DNA of 64,000 nt from Verrucomicrobiota bacterium (lineage in GTDB: Bacteria; Verrucomicrobiota; Verrucomicrobiia; Limisphaerales; BJHT01), in assembly GCA_014193395.1 (NCBI GenBank), contig BJHT01000003.1:1-64000 (forward strand), written 5' to 3'. Each line of letters starts with the position of its first letter. Position 1 is the stretch's first letter. The translations under genes were made by a program, and so were the position numbers. The notes under the pieces were generated by a model. It was not told the DNA's origin. It made no database searches and worked only from the letters and a program-made list of their open reading frames with translations. This document shows positions 1-64,000 of the stretch, piece after piece.

Positions 1-295
1 GGCGGCTTGTAGACACCCGCGGAAGGCCGGGATACTGCGGCCTCGCGTTCTGCGCGCTCCAGGTGGAGGTGGAGCGGGTGGTTCAATAGCCGGTTCCCAT
101 TCACCGTGAAACTGCTCCTCGCCCTCGCCACGCTGCTGCCTTTTCCCCCCGCCCCGGTGCCGGCCGCCGGTCCGCCAGCGCGTCCGCGGCGCGACCCTTG
201 AGCGCAGCGCCTGCCCAGCCACGGGCAAGGATGACTTCTACGAGCCAGCAGCAGCTCGCAAAGCTGTGGGGCGGGAGGACATGAAGCAGAGTAGC

Positions 296-311
296 GTCTG
301 GTATAGCAGAC
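296..311. promoter_or_regulatory. Short inverted repeat GTCTG-GTATAG-CAGAC upstream of the HipB-like gene; possible autoregulatory operator
   Basis: Perfect 5-bp arms with a 6-nt spacer, 42 bp upstream of the antitoxin-like ATG at 353. Too short to be decisive. Confidence 0.25.
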
Positions 312-352
312 TTTGCTTTACACTCTGTCAGCTTTAGCGGACCGTATGCGCC

Positions 353-667
353 ATGCCGCACGCGCCATCCATTCCGCTGCCCGCCGCCCACGCGCTTCGC
401 AAACTGGGCCGCGACCTCGCGCTCGCGCGCCGCAAGCGCGGCATCGCCACTGCCGATATGGCCGAACGACTTTTCATCAGCCGCGACACGCTCTGGCGGA
501 TGGAGCGCGGCGATCCCACCGTGGCCCTCGGCACGCTCGCGACTGCCGCGTTCGTGCTGCAGTTGCATGACCGGCTCGCCAACCTCGCCGCGCCGGCGAC
601 CGATGCGCTGGCGCTGAGCTTGGATGAACGCCGCCTGCCCAAACGCATCCACCGCACCCGGCCATGA
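353..667 (+). CDS. XRE/HipB-like HTH protein, putative antitoxin
   Basis: 104 aa with HTH-like region LGRDLALARRKRGIATADMAERLFISRDTLWRMERGD; ATGA overlap with the downstream HipA-like gene. Confidence 0.75.
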   Translation: MPHAPSIPLPAAHALRKLGRDLALARRKRGIATADMAERLFISRDTLWRMERGDPTVALGTLATAAFVLQLHDRLANLAAPATDALALSLDERRLPKRIHRTRP

Positions 668-1887
668 GCGTGGAAGTTCATATCGAGCGCGACGGTGAGA
701 CGCGTCTTGTCGGACGCCTTCATACTGCGGAACGAAGCGCAGCCGTGTCATTCGAATACGCCGCCGAGTGGCTCGGGCGTGCGGGCGCTTTCGCCATCGA
801 TCCCACGTCGCTGCCGCTGCGCGCCGGCGCGCATCACAGCGCGGTGCTTTTCGGCGCGATGCAGGATTGCGGCCCCGACCGTTGGGGACGGGTGCTGATT
901 GAGCGTGCGGTGCGGAAGCACGTCCTCGACCGCAAGCCGTATCACGATCTCGATTACGTGCTCGCACTCGACGACGCCTCCCGCATCGGCGCGCTCCGCT
1001 TTCGGGCGGAAGCGCACGGTCCATTCCTCGCCGCCGGTGGCGGAAAAATCCCGCCGCTCGTGCAGCTCGCGGCCCTGCTGAATGCGGCCACTGCCGTCCA
1101 CAGCGAAACCGAGACCGCCCAGGACCTGCGCTATCTGCTTGGCCAGGGATCGCCGCTCGGCGGCGCGCGGCCCAAATCCGCGGTCGCCCTCGCCGATGGC
1201 CGGCTTGCCATTGCGAAATTCTCCAAACCCGACGACGTGCGCGACATCGCCGCCGGCGAAATCCTCGCTCTCACGCTCGCGAGAAAGGCGGGCATCCGGG
1301 TCCCGGCCCACCGACTCGTGGAGGTGAAAGGCAAAGGCGTCTCGGTGATCACCCGCTTCGATCGTGACGGCGTGCGACGCATCCCGTTCCTTTCCGCCCA
1401 CAGTCTGCTCGGCCTCGCGCCCGGCGCACCCGGTGCCCACACGATGCTCGCCGATGGCATCCGCCAATTTGGCGACGATACCGCTGGCGATCTGCGCGAA
1501 CTCTGGCGTCGTCTCGTCTTTTCCCTCCTCGTCAGCAACTACGACGACCACCTCCGCAACCACGGGTTCCTCATGCGCGCGCCGGGCCGCTGGGCGCTTT
1601 CACCCGCCTACGACCTCAATCCCGTGCCCGAAATCGACCGCACGCAAACACCGAAGACCCCCATCACCGAGGACCAAGAGGAGACCTCCATCGCCGCCGC
1701 GTTGGCCGCCGCGCCGCGCTTCGGTCTCAAAGCCGCGGTGGCAAGAGCCACCCTTCGCGAAGTTCTCGCTGCCGTTTCCGGCTGGCGCAAAACCGGCCGT
1801 CAGCTCCGCCTCAAAGCTCAAACCCTCGACGCCTACGCCACCGCCTTCGAGCATCCGCTCCGGGACGAAGCCGGACGCCTTGCTTAA
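664..1887 (+). CDS. HipA family kinase/toxin-like protein
   Basis: HipA-type motifs QDCGPDRWGR, GGARPKSAV, NYDDHLRNHGFL, SPAYDLNP; overlaps the HipB-like gene by 4 bp. Confidence 0.85.
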   Translation: MSVEVHIERDGETRLVGRLHTAERSAAVSFEYAAEWLGRAGAFAIDPTSLPLRAGAHHSAVLFGAMQDCGPDRWGRVLIERAVRKHVLDRKPYHDLDYVLALDDASRIGALRFRAEAHGPFLAAGGGKIPPLVQLAALLNAATAVHSETETAQDLRYLLGQGSPLGGARPKSAVALADGRLAIAKFSKPDDVRDIAAGEILALTLARKAGIRVPAHRLVEVKGKGVSVITRFDRDGVRRIPFLSAHSLLGLAPGAPGAHTMLADGIRQFGDDTAGDLRELWRRLVFSLLVSNYDDHLRNHGFLMRAPGRWALSPAYDLNPVPEIDRTQTPKTPITEDQEETSIAAALAAAPRFGLKAAVARATLREVLAAVSGWRKTGRQLRLKAQTLDAYATAFEHPLRDEAGRLA

Positions 1888-1969
1888 TCGCGAGCAATCC
1901 CGCCGACACCGTGTTCGAGATCGCCCGCGGAATCTTATCTTCCCTGCTGATCGCGCCGCACGGACTTAT

Positions 1970-2038
1970 GGTAAAAGATGGGGGGGTAAAAGATGGGAAC
2001 TCTCCGATGGATTTTTCTTTTACCGCCCATCTGTTGCC
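1970..2038. repeat. Palindromic (REPIN-like) element with GGTAAAAGATGGG units
   Basis: Left arm GGTAAAAGATGGGGGGGTAAAAGATGGG (1970-1997), right arm TCTTTTACCGCCCATCTGTTGCC (2016-2038) approximately its reverse complement; related element at 55059-55142. Confidence 0.7.
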
Positions 2039-2054
2039 ATCAAACAGCCCGCAC

Positions 2055-3308
2055 ATGAAACCCGGTCGCGCACTCCTCGCCTTGCTCCTGCTCTTCACCC
2101 CGCTGAACACGCCGCGCGCGGCCGAACCGGCGCGTCCGCAAGTCCTGCTCTACTCGGGGTGGCAGACGATCAACATCGGCGACATGGGCCACACGCTGGG
2201 AACGCTGCGCATCCTTGAGCGCGACCTGCCGGAGGCGGACGTGGTGTGGTGGGCGGTGAGTCTCAATGAGGACGTGCGCCGGCTGCAGGCGCGGCGTTTT
2301 CCCAAGGTGCGGATCGTGCAGGGAACCGTGGACGAGCAGGGCGAACCGAGCACGCCCGAGCTGCGCGAGGCGGTGCGGCGCGCGTCGTTGCTCATCGCGA
2401 ATTCCAAGCCGGGCTTGTTCTCGGCGATGGTGCGGGTCGCGAAACGCTTCGACAAACCGTGGGGCGCCTACGGCCATTCGTATGAGGCGGACACCTTCAC
2501 GAAGCGGCCGGAGCTGGTGCCGCTGTTCAGCCGCGCGGCGTTCATCTTCTGCCGCGACTCGCAGACGCTCGCCACCGTGCGGCGGGCGGCCATCACGGCG
2601 GGGCACGTTGCCTTCGGGCCGGACGGCTGTTTCGGCATTGATGTGCGGGACGATGCGAAGGCGGACGCGTGGCTTGCGGCGCGCGGACTGAAGGAGCGCG
2701 AGTTCATCACGATCATGCTGCGCACGAACACGCCGAAGCATCCGACGAACGACGAGCCGCTGAATCCGCAGCGCCCGACGGAACAGCAGCGGCGCGACGA
2801 CGAGACGCGTGCGGCGAAATTCCGCGAGGTGATGATCCGCTGGGTGCGTGACACCGGGATGAAAATCGTGATCGCGCCCGAGGTGGACAAGGAGATCGCG
2901 CACAACCAGCGCCTGCTGTTCGACCCGCTGCCCGACGACGTGAAGGCGAAGGTCGTCCTGCGCGACACGTTCTGGCTGCCGGACGAAGCGGCGGCGGTGT
3001 TCGCCAAGGCCCGCGTGGTCGTGTGCCACGAGCCGCACAGTTGCATCATCGCGCTGGCGATGGGCACGCCGATCTTGCATCCGAGCTCGCTCGTGCATGG
3101 GCCGAAGCGCGAGATGTTCGCGGACATCGGCCTGCGCGAGTGGCTGCTCGATCTGGATGCGCAACCGGCGGGCGCGGTCACAGCCGCGCTGCTGGCGATT
3201 CACCGCGATTACCCGGCCGCACTGGCGAAGACGCGGACCGCGATGGCATTCGTGCGCGGCAAACAGGCGGAGACGATGCGGGTGGTGAAAGCGAGTTTGA
3301 AACCATGA
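2055..3308 (+). CDS. Secreted polysaccharide pyruvyl transferase family-like protein
   Basis: Signal-peptide-like start MKPGRALLALLLLFTPLNTPRAAEP; body VLLYSGWQTINIGDMGHTLGTLRIL...VVCHEPHSCIIALAMGTPIL. ORF is open from 1911 but the ATG at 2055 is a better start. Confidence 0.65.
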   Translation: MKPGRALLALLLLFTPLNTPRAAEPARPQVLLYSGWQTINIGDMGHTLGTLRILERDLPEADVVWWAVSLNEDVRRLQARRFPKVRIVQGTVDEQGEPSTPELREAVRRASLLIANSKPGLFSAMVRVAKRFDKPWGAYGHSYEADTFTKRPELVPLFSRAAFIFCRDSQTLATVRRAAITAGHVAFGPDGCFGIDVRDDAKADAWLAARGLKEREFITIMLRTNTPKHPTNDEPLNPQRPTEQQRRDDETRAAKFREVMIRWVRDTGMKIVIAPEVDKEIAHNQRLLFDPLPDDVKAKVVLRDTFWLPDEAAAVFAKARVVVCHEPHSCIIALAMGTPILHPSSLVHGPKREMFADIGLREWLLDLDAQPAGAVTAALLAIHRDYPAALAKTRTAMAFVRGKQAETMRVVKASLKP

Positions 3309-3437
3309 ACGTGGAACAAGCCGTCGGCACCGAGCCGTCCCTTCGCTGTCGGAGCGCGGGCTTCCCTTCCGACCGGCGCGTCCCTGGCGGCGGGGCGTTC
3401 GTTCTCCGTGGCGGACGCGCTGTCGCCCGCGCGGCTG

Positions 3438-4505
3438 TCACGCGCGGGGCACCGGGCCGGTCGTGCCGCCTTCGACAAACTCCGCGGGCGTGACGGTCTG
3501 GCGCAGATCCTTCTTGCCCCGGCTCACGTTGGTCGCCCAGCGCACGACGCGGCGGACCACGGGCGCGGGGTCCCAGCGGATGTGCGCGATCGTGGGCTGA
3601 CACCACTCGAAGGTCGGGTCGGCATCCGTGCAGACCAGCGAGACCTGCTGCGGCACGCGGATGCCGCGCGCGGCGAGGAACTGCTGGGTGGCGACAAAAA
3701 ACGGGGCTTCGTCGATGATCAGCGCCGTGGGCGGCGTGACTTGGAAGAGCGACCGCAGCAGTTCGTGAAAGCCCGCCCGGGTTGCCTCCCAGTCCGGCAG
3801 ATTGAAAGCGCCCACCGGCACGCCCCGGGCCTGGAGTTCCTCCAGAAAGGCTCGCTCGGCCCGACCCGGCTCCGGCAATCGTCGCTCTCGCCGGACCACC
3901 AGCACGATTCGGCGATGCCCGAGCCTGATCAGACTGCGGGTCGCAGCGATCACCGCCGGCACCTTGTCCGGCCCCGTGCCCGCGATGGGCAATCCCTCCC
4001 GGCGCCCAAACAGGGCAAACGCCGGCATCGGCTGCGTGCAGAACCATGCCAACACTTCGCGGGAGCCGGCCCCGATCACCCACGCATCCGCCTCGGTCTG
4101 CCGGACGAGCCGGCCGACGCGCGCGACATCCATTCCGAGTTCCACCAGGCATTTTTCGGCGAAGAAGGCGGTATGGCCCGCGGCCACCAACGAATGGTTG
4201 AGTTCCACCGTGTAGCCCTCGGTGCGCCCCATGGGATCGTATTCCAGCATGGCGATCCGCATCGGGCGCGCGGCGGCGCCGTCGGGCACGACAATGCGCC
4301 GTTTGCGGCCCGGCCCCTGCCCCACCAGCCGGCCCTCCTCCTCGAGCTGCCGCAGCGCCGCCTCCACCGTCTTGCGGTTCACCCCGAGGTCCCCGGCCAG
4401 CGTCCCCACGCCCGGCAGGCTCCCGACCCAGTGTCCCCGCGCCAGCTCCCGCCGCAGGTGCAGCGCAACCTGCTCGGCGGCGGAGAACATGCGCAAGGGG
4501 TGCAT
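3438..4505 (-). CDS. GntR-type HTH regulator with LacI-like sugar-binding domain
   Basis: N-terminal wHTH LRRELARGHWVGSLPGVGTLAGDLGVNRKTVEAALRQLEEEGRL followed by LacI-like effector domain (IAMLEYDPMGRTEGYTVEL...LIIDEAPFFVATQQFLAARGIRVPQQVSLVCTD). Start placed at MHPLRM (4505). Confidence 0.8.
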   Translation of the reverse strand: MHPLRMFSAAEQVALHLRRELARGHWVGSLPGVGTLAGDLGVNRKTVEAALRQLEEEGRLVGQGPGRKRRIVVPDGAAARPMRIAMLEYDPMGRTEGYTVELNHSLVAAGHTAFFAEKCLVELGMDVARVGRLVRQTEADAWVIGAGSREVLAWFCTQPMPAFALFGRREGLPIAGTGPDKVPAVIAATRSLIRLGHRRIVLVVRRERRLPEPGRAERAFLEELQARGVPVGAFNLPDWEATRAGFHELLRSLFQVTPPTALIIDEAPFFVATQQFLAARGIRVPQQVSLVCTDADPTFEWCQPTIAHIRWDPAPVVRRVVRWATNVSRGKKDLRQTVTPAEFVEGGTTGPVPRA

Positions 4506-4512
4506 GTGGCCA

Positions 4513-4560
4513 ACCAACCCCCAAAAGGGACTGGTTGTCGAGCAACTATTCCTTGCGTCA
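4513..4560. promoter_or_regulatory. Conserved upstream element, copy A (divergent regulator/prepilin intergenic region)
   Basis: accaacccccaaaagggactggttgtcgagcaactattccttgcgtca aligns with 6819-6866 (one 1-nt indel); left edge 116 bp upstream of ATG 4629. Confidence 0.5.
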
Positions 4561-4628
4561 AGCGCGGGCGGCGGCACCCTCCCATTGACCCGCACCCGTT
4601 GCAGCCGTAGAACAGCATGCATTCCACC

Positions 4629-5462
4629 ATGTCAAAACCTGATCCGAACAAAACCGCCCTTGCTCACCGGGGTCATGCCGGTGCGGCCTCGGGATTCACC
4701 CTGATCGAGCTGCTGGTCGTGATCGCCATCATCGGCATTCTCGCCAGCCTGCTCCTGCCCGCGCTGGGCAAGGCCAAGGACAAGGCTCACACCATGAAGT
4801 GCCTGAACAACCTCAAGCAGATCGGGGTTTTCGTGCAGCTCTACACAGATGACTACCGTGACTTTTTTCCCGCATGTCGGAAACAGGATCCCTCGCTGCC
4901 ACCCCAGGACGACTGGTGGGGGACTTACGTCACCCCGGCTTCCGCCGGAAATTCCAACTACTTCCATTGTCCCGTGCTCCGCGGGGTGCGGAATCAATAT
5001 ACGCCCGGATTTCAGTGGGATTACTCGGCCACGCCGGCCAACCCCGGCAGCCGGGTCGGCTACGCCGCCAATGTTTTCTTTCTCTTCTATCCGCCCCCCA
5101 GCGCCCAAGGTGCGAGCACCGTCACCGTGGGTGGCTTCAGTTTCAGCTCCGGCTACAATGTGTCCCGCAGTTCCGTTCTCTTCCCGAGCGACACCATCGA
5201 AGTCGGCGATGCGGAAGGCTTCTGGAGCATGAGCGCTTACTGGCCCAATGCCGTCATGGACGGCTCGAATCTCGCCTACGAAGGCATCGCCTGCCGGCAT
5301 GGCGGCGGGCCGGGCAAGGGGGTCAACGGCGGGCGCGGCGTCGTGGTCTTCACCGATTCCCATGCCGAATCTCGCCCCGACGACAAAATCAATCCGCAGG
5401 CTGCGAACCGCCTGATTAATTCCATGTATTGGGATCCGCAGCGCCGGGCCGGGAGTCAGTGA
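4629..5462 (+). CDS. Prepilin-type N-terminal cleavage/methylation domain protein
   Basis: [45 protein letters not shown] type IV pilin-like N-terminus; H...FTDSHAES C-terminal region. Confidence 0.9.
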
Positions 5463-5497
5463 CGATCACAATCAGTTCGCCAATTTCGCCAACCATT

Positions 5498-6274
5498 ATG
5501 AAGCCTGTTATGCCGTATCCAGTGCGCTCGGCCTTCACCCTGATCGAGCTGCTCGTCGTGATCGCCATCATCGGCATCCTCGCCTCGATGCTTCTCCCGG
5601 CCTTGGGCAGCGCCAAGCTCAAGGCCAAAGGCGTCGCCTGCGCGAACAACGAAAAGCAGATCGGGATGGGCATCCTGATGTACGTCTCCGACTGCACTTA
5701 CTACCCGCAGGGCATCATGGCCGACGGCACCACCTGGCTGTGGCCCGCGCAGATGCGGCAGGGCATCGGCGCCGGCCGGAATACGAAAATCTTCCGATGC
5801 CCGGCCGTCCAGGGCACCAATGCCCAGTGGAATGTGACCTTCGGCAGCGGCCTCCCGGCCTACGGCGGTTACGAGCAGGACGAGGTCCGCCTGCGCTCCG
5901 GCGGCAGCAGCTTCCTGAGCTACGGCTACAATGTCTGGGGCGCGTTCGTCGGGCGAAATCCCAACACCGGATTGGGAGTCTATGAAGGCACCAATCCGGC
6001 CAATGGCCAGACTGCGGAAACCATGGTGGTCAAGCCCACGGACATGATCGCCCTGGGTGACAGCAATTTCGACCTCGCGCTGGGCGGCGATCCCAACTGG
6101 AGCGGCTTCATCGGCATCTACGCCCTGCGCCAATACCCGGGCGAACTGCACAACGGCAAGCGGGCGAACATCCTTTTCTGCGACGGACATGTGGAATCCA
6201 AGACCCGCGCGCAACTCGTCTCCGCCACGGACCCCGCGATCATCAGCCAGTGGAACAACACCAACCAACCCTGA
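5498..6274 (+). CDS. Prepilin-type N-terminal cleavage/methylation domain protein (H-X9-DG-like C-terminus)
   Basis: [46 protein letters not shown]-terminal [17 protein letters not shown]. Confidence 0.9.
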
Positions 6275-6346
6275 TCGTCGTCCGCCAGCCCTCCGCTGCG
6301 CCCGGTTATTTCGCAGCCTCATCGAAGTCGCAGGCCCCCCGCCCGT

Positions 6347-6466
6347 GTAGCGCAGGTATCCAAACCTCCTGTGTCGCCGACTTCCAAGTGGGCAGGGTGT
6401 CGGCCTTGCCGAGCGCGCCGCGGGTTTGGAAACCCGCGATACAGCAGGCTTGGAAGCCTGCGCTAC
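6347..6466. repeat. Composite palindromic intergenic repeat (REP-like)
   Basis: Terminal inverted repeat GTAGCGCAGG (6347-6356)/CCTGCGCTAC (6457-6466); internal palindromes CGCGGGTTTGGAAACCCGCG (6419-6438) and GCAGGCTTGGAAGCCTGC (6444-6461). Confidence 0.75.
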
Positions 6467-6818
6467 AAAATGAGCATGAAATATCCGGGTTAGTCCCGCT
6501 TCTGAAGTCAGGGTCCTGCCCCGGACACCGCGCCTTTCGCGCCACCGCCGCGCTCCATCACAACCCGTCTTGCCCGCGGATTCGCCCAAACTCCGAAGCA
6601 GCTTTTCAGCAACGGTCAGGCACGCGGCTTTCGGGCCGCAGCAACGTGCGCCGGCTCAGGAAATTCGGAGCCGGCGATTCGAGTCGGCTCCTGCCGCGAC
6701 ATGCACGCCGCGCTCCGCGGGCTTCCCGATCACCATCCGCGCCGTCGCCTCCCAAGCTCGGGATTAACATGCCGGATCAAACTCCCACCGTTCCGTGACC
6801 AGTTTACACGCCGCACCA

Positions 6819-6866
6819 ACCATCCCCCAAAAGGGGCTGCTCGCCGGACGGACTATCCCTCGCGCC
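6819..6866. promoter_or_regulatory. Conserved upstream element, copy B
   Basis: accatcccccaaaaggggctgctcgccggacggactatccctcgcgcc aligns with 4513-4560; left edge 116 bp upstream of ATG 6935. Confidence 0.5.
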
Positions 6867-6934
6867 GGAGAAGAGCGCCCGTAGATTAACTGGGAAAGTC
6901 AGATCATCTAACAGCGACATACACGCATCCCCCA

Positions 6935-7750
6935 ATGAAAACCTCGCGCTTGCTCCGCTCATTCTCCGCCCCCGCCCGGTCGGGAGGCTTCACCCTGATC
7001 GAGCTGCTGGTGGTGATCGCCATCATCGGCATCCTCGCGGCGATGCTGCTGCCGGCGCTCGGCTCCGCCAAGCTCAAGGCCCACGGCGTCAAGTGCCTGA
7101 ACAACAACATGCAACTGCTGCTGTCCTGGAAGCTCTACGCCGATGACAACTACGACCGGATCGCGCCCGTGACCATCACGGATTGGAACAGCGGCGGCAA
7201 TATCAACACCTGGCAGGTGCAATGGTGCGGTGGAACCATGAGATTCGTGCGGACCACCTCCACCAACCCAGTGCCGATCACCGCCGCCTTGATGTTCCCC
7301 TACAACAACAATTTGGGGATCTACCGGTGCCCGGCCGACAAGAGCATGGATTTCGGCGCCCAGCGCGTTCGCAGCGTCGCCGCCAGCCAGGCGTTTTACC
7401 CCGCCGCGCAACCTCTGGGCGCCGCCTATCAGCACTTTTCCAGAACCACCGAACTCGGGGCACCCTCCGAGACCTGGATTTTCCTCGATGAAAGCGCGGT
7501 CAGCATCAACGATTCCTCGATGGCCGTGGCGATGGTCGCGCCGAGCGATACGGTCGGACGAGTGATTGATTTACCTGCCAGCTACCATAACAAGGCCTCC
7601 GCCATGGCCTTCGCCGATGGTAGTTCGATCATTCACAAATGGAAAAGCTGGCAGATGGCTGATCCGGCCACCTTCAACACGTCGAACAGTGATCCGCTTT
7701 TTGTTGAGGACACCAAATGGCTCACCAGCGTCACGTCGCAGCTCAAGTAG
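6935..7750 (+). CDS. Prepilin-type N-terminal cleavage/methylation domain protein
   Basis: [46 protein letters not shown]-terminal [16 protein letters not shown]. Confidence 0.9.
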
Positions 7751-7877
7751 GCTGCGCCCGGCTGCTGCGGGTCGGGGTAATGAAGTTCATCGCCGTTCAA
7801 AATGATTTTCCGATCTTGATTTCCTTCAAACGATCGACACCGCCTGTTTGCGCGTAACCTGAAACACCACCAACTCA

Positions 7878-10004
7878 ATGCTAATCCTCCGAAAATCGCT
7901 CCGGCGCATCTGTCTGCTCGCAGCGCTCGCCCTGTGTGCCCCCCACCTCTCCGCCGCTCCCAAGCCCCCGCCGCCCGCCCCGCTCACTGCCGACGGCCAG
8001 CGCCATCTCGACAAATACACCGCCCAACTCGCCGCCGCGCAGGCGGAGGTCAACAAGGCCCTGCCGAAGATCGACGAGGGAAAAAAGGCCGCCCTCCAGA
8101 AAGCCCGTGAAGCCCTCAAGGCCGCCGAGTCGCAGGCTAATTCCACGCAGCAATCCCAAGGGAAAATTCAAACCGCCAAAGCCCTGGTCGATCATGCCAA
8201 GGGCAAGTGGCTCGGCGGCGCGGCCAAGGGCATTGCCGCGGCCGAAGCTGCGCTGAAAAAGGCGACCACCGACGCCGAACGCGAAGCGGCGAAGAAGGAT
8301 CTGGCCAAATGGCAGGCGGACAAGGAAGCCGGCCTCAAGGCGCTCGCGGAACGCCAGGCCGCGTTGGACAAGGCCATGCTCGACGCCACAAACGTGACCA
8401 AGGCAAATCAAGCGGCCCAGGCGGCACTGGCCCAGGCCCAAGCCAATGAACTGAAGGCCGCCGAAGCCATCCTCGCCGACCTCCAGCCCATCATCGCCAG
8501 CGACCGACTGGATTCGTCGCTTGTCCGCGCTGCCGTCCTGGCGAAGGCCACGCCGCGCGGGTTGGCGGAGTTCGCGCAGCAGGGCAACGAGCACGCGGCA
8601 CTCGTGGACCAACTCCTGGGCGATGACGCCTTGATGAAACAGATGCTCCTCGCCGGTGGCGCCGACTCCGGCAAATACGGCCCGGCGATGCAGGTTTACA
8701 CGGCCATTCAGAAGGCCAGCCCGAAGGCCCGCGACGGGGTCTTTCAGCGACTGGCGCTCGCTACGGCCCTCGAACACGCTGTGCCGGTCAAGCAGAACAA
8801 CGCCCAGACCGAGACCACCGCGCCGACCATCGTTGATCCTGTGAAGCGTTACCTGCATTACGAGAAGGCCTACCTTGATGGCGAACTCGACCCGGCCTTC
8901 AAAAACTTCTCCGTCTGGGAATATCGGATGGTCGTCGATTGCGATGCGCCCGATTCCATTCTGGCGTGGGGACGCGAGATGCTCCGTAACTACCGGCCCG
9001 ACCATATCTACAATCCAGACTACGGCTGGCGCTATTCGGGAACCGTGCGGACCGAAGTCAAATACGGCTCTGAATGCGTCAAGGACGATCTGCCTCACCT
9101 CAACTCTTATCAAAACATCCCGAAGGATGGCGGGGTCTGCGGCCGGCGCGCATTCTTTGGCCGGTTTATCCTGAAAAGCTTCGGCATCCCAGTGTGGGGC
9201 GTGACCCAGCACGCACATGCGGCCGTGGGGCACTGGACGCCGAAAGCCTGGGTGGTCAATCTCGGCGCGGGCTTTCAACACAGTTGGTGGGACAAGCAGG
9301 AGAGTCCCCGCAGCGGTTCGGACTTCCTGCTGGAGACCCAGGCGCGCACGCAGCCACAGGACTATGTGAAAGTGCTGCGGGCACAGTGGGTCAGCCGCGT
9401 TCTGGGCGAGCAGGAATACAACGATCGCAGGCATGTTGCCGGCGGCTTGTGGAGCAGCATGGCGCATTTTCAAGCCCGCGCGATTGCGACCGCCACCAAG
9501 GCGGTAGCTCTGGGACCGCTCGGCCAGGAGCTTGGTGAAGCGAATGAATCAGAGGACAAGAAAGCAAGGGTCGTCGAGAAGGTGGCCGTGACCGCGGCCG
9601 ACCAGAAACCCGTGGTCGGCAAGGCTGGTGCCATCACCGTCCCGGCGGTGGCTCACACCAAACCGTCAGGACACTTCGCTGCGATGAAAAGCTTCGCGGG
9701 CGGCATGCAATTGCACGCCACCGGTGGCTTCAAAGCCCAGTATGTCATCGACGCGCCGCAGGCCGGCAAATATGCGCTGGCCGCGCAGGTGGCGACGGTG
9801 CATGAGGGGCAGAAATTCCTCTTTGCAGCCAACGACGCCAAGGCCTCGGCGGAGGTTCCGGCACCCTACACCATCGGCCTCTGGCAACCGACCCCGTCCG
9901 TCGAAGTCATGCTAGTCAAGGGCCAGAATGTCCTGAGTGTCGCACTCAAGGAAGGTAGCCGCGGCGTCGCCATCAAAGACTTCACGCTCACCCCCGTGAA
10001 ATAA
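7878..10004 (+). CDS. Secreted protein with coiled-coil-like N-terminal region and transglutaminase-like core
   Basis: Signal-peptide-like N-terminus, Ala/Lys/Glu-rich helical segment, then GGVCGRRAFFGRFILKSFGIPVWGVTQHAHAAVGHW, resembling the Cys/His arrangement of transglutaminase-like folds. Confidence 0.55.
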   Translation: MLILRKSLRRICLLAALALCAPHLSAAPKPPPPAPLTADGQRHLDKYTAQLAAAQAEVNKALPKIDEGKKAALQKAREALKAAESQANSTQQSQGKIQTAKALVDHAKGKWLGGAAKGIAAAEAALKKATTDAEREAAKKDLAKWQADKEAGLKALAERQAALDKAMLDATNVTKANQAAQAALAQAQANELKAAEAILADLQPIIASDRLDSSLVRAAVLAKATPRGLAEFAQQGNEHAALVDQLLGDDALMKQMLLAGGADSGKYGPAMQVYTAIQKASPKARDGVFQRLALATALEHAVPVKQNNAQTETTAPTIVDPVKRYLHYEKAYLDGELDPAFKNFSVWEYRMVVDCDAPDSILAWGREMLRNYRPDHIYNPDYGWRYSGTVRTEVKYGSECVKDDLPHLNSYQNIPKDGGVCGRRAFFGRFILKSFGIPVWGVTQHAHAAVGHWTPKAWVVNLGAGFQHSWWDKQESPRSGSDFLLETQARTQPQDYVKVLRAQWVSRVLGEQEYNDRRHVAGGLWSSMAHFQARAIATATKAVALGPLGQELGEANESEDKKARVVEKVAVTAADQKPVVGKAGAITVPAVAHTKPSGHFAAMKSFAGGMQLHATGGFKAQYVIDAPQAGKYALAAQVATVHEGQKFLFAANDAKASAEVPAPYTIGLWQPTPSVEVMLVKGQNVLSVALKEGSRGVAIKDFTLTPVK

Positions 10005-10040
10005 CTCCACCAACTCAAATCACAGCCAACCCACTAACCA

Positions 10041-10070
10041 GCTAACTAACTAACTAGCTAACTAACTTAA
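10041..10070. repeat. CTAA tetranucleotide-like tract
   Basis: gctaactaactaactagctaactaacttaa immediately upstream of the SASA gene at 10083. Confidence 0.6.
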
Positions 10071-10082
10071 AAAACACACACC

Positions 10083-11210
10083 ATGAACCAACACCTCAAA
10101 ACCCGCCGGGCTTTCGCTCGGGAATCCCTCGCCCTCACCGCGCTCGCCTTTTCGCCATTCGGCACTGTCTCCGCGGCGGAATCACCCATCCCGAAACCGG
10201 ACGGCAAGCCCGCCGACATGACCAAGCCCGTCCAGGTCTTCATCCTGCTGGGCCAATCCAACATGGTTGGCCTCGGCAAAGTAAAAGGCGGCGACGGCTC
10301 GCTGGAGTTCGCGGTGAAGGAAAAGAAAAAGTATCCCTACCTCGTGCAGGAGGATGGCAAGTGGACGGAGCGGAAGGACGTCCGCTTTGTGCAGTATATG
10401 TCCGGCAAAGGCCCGTTTAGAAATGAATGGATGACCGTCACGGGCGGCAACCTCGGCCCAGAATACGGACTCGGCCATCCGCTGGGAAATGCGATCGACG
10501 CGCCCGTGATGATTCTCAAGTGCTGCGCCGGCAACCGCGCTCTGGGCTGGGATCTCCTCCTGCCCGGCAGCGAGCGCCGCGAGTTTGTCGCCAAGGACAA
10601 GGCGGGCGTGGAAAAAAAGTTTGTCTATGCCGGCTACAAGGACAAACCCGAGTTCTGGGAAATGGACCCGGCCAAGGGCCTCAAGACCGAACCCGCACCC
10701 TGGCTGGACAAAGCAGGCAAGCCGATCAACTGGTATGCCGGCAAGCAGTGGGACGACGACACCGGCGACGCCAAAAAGGCCCTGGCCGATCTCGAAAAAC
10801 ACTATCCCGGAGCCAAGGGCTACGAGGTTGCCGGATTCTTCTTCTGGCAGGGCGAGCGGGACGCCGGCAACGCCGGCCACGCCGCGCATTACGAGAATAA
10901 CCTCGTGCGTTTCATCAAGGCGGTCCGCAAGGAATTCAACGCCCCCAACGCGAAGTTCGTGCTCGGCACCATGGGCGAGTCCGTCAAAGGCGGCGGCGGC
11001 AACGGCGGCCAGGTCCTCGAAGCCCACCTCGCCGTGGACGGCACCACCGGCAAGTATCCCGAGTTCAAAGGCAACGTCGCCACCATCTACACCAATCCCA
11101 TGGCGCAAGGCGGCAGCGGCAACGGTCACTACGGTGGCAAGGCCGAAGTCTATATGGATGTCGGCGAAGCCATGGGCAAAGCCATGGTTGAGTTGCTGAA
11201 ATCCAAATAG
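10083..11210 (+). CDS. SASA-type sialate O-acetylesterase-like protein
   Basis: FILLGQSNMVGLG nucleophile block, Tat/Sec-like N-terminus KTRRAFARESLALTALAF, C-terminal SGNGHYGG; close paralogue of 24138-25274. Confidence 0.85.
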   Translation: MNQHLKTRRAFARESLALTALAFSPFGTVSAAESPIPKPDGKPADMTKPVQVFILLGQSNMVGLGKVKGGDGSLEFAVKEKKKYPYLVQEDGKWTERKDVRFVQYMSGKGPFRNEWMTVTGGNLGPEYGLGHPLGNAIDAPVMILKCCAGNRALGWDLLLPGSERREFVAKDKAGVEKKFVYAGYKDKPEFWEMDPAKGLKTEPAPWLDKAGKPINWYAGKQWDDDTGDAKKALADLEKHYPGAKGYEVAGFFFWQGERDAGNAGHAAHYENNLVRFIKAVRKEFNAPNAKFVLGTMGESVKGGGGNGGQVLEAHLAVDGTTGKYPEFKGNVATIYTNPMAQGGSGNGHYGGKAEVYMDVGEAMGKAMVELLKSK

Positions 11211-11375
11211 CCCTGCGCAAGAAGGCATGGCACTTATCCGCGTTGTTGAGAGCCGGGTCATTGACCGTCGGGGGTTGGTGGCCCGGCTTTGCTTTCTCCG
11301 CGTCTGTTTTCATGATTGCCATCCGCTCTCGGCTGGCTGTGGGCAATTCCGCCAGGCGAGCCGCGACAACCAGTG

Positions 11376-12932
11376 ATGAATCACTCTGCGAAAACCCAAG
11401 ACGCCATCATTGTCGGTGGCGGGCACAACGGACTGGTGGCTGCGACTTATCTCGCCAAGGCCGGGAAATCCGTTCTCCTGCTCGAAGCACGCGACGAATC
11501 CGGCGGGGCCACCACGAGCGTAAAACCCTTTCCCGAATACGAGGCGCGGCTTTCCCGGTATTCCTATCTGGTCTCACTGTTGCCGGATCAGATCGTGTCT
11601 GACTTGGGCATAACCTTCAAAACGCTCGGACGTCCCATCGCTTCCTACACGCCGTATCACCGCGATGGCCGGGAGGATGGGCTTTTAGTTTCGGCGGATT
11701 GGGATGAACCAACCGCGCGTAGTTTCCAACGCCTCACTGGCTCGGACAAGGAAGGCCGTGCCTGGCGCGAGTTTTACGGAGAGATCGCTGAACTGGCCCA
11801 CCGCCTCGCCCCTTCGATGCTCCAACCGCTCAAGCACGCCGCGGAACTCAAGGCCGAGATGGAATTGCCCGAGGTGTGGCGCAACCTGATGGAAGTTCCC
11901 ATTGGCCAAGTTATCCGCGAACGCTTCAGCGACGACCTCGTGCGCGGCGTGGTGCTGACCGACGCGCTGATTGGCACCTTCGTTCCGGCGGATGACATGC
12001 AGGCGAACCGCTGCTTCCTCTATCACCTCATCGGCAACGGTACCGGACAGTGGCGCGTGCCGCAGGGTGGCATGGGCGCTTTGGTACAAGAGTTACTCCG
12101 CGTCGCGACCTCAGCGGGTGTGGAGATCAAACTCCACTCCAAGGTCGTCGCGCTGGAGAGCGGCCCCGGGGGCGTACGTGTGGAAACGGAGGCCGGCCAT
12201 AGTTATGCCGCGAAAGACCTTCTCTTCGCCGCCGCGCCGCAACATCTCGCCCGTCTGCGCGGGCAACCCGAGCCCAAGTCTCTCGAAGGATCGCAGTTGA
12301 AAATCAACATGCTGCTCACGCGCCTGCCGCGGCTCAAATCCGGCATGGACCCGCGCCTCGCCTTCGCCGGGACATTTCATGCCAATGAGAGCTTTACCCA
12401 ATTTGAAACCGCATACACTCGCGCCCGCGGGGGAGAAATGCCGCTGCCGCTGCCGCTGGAGATGTATTGTCACACCTTGACTGATCCCACGATCTTATCT
12501 CCCGAACTCATCGCGAAGGGTTTTCATACTCTGACCCTTTTCGGCCTGCACACTCCGGCGAAGCTCTTCGATGCTGATCCTGAAACTGCCAGGGCACTGG
12601 CCAAAGAGCGCGCGCTCGCCAGCTTGAACGAATACCTCGTCGATCCCATCGAATCCGTCCTCGCCCCCTGCCGCGATGGCTCTCTCGCGATTGAAGTAAA
12701 ATCACCGCTCGATTTGGAGAAGGACATCTCCCTGCCGCGCGGCAACATCTTCCACCGCGATCTGGATTTCCCCTTTCTCGACGACGAAGCAGGCGCAGAA
12801 GACCGGCAACTCTGGGGCGCGGAAACGGACGACCCGCACATCTATCTCGCCGGAGCCGGAGCGCGTCGCGGCGGCGGTGTCAGCGGCATTGCCGGCCACA
12901 ATGCCGCGATGGCGGTGTTGGCAAGAGCCTAG
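11376..12932 (+). CDS. FAD-dependent oxidoreductase (phytoene desaturase-like / PYROXD2-like)
   Basis: N-terminal dinucleotide-binding AIIVGGGHNGLVAATYLAKAGKSVLLLEARDESGG; C-terminal IYLAGAGARRGGGVSGIAGHNAAMAVL. Confidence 0.85.
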   Translation: MNHSAKTQDAIIVGGGHNGLVAATYLAKAGKSVLLLEARDESGGATTSVKPFPEYEARLSRYSYLVSLLPDQIVSDLGITFKTLGRPIASYTPYHRDGREDGLLVSADWDEPTARSFQRLTGSDKEGRAWREFYGEIAELAHRLAPSMLQPLKHAAELKAEMELPEVWRNLMEVPIGQVIRERFSDDLVRGVVLTDALIGTFVPADDMQANRCFLYHLIGNGTGQWRVPQGGMGALVQELLRVATSAGVEIKLHSKVVALESGPGGVRVETEAGHSYAAKDLLFAAAPQHLARLRGQPEPKSLEGSQLKINMLLTRLPRLKSGMDPRLAFAGTFHANESFTQFETAYTRARGGEMPLPLPLEMYCHTLTDPTILSPELIAKGFHTLTLFGLHTPAKLFDADPETARALAKERALASLNEYLVDPIESVLAPCRDGSLAIEVKSPLDLEKDISLPRGNIFHRDLDFPFLDDEAGAEDRQLWGAETDDPHIYLAGAGARRGGGVSGIAGHNAAMAVLARA

Positions 12933-12953
12933 GCACGACCCAACATACAGACG

Positions 12954-13919
12954 ATGAATTGCCACCCTCGAAGATTGCGCATCCCGGTGCGTTTGCTCTC
13001 CGCCGTCATGACAGCGCTGACGCTGGCTTTCGCGCTGCTCCCTTCCCATGCCCAACCGACCCAGCCCACGCCGCCCAAGAGTCCCGAGCTCCCGGCCGCG
13101 GCCAAGCCACCCTCCGACCTCAAGTTCATCGACCCACACGTGCATGCCATGTCTGTCACCCCGCTCGGCCTGGGCGCAGTGGCAACCTGGATGGAGCAAC
13201 GCAACGTCGAGCGTTGCATCGTCAGTCCGCTCAATCATAAAGGTTCGCGGCCCAAGACCGAAGAGGAACGCCGGACGATGCTCGACAACTTTCGTCCCTA
13301 CCAAGGCCGAATCTACCGCATGACCATCATCGAACCCGACGAAGTCCAGACCGTCGATGAGGCCGTCGGCATTTTGAAACGCGAGATCGCCGATGGTGCG
13401 ATCGGCTTCGGCGAGCACTACGGCGTGGGCCTGATGTTCGACGATCCGAAGAACCTCCGGCTCTACGAAGCCTGCGAGAAAGTCGGCCTGCCCGTCATGT
13501 TTCACATCGATCAGAACAAGAACATGGTGGAAGCCGGAATGGCGCGCGTGGACCGCGTGCTCAAGCTGTTTCCCAAGTGCAACCTCGTCGCCCATGCCTA
13601 CTGGTGGCGGCAGCTTGGCAACGGTGCCTGCGACCGCCAGCTCCAGGAGCACCCAAACCTTTACGCCGACATGTCAGGCCATGTCGTCGTGAGTGTGCTC
13701 AGCCGCGACCGCAAATACGCCCGTGAATTCCTTATCCGCAATCAGGACAAGATCCTGTGGGCCACCGACGAAGGCTGGTGGTCCTTCGGCAACAAAGATC
13801 GGCAAATGAACCAGCACTACACCTTTCTCGAGGAACTCGGCCTCCCTGACGAAGTCCGCCGCAAGATATACCGGGGCAACGCAGAGAAGGTTTACCGACT
13901 CAAACCGCCCGGCAAGTAA
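12954..13919 (+). CDS. Secreted amidohydrolase-family protein
   Basis: KFIDPHVHAM metal-binding motif, MFHIDQNKN, DKILWATDEGWW near the C-terminus, N-terminal signal-like segment. Confidence 0.75.
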   Translation: MNCHPRRLRIPVRLLSAVMTALTLAFALLPSHAQPTQPTPPKSPELPAAAKPPSDLKFIDPHVHAMSVTPLGLGAVATWMEQRNVERCIVSPLNHKGSRPKTEEERRTMLDNFRPYQGRIYRMTIIEPDEVQTVDEAVGILKREIADGAIGFGEHYGVGLMFDDPKNLRLYEACEKVGLPVMFHIDQNKNMVEAGMARVDRVLKLFPKCNLVAHAYWWRQLGNGACDRQLQEHPNLYADMSGHVVVSVLSRDRKYAREFLIRNQDKILWATDEGWWSFGNKDRQMNQHYTFLEELGLPDEVRRKIYRGNAEKVYRLKPPGK

Positions 13920-13979
13920 CCGTCGCCTTCCGCCACCTTCGAGAAACGCCTGCGCGCAATTGCTGACCCGACAAAGCCC

Positions 13980-14717
13980 ATGAAATACCTGCTGACCCTC
14001 GTCGCATTGCTCTGCCTCCCCGCATTCGCGGCGGAGAAAAAGCCGCTGCCCATGGCGCACACCAACCGAAACCTCGATGGCTGGACGGTCCGCGTGGATG
14101 AACGCCTGCTGCAAGGCGAATACGCGGCCCGCGGCGGACGCGCCCTCAAATTGCTCGAATCTCGGCTGGTGGCCGTAGCCTTCGTCGTGCCGGAGAAGGC
14201 GCTGGCCAAGCTGCGCACTATTACCATCCAGCTTGATCTGAACTACGGAGACCTCATCCCCATGCAGTATCATCCCGATGCCGGCTGGCTGCGGGAAAAC
14301 GGCTACAGCGAGAAGCTCGCGGAGTGTGTCCACATTCCCAACCTCGCGGATTTCCTCGAACCGCAGGGCATTCACGGCCAACCGTGGGTCGTGCTGCATG
14401 AACTGGCGCACGGCTTTCATGACCAAGTGCTCGGCTCCGACGAGCCGCGCGTGACGGCGGCATGGAAGAAGTTTCGCGACAGCGGCAAATATAAGTCCGT
14501 CCTGCACGTCTCCGGGAAAATGCGCGAACACTACGGAGTCACGGACAAGGCGGAGTTCTTCGCCGAACTCACCGAAGCCTACTTCGGCTCGAATGACTTC
14601 TACCCGTTCGTCGCCGGCGAACTGAAGCAGGCCGAACCGGAAATCTTCGCGCTGCTCGCCGACATCTGGGGTCCGCTGCCCGGGTCCGCACCATCCAAGT
14701 CCAAAGCCAAACCATGA
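13980..14717 (+). CDS. Secreted putative gluzincin-type metallopeptidase
   Basis: Signal peptide MKYLLTLVALLCLPAFAAE; zinc motif VLHELAHGFHD and downstream AEFFAELTEAYFG as possible third ligand. Confidence 0.6.
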   Translation: MKYLLTLVALLCLPAFAAEKKPLPMAHTNRNLDGWTVRVDERLLQGEYAARGGRALKLLESRLVAVAFVVPEKALAKLRTITIQLDLNYGDLIPMQYHPDAGWLRENGYSEKLAECVHIPNLADFLEPQGIHGQPWVVLHELAHGFHDQVLGSDEPRVTAAWKKFRDSGKYKSVLHVSGKMREHYGVTDKAEFFAELTEAYFGSNDFYPFVAGELKQAEPEIFALLADIWGPLPGSAPSKSKAKP

Positions 14718-17188
14718 AACGCATCCTCGCTTCAGTGATCGGAGTTATCGCCGCCCTCGCCCAAGCTGCGGGCGAGGGACCCGATGCGAACCCACTTTCG
14801 GTTCCCCAGCCCGTGCAGGGAGTCTTGCGCACCTATTGCTACGGCTGCCATGGCGAAAAGAAGAGCAAGGGTCAGGTGCGCCTGGATACCATCTCCTCGT
14901 TGGATTCGAAAGTGCGGCTGGACCTGATGAACAGGCTCCAGGAGCAGATTCACTTCACCGAGATGCCGCCCGAGGATGAGAAACAGCCGAATCCCTCCGA
15001 GCGCAAGCTGCTCGCCGATTGGGTGCGGGGCGAACTGGTGAAGTCCAACGCGCCCTTGATCGAGGACAAGCTGCGTTACCCCGATTACGGCAATTACGTC
15101 GATCACAACCGGCTTTTCAGCGGCACGATCAAGGACAAGCCTTACACCCCCGCGCGGCGCTGGCTGGTGAGTCCGCAGATTTTTCAGGACCGGGTCGTCG
15201 ATGTCTTCAAACCCGAGGACAAGGCGCGGGAAAAGATCAAGCACAGCCTCTACGGAGTGACTGTTCCGTTTGTCTTGCCGGATCGTGCCGGCGTTCGCGA
15301 CTACGCCATCACGCCGCTCGACGGCGGGCATCTGCTGGTGATGCTCGCCAACGCAGATTGGATCTCCCAAAAGCAGCTCAGGTCCGCCCGGGTCAGGAAG
15401 GGAGAACTCAAGGCCGATCAATTTGAGAACCCAAAGGACAAATTCTCTCCCGCCACCTCGCCAGCCTTTGAGGCGATCGTCCTCAACCAATCAAAACCGG
15501 CGGACAATGCCATTATCGCCGCCATCCAGGCTCAGTTTGACTGTGTGCTCCAGCGGCCGGCCAACCCCAAGGAATTGGAGAAATATCTGGCGTTGGCCCG
15601 CTCCGCCATTGAGCTGGCCGGCAACACCGAGGGACTGCGTCAACTGCTCGTCGCCGTTCTGTTGGAGTCAGAGTTTCTTTATCGCCTCGAGTTTGGCGAA
15701 GGCGCGACGGATGCCTACGGCAGAAAGCTGCTGTCGCCACGCGAGGCCAGTTACGCCATTTCCTATGCCTTGGGGGATCGCAGCCCGGATCCCACGCTCG
15801 TGAAGGCTGCCGCAGAGGGGCGACTGAACAGCAAAGAGGATTACCAGCGGGAAGTGCTGCGGCTGCTTGCCGATGAGAACTACTACCGGGGCGTGATTGA
15901 CCCGACGCTGAACGATTCCGGGGTCGTTTCCCATCCGAAGATCATCCGCTTTTTTCGCGAGTTCTTCGGCTACCCGAATGCGGTGAAGGTGTTTAAAGAC
16001 AGCAAGCGCAGCGGCGGCTACTACCTCAATCCGGGGCGCGGCAGCAGTGGAACACCCGGCCGCCTGATCGTGGAAGCCGACCGGATCGTGGACCTCTATC
16101 TCAAGCAGGATCGGAATGTGTTCGCGAACCTGCTCACCACGGATCAATTCTTCATGTATCACAATGTGGACAACGAGAAAGGCCTGAAGATCATCGCCGG
16201 CTGGCGGGAACTCTACGAAACGCTCAAGGACACGGACTGGCGAAGGAACCCGGAGAAGGTGTTCGCCGAGCATCAGGAACTGTGCAAGAAGCACAATATT
16301 GATCTCGGAAAACGGACCCATTCCAACGATCTGCAACGCGTCATGGAGTATTTCTCCTTCACGTTTGGCAAAGGCAACACGCCCTTCACCACGTTTCCCT
16401 GGGCACACGGTTCCAACTTCAAATATTCAGAAAGCTACAGCCTCGGCGGATCACCAGGGTCGGCTTTTCGCGGCAGTGAGAACTACGACGAGAAACACAA
16501 TTTGAATTATCCGGTGGTTCAGCCGTTCAAGCTGGCAAATCATACGGGCCTGCTCACCCACCCCGCCTGGTTGATAGCCCACTCGTCCAACTTCCACACC
16601 GACCCCATCCGGCGTGGGCGCTGGATTCAGGAAAAGCTTCTCGCAGGCCGCGTGCCCGATGTCCCAATCACCGTGGATGCCAAAATCCCCGAATCTCCCC
16701 ACATGACTCTCCGGGAACGCGTCGAATCCGTGACCGGCCCGGCTCAGGAGGCGTGCTGGAAATGCCATCAGCGGATGAACCCGCTCGGCTATCCCTTTGA
16801 GAAGTTCGATGATTTTGGACGCTTTCGGGCGGATGAGCCTTTGGAGAACCCGGAAAACCTCCTCACAAAAGCCCGGCGCGAAAACGACGCCGACACCTAC
16901 AAAACCAAACGGGTTAATACCATTGGCAGCCTCCTGGGCACCGGCAATTCCAAGCTGGATGGCCCCGTCACTGACGCCTTCGACATGATCGCCAGGCTCG
17001 CCCAATCCGATCGGGTTCGCCAGTCCATCATCCGGCATGCGTTCCGCTTTTACATGGGGCGCAATGAACTGCTGTCCGATTCACAGACGCTCCTCGCTGC
17101 CGACAAGGCCTATCTCGAAAGCGGCGGCAGTTTCAAGGCCGTGATTTTTTCCCTGCTCACGTCCGACTCGTTTTTGTATCGCAAGTAA
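14714..17188 (+). CDS. DUF1592/DUF1588/DUF1585-type cytochrome c-like protein
   Basis: Two CXXCH motifs (CYGCHGEKKSKG, CWKCHQRMNPLGYPFEKFDDFGRFR); ATGA overlap with upstream gene. Confidence 0.85.
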   Translation: MKRILASVIGVIAALAQAAGEGPDANPLSVPQPVQGVLRTYCYGCHGEKKSKGQVRLDTISSLDSKVRLDLMNRLQEQIHFTEMPPEDEKQPNPSERKLLADWVRGELVKSNAPLIEDKLRYPDYGNYVDHNRLFSGTIKDKPYTPARRWLVSPQIFQDRVVDVFKPEDKAREKIKHSLYGVTVPFVLPDRAGVRDYAITPLDGGHLLVMLANADWISQKQLRSARVRKGELKADQFENPKDKFSPATSPAFEAIVLNQSKPADNAIIAAIQAQFDCVLQRPANPKELEKYLALARSAIELAGNTEGLRQLLVAVLLESEFLYRLEFGEGATDAYGRKLLSPREASYAISYALGDRSPDPTLVKAAAEGRLNSKEDYQREVLRLLADENYYRGVIDPTLNDSGVVSHPKIIRFFREFFGYPNAVKVFKDSKRSGGYYLNPGRGSSGTPGRLIVEADRIVDLYLKQDRNVFANLLTTDQFFMYHNVDNEKGLKIIAGWRELYETLKDTDWRRNPEKVFAEHQELCKKHNIDLGKRTHSNDLQRVMEYFSFTFGKGNTPFTTFPWAHGSNFKYSESYSLGGSPGSAFRGSENYDEKHNLNYPVVQPFKLANHTGLLTHPAWLIAHSSNFHTDPIRRGRWIQEKLLAGRVPDVPITVDAKIPESPHMTLRERVESVTGPAQEACWKCHQRMNPLGYPFEKFDDFGRFRADEPLENPENLLTKARRENDADTYKTKRVNTIGSLLGTGNSKLDGPVTDAFDMIARLAQSDRVRQSIIRHAFRFYMGRNELLSDSQTLLAADKAYLESGGSFKAVIFSLLTSDSFLYRK

Positions 17189-17223
17189 AACCAACCAACA
17201 GATTTACCATCACGAACACCATC

Positions 17224-18633
17224 ATGAACACCAGAAGAGACTTCCTGAAGGCATCCGCAGTGGGCGCGGGGGCGTTGCTCCTTCCTTCCTCCCGGTCGCC
17301 ACTGTTTGGCGCACCAGTCACCGGCCGGCCGCCGATGCGTTTTATCTTCATGCACAAAGGCAACGGCCTCTTTCCCAGCGTGATGGTCCCGCCCAGCCTC
17401 AGCGCGGCGGACCTGGCGAAAGAGAACAAGAAGGAGGCGTTTGAAGTGGACCTCGCCAAACACGAGTTGCCCACCTGGATGAGCGCGCTCAATGCCCACA
17501 AGCAAGAACTGACGATTCTTCAGGGGCTGTCCGGCAGGATGTGTACCAACGGGCACCACTCCTGGCAGTCTTGTCTCGGTGTTTACGCGGCCACCGAACG
17601 GCTGAGTTCCATCAAGTGGGCCACGGTCGATTTCGAGCTGGCCAAACTCTTTCCCTCGCCCTTGGAGCACATCGAGCTGGCCTGTTTCCCGGATGGCGGG
17701 GGCAATGCGCGTGGAAACATCAACGGCATTGAGAAGGGCTTCTCCGCACGGGGACCCCAACAGCCCAACTACGCCTTCGGATCCCCCAAGGTGGCAATTG
17801 ATGAGTTGTTCAAGTCAGTCTCCAACAATGAGAACGGGCGGGTCCGCTACGAACTCGAGCGCAAGTTGCTGGAGTTCACCTCAGGCAACCAATCCGGACT
17901 CAGCCGGGACCTCACCGGTCTGGAACTGGCGAAAGTAAAAAATTATGCCGATGCGATGGAGGACATTCGCACCCGCAACCGGAAACTGGAGGCGATGGGC
18001 GGCATCATTGGCAAGAACGTCCCGAAGTTGGATAAGAAGTATTTTGCGGAGGATATCTCCACCATCGACCGGCAGCTCGGCCACACTGAAATTCTCCTGT
18101 CCGCGCTTATTTCCGGCATGACCAATGTGGTCACCTTCACCGTGGACGAACTTGGCACGCCCTACACCGGGGTCCCCGGTCTCGAAAAAGAAAAGATCAA
18201 CTTGCACGATGTAGGACACGGCAAGTCGGTCGGTAAATTCGAAGCCCTCGAAGTGCGGGAACATATCCGTCAGTGCCACATGACGCTGATCGACACCATC
18301 GTCCGGAGGCTGAAGAGCGTTCCCGAGGGCAAGGGGACCATGTTTGACAACACCATGCTCTGTTATTTCCCCGACAATGGTGAGACCCATCACAGCACCG
18401 GCATCGAATGGCCCTACCTCGTCCTGTCTGGCAGGAACGCCAGGCTCAACATTGCCGGTCGCTATATGCGCCTGCCTTACTGGGGCACGGAGGGACACAA
18501 GACCATCGGAAACTGGTTCACCACCATCCTCAATGCCTACGGCAACCCGATCAAACACTTCGGCGACCTGGACTTGGGCCTGAACAAATTGCTCGCGGAT
18601 CAAACCGGGCCTATCAAACGGTTTATGGCCTGA
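17224..18633 (+). CDS. DUF1552 family protein with Tat-like signal
   Basis: MNTRRDFLKASAVGAGALLLP; MRFIFMHKGNGLFP, RRLKSVPEGKGTMFDNTMLCYFPDNGETHH; paralogue of 37143-38555. Confidence 0.85.
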   Translation: MNTRRDFLKASAVGAGALLLPSSRSPLFGAPVTGRPPMRFIFMHKGNGLFPSVMVPPSLSAADLAKENKKEAFEVDLAKHELPTWMSALNAHKQELTILQGLSGRMCTNGHHSWQSCLGVYAATERLSSIKWATVDFELAKLFPSPLEHIELACFPDGGGNARGNINGIEKGFSARGPQQPNYAFGSPKVAIDELFKSVSNNENGRVRYELERKLLEFTSGNQSGLSRDLTGLELAKVKNYADAMEDIRTRNRKLEAMGGIIGKNVPKLDKKYFAEDISTIDRQLGHTEILLSALISGMTNVVTFTVDELGTPYTGVPGLEKEKINLHDVGHGKSVGKFEALEVREHIRQCHMTLIDTIVRRLKSVPEGKGTMFDNTMLCYFPDNGETHHSTGIEWPYLVLSGRNARLNIAGRYMRLPYWGTEGHKTIGNWFTTILNAYGNPIKHFGDLDLGLNKLLADQTGPIKRFMA

Positions 18634-18653
18634 ACGTTTCATTTCCTCGTTTT

Positions 18654-20300
18654 ATGGAAAGGAATGCCACCTCCCTGTCCCGCATCGCGGCGGCCATCCT
18701 ATTCATGGGGATTCCCTCCTTGGATCTCTGCTCAGCCGCAACTGCGCCGGTTCCCGTGGTTGATGCTCATGTTCACCTGTGGGATCTCAACCGGCCCGAA
18801 GGTCTCGGATGGATCAAGCAGGACGACAAGGTGCTCCATCGTAATTTTCTTCCGAAGGATCATGAGCCGATTGCCGGAGCCAATCGGGTCGGAGGGGTGA
18901 TTGTCGTTCAGGCCGGTCAAAGCCTGCCCGACAACCAGTGGAATCTGGCTGTCACCGCGCATAACAAGTCACTCTACCGGGGCGTCATCGGAAATCTCTC
19001 CAAAGTCATCGGCACACCCGGCTTCAAGCCGCTCTTCGAGAGCCTCAGCCATGACCCGCGCTTTGTGGGCTACCGCCTGTCGGGGCGGTATCAGGAAATG
19101 TTGGGCGATACGTTCTATCGCGATTTGCAACTCACGGCCGAGAGGGGCAGAGCGATCGAGTTTCTCGTGGGCGAATATCGCTTTGCAGAGATCGCCGAAA
19201 TCGCCCGGCGCGTCCCGAATCTCCGGATCATTCTGGATCACTGCGGCGGTGTGAAGCTGGATGGCTCGCCTCTTGATCCCAAGTGGGTGGCGGCACTTCG
19301 CACGGTGGCGCAGGAGAAGAACGTGTTCTGCAAAGTTTCCGCCCTCTACGGTCGCGTGGAAAAGCAACCTGCTCCCCAGGACATCACCTTTTACTCCCCG
19401 GTCCTCGATCTGGTCTTTGAATGCTTCGGCGAGGACCGTTTGATTTTCGGCAGCGATTGGCCGGTCACGGAGGCAACGGGTGACTACGCCTCGGTGCTCA
19501 AACTCACCAAGGCCTATTTCGACCGCAAGGGGCACGTTGTTTCCGAGAAGTTATTCCATAAGAACGCCGCCGCGTTCTACCGGATTTCTGACTTGGACCC
19601 GAATTCCGTTCGGCATGAACGGCGGTCAGCAGTTCCCGGAACGACCAAGGGTATCATCGACCTCAGCAAGGCGGAACGCCCGGCGGATGCGGTCGAGCTG
19701 GTCGGGCCAAATGGCCACCACCTCGTGCCCGAGGGCGCGGGACCGACCAAGTGGGTTTTTGCGGAAGGGATTCTCACGGCCTCGCCGATGTGGGACAGCG
19801 TCGTCACCAAGGATGCTTACCACGATCTCCGCCTGCATGTGGAGTTCAACGTGAATGAGGTCAAGGACGCCAAGGACCGCGAGGCCGATGGCAATTCCGG
19901 CGTCTATATCCAGAAGCGCTACGAAGTCCAAATCCACAACTCATTCGGCATCCCGGAGGCGGAATACACCCACAGCTACGGCGGCAGCATCTACCGGCAG
20001 AAGAAACCGGACCGGCTCGTGAGCAAGAAGGCGGGAGAGTGGCAGACCTACGACATCGCCTTCCGCGCCGCGCGCTTCGTCGGCGGGAAAAAAAGCGAGA
20101 ACGCCCGCATCACGGTCTTTCAAAATGGCGAGTTAATCCACGATGACTACGCCATCACCGGAAAGACCGGTGCCGGGGAGAAGGAAGGACCGGAGCCCCG
20201 CCCCGTCAAGCTGCAGGGACACCATAATCCGGTGCGCTTTCGCAATGTGTGGATTCAGAAACTGACGCTCGACGCGATGCCGGAATCGGAGCCACGCTGA
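18654..20300 (+). CDS. Amidohydrolase fused to a C-terminal DUF1080 (3-keto-disaccharide hydrolase)-like domain
   Basis: N-terminal VVDAHVHLWDLNRPEGLGWIKQDDKVLHRNFLP matches 42542-43483; C-terminal DGNSGVYIQKRYEVQIHNSFG...HHNPVRFRNVWIQKL is DUF1080-like. Start refined to ATG 18654. Confidence 0.75.
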   Translation: MERNATSLSRIAAAILFMGIPSLDLCSAATAPVPVVDAHVHLWDLNRPEGLGWIKQDDKVLHRNFLPKDHEPIAGANRVGGVIVVQAGQSLPDNQWNLAVTAHNKSLYRGVIGNLSKVIGTPGFKPLFESLSHDPRFVGYRLSGRYQEMLGDTFYRDLQLTAERGRAIEFLVGEYRFAEIAEIARRVPNLRIILDHCGGVKLDGSPLDPKWVAALRTVAQEKNVFCKVSALYGRVEKQPAPQDITFYSPVLDLVFECFGEDRLIFGSDWPVTEATGDYASVLKLTKAYFDRKGHVVSEKLFHKNAAAFYRISDLDPNSVRHERRSAVPGTTKGIIDLSKAERPADAVELVGPNGHHLVPEGAGPTKWVFAEGILTASPMWDSVVTKDAYHDLRLHVEFNVNEVKDAKDREADGNSGVYIQKRYEVQIHNSFGIPEAEYTHSYGGSIYRQKKPDRLVSKKAGEWQTYDIAFRAARFVGGKKSENARITVFQNGELIHDDYAITGKTGAGEKEGPEPRPVKLQGHHNPVRFRNVWIQKLTLDAMPESEPR

Positions 20301-20316
20301 AGTATTACCTCAGCGT

Positions 20317-20661
20317 GAGCTCGAGGACGAGGTTCTCAAACTGCACGATGTCGGGAATAACAAGACAATTGCTGGTCTTAGAGCGCTGGCGATCCGCGGG
20401 CGTTGCAACCATCATCACGTGGACCTGATGGCCAGGATCGTGACGCGCTTGAAGAGCGTGCCTGAAGGCAAAGACACGATGTGCGACAACACTACGGTGC
20501 CGACGATGTTCTGCCCCAGATGGAGCAGCGCGTCCCGATCCAACACGTCCTTGGTTAGCGGAAGCCGACGCGATAAATATCATCACAACGGTAATTCCGA
20601 GAGGTTCATGGAAGCCGGCAACGCGCCGGGCTCAGCCATGGCGGAGTTGTTGCGGAAATAA
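20317..20661 (+). pseudogene. Chimeric relic: DUF1552 internal fragment followed by a SASA C-terminal fragment
   Basis: Translation ELEDEVLKLHDVGNNKTIAGLRALAIRGRCNHHHVDLMARIVTRLKSVPEGKDTMCDNT matches DUF1552 (MHDVGHGKVIGGIEAVEIRHRTELHHMKVMEKIVARLKSVPEGKGTMFDNT); tail HHNGNSERFMEAGNAPGSAMAELLRK matches SASA tail HYGGNAEVYMDFGEAMGRAMVELLKK. Confidence 0.8.
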
Positions 20662-20739
20662 TCAGACACGGACCAGGAAAAAAGTGACCATAGAGTGTTT
20701 GGCCTGCCTTCCAACGCCACCTCACCAAAATCAACACCC

Positions 20740-22245
20740 ATGAAAGCCACGCACCTCCTCACCCTCGTCGCCACCGCGCTGTTCTGCGTCACATTGCTTG
20801 CGCCGGAGGCTTCTGCAAAACGCGCCGCTCCGGCCGAGGTCACGCCGGTGGTTCTGGAAGGCGTCGAATATCGTGCGCCGCATTCCATCCCCTACCGGGA
20901 CAAAATGGGCGTCGTGGAAGCCTGGGACAAGGCCACGGGCAGGAGACTCTGGGACAAGAAAGTTTACACCGTGGAGGTCAATCCAGCCTTGGAGAAGGAC
21001 GTACAGGACATCTTCATTACCAAACTCGAGATCGATGCCGGAAAACTCACCGTGACGAACGAACGTAACCACCGCTACTCAATAGACCTGAAAACGCGGG
21101 AAGTAACCGCTCTCGGCCAGAGAGGCGCGGTCTCGCTGCGCACGGCCGATACCACCTTCCCCGTCAAACCCGTGACCGCCGAACAGTCCAAGGAATACAA
21201 GCTTGACCCCAAGTTCTATAAGAAAAGCACGCTGGTTCAGAATATTCTCATCGCCACTTCGGAGCGAGTTCCTGATGTCGTGCATCTCGAAGCGGCCTAT
21301 CTGTTGGATACCGTCATGGGGCATCTGCCCCCGCCGATCGCGCAACGCATCCGCGACAAGAAGGTGCTGTGCCTCATTGTGGGCCATGCCGAGCTGCAGT
21401 CTGACGTGCCCCAGTTCGCCACCGACAAGACCGGCAAGGAACTCGACTTATACAATTGGCGCGGCCGGGGCTCGCTCGAGGAATTCGATGGGCGGCCCAC
21501 CTTCCTGTTCGCCGAGGAGGATGTCATGGAATATCCCGGTGGCATGGATCAGGAAAGCGTACTCATCCATGAGTTCGCGCATGTCATCGATGGCGTCGGG
21601 TTTGACAAGAAGCTCAAAGAGCGGCGGAACGCGGCCTTCAAGCAGGCCAAGGACAAGGGACTCTACATGGACGGTTATGCGGCGCAGAAGTTCCGACGTG
21701 TCACCAGCGTTGAACCGGTCAGCCTGCTGGACGCGCTGGTAAAGGCATTCCCCGCGCAACCGGTTGATTTTCTCGCAAAATGCCTCGATGGCGGCGACAT
21801 TCTCGTCAACGGCAAGCCCGCTCGCCGAGACGTGAAAGTGACAAAGGAAGACAAGGTGCTCATCGTGTTTGGCGGTCCCAAGCGCACCTATTGGCTGGTC
21901 AATCCGGGAGAATATTGGGCGGAAGGCGTGCAGGCATGGTATGACACCTGTCGCGTCATGGATCACGATCACAACCATATTCACACCCGTGACCAATTGA
22001 AGGCCTACGATCCGGAATTGGCCAACCTCATCAAGGACGTGCTGGGGGATACCCCGTGGCGCTTCGTGTCACCCCGCGTCCGCGCGGGGACCGGGCATCT
22101 CGTCGGCTACGATCCGACGAAGGCTCCGAAGGTAGCCCCACCCGAGCACGTTGACCGCGCGGGCCAGGATTACTACGACGAGTATTGGAAGGATTATTGG
22201 AAGCGCCTGCATGACAAGTATCCAGTCAAGGCTGGAACAAAATAG
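20740..22245 (+). CDS. Secreted putative HEXXH metallopeptidase-like protein
   Basis: Signal-like MKATHLLTLVATALFCVTLLAPEASAK; SVLIHEFAHVID; downstream NPGEYWAEGVQAWYDTC as possible third ligand. Confidence 0.6.
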   Translation: MKATHLLTLVATALFCVTLLAPEASAKRAAPAEVTPVVLEGVEYRAPHSIPYRDKMGVVEAWDKATGRRLWDKKVYTVEVNPALEKDVQDIFITKLEIDAGKLTVTNERNHRYSIDLKTREVTALGQRGAVSLRTADTTFPVKPVTAEQSKEYKLDPKFYKKSTLVQNILIATSERVPDVVHLEAAYLLDTVMGHLPPPIAQRIRDKKVLCLIVGHAELQSDVPQFATDKTGKELDLYNWRGRGSLEEFDGRPTFLFAEEDVMEYPGGMDQESVLIHEFAHVIDGVGFDKKLKERRNAAFKQAKDKGLYMDGYAAQKFRRVTSVEPVSLLDALVKAFPAQPVDFLAKCLDGGDILVNGKPARRDVKVTKEDKVLIVFGGPKRTYWLVNPGEYWAEGVQAWYDTCRVMDHDHNHIHTRDQLKAYDPELANLIKDVLGDTPWRFVSPRVRAGTGHLVGYDPTKAPKVAPPEHVDRAGQDYYDEYWKDYWKRLHDKYPVKAGTK

Positions 22246-22253
22246 GGCAGCCC

Positions 22254-24116
22254 ATGAAAATCCTTCGCCTTCCCGCACTCGCGATCCTCGCCTGGACTCT
22301 CACAAGCGTGCCGGTATCAGCCGATCCGGCTGACTCAATCTCGGCTGCGGCAAAGACTATCGCGACCAACGAAACCGCCAAGGCCAATGCCTTTTTCGAG
22401 CGCGCCTTTGACGTGATGCTCTCCCGCAGTCCGCAATACATGGCCGAGCTGGGGATCAAGAAGGATACTGACAAATGGGATGACCTATCGGAACAGCACG
22501 CGCTCGAGGATCTGGTCCTCACCGTGCGACAACTGGACGAACTGAAGCGCACCATCAACTTCGAGGCACTCGATGCCCAGGCGCGCGTCAGCTACCGGAT
22601 GTTTGTCAACGACGCCGAGCGCACCATCGAGGGCTGGCGGTGGCGTCACCATAACTACTCCCTCCATCAAATGGGCGCCTTGCACTCGGAAGCGCCCGCG
22701 TTGCTCATCAACTTCCATCCGATCCAAAACATCGCCGACGCCCGCGCCTACATCGCACGGTTGCGCGGCATGGCCCCGCTGTTCGACCAATTGATCGAAG
22801 GCGTGAAGGTCCGGGAATCAAAAGGGATTGTTCCACCGCGCTTCGTGTTTCCATTGGTTAGGGACTCGATCAAGGAAGTCATCAGCGGACAGCCGTTCGA
22901 TTCCTCGCCCAAGAAATGTGCGCTCTGGGAAGACTTCGAGGGCAAGGTCGGCGCGCTCAAGGACGCAGACGCCGCTGCAAAGCAAGCCCTGCTCGCCGAT
23001 GCCCGCGCCGCCCTGACCGGCACCGTGAAGCCAGCCTACGAAAAACTGCTCAAGGTGATCGCAGACCAGGAAAAGATCGCCACCGACGATGACGGCGTGT
23101 GGAAGTTTCCCCAAGGCTCAGAATACTATGCTTTCGCGTTGCGCGGCGCGACCACCACACAACTCACGGCCGACGAAATTCACCGCCTCGGCCTGAGCGA
23201 AGTGGCGCGCATCCATCGCGAAATGGACGCCATCATGGTGAAGGTCGGCTTCAAGGGTGATCGGACGGCGTTCTTCAAGTTCATCAAGGAAGACCCGCAA
23301 TTCTACTATCCCACCACGCCGGCGGGAAAGGCCGCCTACATGAAACGCGCCACCCAGATCATCGACGCCATGCGCGCCCGGCTCGACGAGTTTTTCATCA
23401 CCAAGCCCAAGGCGCAGCTTATCATCAAAGAGGTGGAACCCTTCCGCGAGCAGGGCGCAGCCGGCGCCTCCTACGAGCAACCGTCAGCCGACGGTTCCCG
23501 GCCCGGCGCTTACTACGTGAACACCGTTGACATGCGCGGACTGCCGATCTTCGAAATGGAGACCCTCGCCCATCACGAGGCGCTTCCGGGTCATCACATG
23601 CAGATAGCCATTGCGCAGGAACTCAATGGTCTGCCGCGGTTCCGCATGTATGGAGGCAACACCGCCTATGGCGAAGGTTGGGCGCTTTACAGCGAGTATT
23701 TCCCCAAAGAATTCGGATTCTATCAGGATCCCTACATGGACTTCGGCCGACTCAATGACGAACTGCTGCGCGCGGTCCGCCTCGTTGTTGATACTGGCAT
23801 CCATGCGAAGAAATGGACGCGCGCGCAAGTGATGGATTACTTCCGCGCCAACACTCCGAATCCCGAGCGCGACATCTTCACCGAAACCAACCGATACATT
23901 GTGTCTCCCGCCCAGGCGACCGCCTACAAAATCGGCATGCTCAAAATTCTCGAACTGCGCGAGCTGGCGAGAAGGCAGCTCGGCGCAGCCTTCGACCTCC
24001 GACACTATCACGACCTGGTCCTCAAGAACGGGGCAGTACCGTTGAACATTCTGGAGGAAAACGTCCGCGCCTGGATCGAGAAGAAGAAAGAATCCAAAGG
24101 GCCTGGCCCTCGGTAA
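22254..24116 (+). CDS. DUF885 family protein (putative metallohydrolase)
   Basis: LAHHEALPGHHMQIAIAQELNGLPRFRMYGGNTAYGEGWALYSEYF, diagnostic of the DUF885 family. Confidence 0.85.
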   Translation: MKILRLPALAILAWTLTSVPVSADPADSISAAAKTIATNETAKANAFFERAFDVMLSRSPQYMAELGIKKDTDKWDDLSEQHALEDLVLTVRQLDELKRTINFEALDAQARVSYRMFVNDAERTIEGWRWRHHNYSLHQMGALHSEAPALLINFHPIQNIADARAYIARLRGMAPLFDQLIEGVKVRESKGIVPPRFVFPLVRDSIKEVISGQPFDSSPKKCALWEDFEGKVGALKDADAAAKQALLADARAALTGTVKPAYEKLLKVIADQEKIATDDDGVWKFPQGSEYYAFALRGATTTQLTADEIHRLGLSEVARIHREMDAIMVKVGFKGDRTAFFKFIKEDPQFYYPTTPAGKAAYMKRATQIIDAMRARLDEFFITKPKAQLIIKEVEPFREQGAAGASYEQPSADGSRPGAYYVNTVDMRGLPIFEMETLAHHEALPGHHMQIAIAQELNGLPRFRMYGGNTAYGEGWALYSEYFPKEFGFYQDPYMDFGRLNDELLRAVRLVVDTGIHAKKWTRAQVMDYFRANTPNPERDIFTETNRYIVSPAQATAYKIGMLKILELRELARRQLGAAFDLRHYHDLVLKNGAVPLNILEENVRAWIEKKKESKGPGPR

Positions 24117-24137
24117 AAAGCTTCGAGAACACGAATC

Positions 24138-25274
24138 ATGAAACAGAGCCACGTAACCCGCAGAAGTTTTGCGCTATCTTCCTTCGCGCTCACCGCCCTC
24201 GCCTTGTCCCCTATTGCAACCATCTCGGCGGCGGAACAGCCCATCCCGAAGCCGGACGGCAAACCGGCGGACATGAGCAAACCCGTCCAAGTCTTCATTC
24301 TGCTGGGCCAATCCAACATGGTCGGCCTCGGGAGGATTGGCGCTGGCGACAAAGGCAAACCTGAGGGGTCCCTGGAGCATGCCGTAAAGACCAAGAGGCA
24401 ATATCTCTATCTCGTGGATGATGCCGGCAACTGGTCGGTGCGCAAAGATGTCCGCTTTGTGCGGATGATGCAGGGGAATGGGTTGATGAATAACGAATGG
24501 CTGGGCGTCGCGCAACCGGAGCAATTAGTCAGGTCAACCACCATTGGGCCGGAGTTCGGGATCGGACATGTCGTCGGCAATGCGGTCGATGCGCCCGTGA
24601 TGATTCTCAAGAGCTGCATCGGCAACCGCGCTCTTGGCTGGCATCTGTTGCCTCCGGGAAGTGCCCGGTTTGAAGACGGGGACAAAGTGTATGCCGGTTA
24701 TAGAGAGGCCCCGGCTTCATGGGCCAAAGGGACTGAACCCACGCCGCCTGTCATCAAAGAGGGGATTGTAACCCTGAAGGGTGATCAACCGGCAGGCTGG
24801 TATGCTGGCAAAGAGTATGACGATGACACGGCGGATGCCAAGAAGGTGCTGGCGGATCTCGACAAGCACTACCCCGGGGCGAAGAGCTACGAGGTTGCCG
24901 GCTTCTTTTACTGGCAGGGTGAAAAGGACGCCGGCAATCCAGTCTGGGCGGCTCACTACGAGAAGAATCTGGTCCAACTCATCAAGGCATTGCGGAAGGA
25001 CTTCAATGCCCCCAACGCGAAGTTCGTGCTCGGCACGATGGGTGAATCCGTAAAAGGCAGCGGCGGCAACGGCGGCAAGATCCTCGAAGCCCAGCTCGCC
25101 GTGGACGGCACTACGGGAAAATATCCCGAGTTCAGAGGCAACGTCGCCACGATCTACACGCATCCCATGGCCCGTGGCGGTAGCGGCAACGGCCACTACG
25201 GCGGCAACGCCGAAGTCTATATGGACTTCGGCGAAGCGATGGGGCGGGCCATGGTGGAGTTGCTGAAGAAATGA
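24138..25274 (+). CDS. SASA-type sialate O-acetylesterase-like protein
   Basis: FILLGQSNMVGLG; SGNGHYGGNAEVYMDFGEAMGRAMVELLKK; paralogue of 10083-11210. Confidence 0.85.
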   Translation: MKQSHVTRRSFALSSFALTALALSPIATISAAEQPIPKPDGKPADMSKPVQVFILLGQSNMVGLGRIGAGDKGKPEGSLEHAVKTKRQYLYLVDDAGNWSVRKDVRFVRMMQGNGLMNNEWLGVAQPEQLVRSTTIGPEFGIGHVVGNAVDAPVMILKSCIGNRALGWHLLPPGSARFEDGDKVYAGYREAPASWAKGTEPTPPVIKEGIVTLKGDQPAGWYAGKEYDDDTADAKKVLADLDKHYPGAKSYEVAGFFYWQGEKDAGNPVWAAHYEKNLVQLIKALRKDFNAPNAKFVLGTMGESVKGSGGNGGKILEAQLAVDGTTGKYPEFRGNVATIYTHPMARGGSGNGHYGGNAEVYMDFGEAMGRAMVELLKK

Positions 25275-25327
25275 AATCCTTGGCAGGCTTTATAACAGTG
25301 AATGTTCTTACCTCTTACTCTTGCTCT

Positions 25328-25380
25328 CGCTCGGCTTCAGACGAGCGGGAACCGGATTTTTCACTAGCAGCAGATCCGGT
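25328..25380. other. Two adjacent hairpin-forming inverted repeats
   Basis: CGCTCG-(8)-CGAGCG (25328-25347) and ACCGGAT-(16)-ATCCGGT (25351-25380), downstream of the SASA stop at 25274. Confidence 0.4.
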
Positions 25381-25433
25381 AACCCTTCTCTAATCGTCAT
25401 TCTTAAATCCATCCCAACCACACCGAAGCATCC

Positions 25434-26081
25434 ATGAAAACAACCAACGACTCCGGATCATCCTTCACCATCCGTCTGGCCTCCGTGCTGATGTTGTGCC
25501 TCACGTCTCTCCTGTCCGTCGCCACCGCAGCCGTTGAGGCGGGATCAGTGCCCAAGGAATGGCCGGCCAACCCGGCGAAACACAAGGTTGTCATACGCCG
25601 CGCGGCCGCAGATGCGAAGGAGACCGCGATGATTGCTGCCGCCGAGGCGGCCCAGCCGTCGAAAGAGGCGCTGAGCAAAGCCGCCGGAGCCGCCGCCGTG
25701 CCGGCGGGCAACAAGGTCTGGTGGTATGAGGAGAAGCTTGGCATTCGCATCCCCTGCGCGATTACCTCGGACGCCGTTGCATATTATTCCGATCTGGTGG
25801 GCAGTTACGGCAAGCAGGCGCTCAAACGTTACCTTGAGCCGTCCAGCAGCATCGACTACCTCGCGGGCGTCAAGTTTCACAACGCGTTCAAGCTTGATGG
25901 CAAAGACTTCAAGGACGTCCACGTGGTCACCCTCAAGCTTACCTTCTCCGAGAATTTCGCCGCCAGCACGACTGAAGGAATGCACTTTCAGAAGGAGCGG
26001 CTCGTGGTCCTCGATGCCGCTGGCAAGGTGCTCCACATCTCCGGCGACGGACCGACCGAGGTGCCGATCCTGGCAATCTGA
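25434..26081 (+). CDS. Secreted protein of unknown function
   Basis: 215 aa with signal-like N-terminus (LASVLMLCLTSLLSVATAAVEA); no recognised family. Confidence 0.55.
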   Translation: MKTTNDSGSSFTIRLASVLMLCLTSLLSVATAAVEAGSVPKEWPANPAKHKVVIRRAAADAKETAMIAAAEAAQPSKEALSKAAGAAAVPAGNKVWWYEEKLGIRIPCAITSDAVAYYSDLVGSYGKQALKRYLEPSSSIDYLAGVKFHNAFKLDGKDFKDVHVVTLKLTFSENFAASTTEGMHFQKERLVVLDAAGKVLHISGDGPTEVPILAI

Positions 26082-26224
26082 CGGACTTCCATCACCATAG
26101 CTCATCTGCGGAAATCTCCGTGAACACTGGCAAAGCTGCGATCGGCCAGGACGGAGTTCCCCGACAGGGGCAGGAGCAAATGAACTCCAGCACATCACTA
26201 GGCATAAAAGCGGGGACGGGATTG

Positions 26225-26256
26225 AACCACAGAGGCACGATGGACACAGAGATTCA
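26225..26256. repeat. Possible copy of a dispersed AACCACAGAGGCAC...GGACACAGAGA-type repeat
   Basis: aaccacagaggcacgatggacacagagattca resembles a repeat I remember from environmental bacterial genomes; only one copy seen here. Confidence 0.3.
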
Positions 26257-26354
26257 GAAGGTTGAGTGGATCACTGGATCGATTCCGCCCGCTTCCCAGC
26301 ACTCAAGATGGCTAGCAAGACTATCGGTGACAGCGACCGTCTGTTCAATAAATC

Positions 26355-26397
26355 CGGCGACTTCAGCGACAAAAATCCACCGGGTTGGAAGTCGCCG
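26355..26397. other. Inverted repeat CGGCGACTTC-(23)-GAAGTCGCCG
   Basis: Perfect 10-bp arms in the intergenic region upstream of ATG 26431. Confidence 0.5.
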
Positions 26398-26430
26398 CCC
26401 GATCATTTGTTTCATAGATCGTAAATCCCC

Positions 26431-27405
26431 ATGATCGCCGCCTCGTCACAACGCATCGGAGTCGTCACCAGCCGCCCCGAAAAGCTGGCCGACTATTTTC
26501 CGACCGCGGCCGAGCCGGATTTCATCCCGACCGAGCCGCCGTTCACGCCAGACGACCAATTGCTGGTCGATGAGCTCCGGCGACGCGGACACCGGGTCTC
26601 CGCCATTGTCTGGGGAGCGGATACCTCACAACTGACGGATCGATTCGATCGGATCATTGTCCGGTCGCCTTGGGATTACATGGACAGCGACGAGTTGCGC
26701 CGGGGGTTTCTGCGCTGGCTGGAAAACTTGTCAGCAACGGGATTGTGTGTTGAGAACGAACTGCCAGTGATGCTCTGGCTCATGGACAAACGCTACTTGC
26801 TCGATTTCGCGGCCGTCGGCGTACCGATCGTCCCCACTCAGTTGATTCCGGCTGGCGGCTCGTTCGCTCTCGAAGCCTTCGTCGAGCGACATGGTGCCGC
26901 TGTCATCAAGCCTGCCGTCTCCGCGGCCGGTGCGGGGTTGGAATTCCTGCCGGATTGCCAGACAGCGCGGTCCTTTCAGCATGAGTTCACCGGGCGCTGC
27001 CAGCGCGGTGCTCAATTGGTGCAGCCGTTTCTCCCCGAGATTCAGACGAATGGCGAATGGTCGCTTGTATATTTCGGCGGAGACTACAGTCACGGCGTTC
27101 ACAAGCTCCCGGGCCGCGGCCAGATTATGGTGCATGCCGAGCGCGGAGGTTCGCTCCGCTTTGCCGATCCACCCGCGGTCGTGCGCCAGATGGGAAATCG
27201 GGCGGCTGCTGCCGTTCCACAGGCATTCGCGAAACGAGGAGACCGGTCTTGCCGGATGCCGCTCTATCTGCGCATCGACATTATCGAGACCGCCGGTGGC
27301 GGACTCCTTTCCGAGTGCGAAGGAGTGGAGCCTGAACTATTCTTTCGCGCCCGATTAGGGAGTGCTACCCGATTCGCGGAGTTAGTCGAACACAGTTACC
27401 TATGA
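26431..27405 (+). CDS. ATP-grasp-like protein (RimK/DcsG-like)
   Basis: FDRIIVRSPWDYMDSDELRRGFLRWLENL...NELPVMLWLMDKRYLLDFAAVGVPIVPTQ...AAVIKPAVSAAGAG resembles ATP-grasp enzymes of the DcsG/glutathione-synthase-like type. Confidence 0.6.
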   Translation: MIAASSQRIGVVTSRPEKLADYFPTAAEPDFIPTEPPFTPDDQLLVDELRRRGHRVSAIVWGADTSQLTDRFDRIIVRSPWDYMDSDELRRGFLRWLENLSATGLCVENELPVMLWLMDKRYLLDFAAVGVPIVPTQLIPAGGSFALEAFVERHGAAVIKPAVSAAGAGLEFLPDCQTARSFQHEFTGRCQRGAQLVQPFLPEIQTNGEWSLVYFGGDYSHGVHKLPGRGQIMVHAERGGSLRFADPPAVVRQMGNRAAAAVPQAFAKRGDRSCRMPLYLRIDIIETAGGGLLSECEGVEPELFFRARLGSATRFAELVEHSYL

Positions 27406-30329
27406 GCAACCAACAAACCAAAACCACGGTAATTATCACCTTCACGGCGGCCCTGCTCCTCTTACCCTGGGCAGCATCGGCCGCCGACAAGCAGTCAGCG
27501 GCAAAGCCAGCGCCGTCCATCGAACTCGGCGCACCCTTTGCCGACAACGCCATCCTGCAACGGGAGAAGGAGCTTCCCGTCTGGGGTTGGAGCAAGCCGG
27601 GCACGACAGTCACAGTGGAGTTTGCCGGACAAAAGGAATCCGCCAAGGCCGGCGCGGACGGCCGGTGGATGCTCAAGCTCAAGCCGCTCAAGGCCAGCGC
27701 CGCGCCCGCTGAGATGGTGATTCAGGAGTCAGGAGACGGTAGTCAGGGGGCTGGGAAGCGCGTGGTTCTCAGGAATATCCTGGTTGGCGAGGTATGGCAT
27801 GCCAGCGGTCAGTCCAATATGGAATGGGTAGCCGGTAGTTCACTCTGCTCCGGCCTGGCGCAGGAGCTTGCGAAGGCGAAGGACGAGGTGCCGATCCGGG
27901 AGTTGCGAACCGATACGGTGTCGGCGCTCTACCCGCAGAAAAGAGGGACTTCGGAGGCGGGATGGAAAACCAGCCGCGCGGCCGGCGGCTTCTCGGCGCT
28001 GGCGCTCGCCTTTGCCCATGAGCTTCACAAGGAGTTGCAGGTGCCGGTCGGCATCCTGCTCACTTCTCATAGCAATACGCGCATCGAGGCGTTCACGGAA
28101 CGCAAGGCCATCGAGTCCCATCCGGCGCTCAAGGTGGATGCCGACCTGATTCATGACGGCGATGCCGGAACGGAGCAGGGCCGCGCCGCGTTTGAAAAAT
28201 ACTACCGGGATTTGGAAGCGTGGCAGAAGGCGTCGGCGGCGCTGGGCTTCCCGGTCGAAAAGCCGCTGAAGCGACCGGAACTGCCGGGAATTGCCGGTCA
28301 GTGGCGCGGGCCGTCACAGTTTTTCAACGGCAAGATAGCGCCGGTCGTTCCCTACGCCATCCGCGGGTCGCTGTGGTGTCAGGGAGAGTCCAATGCCGGC
28401 GACGGACGGATTTACGCCGCGCGGATGGAAGCGCTTGTCCGCGGCTGGCGCGAGGCGTGGGGAATGCCGGAAATGCCGTTCTATTTTACCCAAATGCAGA
28501 ACTACGGCGCGGCGGATTCCACCGAAGTCGGACTCGCTGATGTACGGCAGTCGCAGCATCTGTTCTTTATGAACAACCGCAGCCATGTCGGGATGGTGGT
28601 TCAGACAGATCTCAACCCTGCGGCTCCGGGAAACATTCACTACCAAAACAAGCTTCACCCCGGAATGCGGATGGCGCGGTGGGCACTGGCCAAAGACTAC
28701 GGGCGACAAATCGCCTATACCGGTCCGATCTACGAGAGATACACTATTGCAGGGAACAAGGCGGTAGTCTCGTTCGACAAGAGCAGTCTCTTCGGCGGAC
28801 TGATGGTGGGCAGCAAGGGTCTCGAAAAGGATTTGAAGGAACCCGGCAAGTTTGTCGAACCAGCCCGGCCGACGCCCGGCGCGAAACTCAATCACTTCCG
28901 GCTGTGCGGCAAAGATCGGAAGTGGCATGCTGCGGAAGCCGTGATCGTCGGGGACACCGTGGTCGTGACCTCGAAGGACGTGCCCCAGCCGGTCGGCGTG
29001 CAATACGCCCACAGCGCGGCCCCGCAGAACGCGAACCTTTACAATCAGGCCGGCCTTCCGGCCACGCCCTTCGCCGCGGTCGATGGCAAGCTCATTTTCG
29101 AGGAAGACGACTTGGAGAAAGCTGCGGCGCTGAAGGCGAGATATGCCCAATACACCGATCCGGACCACTCGGTCTTCACCGTCGCGGCATCTTATCGCGA
29201 TGGCGTCATCATTCAGCGCGATCAGCCGATTCCCGTGTGGGGTTTCGCCAACAAAGGCGTGACGGTGACCGTGACCCTCGGCGGTGTCACTCGATCCACC
29301 GTGGCCGACGCGCGGCAACAGTGGTCAGTTTCCTTCCCGGCTCTGAAAGCTTCCACCCAACCAATCACTCTCGTCGTGAAAGCGAGCCATGGTCACAACA
29401 AGACAGTTCAAAATATTCTCGTCGGTGATGTCTGGTTCCTGACGGGCAGCACGCTCCTCACATCTGAACCGGCCTATGACCGCCGCGACAAACAGGCCGC
29501 TGCTCCCGAAGCCATGCCGCTGGTGCGCGAGTTCAGGCGGAGAACCGCTGCCAGTTCAAACCCCATCCCACGCAAGCGCGGCTTCGAGGTCGGCGGCGGC
29601 AGATACCAGACCTTCTGGCAGACCGCGGATTTCAAGTCTGCCGACGACTGCGTCACCCTGTTCGCCTACGAATTCGCCAAGGCGCTTAACCGCCCCGGCA
29701 TTCCGCAGGGGTTTGTAACCATGTCCTCCGGCGGACGCGACCAGATGGCATCGCCGCTGTCGTGGACAGCCTTCGCCGGGCTCAAGGATGTCGCCCAGCC
29801 GGCGTTGCGCGCGCGCGTAGATGCCTTGCGCCTTCAAGACCCCGGCTCCGAGATTTCCAGAAAGGCCACGGCCGAGTATGTGAAGACCTTGAAAGCAGAG
29901 GTGGCAACGGTCGCTGACATGGCGAGGCAGGGCGCGGACATGTCCGGAGCGCCACTGCAATTGACACCGTTTCCGGAGCCTGGGCGGGACGGCGCGGTCA
30001 AGCCCGATACTGTCCCCACTCTGGCCTACAACTGGTGTGTCAGCCCGTTCACGCCGATGGGCGTGGCCGGGGTGATCTGGGTGCCCGGCAAAGACAACCT
30101 CGGCTACGCGCCCGCAGCAGACTACTCCGCCGAACTGGAACTCTACGCCCGCAGCCTGCCGGCTACTTACGGGATGGACAAGGTGCCCTTTCTCTATGCT
30201 CAGCCCTCGGCCAAGCTAGTTCCGGGAATCACCGCGCCTTCGATTCAGAACGGCAAGTCGGTGACTTTCGACGCGTGGCCGAAGAGTCTCAAAACCATCG
30301 CGGCTGAACTGGCGAAAGCAGCTAAGTGA
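27402..30329 (+). CDS. Tandem-domain SASA-type sialate O-acetylesterase-like protein
   Basis: N-half: FADNAILQREKELPVWGW...VLRNILVGEVWHASGQSNMEW; C-half repeats the layout: YRDGVIIQRDQPIPVWGF...VQNILVGDVWFLTGSTLLTSEP. ATGA overlap with upstream gene. Confidence 0.85.
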   Translation: MSNQQTKTTVIITFTAALLLLPWAASAADKQSAAKPAPSIELGAPFADNAILQREKELPVWGWSKPGTTVTVEFAGQKESAKAGADGRWMLKLKPLKASAAPAEMVIQESGDGSQGAGKRVVLRNILVGEVWHASGQSNMEWVAGSSLCSGLAQELAKAKDEVPIRELRTDTVSALYPQKRGTSEAGWKTSRAAGGFSALALAFAHELHKELQVPVGILLTSHSNTRIEAFTERKAIESHPALKVDADLIHDGDAGTEQGRAAFEKYYRDLEAWQKASAALGFPVEKPLKRPELPGIAGQWRGPSQFFNGKIAPVVPYAIRGSLWCQGESNAGDGRIYAARMEALVRGWREAWGMPEMPFYFTQMQNYGAADSTEVGLADVRQSQHLFFMNNRSHVGMVVQTDLNPAAPGNIHYQNKLHPGMRMARWALAKDYGRQIAYTGPIYERYTIAGNKAVVSFDKSSLFGGLMVGSKGLEKDLKEPGKFVEPARPTPGAKLNHFRLCGKDRKWHAAEAVIVGDTVVVTSKDVPQPVGVQYAHSAAPQNANLYNQAGLPATPFAAVDGKLIFEEDDLEKAAALKARYAQYTDPDHSVFTVAASYRDGVIIQRDQPIPVWGFANKGVTVTVTLGGVTRSTVADARQQWSVSFPALKASTQPITLVVKASHGHNKTVQNILVGDVWFLTGSTLLTSEPAYDRRDKQAAAPEAMPLVREFRRRTAASSNPIPRKRGFEVGGGRYQTFWQTADFKSADDCVTLFAYEFAKALNRPGIPQGFVTMSSGGRDQMASPLSWTAFAGLKDVAQPALRARVDALRLQDPGSEISRKATAEYVKTLKAEVATVADMARQGADMSGAPLQLTPFPEPGRDGAVKPDTVPTLAYNWCVSPFTPMGVAGVIWVPGKDNLGYAPAADYSAELELYARSLPATYGMDKVPFLYAQPSAKLVPGITAPSIQNGKSVTFDAWPKSLKTIAAELAKAAK

Positions 30330-30357
30330 GCAGCCATCGAATAGACTCCGGAGATGA

Positions 30358-30543
30358 GAAACACAGTCGCCCGGACCGCCCCGACTCACCCTGAACGTGA
30401 AGCCAGATGAGGAATATGGAGTGCTCCCCTCCAGTGAGAGGCATGTTTCCACCACGAGGAACGGCGTGAAGTTCGACGTGCATTATCCGCGCACTACCAG
30501 TCTGGCAATTTATTCGATTGAGGTATTGGTTATTAATTGTTGA
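30358..30543 (+). pseudogene. Protein-like ORF remnant without an ATG; family unknown
   Basis: Frame reads ...PPRLTLNVKPDEEYGVLPSSERHVSTTRNGVKFDVHYPRTTSLAIYSIEVLVINC*, with beta-rich coding-like composition between two intact genes. Confidence 0.35.
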
Positions 30544-30563
30544 GCTAAACAAGATAGAAACAT

Positions 30564-31859
30564 ATGTCAGCCAGACAATTCAGCATCATCATGTCGGTGG
30601 CCCTCCTGGCCGTATCCAGTTCCGCCACGTTCGCCGCCAACAAACCCCTCAAGGTATTCATCCTCGTCGGGCAATCCAACATGCAGGGACAGGCTAAAGT
30701 TACGACACTGGCCGGTCTGGCAATGGACCCAGAAACCAAGCCGCTGCATGACAAACTGGTGGACGAGAACGGCAAGCCCCGGGTACTCGAGAACGTGTAC
30801 ATTGCCGCCTTCAGCGGGGATGGTGGGAACAAAGGCAAGCCCATATCCAACACCGAGAAGCATGGCAAACTGACCGTGGGCTACGGCGGCAATACTGAGG
30901 ATGCAGAGAAACTTGGTCCGGAACTGGGGTTTGGCGTGACCATGTATGAAAACCTGAAGGAGCCAATACTGCTCATCAAGACGTCATGGGGTGGAAAGAG
31001 CCTGCTGGTAGATTTCCGGCCGCCTAGCGCCGGAACCGCTCCGTTGCCGGCCGACAAGGTCGAAAAACTGAAGGCGGAAAACAAGCTGGAAGAGGAGTTG
31101 ACCGTCCAGAAGGAGAAGAGCGGACGCTACTATCGGATGATGGTGGAGCATGTGAAAAAGGTGTTGGCAGATCCGCGCAAGTATTGCCCGGCATACGACC
31201 CGAAGGCGGGGTACGAGATTGCCGGGTTCGCCTGGTTCCAGGGCTTCAATGACCTGGTCGGGCCTTATCCGCCGATCGATCCAAACGGTGGCAGGAAGGC
31301 GGGCAAGGACTATTCGGAATACGGCCGACTCCTGGCGGGTTTTATTCGGGACGTCCGCAAGGATCTTTCTGTGCCGAACCTGCCTTTCGCGATCGGGGTT
31401 CTGGGTGTTGGCGGTAAATCACCGGGTGAAAATACCATGCTCTTCCGCAAGGCGATGGCTGCGCCCGCCGGGATGGACGAGTTCAAGGGCACCGTCAAGG
31501 CCGTGAATACGGCCGACTTCTGGGATGAGAAGCTGGGAGAGCTTGACGTTCGAGGCTCTTTGACGAGTCCGAAGGGCGCACGGCACGTGCAGCAAGGTAA
31601 GTACGCCGACCTGCGCAAGAAGCTTGCCCCCCTCCAGGCAGAATACGAAGCGGCCTCCGGAAAAGATGCCAGAGCGAAGCGCGAAGAACTTAAGAAGAAA
31701 ATGACGGACATCATTTATACCCCGGAAGAACAGGAGTACCTGCGCCGCAACAAGTCCAATGCGGGTTACCATTATTTGGGCTCGGCCAAGACCTACAGCC
31801 AAATCGGCAAGGCATTGGCTGAGGCTCTGATTGGTTTGGGAAAAGAGACCCTGAAGTGA
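30564..31859 (+). CDS. SASA-type sialate O-acetylesterase-like protein
   Basis: KVFILVGQSNMQGQ; NAGYHYLGSAKTYSQIGKALAEALI. Confidence 0.85.
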   Translation: MSARQFSIIMSVALLAVSSSATFAANKPLKVFILVGQSNMQGQAKVTTLAGLAMDPETKPLHDKLVDENGKPRVLENVYIAAFSGDGGNKGKPISNTEKHGKLTVGYGGNTEDAEKLGPELGFGVTMYENLKEPILLIKTSWGGKSLLVDFRPPSAGTAPLPADKVEKLKAENKLEEELTVQKEKSGRYYRMMVEHVKKVLADPRKYCPAYDPKAGYEIAGFAWFQGFNDLVGPYPPIDPNGGRKAGKDYSEYGRLLAGFIRDVRKDLSVPNLPFAIGVLGVGGKSPGENTMLFRKAMAAPAGMDEFKGTVKAVNTADFWDEKLGELDVRGSLTSPKGARHVQQGKYADLRKKLAPLQAEYEAASGKDARAKREELKKKMTDIIYTPEEQEYLRRNKSNAGYHYLGSAKTYSQIGKALAEALIGLGKETLK

Positions 31860-31876
31860 CCCGCACAAGCAACACC

Positions 31877-33190
31877 ATGAAAATACTCAGCTACCCCGTC
31901 CTATCCTTGGCAATCACGCTTACTGGTGGCTTTCATCCCTTTATCCCTGCTTTCCTTCTGGTCGTGACGCCGGTGCGCGCGGACGACACGCAATTGGTGA
32001 GTGACTTGCTCGCCAAGGCGGCGAAAGGCGACGCCCGCGCGCAGGCCGATCTGGCCGTTCGCTACCGCGACGGAAAGGGCGTGACCAAGGATGACGCGGA
32101 AGCCATGAAGTGGGCGCATCGCGCGGCGGACAGCGGCAATACGGACGCGATGGATTTTGTCGGCTTCGCGTATCTCCGCGGCGCGGTGGTGAAGCGCAAT
32201 CCGGGCATTGCGTTCGGCTATTTCAAAGCGGCGGCGAATGACTCGGCTCAGGCGGCCTTCAACCTCGGCCAATGCTACTTCGGGGCGCAGGGCACGGAGC
32301 AGGACATCCCGAAGGCGCTGGAGTGGTGGAAAAAAGCGGCGGAGCGCGGACACGGGCGCGCGGCCTCGACTGCAGCGATGGCGTATCGCTCCGGCGAAGG
32401 CGTCGCAGCAGATGCGGTGCTCGCGCGAAAACTGGCCGAACGCGCGGCGGAACTGAATGACCCTTCCGGCCTCATCGTGCTCGGCGAGATGCAATTTCAG
32501 GCCGGCGAACTCGACGCCGCGAAAACCAACTGGACGAAGGCCTCGAAGCTTCACGCGACCAGCGCGACGGGACATCCCGCGCAGCCGTCCGGCAACGCCT
32601 CCGCCCAGCAGGGCGCCGATCTTTTGAAGCTCGCCGACTACCGCCGCCGCAAAAACGAACCCGGCAAATTTGCATTCGTGCAGATGCCGCACATTCACCA
32701 GGGCTACAACAACTGCGGCTCGACCGCGTGCGCCACGTTTGCTCGATTTCAGGGCGGCACCATCGGCGGGTGGGATTTCAAAAAACTCTGCCCGTCGCCG
32801 CTCGGCACCGGTACCGACTGGTGGCACCTGCTCGATGCCTCCGCGAAAATCGGCCAGCGCTGGAAGCTCGTCACCTACACGCCGGACGACGCGGGCTTCG
32901 CCGAAGCCACCACGATGTTGAAGCGCGAACTCGACGCTGGCCGGCCCGTCGTCGTGGACTTCAAATACATCGGCCCGCAATACCCCGGCGGCTCCGCGGG
33001 CCACACGTTGAGCGTGTGCGGCTATCTCGCTGACGAGAACCTTTACATCCTCTGCAATCCCGCCGTCGCCACGCCCGGCCTCCAACTAATCACTGCCGAT
33101 GATTTGAAGAACTTCTGGCGCTCCGACCACTACGGCTCGCGCTCCAAGGGCGTGCTGTCGCGCCCGGCATTCGTCATTGAGACGCGGTGA
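31877..33190 (+). CDS. Sel1-repeat protein with C-terminal C39-like cysteine peptidase domain
   Basis: Sel1-like repeats (DARAQADLAVRYRDGKGVTKDDAEAMKWAHRAADSGNTDAM...); C-terminal MPHIHQGYNNCGSTACATFARFQGG and GSAGHTLSVCGY fit a Cys/His papain-like site. Confidence 0.75.
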   Translation: MKILSYPVLSLAITLTGGFHPFIPAFLLVVTPVRADDTQLVSDLLAKAAKGDARAQADLAVRYRDGKGVTKDDAEAMKWAHRAADSGNTDAMDFVGFAYLRGAVVKRNPGIAFGYFKAAANDSAQAAFNLGQCYFGAQGTEQDIPKALEWWKKAAERGHGRAASTAAMAYRSGEGVAADAVLARKLAERAAELNDPSGLIVLGEMQFQAGELDAAKTNWTKASKLHATSATGHPAQPSGNASAQQGADLLKLADYRRRKNEPGKFAFVQMPHIHQGYNNCGSTACATFARFQGGTIGGWDFKKLCPSPLGTGTDWWHLLDASAKIGQRWKLVTYTPDDAGFAEATTMLKRELDAGRPVVVDFKYIGPQYPGGSAGHTLSVCGYLADENLYILCNPAVATPGLQLITADDLKNFWRSDHYGSRSKGVLSRPAFVIETR

Positions 33191-33247
33191 TTGTGACGTC
33201 AGGCTCCCATCACGCATGTGCAGCCCATCACTCATTCCACGGGAACA

Positions 33248-35758
33248 ATGACAAAGCCCACCGCCGCTTTCCTATGCCTCGCTGCGCTCATCTGCGGGGC
33301 GGAATCGCTTTTTGCGCAGCCGCAGAACGCCTACCGCATCACGCCGACGGCGGCGGCGTTGCTCGAGAGCCACTGTTCCTCCTGCCACGGCGAGGACAGC
33401 CAGAAAGGAGACGTGCGTTTTGACAAACTCGGTGCGATGCCGCTCGCGGAGCGGCTGTCTTTGCTGAACCGGATGCAGGAGCAGGCTTACCTCGGCTTCA
33501 TGCCGCCGAAGAGCCGCAAGTCGCAGCCCACGGCGGCGGAGCGGAAGGCCTTGCTGGATTGGATTGGCGGCGAGTTGCGCGTCCACAATGCCTCGACGCT
33601 GGAGGACAAGCTGCGTCTCCCGGCCTACGGGAACTACGTGGACCACGACCGGCTGTTCAGCGGCGAGATTACGGACGCGCCTTACACGCCCGCGCGGCGG
33701 TGGCTGGTGAGTCCGCAGATTTTCTCGCAGCGGGCGAACGATATTTTCGGGCCGATGGGGTTCGGACGTCCGCAGCAGCTCTACGGCGTGGCGAATCCCT
33801 TCGTGCTGCCGGAGGGGGCAGGCGTTCGCTATTACGACAACGACTCGCTCGATGGCGGCACGCTGCTGGTGATGCTCGCGAACGCGGACTGGATTTCGCG
33901 GAAGCAGGTGCTCGGCGCGCGCGTGAAGAACGGCGAGTTGAAGGCCGAGGATTTGCCGAACAAGCAGGACCGCTGGGTGCCGAAAAGTTATCCGGCGGCG
34001 TTCGATGCGATCGTGCTGAAAAAATCCGCGCCAACGGATGCGGAAATCACCGACGCGGTGCGGGCGCAATTTACCAGCGTGCTGCAACGCGCGCCGAGCG
34101 AGGCGGAGCTGGCGAAGTATGCGAAGCTTACGCGCGACGCCATCGCGATTGGCGGCAACACGGAAGGGCTGCGGCAGATGCTGCTGTCGGTGCTGCTCGA
34201 GTCGGAGTTTCTCTACCGCCTAGAGTTCGGCGCGGGCCCGGCCGACGCGCATGGGAGGAAGATGCTTGCACCCCGCGAGGGAGCCTACGCGATTTCCTAC
34301 GCGCTCGGCGACCGCGGGCCGGATGCGAAGTTGCTCGAAGCCGCCGAGCGGGGACGGCTCTCGACGCGTGAGGACTACAAACGCGAGGCGCTGCGCCTGC
34401 TCGACGACAAAACCTACTACGCAGGTAAGATCGATCCCGCCCTCGACGGGAAAAACATGCAGGCCCAAGTGACCTCGCACCCGCGCATCAACCGCTTCTT
34501 CCGCGAGTTCTTCGGCTACCCGATGGCGACGCGCGTTTTCAAAGACCCGGAGCGCGGCCTCGGCATCTACCAAAATCCCGACCGCGGCACGGCGGGGACT
34601 CCCGGCTTCCTCGTGAACGAAGCCGACCGTGTGGTGGATCACATCCTGCAAAGGGACCGCGATGTTTTCGCCACGCTGCTCACCACTGACGAGTTCATCG
34701 TCTATTACAACAGGACTCCCGACGAGGGACGCCGCATCATCGCCGAGTGGAAAAAAATCTGGGCCGCGCTCAAGGACACGAAATGGAAGACCGAGCCAGA
34801 CAAGGTCATGGCGGAAAATCTCCCGCTGCTGATGGCGAGTAAGACTCTCCAGTTCCCCAAGAACGGCCCGCACCAAAAGCGCGAGTTCCTCCGGCACATG
34901 TGGTTTTTCAGCGACTACTTCGACAAAGGCATCACGCCGTTCACCACCATCCCCACCGCGCACGGCTACTACATCAACCACTCGCCCTTTTACAACCTTC
35001 CGCCGACGCCGCTGCGCGGGCGCTATGACGAGGTGGAGCGCGCCAGGTTCAAAGGCCCGGAGCCCGCGGCGTTCTGGGACTACCCGCTGGAGCAGCCGTT
35101 CAAAATCGAACACCGCAAAGGCATCCTCACGCATCCCGCGTGGCTCATCGCGCATTCGCTGAACACGGAAACCGACCCCGTGCGCCGGGGCCGCTGGATT
35201 CGCGAAAAACTCCTCGCGGGCCGCGTGCCAGATGTGCCCATCACGGTGGACGCGAAGGTTCCCGAAGACCACCACAAGACCCTGCGCGAGCGCCTCGATT
35301 CCGTGACTTCCGCGCAGCAGTGCATCAAGTGCCACCAATACATGAACCCGCTCGGACTGCCGTTCGAGCAGTTCGATGATTTTGGCCGCTTCCGCACGCA
35401 GGAGGCGCTGGAGCATCCCGAAAATATCGTGGGCCAAACGCCCGGTCGGAAAACCGACCTCCCCGTTTACAAAACGCTGCCCGTGAATCCGCGCGGCGCG
35501 CTCGACAGCACCGGCGTGTCCACGCTCGACGGCGAGGTGAAGGACGCCTTCGAACTCATTGACCGCCTCGCGAAATCCCCGCGCGTCCGCCAGTCGTTCA
35601 TCCGCCATGCGTTCCGCTTTTTCATGGGACGAAATGAAATGCTCTCCGACTCGCGCACGCTCATCGAAGCCGACAAAGCCTACGTGCAAAGCGGCGGCAG
35701 CTTCCGCGCCGTCGTCGTCTCGCTGCTCACTTCCGACTCGTTTCTCTACCGAAAATAG
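33248..35758 (+). CDS. DUF1592/DUF1588/DUF1585-type cytochrome c-like protein
   Basis: Two CXXCH motifs (CSSCHGEDSQKG, CIKCHQYMNPLGLPFEQFDDFGRFR); close paralogue of 14714-17188. Confidence 0.85.
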   Translation: MTKPTAAFLCLAALICGAESLFAQPQNAYRITPTAAALLESHCSSCHGEDSQKGDVRFDKLGAMPLAERLSLLNRMQEQAYLGFMPPKSRKSQPTAAERKALLDWIGGELRVHNASTLEDKLRLPAYGNYVDHDRLFSGEITDAPYTPARRWLVSPQIFSQRANDIFGPMGFGRPQQLYGVANPFVLPEGAGVRYYDNDSLDGGTLLVMLANADWISRKQVLGARVKNGELKAEDLPNKQDRWVPKSYPAAFDAIVLKKSAPTDAEITDAVRAQFTSVLQRAPSEAELAKYAKLTRDAIAIGGNTEGLRQMLLSVLLESEFLYRLEFGAGPADAHGRKMLAPREGAYAISYALGDRGPDAKLLEAAERGRLSTREDYKREALRLLDDKTYYAGKIDPALDGKNMQAQVTSHPRINRFFREFFGYPMATRVFKDPERGLGIYQNPDRGTAGTPGFLVNEADRVVDHILQRDRDVFATLLTTDEFIVYYNRTPDEGRRIIAEWKKIWAALKDTKWKTEPDKVMAENLPLLMASKTLQFPKNGPHQKREFLRHMWFFSDYFDKGITPFTTIPTAHGYYINHSPFYNLPPTPLRGRYDEVERARFKGPEPAAFWDYPLEQPFKIEHRKGILTHPAWLIAHSLNTETDPVRRGRWIREKLLAGRVPDVPITVDAKVPEDHHKTLRERLDSVTSAQQCIKCHQYMNPLGLPFEQFDDFGRFRTQEALEHPENIVGQTPGRKTDLPVYKTLPVNPRGALDSTGVSTLDGEVKDAFELIDRLAKSPRVRQSFIRHAFRFFMGRNEMLSDSRTLIEADKAYVQSGGSFRAVVVSLLTSDSFLYRK

Positions 35759-35873
35759 AAGGGGTTGGAATTCTCCGCGAAACCACCGTCCCCCGAAAAA
35801 CCAAGGCATTTTGGGGAGCGAAACCCGCAATTACATTCTCGCAATTCTTCCATGACGTGGAATAACAGCACGG

Positions 35874-37037
35874 ATGATCGCCCGCGACCTAGACGCCGTT
35901 ATCGCTGATTTGCTGACCCGCCATCCGGCAGTCGGCTTGCTTGGGCCCCGGCAGGCAGGGAAGACGACATTGGCGCTGGCGCTGTGCGAGAACCGGCCCT
36001 CGCTGTACCTCGACATGGAGTCGCCGGACGACCGGGCCAAGCTGGCCGAGCCCACGGAGTTTCTGAGCCGACACGAGGACAAGCTGGTGGTGCTCGATGA
36101 GGTGCAGCGGGTGCCGGGGCTGTTCGCGGCATTGCGCGGGGTGATTGACCGCGGGCGGCGTAAGGGGCGGGGCAACGGGCGCTTTTTGCTGCTCGGCTCG
36201 GCGTCGCTCGACCTGCTCCAGCAGTCATCGGAGAGCCTCGCCGGGCGGATCATTTACTCGGAGCTGGGGCCGCTGCACGTCGGCGAGACAGGGCCGGAGA
36301 CGGCGGACCGTTTGTGGGTGCGCGGGGGATTCCCGCCGAGCTTTCTGGCCAAGAACGATGCGGCGTCACTGGAATGGCGGCGGGCATTTATCCGCACGTA
36401 CCTGGAGCGCGACATCCCGCAGCTCGGCCCGCGGGTGCCGACGGAGACGCTGCGGCGTTTCTGGACGATGCTGGCGCATGAGCAGGGTGGCTGCATCAAC
36501 GCGGCAAAACTCGCGGCGGCGCTGGGCGTGAGCGGGCAGACGGTGGGGCGCTATCTCGATCTGCTCTGTGACCTGCTGCTGGTGCGGCGGCTCGCGCCGT
36601 GGGCGGTGAACACCGGGAAGCGGCTCGTGCGTTCGCCGAAGGTGTATGTGCGCGACAGCGGGCTTGTCCACGCGCTGCTCGGGCTGGGCACCGTGGATGA
36701 TCTGCTGGGCCATCCCGTCGCCGGGATGAGCTGGGAAGGCTGGGCGCTGGAGTCGCTGCTTGCGGTGGCTCCGGCGGGGAGCGAGGCGTTCTTCTACCGC
36801 ACCGGCGCGGGCGCGGAGGTGGACTTGGTGCTGGAGCTCAAGCCGGGGCGTCGCTGGGTGTTTGAGTTCAAAAGGAGCAAGGCTCCCGTGTTGGCGCGCG
36901 GTTTCCACGAAGCCTGCAAAGACCTCGCACCGGAGAAAAAGTTCCTGGTTTTTCCGGGCGCGGAAGGTTTCCCGATGGGAAACGGCGTGGAGGCGATGGG
37001 ACTGCCAGCGGCGATGGAGCTGGTACGGCAGGCATGA
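35874..37037 (+). CDS. AAA ATPase with DUF4143-like C-terminus
   Basis: Walker A GPRQAGKTTL, Walker B-like KLVVLDEVQRVPGL, RTYLERDIPQLG, C-terminal VDLVLELKPGRRWVFEFKRSKAP. Confidence 0.85.
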   Translation: MIARDLDAVIADLLTRHPAVGLLGPRQAGKTTLALALCENRPSLYLDMESPDDRAKLAEPTEFLSRHEDKLVVLDEVQRVPGLFAALRGVIDRGRRKGRGNGRFLLLGSASLDLLQQSSESLAGRIIYSELGPLHVGETGPETADRLWVRGGFPPSFLAKNDAASLEWRRAFIRTYLERDIPQLGPRVPTETLRRFWTMLAHEQGGCINAAKLAAALGVSGQTVGRYLDLLCDLLLVRRLAPWAVNTGKRLVRSPKVYVRDSGLVHALLGLGTVDDLLGHPVAGMSWEGWALESLLAVAPAGSEAFFYRTGAGAEVDLVLELKPGRRWVFEFKRSKAPVLARGFHEACKDLAPEKKFLVFPGAEGFPMGNGVEAMGLPAAMELVRQA

Positions 37038-37142
37038 CCGCAACCCGGGCAGGCACCCGAAGGAAATGGCCTGTTTTGCAGACTACGCGCCCCCCGAGGG
37101 AAATGACCGTGCAAAATCCGCCCGGCTGCAATACACACTCCC

Positions 37143-38555
37143 ATGCAACATCGCAGAGACTTCTTCAAAAACGCCTTCCTCGCGCTCGGCGGACTTTCGC
37201 TGCCCGGCTTCCTGCCGCGGCTTTCCGCCGCGCAGACCGTGCCGCTGTTGGGCCGCGCCACGCCGATGCGTTTCATTTTCATGCACCGCGGCAACGGCCT
37301 TTTCCCAAGAGTCTGCGTGCCGCCGACGCTCGGCGCTGCGGAGCAGGAGAAGGAGAAGCGCAACGACGCGTTCGAGGTGGACCTCGACAAGCACCAGCTC
37401 CCCGATTGGATGGGGCCGCTGGAGGCGCACAAGAAAAACCTGACCATCATCCAGGGACTCTCCGGAAAAATGTGCACCGTGGGCCATCACTCGTGGTGCT
37501 CCTCGCTCGGCGTCTATAAGGCAAACGAACGACCCAGCTCCATCAAGTGGGCCACCGTGGACTTCGAGCTGGCGCGCCTTTTCCCGTCGCCGATGGAGCA
37601 CATCGAGCTGGCGTGCTTCCCCACCGACGGCGGCAATGCGCGCGGCAGTCTCGATGGCATCGCGAAGGGTTTTTCCGCGCGCGGCCCGCAGCAGCCGAAC
37701 TACGCCTTCGGCTCGCCGACAATCGCGGTGGAGGAGATTTTCAAATCCGTCGCCGCGGACAAAACCGGCCAGGTGCAATATCAGCTCCAGCGCAAGGTGC
37801 TGGAGTTCGTCGCCGGCCACGAGACGGAACTCGCGCGCCAGCTCGCGGGCATCGAGCAGCGCAAGGTCGGCAACTACGCCGGCTCCATTGATGACATCCG
37901 CGAGCGCAATCGGAAAATCGACCTCATGGCCGACACCGTGCGCCGCCACGTGCCGAAGCTCGACAGCAAATACCTCGCGGAAAAAATGACCACCCTCGAC
38001 CGCCAGATGGGCCACGCCGAAGTGCTCCTCGCCTCGCTCATCTCCGGCCTCACGAACGTCGTCTCCTTCACCGTGGATGAACTCGGCCACCACTACACCG
38101 GCATCCCCGGCATCGAAGGCGAAAACGTGAACATGCACGACGTCGGGCACGGTAAAGTCATCGGCGGCATCGAGGCTGTGGAAATTCGCCACCGCACCGA
38201 GCTGCACCACATGAAGGTCATGGAAAAAATCGTCGCCCGCCTCAAAAGCGTGCCCGAGGGCAAAGGCACGATGTTCGACAACACGATGATTTTCTATTTC
38301 CCCAACAGCGGCGAAACGCACCACGCCCAAGGCACGGAGTTCCCGTTCATCGTCCTCTCCGGCGCGAACAGCAAACTCAAGCTCGGCAGCAGCTACATCC
38401 GCCTGCCCTACTGGGGCACCCCCGGCCACAAGACGCTCGGCAACTTCTACACCACCATCCTCAACGCCTACGGCAATCCCATCAAACACTACGGCGACCC
38501 CGACCTCGGCCTGAAGATCGAGCAGACCGGCCCCATCAAGCAGTTCCTCGCCTGA
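37143..38555 (+). CDS. DUF1552 family protein with Tat-like signal
   Basis: MQHRRDFFKNAFLALGG; MRFIFMHRGNGLFP; KIVARLKSVPEGKGTMFDNTMIFYFPNSGETHH. Confidence 0.85.
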   Translation: MQHRRDFFKNAFLALGGLSLPGFLPRLSAAQTVPLLGRATPMRFIFMHRGNGLFPRVCVPPTLGAAEQEKEKRNDAFEVDLDKHQLPDWMGPLEAHKKNLTIIQGLSGKMCTVGHHSWCSSLGVYKANERPSSIKWATVDFELARLFPSPMEHIELACFPTDGGNARGSLDGIAKGFSARGPQQPNYAFGSPTIAVEEIFKSVAADKTGQVQYQLQRKVLEFVAGHETELARQLAGIEQRKVGNYAGSIDDIRERNRKIDLMADTVRRHVPKLDSKYLAEKMTTLDRQMGHAEVLLASLISGLTNVVSFTVDELGHHYTGIPGIEGENVNMHDVGHGKVIGGIEAVEIRHRTELHHMKVMEKIVARLKSVPEGKGTMFDNTMIFYFPNSGETHHAQGTEFPFIVLSGANSKLKLGSSYIRLPYWGTPGHKTLGNFYTTILNAYGNPIKHYGDPDLGLKIEQTGPIKQFLA

Positions 38556-38575
38556 TATATGAACCGGAACTGGTC

Positions 38576-41131
38576 ATGAACGCCGCGGCACGGCTCCTTC
38601 TGGAAGTCACGACCGCGCTTGCGGTGCTGGCGTGCTCGTTGCGCCTGCGCGCGGCGGAGATTCCGGTGACGACGATCCAGCCACGGCACGCGCAGGACGC
38701 TTTTTTTCAAACCTACTGCATCCGCTGCCACGGGCCGGAGAAGAGCAAGGGCAAGGTCACAATTCATGATCTCGATGGCAAGCTGGCCGCGGGGCATGAA
38801 CTGGAGCGCTGGGAAAAAATTTTGCAGATGCTCAAGAACGGCGAGATGCCTCCCGAGGCGGAGAAACAGCCGGGCGATGCGGAACGCAAGGCGGTGATCA
38901 ACTGGATCGAGACGGGGCTTCGCGATTACGCGAAGCACGCGCCACCGGAAGCCGCGGTCCCCACGACCCGCCGGCTGACGAATTTCGAATATCAGAACAC
39001 GATGCGGGACATGCTCGGGTTCGAGTTGAAATTCATCCACAGCCTGCCCGAAGACCCGGTGAAGCCCTACCACTTCAACAACACGGCGGAGTTCATGCTG
39101 ATCGGGCCCGAGCAGATGGAGCGTTATCTCGAGTGCGCCCGGCGGGCCATGGCGAGTGCGATCGTCGATCCCGGTGAGCCGAAGATTCACCGCACCGCGA
39201 AATCCCTCGCGCCCGGCAAGAAGGGCGGAGCTAAGGCGGGCGAACTGGGTGTCGAGATCGGCGTTTATGCGGGGCCCGGTCAGGGGGGGCAGAGCATTGG
39301 TTTGAAGGACTGGCCGAAGACGGGTGAGTTCAAGATTCGTGTGAAGGCTTCGGCCATCCTGCCTCCCGGCGAAAAGGAGGTCCCGCTGCGGCTGGTCATG
39401 GGAACATCGCTAAGGGGCGACGCTGGCTCCGGGGTGTATGAGCCGGTGGGCACGGTGCACCTGCGAGACGATCCAGGTCAGGTTCGGGACTTTGAGTTCC
39501 GCGGGCGAATCGAGAACATCCCGATTGAGCCTGGCGAGATCACCACCAAAGGCCAGCAACCGCCAAAAATCCTAATCCATTGCCAGAATGTTTTCGACAA
39601 CGGCGAACTCAACGACCACCGCAAGAGCGCTTTTGACGACTCGTGGAAGCGCGAAGCGCCCCGCATCCTCCTTGAGTCGATCGAGTTCGAGGCGCCCGTC
39701 GCCGACGTCTGGCCACCGGAGCATCACACGCGGATCCTGTTCGACTCCCCGCTGCGCAAGACAGACCCTGCCGCCTATGTCCGCGAAGTGCTCAAGCGAT
39801 TCATGTCCCGCGCCTATCGCAGACCGGTGATAACGGACGAACTCGATCGGTTCGTTAAAATCTACAATGCGCTGGCGGCGGATTTTGGAACGCTGGAAGA
39901 GGTGATGCGGGAAACTTTGGCGCTGGTCTTAGTTTCGCCGCAGTTCCTGTATCACACGGTCGCAGAAAACGGAGTGGCGACCCGGCAATATGAACTCGCG
40001 TCGAAGCTGTCTTATTTTCTGTGGGGAAGCATGCCGGACGACATCCTTGTTACTCTGGCCGCGCAGGGGCGGCTTGATGATCCGGCGGTGATTGCGGAGC
40101 AAGTTCGGCGGCTGCTGGCGGACAAGCGTTCGGGCGATTTCATCAATAACTTCACGACCCAATGGCTCGGTCTCGCGAAGCTGAAGACGGTGAGCATCAA
40201 CCGGGATCTTTTTCCGCGCTTCCTCTACCTGGTCCACGTGGGGGAGCGAAGGGGGCAGGAGGTGTCATTCCTGCCGACGATTCGCGATTTCATGCACCAT
40301 GAGACCGTTGGCTTCATCGCGGAGTTGATCAAACGCAACGTGAGCGTTCTGGCCATCGTGAATTCGGATTTCGCATTTCTAAATCAGCCGCTCGCGGCGC
40401 ATTACGGCGTGCCCGGCGTGCAGGGGAATGAGCTTCGCCCGGTGCCGGTCCAGCCCGAGCACCGGTTGGGCGGGTTGCTTACCCAGGGCTCGATCTTGAT
40501 TGGAAACTCGACGGGTTCGGCGCCGCATCCGATCTACCGCGCGGTCTGGCTGCGGGAGGCGATTCTCGGCGAGGAAGTCCGGCCGCCGCCCGCCGAGGTG
40601 CCGGCCCTGTCGGACTCCGCCGGTGATGCGGCGGCAAAAGCCATCACCATCAAAGATCTGCTGCGCCAGCACCGGAAGCAGGAAAGCTGCAACGTGTGTC
40701 ATGCCAGCCTCGACCCGTGGGGCATCCCTTTTGAAAAATACAACGCTGTCGGCAAATTTCAGCCGATGGTTCCAAAGGCAGGCACCCGGGTCAGGGGATT
40801 CAACGAAAAATCCGACAAGGATCTGGCGGGCTACGAGACCTACCTCAAGACCATCAACACGGTGCAGGTGGAGGCCGATGCGCAGGTCCCGCGCGGGCCG
40901 AAGATTGACGGCATGGAGGAACTCAAGGCCTATCTCCAGAAGGAGCGCCAGGATGACATCGCCGCAAATGTGACGAAGAGACTCCTAAGCTACGCCATCG
41001 GGCGAGCGCTAAGCTATCGGGATCAATCCGCCGTCGCCGACCTGTGCAATCAAACCAGGAAGAATTCCTACCGCTTTCAGGACGTGATTGCAGCGATCTG
41101 TCAGAGCGAGACTTTTCGCGGGCGACGTTGA
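38576..41131 (+). CDS. DUF1587/DUF1592/DUF1588/DUF1585-type cytochrome c-like protein
   Basis: Two CXXCH motifs (CIRCHGPEKSKG, CNVCHASLDPWGIPFEKYNAVGKFQ); RRLTNFEYQNTMRDMLG. Confidence 0.85.
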   Translation: MNAAARLLLEVTTALAVLACSLRLRAAEIPVTTIQPRHAQDAFFQTYCIRCHGPEKSKGKVTIHDLDGKLAAGHELERWEKILQMLKNGEMPPEAEKQPGDAERKAVINWIETGLRDYAKHAPPEAAVPTTRRLTNFEYQNTMRDMLGFELKFIHSLPEDPVKPYHFNNTAEFMLIGPEQMERYLECARRAMASAIVDPGEPKIHRTAKSLAPGKKGGAKAGELGVEIGVYAGPGQGGQSIGLKDWPKTGEFKIRVKASAILPPGEKEVPLRLVMGTSLRGDAGSGVYEPVGTVHLRDDPGQVRDFEFRGRIENIPIEPGEITTKGQQPPKILIHCQNVFDNGELNDHRKSAFDDSWKREAPRILLESIEFEAPVADVWPPEHHTRILFDSPLRKTDPAAYVREVLKRFMSRAYRRPVITDELDRFVKIYNALAADFGTLEEVMRETLALVLVSPQFLYHTVAENGVATRQYELASKLSYFLWGSMPDDILVTLAAQGRLDDPAVIAEQVRRLLADKRSGDFINNFTTQWLGLAKLKTVSINRDLFPRFLYLVHVGERRGQEVSFLPTIRDFMHHETVGFIAELIKRNVSVLAIVNSDFAFLNQPLAAHYGVPGVQGNELRPVPVQPEHRLGGLLTQGSILIGNSTGSAPHPIYRAVWLREAILGEEVRPPPAEVPALSDSAGDAAAKAITIKDLLRQHRKQESCNVCHASLDPWGIPFEKYNAVGKFQPMVPKAGTRVRGFNEKSDKDLAGYETYLKTINTVQVEADAQVPRGPKIDGMEELKAYLQKERQDDIAANVTKRLLSYAIGRALSYRDQSAVADLCNQTRKNSYRFQDVIAAICQSETFRGRR

Positions 41132-41172
41132 TCCTTCTAAGGCACTGACCGAACACTACGGGACACAATGGT

Positions 41173-42531
41173 ATGAAACAAAAATCCTGGCATCTCAACC
41201 GCCGTGAATTTCTCCGTGGCAGCGGCATGGCTTTGGCGTTGCCATTGCTCGAGAGCATGGGCTGGGCAAAGTCCGTGGCCGGCCAGGAACTCCCGAAGCG
41301 GATGGTGGTGAGCTATTTTGCCTACGGCGCCTACATGCCGGAATCCACCGACGGCGTCCCGATGCCTGGCAAACCGCATCACGATTGGAACTGGTGGCCC
41401 TGCGCCCATCCGGGGCCTTTGACTTTCAACAAGTCCGCCGCGCCATTTGAGCCGCTTAAGAATTACGTCAGCTACCTGCGCGGCCTCGACCACGCGGGCG
41501 GCTACGGGCTTGGCGGACACAGCAGCGGCGATGTCTTTGCCACGGGAGCGAACATGTCTGGCAGCGAGAAGACCAACAACATCTCGCTCGACCAACTTGC
41601 CGCCAAGATCAACGGACATCAGACCCGGTATGCGTCGCTCGTTCTCGGCACCGAGGGCGGCACCGGCTCCTACGGAAGCTGCAAGACCCTCTCGCATTAC
41701 GGGCCGGGCCGGCCAATTCCCGCGCTGCAGAAGCCGCAGGAAATTTTCAACCGGATGTTCCAGCCGTATGGCACCACCAGTGTTGAGCAGATCCGTGCCC
41801 GACTCAAACGCGATGCCAGCGTGCTTGATTTGATGCTGGAACAGTCCAAGAGCCTGAATCGGCGGCTCGGCAAGGCGGACCAGACGAAGATGGGGGAGTA
41901 TCTGGACGCGGTTCGTTCCATCGAGAAAAGCGTCGAACGCACCAGCCAGTGGACCCACGAACCGCTGCCCAATGTGGATGCCAAAGGGCTGAATCTCGAA
42001 GTGCCTTTTAAGGCGGCGCAGGAATATATCCGCTGCCTGTATGATCTGCTGTTTCTCGCCTTCCAGACGGATTCCACGCGCTATGCCTCGCTGATGCTGG
42101 AAAGCGAGCAATCGCAGACGAGCGAAATGTGGAACTACGCCACCTACGCCCTCGGTTACAAAGGCGCCACGCACGACCTCGCCCACAAGCGCCCCGTCGA
42201 ATCCGGCCACTGGGACCACTGGCGCGCCCAGCAGCACGCTTATTTCCTGCAACGTCTGCACGACACGAAGGAAGGCGAAGGCAACCTGCTCGACCGCACC
42301 GTTGTGCTGTGGGGCTCCGCCCATCCGCACGGCTCACACAGCACAAAAAATTACCCAATTCATCTCGCCGGCGGCAACGCCCTCGGCTTCAAGCACGGAC
42401 GTCTGCACGCCTTTGAAGGGGCCAAGAAGGTGCCGCTGGCAAACCTCTTCGTCTCGATGCTCAACGCCGTTGGTGTGCCCACGGAAAAATTCGCCGACAG
42501 CACCGGGGAAATGACCGAACTGCTCGGTTGA
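41173..42531 (+). CDS. DUF1552 family protein with Tat-like signal
   Basis: LNRREFLRGSGMALALPLLESMGWA; overall DUF1552-like layout downstream of a DUF1592 gene. Confidence 0.8.
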   Translation: MKQKSWHLNRREFLRGSGMALALPLLESMGWAKSVAGQELPKRMVVSYFAYGAYMPESTDGVPMPGKPHHDWNWWPCAHPGPLTFNKSAAPFEPLKNYVSYLRGLDHAGGYGLGGHSSGDVFATGANMSGSEKTNNISLDQLAAKINGHQTRYASLVLGTEGGTGSYGSCKTLSHYGPGRPIPALQKPQEIFNRMFQPYGTTSVEQIRARLKRDASVLDLMLEQSKSLNRRLGKADQTKMGEYLDAVRSIEKSVERTSQWTHEPLPNVDAKGLNLEVPFKAAQEYIRCLYDLLFLAFQTDSTRYASLMLESEQSQTSEMWNYATYALGYKGATHDLAHKRPVESGHWDHWRAQQHAYFLQRLHDTKEGEGNLLDRTVVLWGSAHPHGSHSTKNYPIHLAGGNALGFKHGRLHAFEGAKKVPLANLFVSMLNAVGVPTEKFADSTGEMTELLG

Positions 42532-42541
42532 TCTGAATTCC

Positions 42542-43483
42542 ATGCTCCCGGTCCCCAATCTCCGCTGGATTCGATTGCTTGCCTGCTGGCTTTCCTTGGC
42601 TGTGACTGGCTACGCGGAGCAGCCTTCCGGATTCAAGATCATCGACTCGCATGTGCATCTGTGGGACATCAGCCGCCCGGCGGGTCTCAGGTGGATAAAA
42701 AAGGACGACAAGGTGCTCAATCGGAATTTCCTTCCACCGGATCATGAGCCGGTTGCGCACTCGAACTCCGTTGGGGGCGTGATCGTCGTCCAGGCCGGCC
42801 AGAGCCTGCCGGACAATCAGTGGAACCTCGACCTCACCGCGCACAATCCGCGACTCTACCGCGGCATCGTCGGCAATCTCTCGGAAGTCATCGGCACGCC
42901 CGCTTTCAAACCGCTCTTCGCGAAGCTCTGCGAAAACCCGCGCTACGTTGGCTACCGGCTCTCCGGGCGGTATCAGGAAAAACTCAGCGATGCGTTCTTC
43001 GCCGACCTGCGGCTCACCGCGCAGAAAGGCCGCACGGTTGATTTTCTCCTCGGCAGCTACCGCCTCGAAGAAGTCGCCGAAATCGCCCGCCGCGTGCCGG
43101 AGCTGCGCATCATTCTGGACCACCTCGGCGGCGTGAAACTCGACGGCAAGCCGCTCGCGCCCGAATGGGTCGCGCAATTTCGCGCCGTCGCGAAACAGCC
43201 CAACGTCCGCTGCAAAGTCTCCGCGCTTTTTGGCCGCTGGGAAAAGCAGCCCGCCCCGCAAGACCTCGCCGCCTACACCGAAGTGCTCGACCTCGCCTTC
43301 GCGAGCTTCGGCGAAGACCGGCTCATCTACGGCAGCGACTGGCCCGTGTCAGAACAAACCGCCGACTACGCCGCCGTCCTCCGCCTCACCCGCGCCTACT
43401 TCGACAGCAAAGGCCCCGCGGCTTCCGCCAAGCTCTTCCATCAAAATGCGCAGAACTTTTACCGCCCTCCTGACCGGAAGTGA
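42542..43483 (+). CDS. Secreted amidohydrolase-family protein
   Basis: IIDSHVHLWDISRPAGLRWIKKDDKVLNRNFLPPDHEPVAHSNSVGGVIVVQAGQSLPDNQWNLDLTAHNPRLYRG; paralogue of the N-half of 18654-20300. Confidence 0.85.
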   Translation: MLPVPNLRWIRLLACWLSLAVTGYAEQPSGFKIIDSHVHLWDISRPAGLRWIKKDDKVLNRNFLPPDHEPVAHSNSVGGVIVVQAGQSLPDNQWNLDLTAHNPRLYRGIVGNLSEVIGTPAFKPLFAKLCENPRYVGYRLSGRYQEKLSDAFFADLRLTAQKGRTVDFLLGSYRLEEVAEIARRVPELRIILDHLGGVKLDGKPLAPEWVAQFRAVAKQPNVRCKVSALFGRWEKQPAPQDLAAYTEVLDLAFASFGEDRLIYGSDWPVSEQTADYAAVLRLTRAYFDSKGPAASAKLFHQNAQNFYRPPDRK

Positions 43484-43511
43484 TGACGGCCTTTGCAAAA
43501 ACCCGGGCGCG

Positions 43512-43670
43512 ATGAAGCCAACCGCGGCGGTCTCATTCGTTGTGCCCACATTTCTCTGCTGCGAAGCTGCTGTTGGCGCTGGCACCTCCAACGTTCTCAT
43601 GTTCACCGGCGACCTCGGCTGCAAGGATGTCCGCTTCTGCAATTCAGAATCCGCTCATTTCACACTATGA
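43512..43670 (+). pseudogene. Sulfatase 5' relic or short leader ORF overlapping the sulfatase start
   Basis: MKPTAAVSFVVPTFLCCEAAVGAGTSNVLMFTGDLGCKDVRFCNSESAHFTL*; TSNVLMFTG-DLGCKDVRFCN aligns with sulfatase KPNIVFILADDLGYGDVRCYN. ATGA overlap with the intact sulfatase. Confidence 0.55.
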
Positions 43671-45283
43671 AAGCCGCTCTCGTCGCCTCTTTGCTGTTGT
43701 TGCCGTGCGCAACACTGTTCGCCGCCGACACCAAGCCCAACATCCTCGTCATCCTCGCCGACGACCTCGGCTACGGCGATGTCCAGTGCAACAATCCGCA
43801 GCGCGGGAAAATTCCCACGCCGCACATCGACAAGCTCGCGGCGCAGGGGATGCGCTTCACGGACGGGCATTCGTCCTCGGGCGTGTGCTCGCCGTCGCGC
43901 TACACGTTGCTCACGGGGCGGTATCATTGGCGCACGCGATTGCAGGGCGGCATCGTCGGAGTGTTTGGCGAGCCGCTGATCGCGCCGGACCGCATGACCA
44001 TCGCCACGCTGGCGAAGCAGCAGGGCTATCGCACCGCGTGCATCGGCAAATGGCATCTCGGCTGGGACTGGCCCGTCACGAAGGAGCAGCGTCCGTTGCT
44101 CTCGCCGACGAAGCAGCCGGACGATGAAGCGAGCAAGGCCAACAAGAAAGCCGCCGCGGCCGGAGCCGTCGCCACCGAGCAGCAGATCGCGGCGTGGCGT
44201 GACATTTTCTCGAAGCCCATCGCGGGCGGCCCCAGCACGCGCGGCTTCGATCTCTACTTCGGGACGGACGTTCCCAACTGGCCGCCGTTTTGTTTCATCG
44301 AGAACGATCGCACGCTGGGCATTCCCACGGAGTTCTTGCCGCGCGAATACATGGTGAAAAACCAGGCGAGCCAGCAAGGCCCGGCGCTCAAGGATTGGAA
44401 ACTCGAAGGCATTATGCCGACGCTCGGCACCCGCACGATTCAGTTCATCAATGAGGCTGCGGAAAAGAAGGAGCCCTTCCTCGTTTACCTGCCCCTCACC
44501 TCGCCGCACACGCCGCTCGCGGTGAATCCAGAGTGGAAAGACAAGAGCCGCCTCAATCCCTTCGCCGATTTCGTGATGGAGACGGATGCCGTCGTGGGCC
44601 GCGTGCTTGATGCGCTGGAGAAAAGCGGCGCAGCGGAGAACACGCTCGTCATCTTCACTTCCGACAACGGCTGCGCGCCGTACATCGGCGTGAAGGACCT
44701 CGAACAGATGGGCCACTATCCGAGCGGCCCGTTGCGCGGCTACAAGGCGGATGCGTGGGAAGGCGGGCATCGCGTGCCCTTCATCGTGCGCTGGCCCGGT
44801 GTGGTGAAGGCGGGCGGTGTGTGCAACCAGCTTGTGTATCAAGCCGACTTCCTCCGCACCTTCGCCGATGTTTTTGGCGTGAAGCTTCCCGACACCGCCG
44901 GCGAGGACAGCTTCAGCCTCATGCCCTTGCTCAAAGGCAACGACAAACCCATCCGCGAGAATGCCGTGAGCGCATCCAGCCAGGGCACGCCCGCGTTGCG
45001 CCGCGGTTCTTGGAAATACATCCCCGCACCCGGCTCCGGCGGTTGGGGCACCGGCGGCGATCAATCGCAGCCCGTGCAGCTCTACAACCTCGCGGACGAT
45101 CTCGGGGAAACGAAGAACCTCGCCGCCGCCATGCCTGAGAAAGTCGCCGAGATGAAAGCGCTGCTGGAGAAACTCATCACCGACGGCCGCAGCACGCCCG
45201 GCGCGTTGCAGAAGAACGATGTCGAAGTCATCCGCTATCCGCGTGCCGCCGCGCCGGGGAGAAAAGCCAACGCCAGAAAGTAA
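43667..45283 (+). CDS. Secreted sulfatase (arylsulfatase-like)
   Basis: NILVILADDLGYGDV and formylglycine-site signature SGVCSPSRYTLLTGR; TACIGKWHLG. Confidence 0.92.
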   Translation: MKAALVASLLLLPCATLFAADTKPNILVILADDLGYGDVQCNNPQRGKIPTPHIDKLAAQGMRFTDGHSSSGVCSPSRYTLLTGRYHWRTRLQGGIVGVFGEPLIAPDRMTIATLAKQQGYRTACIGKWHLGWDWPVTKEQRPLLSPTKQPDDEASKANKKAAAAGAVATEQQIAAWRDIFSKPIAGGPSTRGFDLYFGTDVPNWPPFCFIENDRTLGIPTEFLPREYMVKNQASQQGPALKDWKLEGIMPTLGTRTIQFINEAAEKKEPFLVYLPLTSPHTPLAVNPEWKDKSRLNPFADFVMETDAVVGRVLDALEKSGAAENTLVIFTSDNGCAPYIGVKDLEQMGHYPSGPLRGYKADAWEGGHRVPFIVRWPGVVKAGGVCNQLVYQADFLRTFADVFGVKLPDTAGEDSFSLMPLLKGNDKPIRENAVSASSQGTPALRRGSWKYIPAPGSGGWGTGGDQSQPVQLYNLADDLGETKNLAAAMPEKVAEMKALLEKLITDGRSTPGALQKNDVEVIRYPRAAAPGRKANARK

Positions 45284-45298
45284 CCTTGCTGCCATCAG

Positions 45299-47719
45299 AT
45301 GAAGACCACGCTCATTGCTTGCACCCTCGCCGTAATCATCGCCGCGCCGTTCCCTGCCTTGGCTGCGGGCAAGGAACCATCAGCGGCGATCCCCGACTTC
45401 ACGCGCGGCGACAAACCGGCCGGCAAGGACGACTGGACGCTCGGCCCCACCGGTGCGCGGGGCTGGTATCACACCGCGAACGGCCACTCTCGCGCGGCGA
45501 GACAGATTTTGATCACCGAGGTTGCCGCCGGTTCTCCGGCCGCGGGCAGCCTGTTGAAGAATGACGTTATCCTCGGCGTGAACGGCGCGAGCTTCACCGA
45601 CGATGCCCGCGTGCAGTTCGCCAATGCCATCACGGCTGCGGAATCGGCAGACGGCACGTTGCGCGTGCGGCGCTGGCGTGCCGGCAAAACGGAAGCGGTG
45701 GAAATCAAACTGCCCGTGCTCGGCAGCTACAGCGCCACCGCGCCCTACGATTGCCCCAAATCAAAACGCATCCTCGAACTCGGCTGCGCCTCGCTCGCAC
45801 AGCGCATGGCCGCGCCGGATTACAGCCGCGGGATGAATCCCATTTCGCGCTCGCTCAACGCGCTCGCCCTGCTCGCCGGCGGCGACCGGCGGCACCTGCC
45901 GATGATCCAACCCGAGGCGAGGTGGGCCGCGGACTTCACGACCAGCGGATACTTGTCCTGGTATTACGGCTACCTGATGACCTTCCTCGGCGAATACGTC
46001 GTCGCCACCGGCGACCAATCGGTGATGCCCGGCCTCAAGCGTCTCGCGCTCGAGACCGCGCGCGGCCAGAGCCGCGTGGGCACCTGGGGACATCGCTTTG
46101 CCGAGCCGGGCGGAAATCTGGAAGGCTACGGCTGCATGAATCAGCCCGGCCTCAGCCTCACCATCGGCATGGTGCTCGCACGCGAGGCCGGCGTGAGCGA
46201 TCCCGATCTCGACCGCGCCATCACAAAGGCCGCCGCGTTTCTGCGCTGGTGGGTGAACAAAGGCGGCATCCCGTATGGAGATCACCGGCCCTACCCCGCG
46301 CATGAGGACAACGGCAAATGCGCCGCGGCCGCCGTGCTCTTTGACCTGCTCGGCGACCGCGAAGCAGCGGAGTTTTTCGCCAAAATGTCCACCGCCGCCT
46401 ACAGCGAGCGCGAGCGTGGTCACACCGGCAACTTCTTCAACTACCTCTGGGCGCTCCATGGCGTCGCCCGCGGCGGCCCGCTGGCCACCGGCGCCTACCT
46501 GAAGGAACAGTCTTGGTATTACGATCTGGCTCGCGACGGGAGCAGCCGCTTCCTTTATCAGCCCTCGCCCGAAGGCGCCGAGGAGCATCACAAATACACC
46601 CACTGGGACTGCACCGGCAGCCATCTCATCGCTTATGCGCTGCCGCTGAAAAGCCTGCGCCTCACCGGCAGAAAGCCCTTCACCACGCCGCCGCTCGAAG
46701 CCGCGCAAGTCGCCGAGGTCATCGCCGCCGGCCGCGATTTCGCCTTCCGCGGCGACGAGAATCGCTACGAACAACGCTCACCGGAACAACTGCTCGCCGG
46801 ACTCGCCAACTGGTCTCCGTTCGTGCGCAAACGCTCCGCGGCCGCGCTCGGAAAACGCGACGGAGATTTCCTTCCTGCGCTGCTGCAAATGCTCGCCGGC
46901 AATCAGCGCGACGCCCGCTACGGGGCCTGCGAGGCCCTTGGTGCGCTCGGCAAACGCGCCGATGCCGCCGCACCACAACTGCGCGCCGCGCTCAAAGACA
47001 CTGACCCGTGGCTGCAATGCCTCGCCGCCGAGGCCATTCCCGCGCTCAGTCCCGAGGTGCGCAAAGCCTGCGTCAGCGACCTGCTCGCGCTGACGGTCCG
47101 CACCAATCCCGCCGACCCGCGGCGCCACGCCGCGCTCTCCGCCAGCCTCGCGCTGTTCACCCATTACCCCGGCGTGCGCGCGCCGCAGAGCATCCTCGAA
47201 GCTTCGCTCGAAGGTGTGGACCGGGCGCAACTTTATCCCGCCCTCCAGTCGCTGTTGAACCACGAGGACAGCATCGCCCGCGGCACCGCAGCGAAGACCT
47301 TCAACAAGCTCACCGACGAGGATCTCGTCGCCCTGCTGCCGGACATCGTCAAAGCCATCCAACCCCTCGCGCCGAGCAATGAGATGTTCGCCGACGGCGT
47401 CCGCCTTGCCGGCCTCGATTTGCTCTCGCGCCTGCGCATCCGCGAAGGCATGGCGCTCTGCGTCGCGGTCATCGAACCCAACCGCTGGGGTGAAAAAAAC
47501 CGCGCCAAAGACTGCCTCGCCTATCTCCAGCGCTACGGTGCCCACGCCAAGCCGCTGCTGCCCAAGCTTCGGGAAATGCGCGCCTATCTCGCGAAAGTGA
47601 AAAAAGCGCCCGCGGACCATTTGAAGCAGTTCGACCAGGCCGTCGCCGGCATCGAAGCCAGCACCGCGACGCCGGCCTTGGTGGATCCCCCCAATTTCAA
47701 GAGACGTGCTGCGAAATGA
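45299..47719 (+). CDS. PDZ-like plus HEAT-like repeat protein (DUF6288-like)
   Basis: DWTLGPTGARGWYHT...ILITEVAAGSPAAGSLLKNDVILGVNGASFTDDAR (PDZ-like); C-terminal helical repeats; paralogue of 49987-52491. Confidence 0.7.
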   Translation: MKTTLIACTLAVIIAAPFPALAAGKEPSAAIPDFTRGDKPAGKDDWTLGPTGARGWYHTANGHSRAARQILITEVAAGSPAAGSLLKNDVILGVNGASFTDDARVQFANAITAAESADGTLRVRRWRAGKTEAVEIKLPVLGSYSATAPYDCPKSKRILELGCASLAQRMAAPDYSRGMNPISRSLNALALLAGGDRRHLPMIQPEARWAADFTTSGYLSWYYGYLMTFLGEYVVATGDQSVMPGLKRLALETARGQSRVGTWGHRFAEPGGNLEGYGCMNQPGLSLTIGMVLAREAGVSDPDLDRAITKAAAFLRWWVNKGGIPYGDHRPYPAHEDNGKCAAAAVLFDLLGDREAAEFFAKMSTAAYSERERGHTGNFFNYLWALHGVARGGPLATGAYLKEQSWYYDLARDGSSRFLYQPSPEGAEEHHKYTHWDCTGSHLIAYALPLKSLRLTGRKPFTTPPLEAAQVAEVIAAGRDFAFRGDENRYEQRSPEQLLAGLANWSPFVRKRSAAALGKRDGDFLPALLQMLAGNQRDARYGACEALGALGKRADAAAPQLRAALKDTDPWLQCLAAEAIPALSPEVRKACVSDLLALTVRTNPADPRRHAALSASLALFTHYPGVRAPQSILEASLEGVDRAQLYPALQSLLNHEDSIARGTAAKTFNKLTDEDLVALLPDIVKAIQPLAPSNEMFADGVRLAGLDLLSRLRIREGMALCVAVIEPNRWGEKNRAKDCLAYLQRYGAHAKPLLPKLREMRAYLAKVKKAPADHLKQFDQAVAGIEASTATPALVDPPNFKRRAAK

Positions 47720-47826
47720 GCTGATGCTTTCAATTCAAACCCGCGCCACTCAGACTGCGGGGAAACCAGCACCGGTCACCGCGCCACCGCACGGAGCCAG
47801 TTACCCAGTCACCCACTCACCAACCC

Positions 47827-48732
47827 ATGAAAACTGCCATCATCACCCTTGCGCTCCTCCTCGCCGTCCAGCTTCACGCCAAACCGCTGAAAGTCTTCAT
47901 CCTCGCCGGGCAGTCGAACATGGAGGGTCAGGGTGTCGTGTCCATGGATGGAGAGAGGGACTACAACGGCGGCAAAGGCAATCTGGTCTGGTCGATGAAG
48001 AATTCGAAGAGCGCCGACAAGATGAAGCAACTGAAGAACGAGAAAGGCGCATGGGTGGTCCGGGACGACGTGCTGATTTCATTCAAGGTTGGCGACAAGG
48101 TGCGCAAGGGCGGGCTGACGGTTGGATTTACCGGCTATGGCGGGAGCAGTCACATCGGACCCGAGCTGGGATTTGGGTTTGTCATGGGCGACCACTTTGA
48201 GGAACCGGTGCTTCTGATCAAGACGGCCTGGGGCGGCAAGAGCCTGTTCGTTGACTTCAGGCCGCCAAGTTCCGGCGGCCAGGTCGGGCCCTATTACACG
48301 AAAATGGTGGAGGAGGTTCGCGCGGCCTTGGCGGATCTCGGGGATCAGAAATACGAGATTGCCGGTTTTGTCTGGCAACAGGGGTGGAACGACATGGTGA
48401 CCAAGCCGGCCATTCCCGAATATGCGCAGAATCTCGTCAATCTGGTGAAGGATCTTCGCAAGGAGTTCAAGGCGCCCAACATGCCGGTGGTGGTCGGTGA
48501 GCTGGGCAATGGAGGACCGGTGACCAGCGGTGCCATGTTTGAATTCAGAAAGGCGCAGGAAGAAGGAACCAAGCAGATCAAGAATGCGCTGTTCATCAAG
48601 ACTACCGACTTCGCACGCCCGGCGGAACTCTCGCCCAATCCCACCCACGGACACCACTGGTTCGGCAATGCGGAAAGCTACTTTCTGATTGGCGATGCTC
48701 TGGCTCAGGGAATGAAGAGCCTTTTGAAGTAA
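47827..48732 (+). CDS. SASA-type sialate O-acetylesterase-like protein
   Basis: KVFILAGQSNMEGQG; THGHHWFGNAESYFLIGDALAQGMKSLLK. Confidence 0.85.
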   Translation: MKTAIITLALLLAVQLHAKPLKVFILAGQSNMEGQGVVSMDGERDYNGGKGNLVWSMKNSKSADKMKQLKNEKGAWVVRDDVLISFKVGDKVRKGGLTVGFTGYGGSSHIGPELGFGFVMGDHFEEPVLLIKTAWGGKSLFVDFRPPSSGGQVGPYYTKMVEEVRAALADLGDQKYEIAGFVWQQGWNDMVTKPAIPEYAQNLVNLVKDLRKEFKAPNMPVVVGELGNGGPVTSGAMFEFRKAQEEGTKQIKNALFIKTTDFARPAELSPNPTHGHHWFGNAESYFLIGDALAQGMKSLLK

Positions 48733-48794
48733 TCCCTTCCGTCAGAACCTGACAAATGCCACAGGCCGAAGTGCGCCAAAGTTCTAATACCACC

Positions 48795-49853
48795 ATGAAA
48801 CACATCAGCACACTCCTCGTTCTCGCACTGGTCTGCGGGCACGCTTTCGCCGGAGGCGAGAAGGCCGGGGCAGGTGCCGGCACTGTGAAATCGCGAACAT
48901 TCAATGTTTTGAACTACGGGGCGGTGGGCGACGACAAGACGGACAACACCGCGGCATTCTCGGCCTGCCTTAAGGCGGTGGTCGCTGCCGGCGGCGGAAA
49001 AATGTTTATCCCTGACGGGATCTACCTCGGCAGAATTGTCATCCCCGGAACAAAAGAGTGGATCACCGTGGAGATCGTCGGCGAGAGCGAACCGACCCCG
49101 GTTTTCGGGACGATCGGCACGTTTCCGTTTCCGAAGAATGGCACGATTATCAAGTGCCTGTCTGTGTCGGGGCCGGCTGTCATCTCTGCAGCCAACTTCC
49201 CCGACAAAATGTATATGCAGTTCTCAGGGGTCAACGTGAGCCTGCGGAACCTTGACGTCCGCACCTACGACAATCCCGGTATCGGCGGCATCGATCTAAT
49301 GAACGCGGTGCAATGCAAGATCGAGAACGTCTTCGTCAACACCGATCGCTACAACGTGCAGGCGTCCAAGCCTACCCACAACAGGGCTGGCATCAGCACC
49401 CCGGCCTGCAACAACGGGGCCCTCACAATCCTGCGCAATGTTGTCGTGACCGGCTATCACACCGGCATCCTGGTCAACGAACATACCGACGGGGATAACA
49501 TCGTGGTGGCCTCCAATGTCAACGGCCTGGAATTTCCTTTCGCCCATCATGCCTCCCGCTTCGGGCGGGTGGGCACATACCGCAACACCCATCACGTCAC
49601 CGTTTCCGGCCGGCACGGGTTTTCGATCGAACAGATGAACACGGAACAACCGGGGCCGGGACAGACGGATACCAGTAATGCTTGGCAGGCGCTCGTCAGT
49701 GATATTAACGACCCTAAAAATTCAGGCATTGGCGACATCAACTACTGGGTTGTGGAGGGGAATGTGGGTGCGGTCGAGAAGTTCACCCGCAACGGTGGCA
49801 CCTCGATCCGCGCTCGTCGGATCGGCTCCGTTATCCAGCAGGGGAAGGAATAA
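48795..49853 (+). CDS. Secreted pectate-lyase-like (right-handed beta-helix) protein
   Basis: TFNVLNYGAVGDDKTDNTAAFSACLKAVVAAGGGKMFIPDGIYLG; signal-like N-terminus. Start refined to 48795. Confidence 0.75.
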   Translation: MKHISTLLVLALVCGHAFAGGEKAGAGAGTVKSRTFNVLNYGAVGDDKTDNTAAFSACLKAVVAAGGGKMFIPDGIYLGRIVIPGTKEWITVEIVGESEPTPVFGTIGTFPFPKNGTIIKCLSVSGPAVISAANFPDKMYMQFSGVNVSLRNLDVRTYDNPGIGGIDLMNAVQCKIENVFVNTDRYNVQASKPTHNRAGISTPACNNGALTILRNVVVTGYHTGILVNEHTDGDNIVVASNVNGLEFPFAHHASRFGRVGTYRNTHHVTVSGRHGFSIEQMNTEQPGPGQTDTSNAWQALVSDINDPKNSGIGDINYWVVEGNVGAVEKFTRNGGTSIRARRIGSVIQQGKE

Positions 49854-49986
49854 TCAAATGCAACAGGCAATGAAACGTGTGAAGAATAGGTTCGCCTCGC
49901 AGTCGCCTCAAAGGCCATTGAGCCTAAGCTGACGGAGTTGCTCGGAAAATGTCAGTTAATTTCAGGCATCCGCTAGAGCCTTAATA

Positions 49987-52491
49987 ATGAAAGCATCGAC
50001 CAAAGCCATCGGCCTGCTGGCCGTGCTTGCGATGGGCCTCGCCAGCCCGCTTTTCTCACAGGTCCCCGATCTCACGAAGGACACGCAGTCGGTGGACCGC
50101 AAGCTCACCTACAATCTGGGCGCGACCGGCCTGCGCGGCTGGATTTACACCAAGGCGGCGAACAATCTCGATGCCGCACAAGGGCGCACGACTTTGGCCA
50201 GCCGCCAGATCCTGGTCACCCATGTGGGAGCCGCATCACCTGCCGACGGGGTCGTAAAAGTGGACGATGTGATTCTCGGTGTGGATGGCAGACCGTTCAG
50301 CGACGACGCGCGCAAGTCTATCGCACTGGCGATTCAGGAAGCGGAGACGAAGGCCCGGGACGGGGTGCTCAAGCTCACGGTTTGGCGCGCAGGTAAAACG
50401 CAGGATCTCTCATTGAAGCTCGCCGTGATGGGCACCTACAGCGAGTCCGCGCCATGGAACTGCGAGAAATCCAAACGAATCCTCGATGGTGCCATCAAGG
50501 TGCTCGAAAAGGAAAAGCTGGAGCCCAACTGGACCGGATCCATCCAAGGTCTGGCCCTGCTCGCCACGGGCAAGCCGGAATACCTGCCGAAACTGCGAGA
50601 CCTCGCGCACGGCCTCGCCAAGGAAGAACTCGATCCTGACAAGAAACCCTCGGGACCCGTCTGGGGCAGGACGTGGGACATGAGCTATCGCCTGCTGTTT
50701 CTCTGCGAATACTTCATGGTCACCCGCGACCAGGAGGTGCTGCCCACGATTGAAAAAAGTGCCCTCCAACTGGCCCGCGGTCAGAGCATGTATGGCACCT
50801 TCGGCCATGGCTTCGCCGCACTTACCAGGGCGGGCGAATTCAACGGCTCCGTGCCACCCTATGGTCCCGTGAACATGGCCGGACTGCCGGCCAACCTAGC
50901 CATCGTGCTCGCCAGAAAATGCGGCATGAAGCACCCGGAAATTGATCGGGCCATTCTCCGCGCCGCCGGGTTCTTTGGCTATTTCACGGACAAAGGCGCC
51001 ATTCCTTACGGCGAACACGCCCCATGGCCCTATCATGAGAACAACGGCAAGAATTCCATCACTGCGGTGATGTTTGCCGCGATCGGTAACAAGCCGAAGG
51101 AGACGGAGTTCTTCGCCCGCATGGCCACGGCTGGTTTCGCCAGTCGCGAATACGGTCACACCGGCCAGGGATTCAGCTATCTATGGAGCGCCCTCGGTGC
51201 GGCCGTCGGCGGACCCGAGACGGCGGCCGCGTTCATCCGCAAGTCCTCGTGGCACCTCGATCTGGTCCGCCGCTCGGACGGATCGTTCACCTATGACGGC
51301 GGCGAGCAATACGGAGCCGGGCGGACGCATGACAATACCTACTATGGAAATAGCAGTTACAGTGGCCTGAGTCCCGCCGCCACCTATGTGCTCACCTACG
51401 CGCTGCCACTGAGGAAACTCGTCATCACCGGCCGCGATTTGGATTCTTCGGTCTGGCTGAACAAGGCGGATGCCGCCGCAGCCGTGGCAGCCGGCCACTT
51501 CGATCTTGATCGGCGCGGGTTGTCCCCTGCGGAGCTGATCAAAGCCTTCGGCAACTGGTCGCCGATCGTCCGCGGCTGGGCGGCGGAGGAACTGGCCGCG
51601 CGCCCCGAGTCCAAGGCGATGGTGGCCGAACTCATCAAACTCGCCGACACCGGCAGTCCGCATCAGATTCAGGGTGCCTGCGAGGCGCTGGGGCTAATCA
51701 AGAATCCCGAGGCGCTAACCGTCCTGGTCAAACAACTCGCCCACCCGGACCGCTGGGTGCGCTACAAGGCGGCCGAGGCTGTTAAGAAGATGGGCGGGAC
51801 CGCCAAGCCGGCCATCGAAAGCATCCTCAAGGCGCTCGTGGCGACGGCGGAACCCTCGTGGCCGATCCGTTGGGAAGACCCCGTGCAAATCGCGCAAGGC
51901 CAGTTGGCCTCCGCCGTTTTCTCCGGCCCCCTGAGGGAGGAACTCAAGAAAGTGGACCCCAAGTTGCGCAACCAGGCCATCCGCGCGGTATCCGCCAATC
52001 CGGATGGGATGGCCCGTGCCACGCTCGAACACTGCTTCAAGAACCAACTCAGCGAGGATGATGTCATTGAACTCGCCCCGGTCATTCTCGCGGCGGTGGA
52101 GAGCCCCAGTCCGGCGGACACCATGTTCAACAATGTGATCCGTATGGCCGGCTTGAAGGCGCTGACCAAGTATCACTTCGAAGAAGGGATGGCGGCGGCG
52201 GTCGGGCTGGCGAAAACCCAGGGCGGGCATGGCAGCGAGAGCCGCACGGGCGAGATCATGAAAATGATCACCAGCTACGGATCCGCCGCCAAGCCGCAGA
52301 TCCCAGCGCTGAGGGAATTGATTGCCAGCTTCAACACCGAGGTCCAGCGCCGGGAGTATCCCGGCGGCGAACTCAACAAGCGGCGTGTCGGCGCCGTGGA
52401 GGAAGCCATCAAGGCCATCGAGGCCGCGAAGGATCATCCGCCACTCCGCAGCATCACTGCATCACCCCGGAAGACGGATCCAAACAAATAG
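49987..52491 (+). CDS. PDZ-like plus HEAT-like repeat protein (DUF6288-like)
   Basis: YNLGATGLRGWIYT...ILVTHVGAASPADGVVKVDDVILGVDGRPFSDDARKSIALAIQEAE; paralogue of 45299-47719. Confidence 0.7.
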   Translation: MKASTKAIGLLAVLAMGLASPLFSQVPDLTKDTQSVDRKLTYNLGATGLRGWIYTKAANNLDAAQGRTTLASRQILVTHVGAASPADGVVKVDDVILGVDGRPFSDDARKSIALAIQEAETKARDGVLKLTVWRAGKTQDLSLKLAVMGTYSESAPWNCEKSKRILDGAIKVLEKEKLEPNWTGSIQGLALLATGKPEYLPKLRDLAHGLAKEELDPDKKPSGPVWGRTWDMSYRLLFLCEYFMVTRDQEVLPTIEKSALQLARGQSMYGTFGHGFAALTRAGEFNGSVPPYGPVNMAGLPANLAIVLARKCGMKHPEIDRAILRAAGFFGYFTDKGAIPYGEHAPWPYHENNGKNSITAVMFAAIGNKPKETEFFARMATAGFASREYGHTGQGFSYLWSALGAAVGGPETAAAFIRKSSWHLDLVRRSDGSFTYDGGEQYGAGRTHDNTYYGNSSYSGLSPAATYVLTYALPLRKLVITGRDLDSSVWLNKADAAAAVAAGHFDLDRRGLSPAELIKAFGNWSPIVRGWAAEELAARPESKAMVAELIKLADTGSPHQIQGACEALGLIKNPEALTVLVKQLAHPDRWVRYKAAEAVKKMGGTAKPAIESILKALVATAEPSWPIRWEDPVQIAQGQLASAVFSGPLREELKKVDPKLRNQAIRAVSANPDGMARATLEHCFKNQLSEDDVIELAPVILAAVESPSPADTMFNNVIRMAGLKALTKYHFEEGMAAAVGLAKTQGGHGSESRTGEIMKMITSYGSAAKPQIPALRELIASFNTEVQRREYPGGELNKRRVGAVEEAIKAIEAAKDHPPLRSITASPRKTDPNK

Positions 52492-52577
52492 CCGCACCGT
52501 GAAACATCCCTTCGTGAAAATGATCCAGTAGCCCCGAGCTACAATCCCGAGAACGGAATTCCCAAGAATAAACACCC

Positions 52578-53819
52578 ATGAAATCAACTGTCATCCTAAC
52601 CGCAGCGCTGCTGTGCATCCTCTCGTCGAACTCCTTCGCCAAGCCGCTCAAGGTATTCATCCTCGCCGGGCAGTCGAACATGGAAGGGCACGCGAGGATC
52701 GAGACCTTCGACTACATCGGCGATGACCCGGCGACCGCGCCGCTTTTGAAAATGATGCGCGGCACGGACGGGAAGCCGGCGGTGTGCGACCACACGTGGA
52801 TTTCCTACCTCACCGGCAGATACGACGGCAGCGCGAATGGCGAGGGAATCGGAAAGCTCACGGCGGGCTTCGGTGCCCGAGGCGACAAGCCGACGGAGGA
52901 CGGCGGAAAGATCGGCCCGGAGTTCACCTTCGGCCTCACGATGGACGCCGCGCTGAAGGAGCCGGTGCTCCTCATCAAGACCGCGTGGGGCGGCCGGAGC
53001 CTGAGCACGGAGTTCCGCCCGCCGAGCGCGGGGCCTTATGAATTCAGCGAGGCGCAGCTCGCGCAGATGCAAAAGCAGGGCAAGGACATCGCCGCGGAGA
53101 AAGCGGCAAAGGCCAAGGAAACCGGGCGCTTTTACCGCTACATGGTCGAGCATGTGAAAAAGGTGCTCGCCGACCCGAAGCGCGTCTGCCCGGCCTACGA
53201 CCCGGCGGCGGGCCACGAGATTGCCGGCTTCGTCTGGTTCCAGGGTTTCAACGACCTCGTGGACGGCGGCACCTACCCAATGAAAGCCGACGGCAAGACG
53301 CGGGACTATGGCAAATACAGTGTGTGGCTGGCCGATTTCATCCGCGATGTGCGGAAGGATTTGGGTGCGCCGAAAATGCCGTTCGTCATCGGCGTGCTCG
53401 GCGTGGACGGCTTGAAGGCGAAAGGCAACACGCTCTCCTTCCGCGAGGCGATGACCGCGCCGTCGCTGCTGCCGGAGTTCAGGGGCAACGTCGCCGCCGT
53501 CCCCACCGCGCCGTTCTGGGCGGAGGAACTTGCGGCCGTTGATGAAAAGCGCGCGAAAATCCGGCAGATGGAGTTCTTGCTCCGGGTCAAAGATAAGAAT
53601 GCCGCCAACAAAGCTGGCACGATGAGCGCAGCGGAGCAGAAGGAATACCTCAAGAAATTCGAGGCCGATCTCATCACTCCGGAAGAAGCCGCGAAGTGGA
53701 AACGCGGTGCCTCCAACGCCGGCTATCACTACCTCGGCTGCGCGAAGACCTTCGCGCTGATGGGGAAACATTTCGCCGAGGCGAACCTCGAAATGCTGCG
53801 CGCGCAACCGGCGAAGTGA
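52578..53819 (+). CDS. SASA-type sialate O-acetylesterase-like protein
   Basis: KVFILAGQSNMEGHARI; SNAGYHYLGCAKTFALMGKHFAEANLEML. Confidence 0.85.
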   Translation: MKSTVILTAALLCILSSNSFAKPLKVFILAGQSNMEGHARIETFDYIGDDPATAPLLKMMRGTDGKPAVCDHTWISYLTGRYDGSANGEGIGKLTAGFGARGDKPTEDGGKIGPEFTFGLTMDAALKEPVLLIKTAWGGRSLSTEFRPPSAGPYEFSEAQLAQMQKQGKDIAAEKAAKAKETGRFYRYMVEHVKKVLADPKRVCPAYDPAAGHEIAGFVWFQGFNDLVDGGTYPMKADGKTRDYGKYSVWLADFIRDVRKDLGAPKMPFVIGVLGVDGLKAKGNTLSFREAMTAPSLLPEFRGNVAAVPTAPFWAEELAAVDEKRAKIRQMEFLLRVKDKNAANKAGTMSAAEQKEYLKKFEADLITPEEAAKWKRGASNAGYHYLGCAKTFALMGKHFAEANLEMLRAQPAK

Positions 53820-53856
53820 TCAGTGTGAATTCTCCGGCAGCAAAAATACGAAACTC

Positions 53857-55071
53857 ATGAAAACCATCCTCCTGCTCCTCATCTCCGCATTTTCGCTTCT
53901 CTCGTCCGACGCCTTCGCGCAGTCGAAGAAGCTCAAGGTCTTCATCCTGGCCGGTCAGTCCAACATGCAAGGCCACGCGAAGATCAGCACCTTCGAGCAC
54001 ATCGGCATGGACCCGGCGACGAAGCCGATGCTCGCGGAAATGCTCGGTGCCGATGGCAAGCCGAAGGTCTGTGAGCGCGTGTGGATTTCGTCCATCGGCT
54101 GCGGGAAGGATCCGCAGGAGGAGCAGACCGGGAAACTCACGGCGGGCTTTGGCGCGTCACCGGAGAAGATCGGACCGGAGTTCACGTTCGGGATCTACAT
54201 GGAGAAACTCACCGACGCGCCGATCCTGCTCATCAAAACCTCGTGGGGCGGCAAGAGCCTGAACACGGATTTTCGATCGCCGAGCGCCGGGCCGTATGTG
54301 TTCAACGAGACGCAACTCGCCAATTTTCAAAAGCAGGGCAAGGACGTGGCGGCGATGAATGCGGAGAAGGCCAAGGCGACGGGCGTGTATTACCGGCTGA
54401 TGATCGAGCATGTGAAAAAAGTGCTCGCCGACCCGAAGCGCGTGGTGCCCACCTACGACGCAGCACAGGGCTACGAAATCGCGGGCTTCGCGTGGTTCCA
54501 AGGCTGGAACGACATGGTGGATGGCGGCACCTATCCGAATCGCGACAAGGCCGGCGGCTACGATGCCTACACCACGGCAATGGCGCATTTCATCCGCGAT
54601 GTGCGGAAGGATTTGAACGCGCCGAAGATGCCGTTTGCCATCGGTGTGATCGGGGTCGGCGGCCCGACCGCGGATTACGGCCCCGACCAGCAGCGCTACA
54701 AGACGACACACCAGAACATCCGCGATGCCATGGCCGCGCCGGCGCAGATGCCGGAGTTCAAAGGCAACGTTGCGGCGGTCCTGACGGAAAAATTTTGGGA
54801 CAAGGAACTGACCGCCACAAAGGCGAAGGACGGGGCGATCCGGCAACAGGCGAAGAAGCTCGCGACTGAGAAGAAATTGAAACCTGCCGAAGAAAAAGCG
54901 GCGCTGGAGAAACTGCGCGCGGAAGGACTGACCGAGCGCGAGCGCAAGATTCTCGAAGTGGGAATTTCCAATCTCGAATTTCACTACCTCGGCTCGGCCA
55001 AGATCCTCGGTGGCGTGGGCAAAGGCCTGGCCGAAGCGATAGCCGGGATGAAGGGGTTGGCAAAAGATTGA
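53857..55071 (+). CDS. SASA-type sialate O-acetylesterase-like protein
   Basis: KVFILAGQSNMQGHAKI; NLEFHYLGSAKILGGVGKGLAEAIAGM; close paralogue of 52578-53819. Confidence 0.85.
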   Translation: MKTILLLLISAFSLLSSDAFAQSKKLKVFILAGQSNMQGHAKISTFEHIGMDPATKPMLAEMLGADGKPKVCERVWISSIGCGKDPQEEQTGKLTAGFGASPEKIGPEFTFGIYMEKLTDAPILLIKTSWGGKSLNTDFRSPSAGPYVFNETQLANFQKQGKDVAAMNAEKAKATGVYYRLMIEHVKKVLADPKRVVPTYDAAQGYEIAGFAWFQGWNDMVDGGTYPNRDKAGGYDAYTTAMAHFIRDVRKDLNAPKMPFAIGVIGVGGPTADYGPDQQRYKTTHQNIRDAMAAPAQMPEFKGNVAAVLTEKFWDKELTATKAKDGAIRQQAKKLATEKKLKPAEEKAALEKLRAEGLTERERKILEVGISNLEFHYLGSAKILGGVGKGLAEAIAGMKGLAKD

Positions 55072-55142
55072 GGGTAAAAGATGGGATTCAAAGATCTGCG
55101 CCCTCCACCCTTCCCATATCTTTTACCCCCCAATCTTTTACC
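55059..55142. repeat. Palindromic (REPIN-like) element overlapping the 3' end of a CDS
   Basis: Left arm GGCAAAAGATTGAGGGTAAAAGATGGG (55059-55085); right arm CCCATATCTTTTACCCCCCAATCTTTTACC (55113-55142), near-perfect reverse complement. Confidence 0.8.
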
Positions 55143-55147
55143 AGCCC

Positions 55148-56668
55148 ATGAAGCTCGCTTTCCTTCTGGCCGCCCTGCTGGTCGCGCCGTTGGCTGTGCC
55201 GCGAGCCGCCGCCGCGACGAAGCCCAACATCGTTTTCATCCTCGCGGACGACCTCGGTTACGGCGATGTCCGCTGCTACAATGCCGAGGCGAAAGTGCCC
55301 ACGCCGAACATTGACCGCCTGGCGCGCGAAGGGATGCGCTTCACGGACGCGCACTCGCCGTCCACTGTCTGCACGCCCAGCCGTTACAGTTTGCTCACCG
55401 GTCGGATGGCCTTTCGCATCAACTATCGCGGTGTCTTCGAAGGCGTGGGCGGACCTTGTCTGATCAAGGCGGACCAACTGACCCTGCCGCAGATGCTCCG
55501 CAACCAAGGCTACGCCACGGCGATGACCGGCAAGTGGCACGTCGGCCTGAGTTTCTTCGACAAGGAGGGGCTGCGCATCACCAAGGGCGGCGTCGAGGGC
55601 GTGAAACTGATCGATTACTCGCGCGCGATTCCCGATGCGCCGATCCACCGCGGCTTCGACCGCTTCTTCGGCACGGCGTGCTGTCCGGGCACGGACTACC
55701 TCTACGCTTTCATCGACGGCGACCGCATTCCGATCCCGCCCACCGGGATGCTCGACAAGTCCAAGCTGCCCAAGCATCCGTATGCCTTCGACAACCGCGC
55801 CGGCCTGATCGCGCCGGACTTCGACCTTGAGGAGGTGGACATGCTCTTCCTGAAAAAGAGCCGGGAGTTCCTCGAACAACACGCGCAGAGCCAGCCGGGC
55901 AAGCCCTTCTTCCTCCTGCACTCCACACACGCGGTGCATCTGCCGTCGTTCGCGGCGAAGCAGTTTCGCGGCAGCACCAAGGCGGGGCCGCACGGCGATT
56001 TCATCCACGAACTCGACTTCATCGTCGGCGAACTGATGAAGACCCTGGAGCGACTTGGGATGGCCGAGAACACCGTGGTGATGTTCTCCAGCGACAACGG
56101 GCCGGAAACCACGAGCGTTGTCCACATGCGCGCCGACCACGGCCACGACGGCGCGCGTCCGTGGCGCGGCGTGAAACGCGACCAGTGGGAAGGCGGCCAC
56201 CGCGTGCCGTTCATCGTTCGCTGGCCGGGAAAAATCGCCGCCGGCAGCACGAGCGACCAGACGGTCTGCCTCACCGATGTCATGGCGACGTGTGCGGCGA
56301 TGACCGGTGCCACGCTGCCGCCCAACGCCGCCGCGGACAGCTTCAGCCTCCTGCCCGTGTTGCTGGGAAAAGCGGACGGCGCGCCCCGCCCCTACACCTT
56401 GCACCAGACCATCAGCCTCGCGCTCGCCATCCGCCGCGGGCCGTGGAAATACCTCGATCACCGCGGCTCCGGCGGAAACAACTACGACAAAGGTGAGATC
56501 AAATCCTTCGCCCTGCCCGACACCGCCCCCGACGCGCCGGCCCAGCTCTACAACCTCGAAACCGATCCGGGCGAGCGCGTGAACCTCTATTTCAAACACC
56601 CCGAGATCGTGCGCGAACTCAAGGCGCTGCTGGACAGCAGCAAGGCGCAGGGCCGCAGTCGGCTGTGA
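55148..56668 (+). CDS. Secreted sulfatase
   Basis: KPNIVFILADDLGYGDVRCYN and STVCTPSRYSLLTGR signature. Confidence 0.92.
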   Translation: MKLAFLLAALLVAPLAVPRAAAATKPNIVFILADDLGYGDVRCYNAEAKVPTPNIDRLAREGMRFTDAHSPSTVCTPSRYSLLTGRMAFRINYRGVFEGVGGPCLIKADQLTLPQMLRNQGYATAMTGKWHVGLSFFDKEGLRITKGGVEGVKLIDYSRAIPDAPIHRGFDRFFGTACCPGTDYLYAFIDGDRIPIPPTGMLDKSKLPKHPYAFDNRAGLIAPDFDLEEVDMLFLKKSREFLEQHAQSQPGKPFFLLHSTHAVHLPSFAAKQFRGSTKAGPHGDFIHELDFIVGELMKTLERLGMAENTVVMFSSDNGPETTSVVHMRADHGHDGARPWRGVKRDQWEGGHRVPFIVRWPGKIAAGSTSDQTVCLTDVMATCAAMTGATLPPNAAADSFSLLPVLLGKADGAPRPYTLHQTISLALAIRRGPWKYLDHRGSGGNNYDKGEIKSFALPDTAPDAPAQLYNLETDPGERVNLYFKHPEIVRELKALLDSSKAQGRSRL

Positions 56669-56759
56669 TCCTGCGCCCGCGTGGTTGCCGGGGGTCGTAA
56701 GAAGCTGGTGATTTGCTTCGCGACATTCTGCCTTGGCGGGTTTTAGAGTCTTACCACTC

Positions 56760-57566
56760 ATGGAACACGTCCTACATATGGAACATAGGCCCACCCGGGA
56801 CCCGGCGGCGTCTCGCATCGAGGCGCCGGCGCTGGATCGCGGCTTGGCGGTCTTGGAGGCGCTGGACGCGAGGCCGGAAGGCATGAGTCTGTCGGAACTC
56901 AGCCGCACGATCGGCAGTCCGAAGAACTCGGTTTCGCGGTTGGTGCAGACTTTGACCGCGCGCGGCTACGTGGAGCGGGAGGAGGCGACGATGCTCATCC
57001 GGCTGACGGGGAAGCTGCTGCGCCTGGGCCAGCCGCGCGTGGGGCAGCACAGCCTGGTCGAGTGTGCGCTGGAGCCAATGCGGGCGCTGCGGGATGCAGT
57101 GGGAGAGACGGTGCAGCTTGGCATTCCGATCGGTGCCGAGGGAGTGATCATTGAGCAGGTCGAGAGCACGCAGGCGGTGCGCATTTGCGCGGAGATCGGT
57201 TTGCGCTTCCTCCTCCACAACAACGCGCCGGGCAAGGTGCTGCTGGCCTTCCAGCCTGCGAAGGGCTGCGAGCTGGCGATCCGGCGCTTGAAGCTAAAAC
57301 GCTTCACCAGCCGCACCATCACGGACAAGGGCGCGTTGCGGAAGGAATGTGAGCGCGTGATGAGGCTGGGCTACGGCACGGATTGGGGCGAGGCGGATGA
57401 AGGCATTCATTGCGTGGCTGCGCCGGTGTTTGATCGACCGGATCATCTGCTGGCGGTCGTTTGGGCCTCGGCGGTCGCCGGACGCATGCCGAAGAGTCGG
57501 TTTCCCAAGGTGGCGGTCGCGGTGATGAAGGCCGCGCGTGAGCTCGAAAGGAGGCTGCGGGCATGA
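56760..57566 (+). CDS. IclR family transcriptional regulator
   Basis: ALDRGLAVLEALDARPEGMSLSELSRTIGSPKNSVSRLVQTLTARGYVER HTH; effector domain DAVGETVQLGIPIGAEGVIIEQVES. Start refined to 56760. Confidence 0.9.
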   Translation: MEHVLHMEHRPTRDPAASRIEAPALDRGLAVLEALDARPEGMSLSELSRTIGSPKNSVSRLVQTLTARGYVEREEATMLIRLTGKLLRLGQPRVGQHSLVECALEPMRALRDAVGETVQLGIPIGAEGVIIEQVESTQAVRICAEIGLRFLLHNNAPGKVLLAFQPAKGCELAIRRLKLKRFTSRTITDKGALRKECERVMRLGYGTDWGEADEGIHCVAAPVFDRPDHLLAVVWASAVAGRMPKSRFPKVAVAVMKAARELERRLRA

Positions 57567-60388
57567 AGGCGACGCTTTGGCTCATGTTGGGGTTGGCCGG
57601 CCTCGCCAGCCCGCGGGCGACGGCGGAAGAGCCGTCTTTCGACCGCGTCGTTGCGCCTGTGCTTGCGGGACGGTGCCTTGATTGCCACTCGGGTCCGAAA
57701 CCGAAGGGCAAACTTGACCTCAGCCGGAAGGAGCAAGCACTGAAGCAGATCGTGGCCGGCGCGCCGGGCCGGAGCCGGCTCTGGCAGGTGGTGGAGGCGG
57801 ATGAGATGCCGCCCAAGCATCCGCTGCCGCAAAGTGAGAAGGCGATTCTGCGCGACTGGATCGCGAGTGGGGCGACGTGGGGACGAGATCCGATTGATCC
57901 TTTCCGTTACTCATCGAAGGCCCGCGCCGGATACGACTGGTGGTCGCTTCAGCCGCTGAAGGCGCCTGCTCCGCCCGAGACGCAGGGCGACAATTGGTCC
58001 CGGAATGAGATCGATCGATTTGTCTTCGCCGGGCTGGCCGCGAAAGGCTTTCGACCCTCGCCAGTGGCGGATGCGCGGACCCGGGTGCGCCGACTTTATT
58101 TCGACCTGCTGGGCTTGCCGGCACCAGTCGAGGTGATCGAGCGATTTTCCGCCGATCCGTCGGCGGGTGCGTGGGCGCGACTGGTTGACGAGCTGCTTGA
58201 GTCCAAACATTACGGCGAGCGTTGGGCAAGGCATTGGATGGATGTCGCCCGCTTTGGCGAGAGCGGCGGCTTCGAATACAACACGCCGAGGGCAAACGCC
58301 TGGCACTACCGCGACTGGCTCATTCGTTCGTTCAACAACGACCTCCCCTACGACCAGTTCGTGCGGATGCAGTTGGCGGGCGACATCCTCGCCCCCGGCT
58401 CGACCGAGGGCATGGCGGCGGTGGGCTTTCTCGTCGCGGGCGTCCACAACGAAGTGCTGGGGATAAATCCGAAAATGCGGATGGCCGGGCGGCAGGACGA
58501 ACTGGCGGAAATAGCTGGCACGGTGGGGCAGGCCTTCCTCGGGATGACGGTGCATTGCGCCCGCTGTCACGACCACAAGTTCGATCCGCTTTCGGCAAAG
58601 GAATACTACCAGTTCATCGCGGCGCTCGATGGCGTGAGGCATGGGGAGCGAACGCTGGGCAACAACGAGGAGACCAGCAAACTCCGCCGTCAGCGAAAAG
58701 AACTGGAGCGCAAACTGGTCGAGCTGGTCATCGCCCGCCAAGGCGAGCTGACGACCACGGCGAACATCCTCGAACTCCGCAATCCCATTGAGGCCAACCG
58801 TGCAGGCAAGACCTATCGCGTGTCGCTGCGGCTGGCACCGACCACCTGGGCCGCCGCTTCCCAAGGCACGGCCGAGCACGATGGGGTCGTCGTTCGCATC
58901 CTCCGGGCGTCGGACGGCGGGCAACTCGCTTCCCAGTTCTTTGAAGCGCGGGAGTGGGCCGATGGACGAAACGCCACCGTCTTCGTGCCCAAGGAGTTCA
59001 GCTTCACGGGCGATGGCTCCGGCCCGGTGCGTTTGCGGCTTGAGCCTTTCCCGCTCAATTCCCAGCGCTTCGGGGGAGCGGTCGATGATCTGGAGATTCG
59101 CGAGGGAGATCGCCAGGTTTTCGGTGAAGGCTTCAACGATTTGGAGCAGACTTCTCCGCCCGGAACGCAGGCCGATACCAAAGGCAAAGTCTATCACAGC
59201 GCCCGCAGCGCGCGGTGGAAGGCTTCCGGGCTGAATGCCATCCACGCGGTCGAATGGGCCGCGGGCAATCTGGCGCTCCAACTCTTCGGCGGGCAGCCGG
59301 GAGCAGTCGTTACGGCGGCGACGCCGGAAGAAAAGCGGCTCGAGGCCAAGATCAAAAACGTGGACCAACAGATCGGCTCCCACGCGGCGCGAATTTTCAC
59401 GGTCGTTTCCCAACAGCCCGGCCCCATGCGCCTCCACGCCCGGGGCGACGTGAGCCTGCAGGGCGAGGCCGTGCCCGCAGGTGGCCTGGGTGCGGTGCAG
59501 GGGCTTTCACCCGACTTTGCACTGCCGGTGGATGCCCCCGAGGGCGTGCGCCGCCGGAAGCTGGCCGAGTGGATCGCCTCGCGGGACAATCCGCTGCTCC
59601 ACCGCGTGGCGGTGAATCGCGTCTGGCACCATCATTTCGGGCAGGGCCTCGTGCTCTCGCCGAGTGACCTTGGCTTCAATGGCGGACAGCCGAGTCACCC
59701 GGGCGTGCTGGAATGGCTCGCGGTCCGCTTTCGCGAGGACGGGTATTCGTTGAAACGTCTGCATCGCCTGATCCTCACCTCGGCGACCTGGCAGCAGGAA
59801 TCGCGCAGCGAAAACGCAGCGGCCCGGGAAGGCGATGCGGGCAATCGCCTGCTCTGGCGGCAAAGTCCCCGGCGGATCGATGCGGAGACTTTTCGCGATA
59901 CCGTCCTCGCCGTTTCGGGCGCACTGAATCCGCAAATGTTCGGCCCCGGCTACCGGGACGTGCGCCTGGATGAAGTGGCACCAACGACCTATTACACGGC
60001 GATTGATCCGGTCGGGCTCGAGTTCAATCGCCGCACGCTTTATGCCTGGCAGGTGCGCGGGGAGCGCAGTGCCCTGCTGGAGACGCTGGACTGTCCCGAT
60101 CCCTCGGTGACCACGCCCGTTCGCCACACCACCATCACGCCGTCCCAAACACTGAGCCAGTGGAACCACCCGTTCATCCTGCGGATGGCGGACCATTTTG
60201 CCGAACGAGTGACCAAGGAGGCAGGCAAAGCCACGGCCGCCCAGGTAAGACTCGCGTGGCGTCTTGCCTTGGGCCGCGACCCGGCCCCCGCCGAACTCGC
60301 CGATGCCACGGCGCTGGTCGAGCGGCACGGATTGCCCGCTATTGCCCGCACCCTTTTCAACAGCAGTGAAATGATCTGGATCGACTGA
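57563..60388 (+). CDS. PSCyt1/DUF1549/DUF1553-type protein
   Basis: CLDCHSGPKPKGKLDLS and CARCHDHKFDPLS (two CXXCH motifs); HYGERWARHWMDVARFGESGGFEYNTPRANAWHYRDW. ATGA overlap with the IclR gene. Confidence 0.9.
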   Translation: MKATLWLMLGLAGLASPRATAEEPSFDRVVAPVLAGRCLDCHSGPKPKGKLDLSRKEQALKQIVAGAPGRSRLWQVVEADEMPPKHPLPQSEKAILRDWIASGATWGRDPIDPFRYSSKARAGYDWWSLQPLKAPAPPETQGDNWSRNEIDRFVFAGLAAKGFRPSPVADARTRVRRLYFDLLGLPAPVEVIERFSADPSAGAWARLVDELLESKHYGERWARHWMDVARFGESGGFEYNTPRANAWHYRDWLIRSFNNDLPYDQFVRMQLAGDILAPGSTEGMAAVGFLVAGVHNEVLGINPKMRMAGRQDELAEIAGTVGQAFLGMTVHCARCHDHKFDPLSAKEYYQFIAALDGVRHGERTLGNNEETSKLRRQRKELERKLVELVIARQGELTTTANILELRNPIEANRAGKTYRVSLRLAPTTWAAASQGTAEHDGVVVRILRASDGGQLASQFFEAREWADGRNATVFVPKEFSFTGDGSGPVRLRLEPFPLNSQRFGGAVDDLEIREGDRQVFGEGFNDLEQTSPPGTQADTKGKVYHSARSARWKASGLNAIHAVEWAAGNLALQLFGGQPGAVVTAATPEEKRLEAKIKNVDQQIGSHAARIFTVVSQQPGPMRLHARGDVSLQGEAVPAGGLGAVQGLSPDFALPVDAPEGVRRRKLAEWIASRDNPLLHRVAVNRVWHHHFGQGLVLSPSDLGFNGGQPSHPGVLEWLAVRFREDGYSLKRLHRLILTSATWQQESRSENAAAREGDAGNRLLWRQSPRRIDAETFRDTVLAVSGALNPQMFGPGYRDVRLDEVAPTTYYTAIDPVGLEFNRRTLYAWQVRGERSALLETLDCPDPSVTTPVRHTTITPSQTLSQWNHPFILRMADHFAERVTKEAGKATAAQVRLAWRLALGRDPAPAELADATALVERHGLPAIARTLFNSSEMIWID

Positions 60389-61809
60389 TGAACATTTCCC
60401 GCCGCCACTTTCTTGATTTCGCCACTGCCGGCCTTGGCGCCACCGCCGCGCTGCACCTGATGGGCCGCGAGGCGCTCGCTTCCTCCAGCACGGCCCGCGC
60501 TTCCTTTCCCAATCATCCACCGCGAGCGAAACGGGCCATCCACATCTGCCTGATGGGCGGACTCAGCCATGTGGACTCCTTCGATTACAAACCGCAACTC
60601 GCGCGCTTCCACGGCAAGGCACCGCCAGACTCGGTCAAGCCCGATACCTTCTTCGGCAGCGCCGGACTCATGCGGGCGAATGAATGGGAGTTCCGGCAGC
60701 GCGGCGAAAGCGGCTTGTGGGTTTCCGATCTCTTCCCGCACCTCGCCTCGGTGGCGGACGAACTTACCGTGATCCGCTCGATGCACTCCGAATCGGCAAA
60801 TCACACCCCGGCCAGCTTTCTCCAGAACACCGGCTTCCAGATGAACGGCTTCCCCGCGCTGGGAAGCTGGCTCTCCTACGGGCTGGGAAATCTCTCCGAC
60901 TCGCTGCCCACCTTCATCGTCCTGCCGGATGCCCGCAGCCTGCCCAACAACGGCGCAAGCAATTGGAGCAGCGGATTCCTCCCCGCCGAGCACCAGGGCG
61001 CGCTCTTCCGCGCCGGCGACCAGCCTGTTCGCAATCTTTTCGCGGACCGCAAAATCGCTCCGGCGACGGAGCGCGACGCCCGCATCCTCTTGGACAAAAT
61101 GAATCGTCACCATGCGGCCGAGCGAGCCGGTGAGGACCTGCTCACCGCCCGGCTGCGGGCCTACGAGATCGCCGCCCGGATGCAGACCTCCGTTCCTGAG
61201 GTGGTCAATTTTGCCAGCGAAGCCGAGCACATTTCCCGGCTCTACGGCCTCGATCAAAAACCAACCGCCGACTGCGGGCGGCGATGCCTGCTCGCACGGC
61301 GGCTCCTCGAACGCGGGGTCCGGTTCGTGCAAATTTATTCCGGCGGTGCCTTCGGCGGAAGCCCGCGCCACGGTTGGGACGGGCACGAGAACAACCACGA
61401 GAACCACACCCGCGAGGCAGGGCTCATTGATCGTCCGGTCGCCGGACTCATCAAGGATTTGCGCCAGCGCGGCATGTTGGACGACACGCTCATTCTTTTC
61501 ACCTCCGAGTTCGGTCGCACGCCCTTCACCCAGGCACCGGCAGGCAAAATCGGCCTGGGCCGCGACCACAATCCGGAGGGCTTCACCGTCTGGCTGGCCG
61601 GCGCCGGCCTGAAGAATGGCTTCGCCTATGGAGCCACCGACGACGTCGGCTGGAAGGCCGTGGAGAACCCGGTTTCATGGCCTGATTTCCACGCCACGGT
61701 CCTGCACCTGCTTGGGATCGATCACGAGCGGCTGACCTATTATCACAACGGCATCGAGCGCCGCCTAACCAATGTTCACGGCGAGGTTGTGAAGGATCTC
61801 CTCGCATGA
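60388..61809 (+). CDS. DUF1501 family protein with Tat-like signal
   Basis: MNISRRHFLDFATAGLGATAALHLMG; AKRAIHICLMGGLSHVDSFDYKPQL; TGATG overlap with upstream gene. Confidence 0.9.
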   Translation: MNISRRHFLDFATAGLGATAALHLMGREALASSSTARASFPNHPPRAKRAIHICLMGGLSHVDSFDYKPQLARFHGKAPPDSVKPDTFFGSAGLMRANEWEFRQRGESGLWVSDLFPHLASVADELTVIRSMHSESANHTPASFLQNTGFQMNGFPALGSWLSYGLGNLSDSLPTFIVLPDARSLPNNGASNWSSGFLPAEHQGALFRAGDQPVRNLFADRKIAPATERDARILLDKMNRHHAAERAGEDLLTARLRAYEIAARMQTSVPEVVNFASEAEHISRLYGLDQKPTADCGRRCLLARRLLERGVRFVQIYSGGAFGGSPRHGWDGHENNHENHTREAGLIDRPVAGLIKDLRQRGMLDDTLILFTSEFGRTPFTQAPAGKIGLGRDHNPEGFTVWLAGAGLKNGFAYGATDDVGWKAVENPVSWPDFHATVLHLLGIDHERLTYYHNGIERRLTNVHGEVVKDLLA

Positions 61810-61988
61810 ACGATTCGTGGAAACGCTGCGTGCCGCTGATTCGCCGGAGACCCGCCGCTGGCCGCCAAAATCCGGGAGAGAAGGTGAATCCCTATTTCCA
61901 GCACCCGGAGATCGTGCGCGAATTGAAGGCGCTGCGCGAAAGCAGCAAGACCCAGGGCCGCAGCTCAGCGCCAAGCTCGCCGCAGTGA
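61806..61988 (+). pseudogene. Sulfatase C-terminal relic, or a coupled 60-aa microprotein derived from one
   Basis: NPGEKVNPYFQHPEIVRELKALRESSKTQGRSSA aligns with the intact sulfatase tail DPGERVNLYFKHPEIVRELKALLDSSKAQGRSRL (55148-56668); ATG overlaps the DUF1501 stop (ATGA). Confidence 0.8.
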
Positions 61989-62288
61989 AGGACTGAGGCG
62001 CGGTGGAGTTCTCGCGCTTCGTTTTGGTCCGGCGCCGTCGCCAGTTTCTGCGCGACTCGCCGCCGCGATTCCCGTCTTTGCAACCCCGGATCACTCCGCC
62101 ATTCTCGCGCCCATGCCGACGCAGGAACTCAATTCAACGCAGCCGGGGCGCGTAGCATACGACGGCGGCGGGCCTTTCAATCGCCGCAGTTCCGCTGGTC
62201 GCCCGTTCCTCGCGAAAAGCAAAAGTTCCCACACCAACCGCGGTCACCGCACCCGCCATCTGCCCGCCGACGCGGGCCGCGCCCGAGC

Positions 62289-63971
62289 ATGAAGGAAAAC
62301 CAGCAGTTCGAATGGAAGGAGACGTGGCGGGACGAACTCCTGCGCTGGGTCTGCGGCTTTGCGAACGCCGGCGGCGGCGCGCTTCACATCGGACGCAACG
62401 ACCGCGGCAAGGTCGTCGGGCTGCCGGATTCCGCGAAGCTGCTGGAGGAAATTCCCAACAAGATCCGCGACCTCCTCGGCATCCTCGTCGCCGTCAATGC
62501 CCGCGAGGAAAACGGCCTCCCCTGGCTGGAGATCGTCGTCGATCCCTATCCCCATCCGATCAGTTATCGCGGGCACTATTTTCAGCGCAGCGGCAGCACC
62601 AATCAGGAGTTGAAGGGCGCGGCGCTCGACCGCTTCCTGCTGCGCCGGCAGGGCCGCACCTGGGACGGAGTGCCGGTGCCGGGCGTCAAAATCTCACACC
62701 TCTCCACCGCAGCCATCCGCCAGTTTCGTGAACTGGCCCGCGCCAGCGGACGGCTCGACCCGGTGGACCTGCGCGCCTCGAAGGCCGCGCTCATCGAGAA
62801 GCTCCAGCTCACCGAGGGCGCCTATCTCAAGCGCGCCGCCGTGCTCCTCTTTCACGACGACCCCGAGAAATATGTCGCCGGCGCCTTCGTGAAAATCGGC
62901 TTCTTCCGCTCCGAATCCGAACTCGCCTACCACGACACCCTGCACGGCGATCTGTTTGCTCAGGCGGCCAAAACGATTGATCTCGTGCGGACCAAATACC
63001 TCAAGGCCGCCATCACCTATCAGGGCATCCACCGCATCGAACGCTACCCCGTGCCCGATGCCGCCCTGCGCGAGGCCATCCTCAACGCCCTCGTCCACCG
63101 CGACTACGCCGTGGGTGCGCCCGTGCAGATTCGCGTCTATGAGGACCGCCTGAAAATCTGGAACCCCGCCGTGCTCCCGGATGGCTGGACGCTGAAGAAC
63201 CTGCTCGGCACGCACGCGTCCGCACCCTACAACCCCGCGGTCGCCAACGTCTTCTTCCGCTCCGGCGAAATTGAAACCTGGGGCCGCGGCATCGAGCGCA
63301 TCTTCAAGACCTGCAAAGCCGCCGGTACGCCGCGCCCCCGCCTCCTGCTCGAACCCAACGGACTGTGGCTCGAATTCCCCTACGCGTTGGAATATCGGAA
63401 GGCAATGGCGGCGGCTGGCAAACAAGTCGCAGGTGAAGTCAAAGGGGAGGTTGGGAAGACCGCGCCAGCCACGGCACCAGTCACGGCACCAGTCGCAGGT
63501 CAAGTCGAGGCCCCAGTCGGGGACCCAGTCACGGCCCCTGTCACCGCGGAAGTCGCCGATGGAGACGCACAACGGCTAGAGTCAGGGGTAGAGTCAGGGG
63601 TAGAGTCAGGGGTAGAGTCAGGGGTAGAGTCAGGGGTAGAGTCAGGGGTAGAGTCAGGGGTAGAGTCAGGGGTAGAGTCAGGGGTAGAGTCAGGGGTAGA
63701 GTCAGGGGTAGAGTCAGGGGTAGAGTCAGGGGTAGAGTCGCCGATAGTTCTTCAGATACTTGGAATACTAAAAGACAGACCGCAGGCCAAAGCGGAAATC
63801 GCCAGCAGCCTTGGCAGGACCAAGCCATCCCGTTACCTGCACGAACTCATGGCAAAACTGATCCAGAGCAACCGAGTCGAATACACCCTCCCCGGCAAAC
63901 CCAACAGCCGCCTCCAAAAATACCGCCTCACCGCCCACGGCCGCGCGTGGTTCGCCCGCCACCCGCGTTGA
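62289..63971 (+). CDS. AlbA_2 (Schlafen-like) plus C-terminal ATPase-like regulator with tandem-repeat linker and terminal winged-helix-like region
   Basis: FEWKETWRDELLRWVCGFANAGGGALHIGRNDRGKVVGL (AlbA_2); REAILNALVHRDYAVGAPVQIRVYEDRLKIWNPAVLPDGW...NPAVANVFFRSGEIETWGRGIERIF (HATPase_c_4-like); SPIVLQILGILKDRPQAKAEIASSLGRTKPSRYLHELMAKLIQSNRVEYT (wHTH-like). Confidence 0.85.
   Translation: MKENQQFEWKETWRDELLRWVCGFANAGGGALHIGRNDRGKVVGLPDSAKLLEEIPNKIRDLLGILVAVNAREENGLPWLEIVVDPYPHPISYRGHYFQRSGSTNQELKGAALDRFLLRRQGRTWDGVPVPGVKISHLSTAAIRQFRELARASGRLDPVDLRASKAALIEKLQLTEGAYLKRAAVLLFHDDPEKYVAGAFVKIGFFRSESELAYHDTLHGDLFAQAAKTIDLVRTKYLKAAITYQGIHRIERYPVPDAALREAILNALVHRDYAVGAPVQIRVYEDRLKIWNPAVLPDGWTLKNLLGTHASAPYNPAVANVFFRSGEIETWGRGIERIFKTCKAAGTPRPRLLLEPNGLWLEFPYALEYRKAMAAAGKQVAGEVKGEVGKTAPATAPVTAPVAGQVEAPVGDPVTAPVTAEVADGDAQRLESGVESGVESGVESGVESGVESGVESGVESGVESGVESGVESGVESGVESGVESPIVLQILGILKDRPQAKAEIASSLGRTKPSRYLHELMAKLIQSNRVEYTLPGKPNSRLQKYRLTAHGRAWFARHPR
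63459..63554 (+). repeat. Degenerate 12-bp-periodic block encoding (T/x-A-P-V)-type tetrapeptides
   Basis: Eight in-register units: TAPA TAPV TAPV AGQV EAPV GDPV TAPV TAEV. Confidence 0.75.
63579..63734 (+). repeat. Perfect tandem repeat: 13 x 12-bp gagtcaggggta encoding (ESGV)13
   Basis: Direct count; followed by a degenerate 14th unit gagtcgccgata (63735-63746, ESPI). Confidence 0.98.
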
Positions 63972-63975
63972 TGCC

Positions 63976-64000
63976 ATGAACGATCCTGCCGCCGCCACCG
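63976..64000 (+). CDS. Possible start of a gene truncated by the window end
   Basis: ATG 5 bp after the previous stop; only MNDPAAAT visible. Confidence 0.25.

Follow-up and report, generated by a model that had tools for sequence, protein, structure and literature searches.

Why does a gene near the end of a 64,000-nucleotide stretch of Verrucomicrobiota DNA (the whole stretch is called the window here) encode the same four residues 13 times over, in identical DNA, just before a C-terminal winged helix? An earlier note, made from the letters alone, had described a 12-bp in-frame unit in 13 perfect copies with one diverged copy behind them, and had proposed that the array changes the length of a linker in steps of four residues and could be an analogue, not on/off, switch. 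The array is there as described. Direct reading gives gagtcaggggta 13 times and then gagtcgccgata; the copies are in frame within the open reading frame, where (ESGV)13 forms residues 431-482; and Tandem Repeats Finder places the strongest tandem array of the window at this site (63577-63739, period 12, 13.6 copies, 100% matches, score 326). The array is not a product of chance, because none of 300 shuffled tails reached its score. The doubled ESGV-coding unit has no second occurrence in the 7.9 Mb assembly. We propose, with a probability of about 0.72, that the array is a flexible tether whose length varies in steps and which belongs to a swappable DNA-binding module.

Features of the gene and its repeat arrays, in window coordinates
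Feature	Position	Strand	Evidence
Open reading frame, 560 aa	62289..63971	+	Pfam, AlphaFold2, Foldseek
SLFN_AlbA_2/Schlafen domain, aa 3-108	62289..62612	+	Pfam, 37.9 bits (cut-off 25.3)
HATPase_c_4 (GHKL-type ATPase), aa 276-355	63114..63356	+	Pfam, 71.3 bits (cut-off 26)
Linker, about aa 382-484	between HATPase_c_4 and winged helix		
Degenerate, older 12-bp array (APVT/APVG-type), of the same type as the sister species' linker	63465..63544	+	Tandem Repeats Finder, comparison with sister
Stretch lacking DNA homology to the sister gene; covers the ESGV array and the greater part of the head	63510..63883	+	DNA comparison
13 perfect copies of GAGTCAGGGGTA, (ESGV)13	63579..63734	+	sequence read directly, Tandem Repeats Finder
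Diverged 14th unit GAGTCGCCGATA (ESPI), running into helix 1 of the winged helix	63735..63746	+	sequence, predicted model
Fic-like_C winged helix, aa 487-548	63747..63932	+	Pfam, 31 bits (cut-off 27); Foldseek

Rfam has no match in the 3.5 kb around the gene. The minus strand is also open across the array (63541-63828, an (LPLT)n frame of 95 aa), and nothing marks that frame as a gene.

Pfam, AlphaFold2 and Foldseek agree on the order AlbA_2, ATPase, linker, winged helix that had been read from the translation. The HATPase_c_4 domain is the only copy in the whole assembly. The best Foldseek match is PDB 3lmm, followed by Schlafen 11/12/14, histidine-kinase ATP-binding domains and MarR/ArsR-type winged helices, and the winged-helix head may bind DNA. 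In the AlphaFold2 model, built with 37 aligned proteins, the body is confident and most of the head scores above 90, and the linker (about residues 391-480) has a pLDDT of 31-45 and no helix. In this single prediction, the ESGV linker is disordered. Because the tether is predicted to be disordered, one four-residue step should act only weakly in any analogue switch of the kind that had been proposed. The acidic residues of the AlbA_2 domain are highly conserved (E3 and E8 in 38 of 38 aligned proteins, D38 in 35 of 38). SLFN13 has an acidic triad of E205, E210 and D248 (PMC5862951); the spacing of five between E3 and E8 is the same as that of E205 and E210, and D38 resembles D248. Since they resemble that triad in spacing and type, the AlbA_2 domain of the window protein may possibly have RNase activity.

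We asked whether relatives carry such arrays. For the first set, 242 matches confirmed in genome contigs yielded 80 relatives, which span Verrucomicrobiota, Bacteroidota, Pseudomonadota, Planctomycetota, Campylobacterota and Clostridia. Among its 75 complete tails (window included), judged against shuffles, 62 have a significant linker tandem repeat, with a period of four residues in 56, eight in 4 and seven in 2; the other 13 have none. A second, more distant set, which overlaps the first slightly, gave a period of four in 30 tails, a period of eight in one, and 24 tails without a repeat. This periodicity is concentrated at the C-terminus: 66 of 75 C-terminal tandem matches have a 12-nt period, compared with 25 of the 133 in the remainder of these loci (0.8 Mb; Fisher p 2e-23).

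The units themselves are diverse. VTDP, VTPP, VTPQ, VTAQ, PESQ, PESR, TSGK, TTQK, TSVK, VGEK, LGEK, WGEK, TVPK, TVEK and others all occur in the C-termini. The statement that related regulators carry tetrapeptide repeats of other sequence is borne out in both sets. Some homologues have no repeat at this position; in one genus of the same class (L191-L209), 18 of 19 complete tails lack one. Because repeat-less homologues exist in this genus and in the first set, a tetrapeptide linker array is not essential. Short homologues on plasmids of Pseudomonas, Klebsiella, Yersinia and Aeromonas stop before any repeat tail. Neither a relative at the protein level nor a match to the doubled unit was found in viral contigs.

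Within this family, no other array of the first set is as long as the ESGV array (13.5 units; the runner-up has 9.0), and one member of the second set, L174, also reaches 13 units as (SSEK)4(TSEK)9. The high nucleotide identity of the ESGV copies points to recent expansion, which the earlier note had proposed beside active homogenisation. Across the family, 17 of 61 arrays are also nucleotide-perfect, as detected by residue matches, which favours high identity; the window is therefore not special in its perfection. Steps of whole units are seen between near relatives: GGTGAAAAGTGG is present three, five and three times between conserved flanks in L098, L099 and L104, in keeping with the length changes of four residues that had been foreseen. 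Divergence shows no significant polarity along the arrays (11 versus 7 arrays, p 0.48). ESGV-like tblastn matches in L025 (a polyketide synthase) and in L035 and L039 (frames that look Rpn-like) proved to be unrelated proteins with other four-residue repeats. The L025 frame has about ten DGVE repeats, so 12-bp arrays occur in unrelated proteins too.

The linker unit goes with the head. Proteins with similar units tend to have similar winged helices (r 0.50), and the correlation hardly changes once body similarity is removed (0.486, Mantel p 0.001; null maximum for this partial correlation 0.106). The relation of unit similarity to body similarity is weak, at 0.099 with head similarity removed, and head and body similarity correlate at only 0.175. 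Clustering of the heads splits the VT-, VGEK/LGEK/WGEK-, SGKT-, TSVK-, PES- and TVEK-types. Common descent of adjacent sequence, and not functional matching, could account for this link.

Array and head also appear to move together. The relatives L049 and L051 have a body similarity of 0.98, yet their linkers are VTDP and PESR and their heads differ. In the pairs L049/L053 and L063/L064, a non-homologous linker-head segment lies between a conserved body and downstream DNA that is likewise conserved for about 3 kb. Two proteins of one genus, L174 and L210, have a common body and a common start of two SSEK units, followed by TSEK and TPVK arrays, respectively, and by different heads. L166 and L190 each contain two array and winged-helix units in tandem, apparently duplicated as units. 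A tetrapeptide array and winged-helix head of this kind are also present in four Fic proteins (L030, L132, L143 and L155). In L133 the linker is layered, with VAPE, AQSG, ESRL and VTDP stretches in succession, and gives the impression of repeated head replacement. Such exchange does not depend on arrays, because members of the L191-L209 genus swap heads between bodies that are 98-99% identical and nearly without linker repeats.

The window gene appears to bear traces of one such event. The linker of its sister species (L011/L044, same genus) is VT-type. DNA homology to the sister gene extends over 62287-63509 (79%), ends inside the degenerate VT array, and returns at 63884-63957 (89%) in a conserved KPNSRLQKYRLT block. 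The segment between these boundaries is probably a replaced module, as judged by sequence comparison. The best-matching heads for the window protein are PES/ESR-types (L048, L188 and L124). Six of the seven nearest bodies with complete tails in the first set have VT-type linkers, so the VT-type is probably ancestral in this lineage. The V/L phase is unbroken from residue 398 to residue 482, across the VT to ES junction. The tie between motif and head, the swapping of modules and the fossil VT array upstream had all been left out of the earlier note.

These observations suggest the following course. The array would form a disordered tether, with a body of Schlafen fold and GHKL ATPase on one side and a winged-helix head that binds DNA on the other. 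Together with its head, the array would make up one module, exchanged by recombination. In the lineage of the window, an ES-type head with its ES-type unit would have taken the place of a VT-type head, if we have the direction right, leaving upstream a remnant of the earlier VT array that shares the four-residue phase of the new one. Growth of the ESGV unit to 13 copies would have come next, perhaps by slippage or by unequal recombination, in four-residue steps that cause no frameshift.

The genes of relatives often lie among restriction-modification genes. Immediate neighbours include HsdS domains upstream (11 of 54), HSDR_N downstream (13 of 56) and other restriction-modification methylases; several homologues overlap their neighbours by 4 or 19 nt at the gene ends, and a Synechococcus example has the order hsdS, homologue, hsdR. 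An Azotobacter plasmid homologue with ESRL repeats (L124) is part of a BREX locus, where brxC and pglX flank it. The window gene has no adjoining hsdS or hsdR and is not in a restriction-modification operon. Directly downstream, just past the end of the window, is a short AAA_33/zeta-toxin-like P-loop ORF (L040:9048-9434). Upstream, at 57563-61809, are PSCyt1/PSCyt2/PSD1 and DUF1501 genes, a pair unrelated to the array.

Does the array need to be anything more than a spacer? Any flexible sequence might suffice, with the period of four reflecting only the origin of the first unit and the mechanics of slippage. Units as chemically different as VTPQ, PESQ, SGKT, WGEK and ESGV at the same place would fit this, as would the many members that have no repeat. 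However, the period of four recurs over many unit types, and in-frame repeats elsewhere in the same loci are of mixed period; we consider a neutral tether a genuine possibility, at somewhat worse than even odds. A different role for the period would be that of a joint: a common 12-bp period lets heads swap in frame and in phase. The L174/L210 junction does fall inside an array, and in-phase composite linkers are present in the window gene, L049, L053 and L083, besides the layered linker of L133. On the other hand, one genus exchanges heads without repeats, and some swap breakpoints lie 24-137 bp upstream of the array, so that we find a recombination joint conceivable and on the whole doubtful.

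Repeat number could instead act as a code, altering activity, DNA spacing or partner matching within a species, by analogy with Rpn and EcoR124I HsdS. Both precedents use a 12-bp/4-residue unit (PMC10327210), near relatives differ by whole units (L098, L099 and L104), and the family is often found in restriction-modification loci. Against this, a comparison of E. coli strains using two homologues gave no match, and the window linker is predicted to be disordered, whereas Rpn repeats lengthen a helix. Moreover, internal starts precede 6 of 61 arrays, no excess over the 13% background, which gives no sign of an Rpn-like short antitoxin. We think a length-coded switch or self-recognition unlikely. 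Might the copy number simply be inflated by assembly? The perfect repeat is 163 bp long in a fragmented assembly of 730 contigs, and the exact count of 13 could err if this was assembled from short reads. Nevertheless, the array is in frame and ends in a diverged unit, and arrays of this kind recur in many independent genomes, in L174 likewise with 13 units; an artefact of this kind is very improbable.

We favour the flexible tether that travels with its DNA-binding head. A more far-reaching version is one we offer tentatively and would not bet on: defence-linked Schlafen/ATPase and Fic proteins may draw on a common exchangeable kit of heads, each with its own tetrapeptide unit, in which the 12-bp period is kept for in-frame exchange and the number of copies adjusts how far the head can reach.

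How does the window protein compare with known systems? AlbA_2 - HATPase_c_4 - winged-helix proteins such as DIP2311 (PDB 3lmm), often annotated as ATP-dependent DNA helicase RecG-like or ATP-binding proteins, have the same domain order and fold; the window protein differs in its long perfect tetrapeptide array. The papers searched contained no description of linker repeats in these proteins. The ESGV array is a recent-looking expansion, a variant of known four-residue intragenic repeats, and the main interest is the family-wide rule. One odd array becomes a testable rule, in which linker unit, head type and head exchange are coupled in widespread and often restriction-linked proteins. Varying 12-bp/4-residue units also join this family to Rpn and HsdS, which makes the question 'why four residues' directly testable.

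Fic proteins with Fic-like_C (PF21247) have the same winged helix and the same kind of tetrapeptide linker as the window protein, on a Fic-domain body instead of AlbA_2 - HATPase_c_4. Rpn nucleases are alike in having a variable number of 12-bp/4-residue units before a helical HTH-like domain and in tending to cluster with defence genes; their repeat number varies among strains, and one added repeat abolishes the matching of long and short forms (PMC10327210). In Rpn, however, the repeats belong to an intragenic antitoxin and lengthen a helix there. We rejected both an Rpn-like helical repeat, given the low-confidence, helix-free linker of the model, and an Rpn-like intragenic toxin-antitoxin: the window has no in-frame start with a Shine-Dalgarno-like sequence upstream of the array, and such starts are not above background in the family. 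One TAEL unit and one base pair of DNA spacer separate EcoR124I from EcoR124II (PMC10327210). The likeness to HsdS is that, in a DNA-binding protein, a tetrapeptide of varying copy number lies between modules, and hsdS itself neighbours the gene in several homologue operons. In HsdS two or three copies of TAEL set the DNA spacer; the window array has 13 copies.
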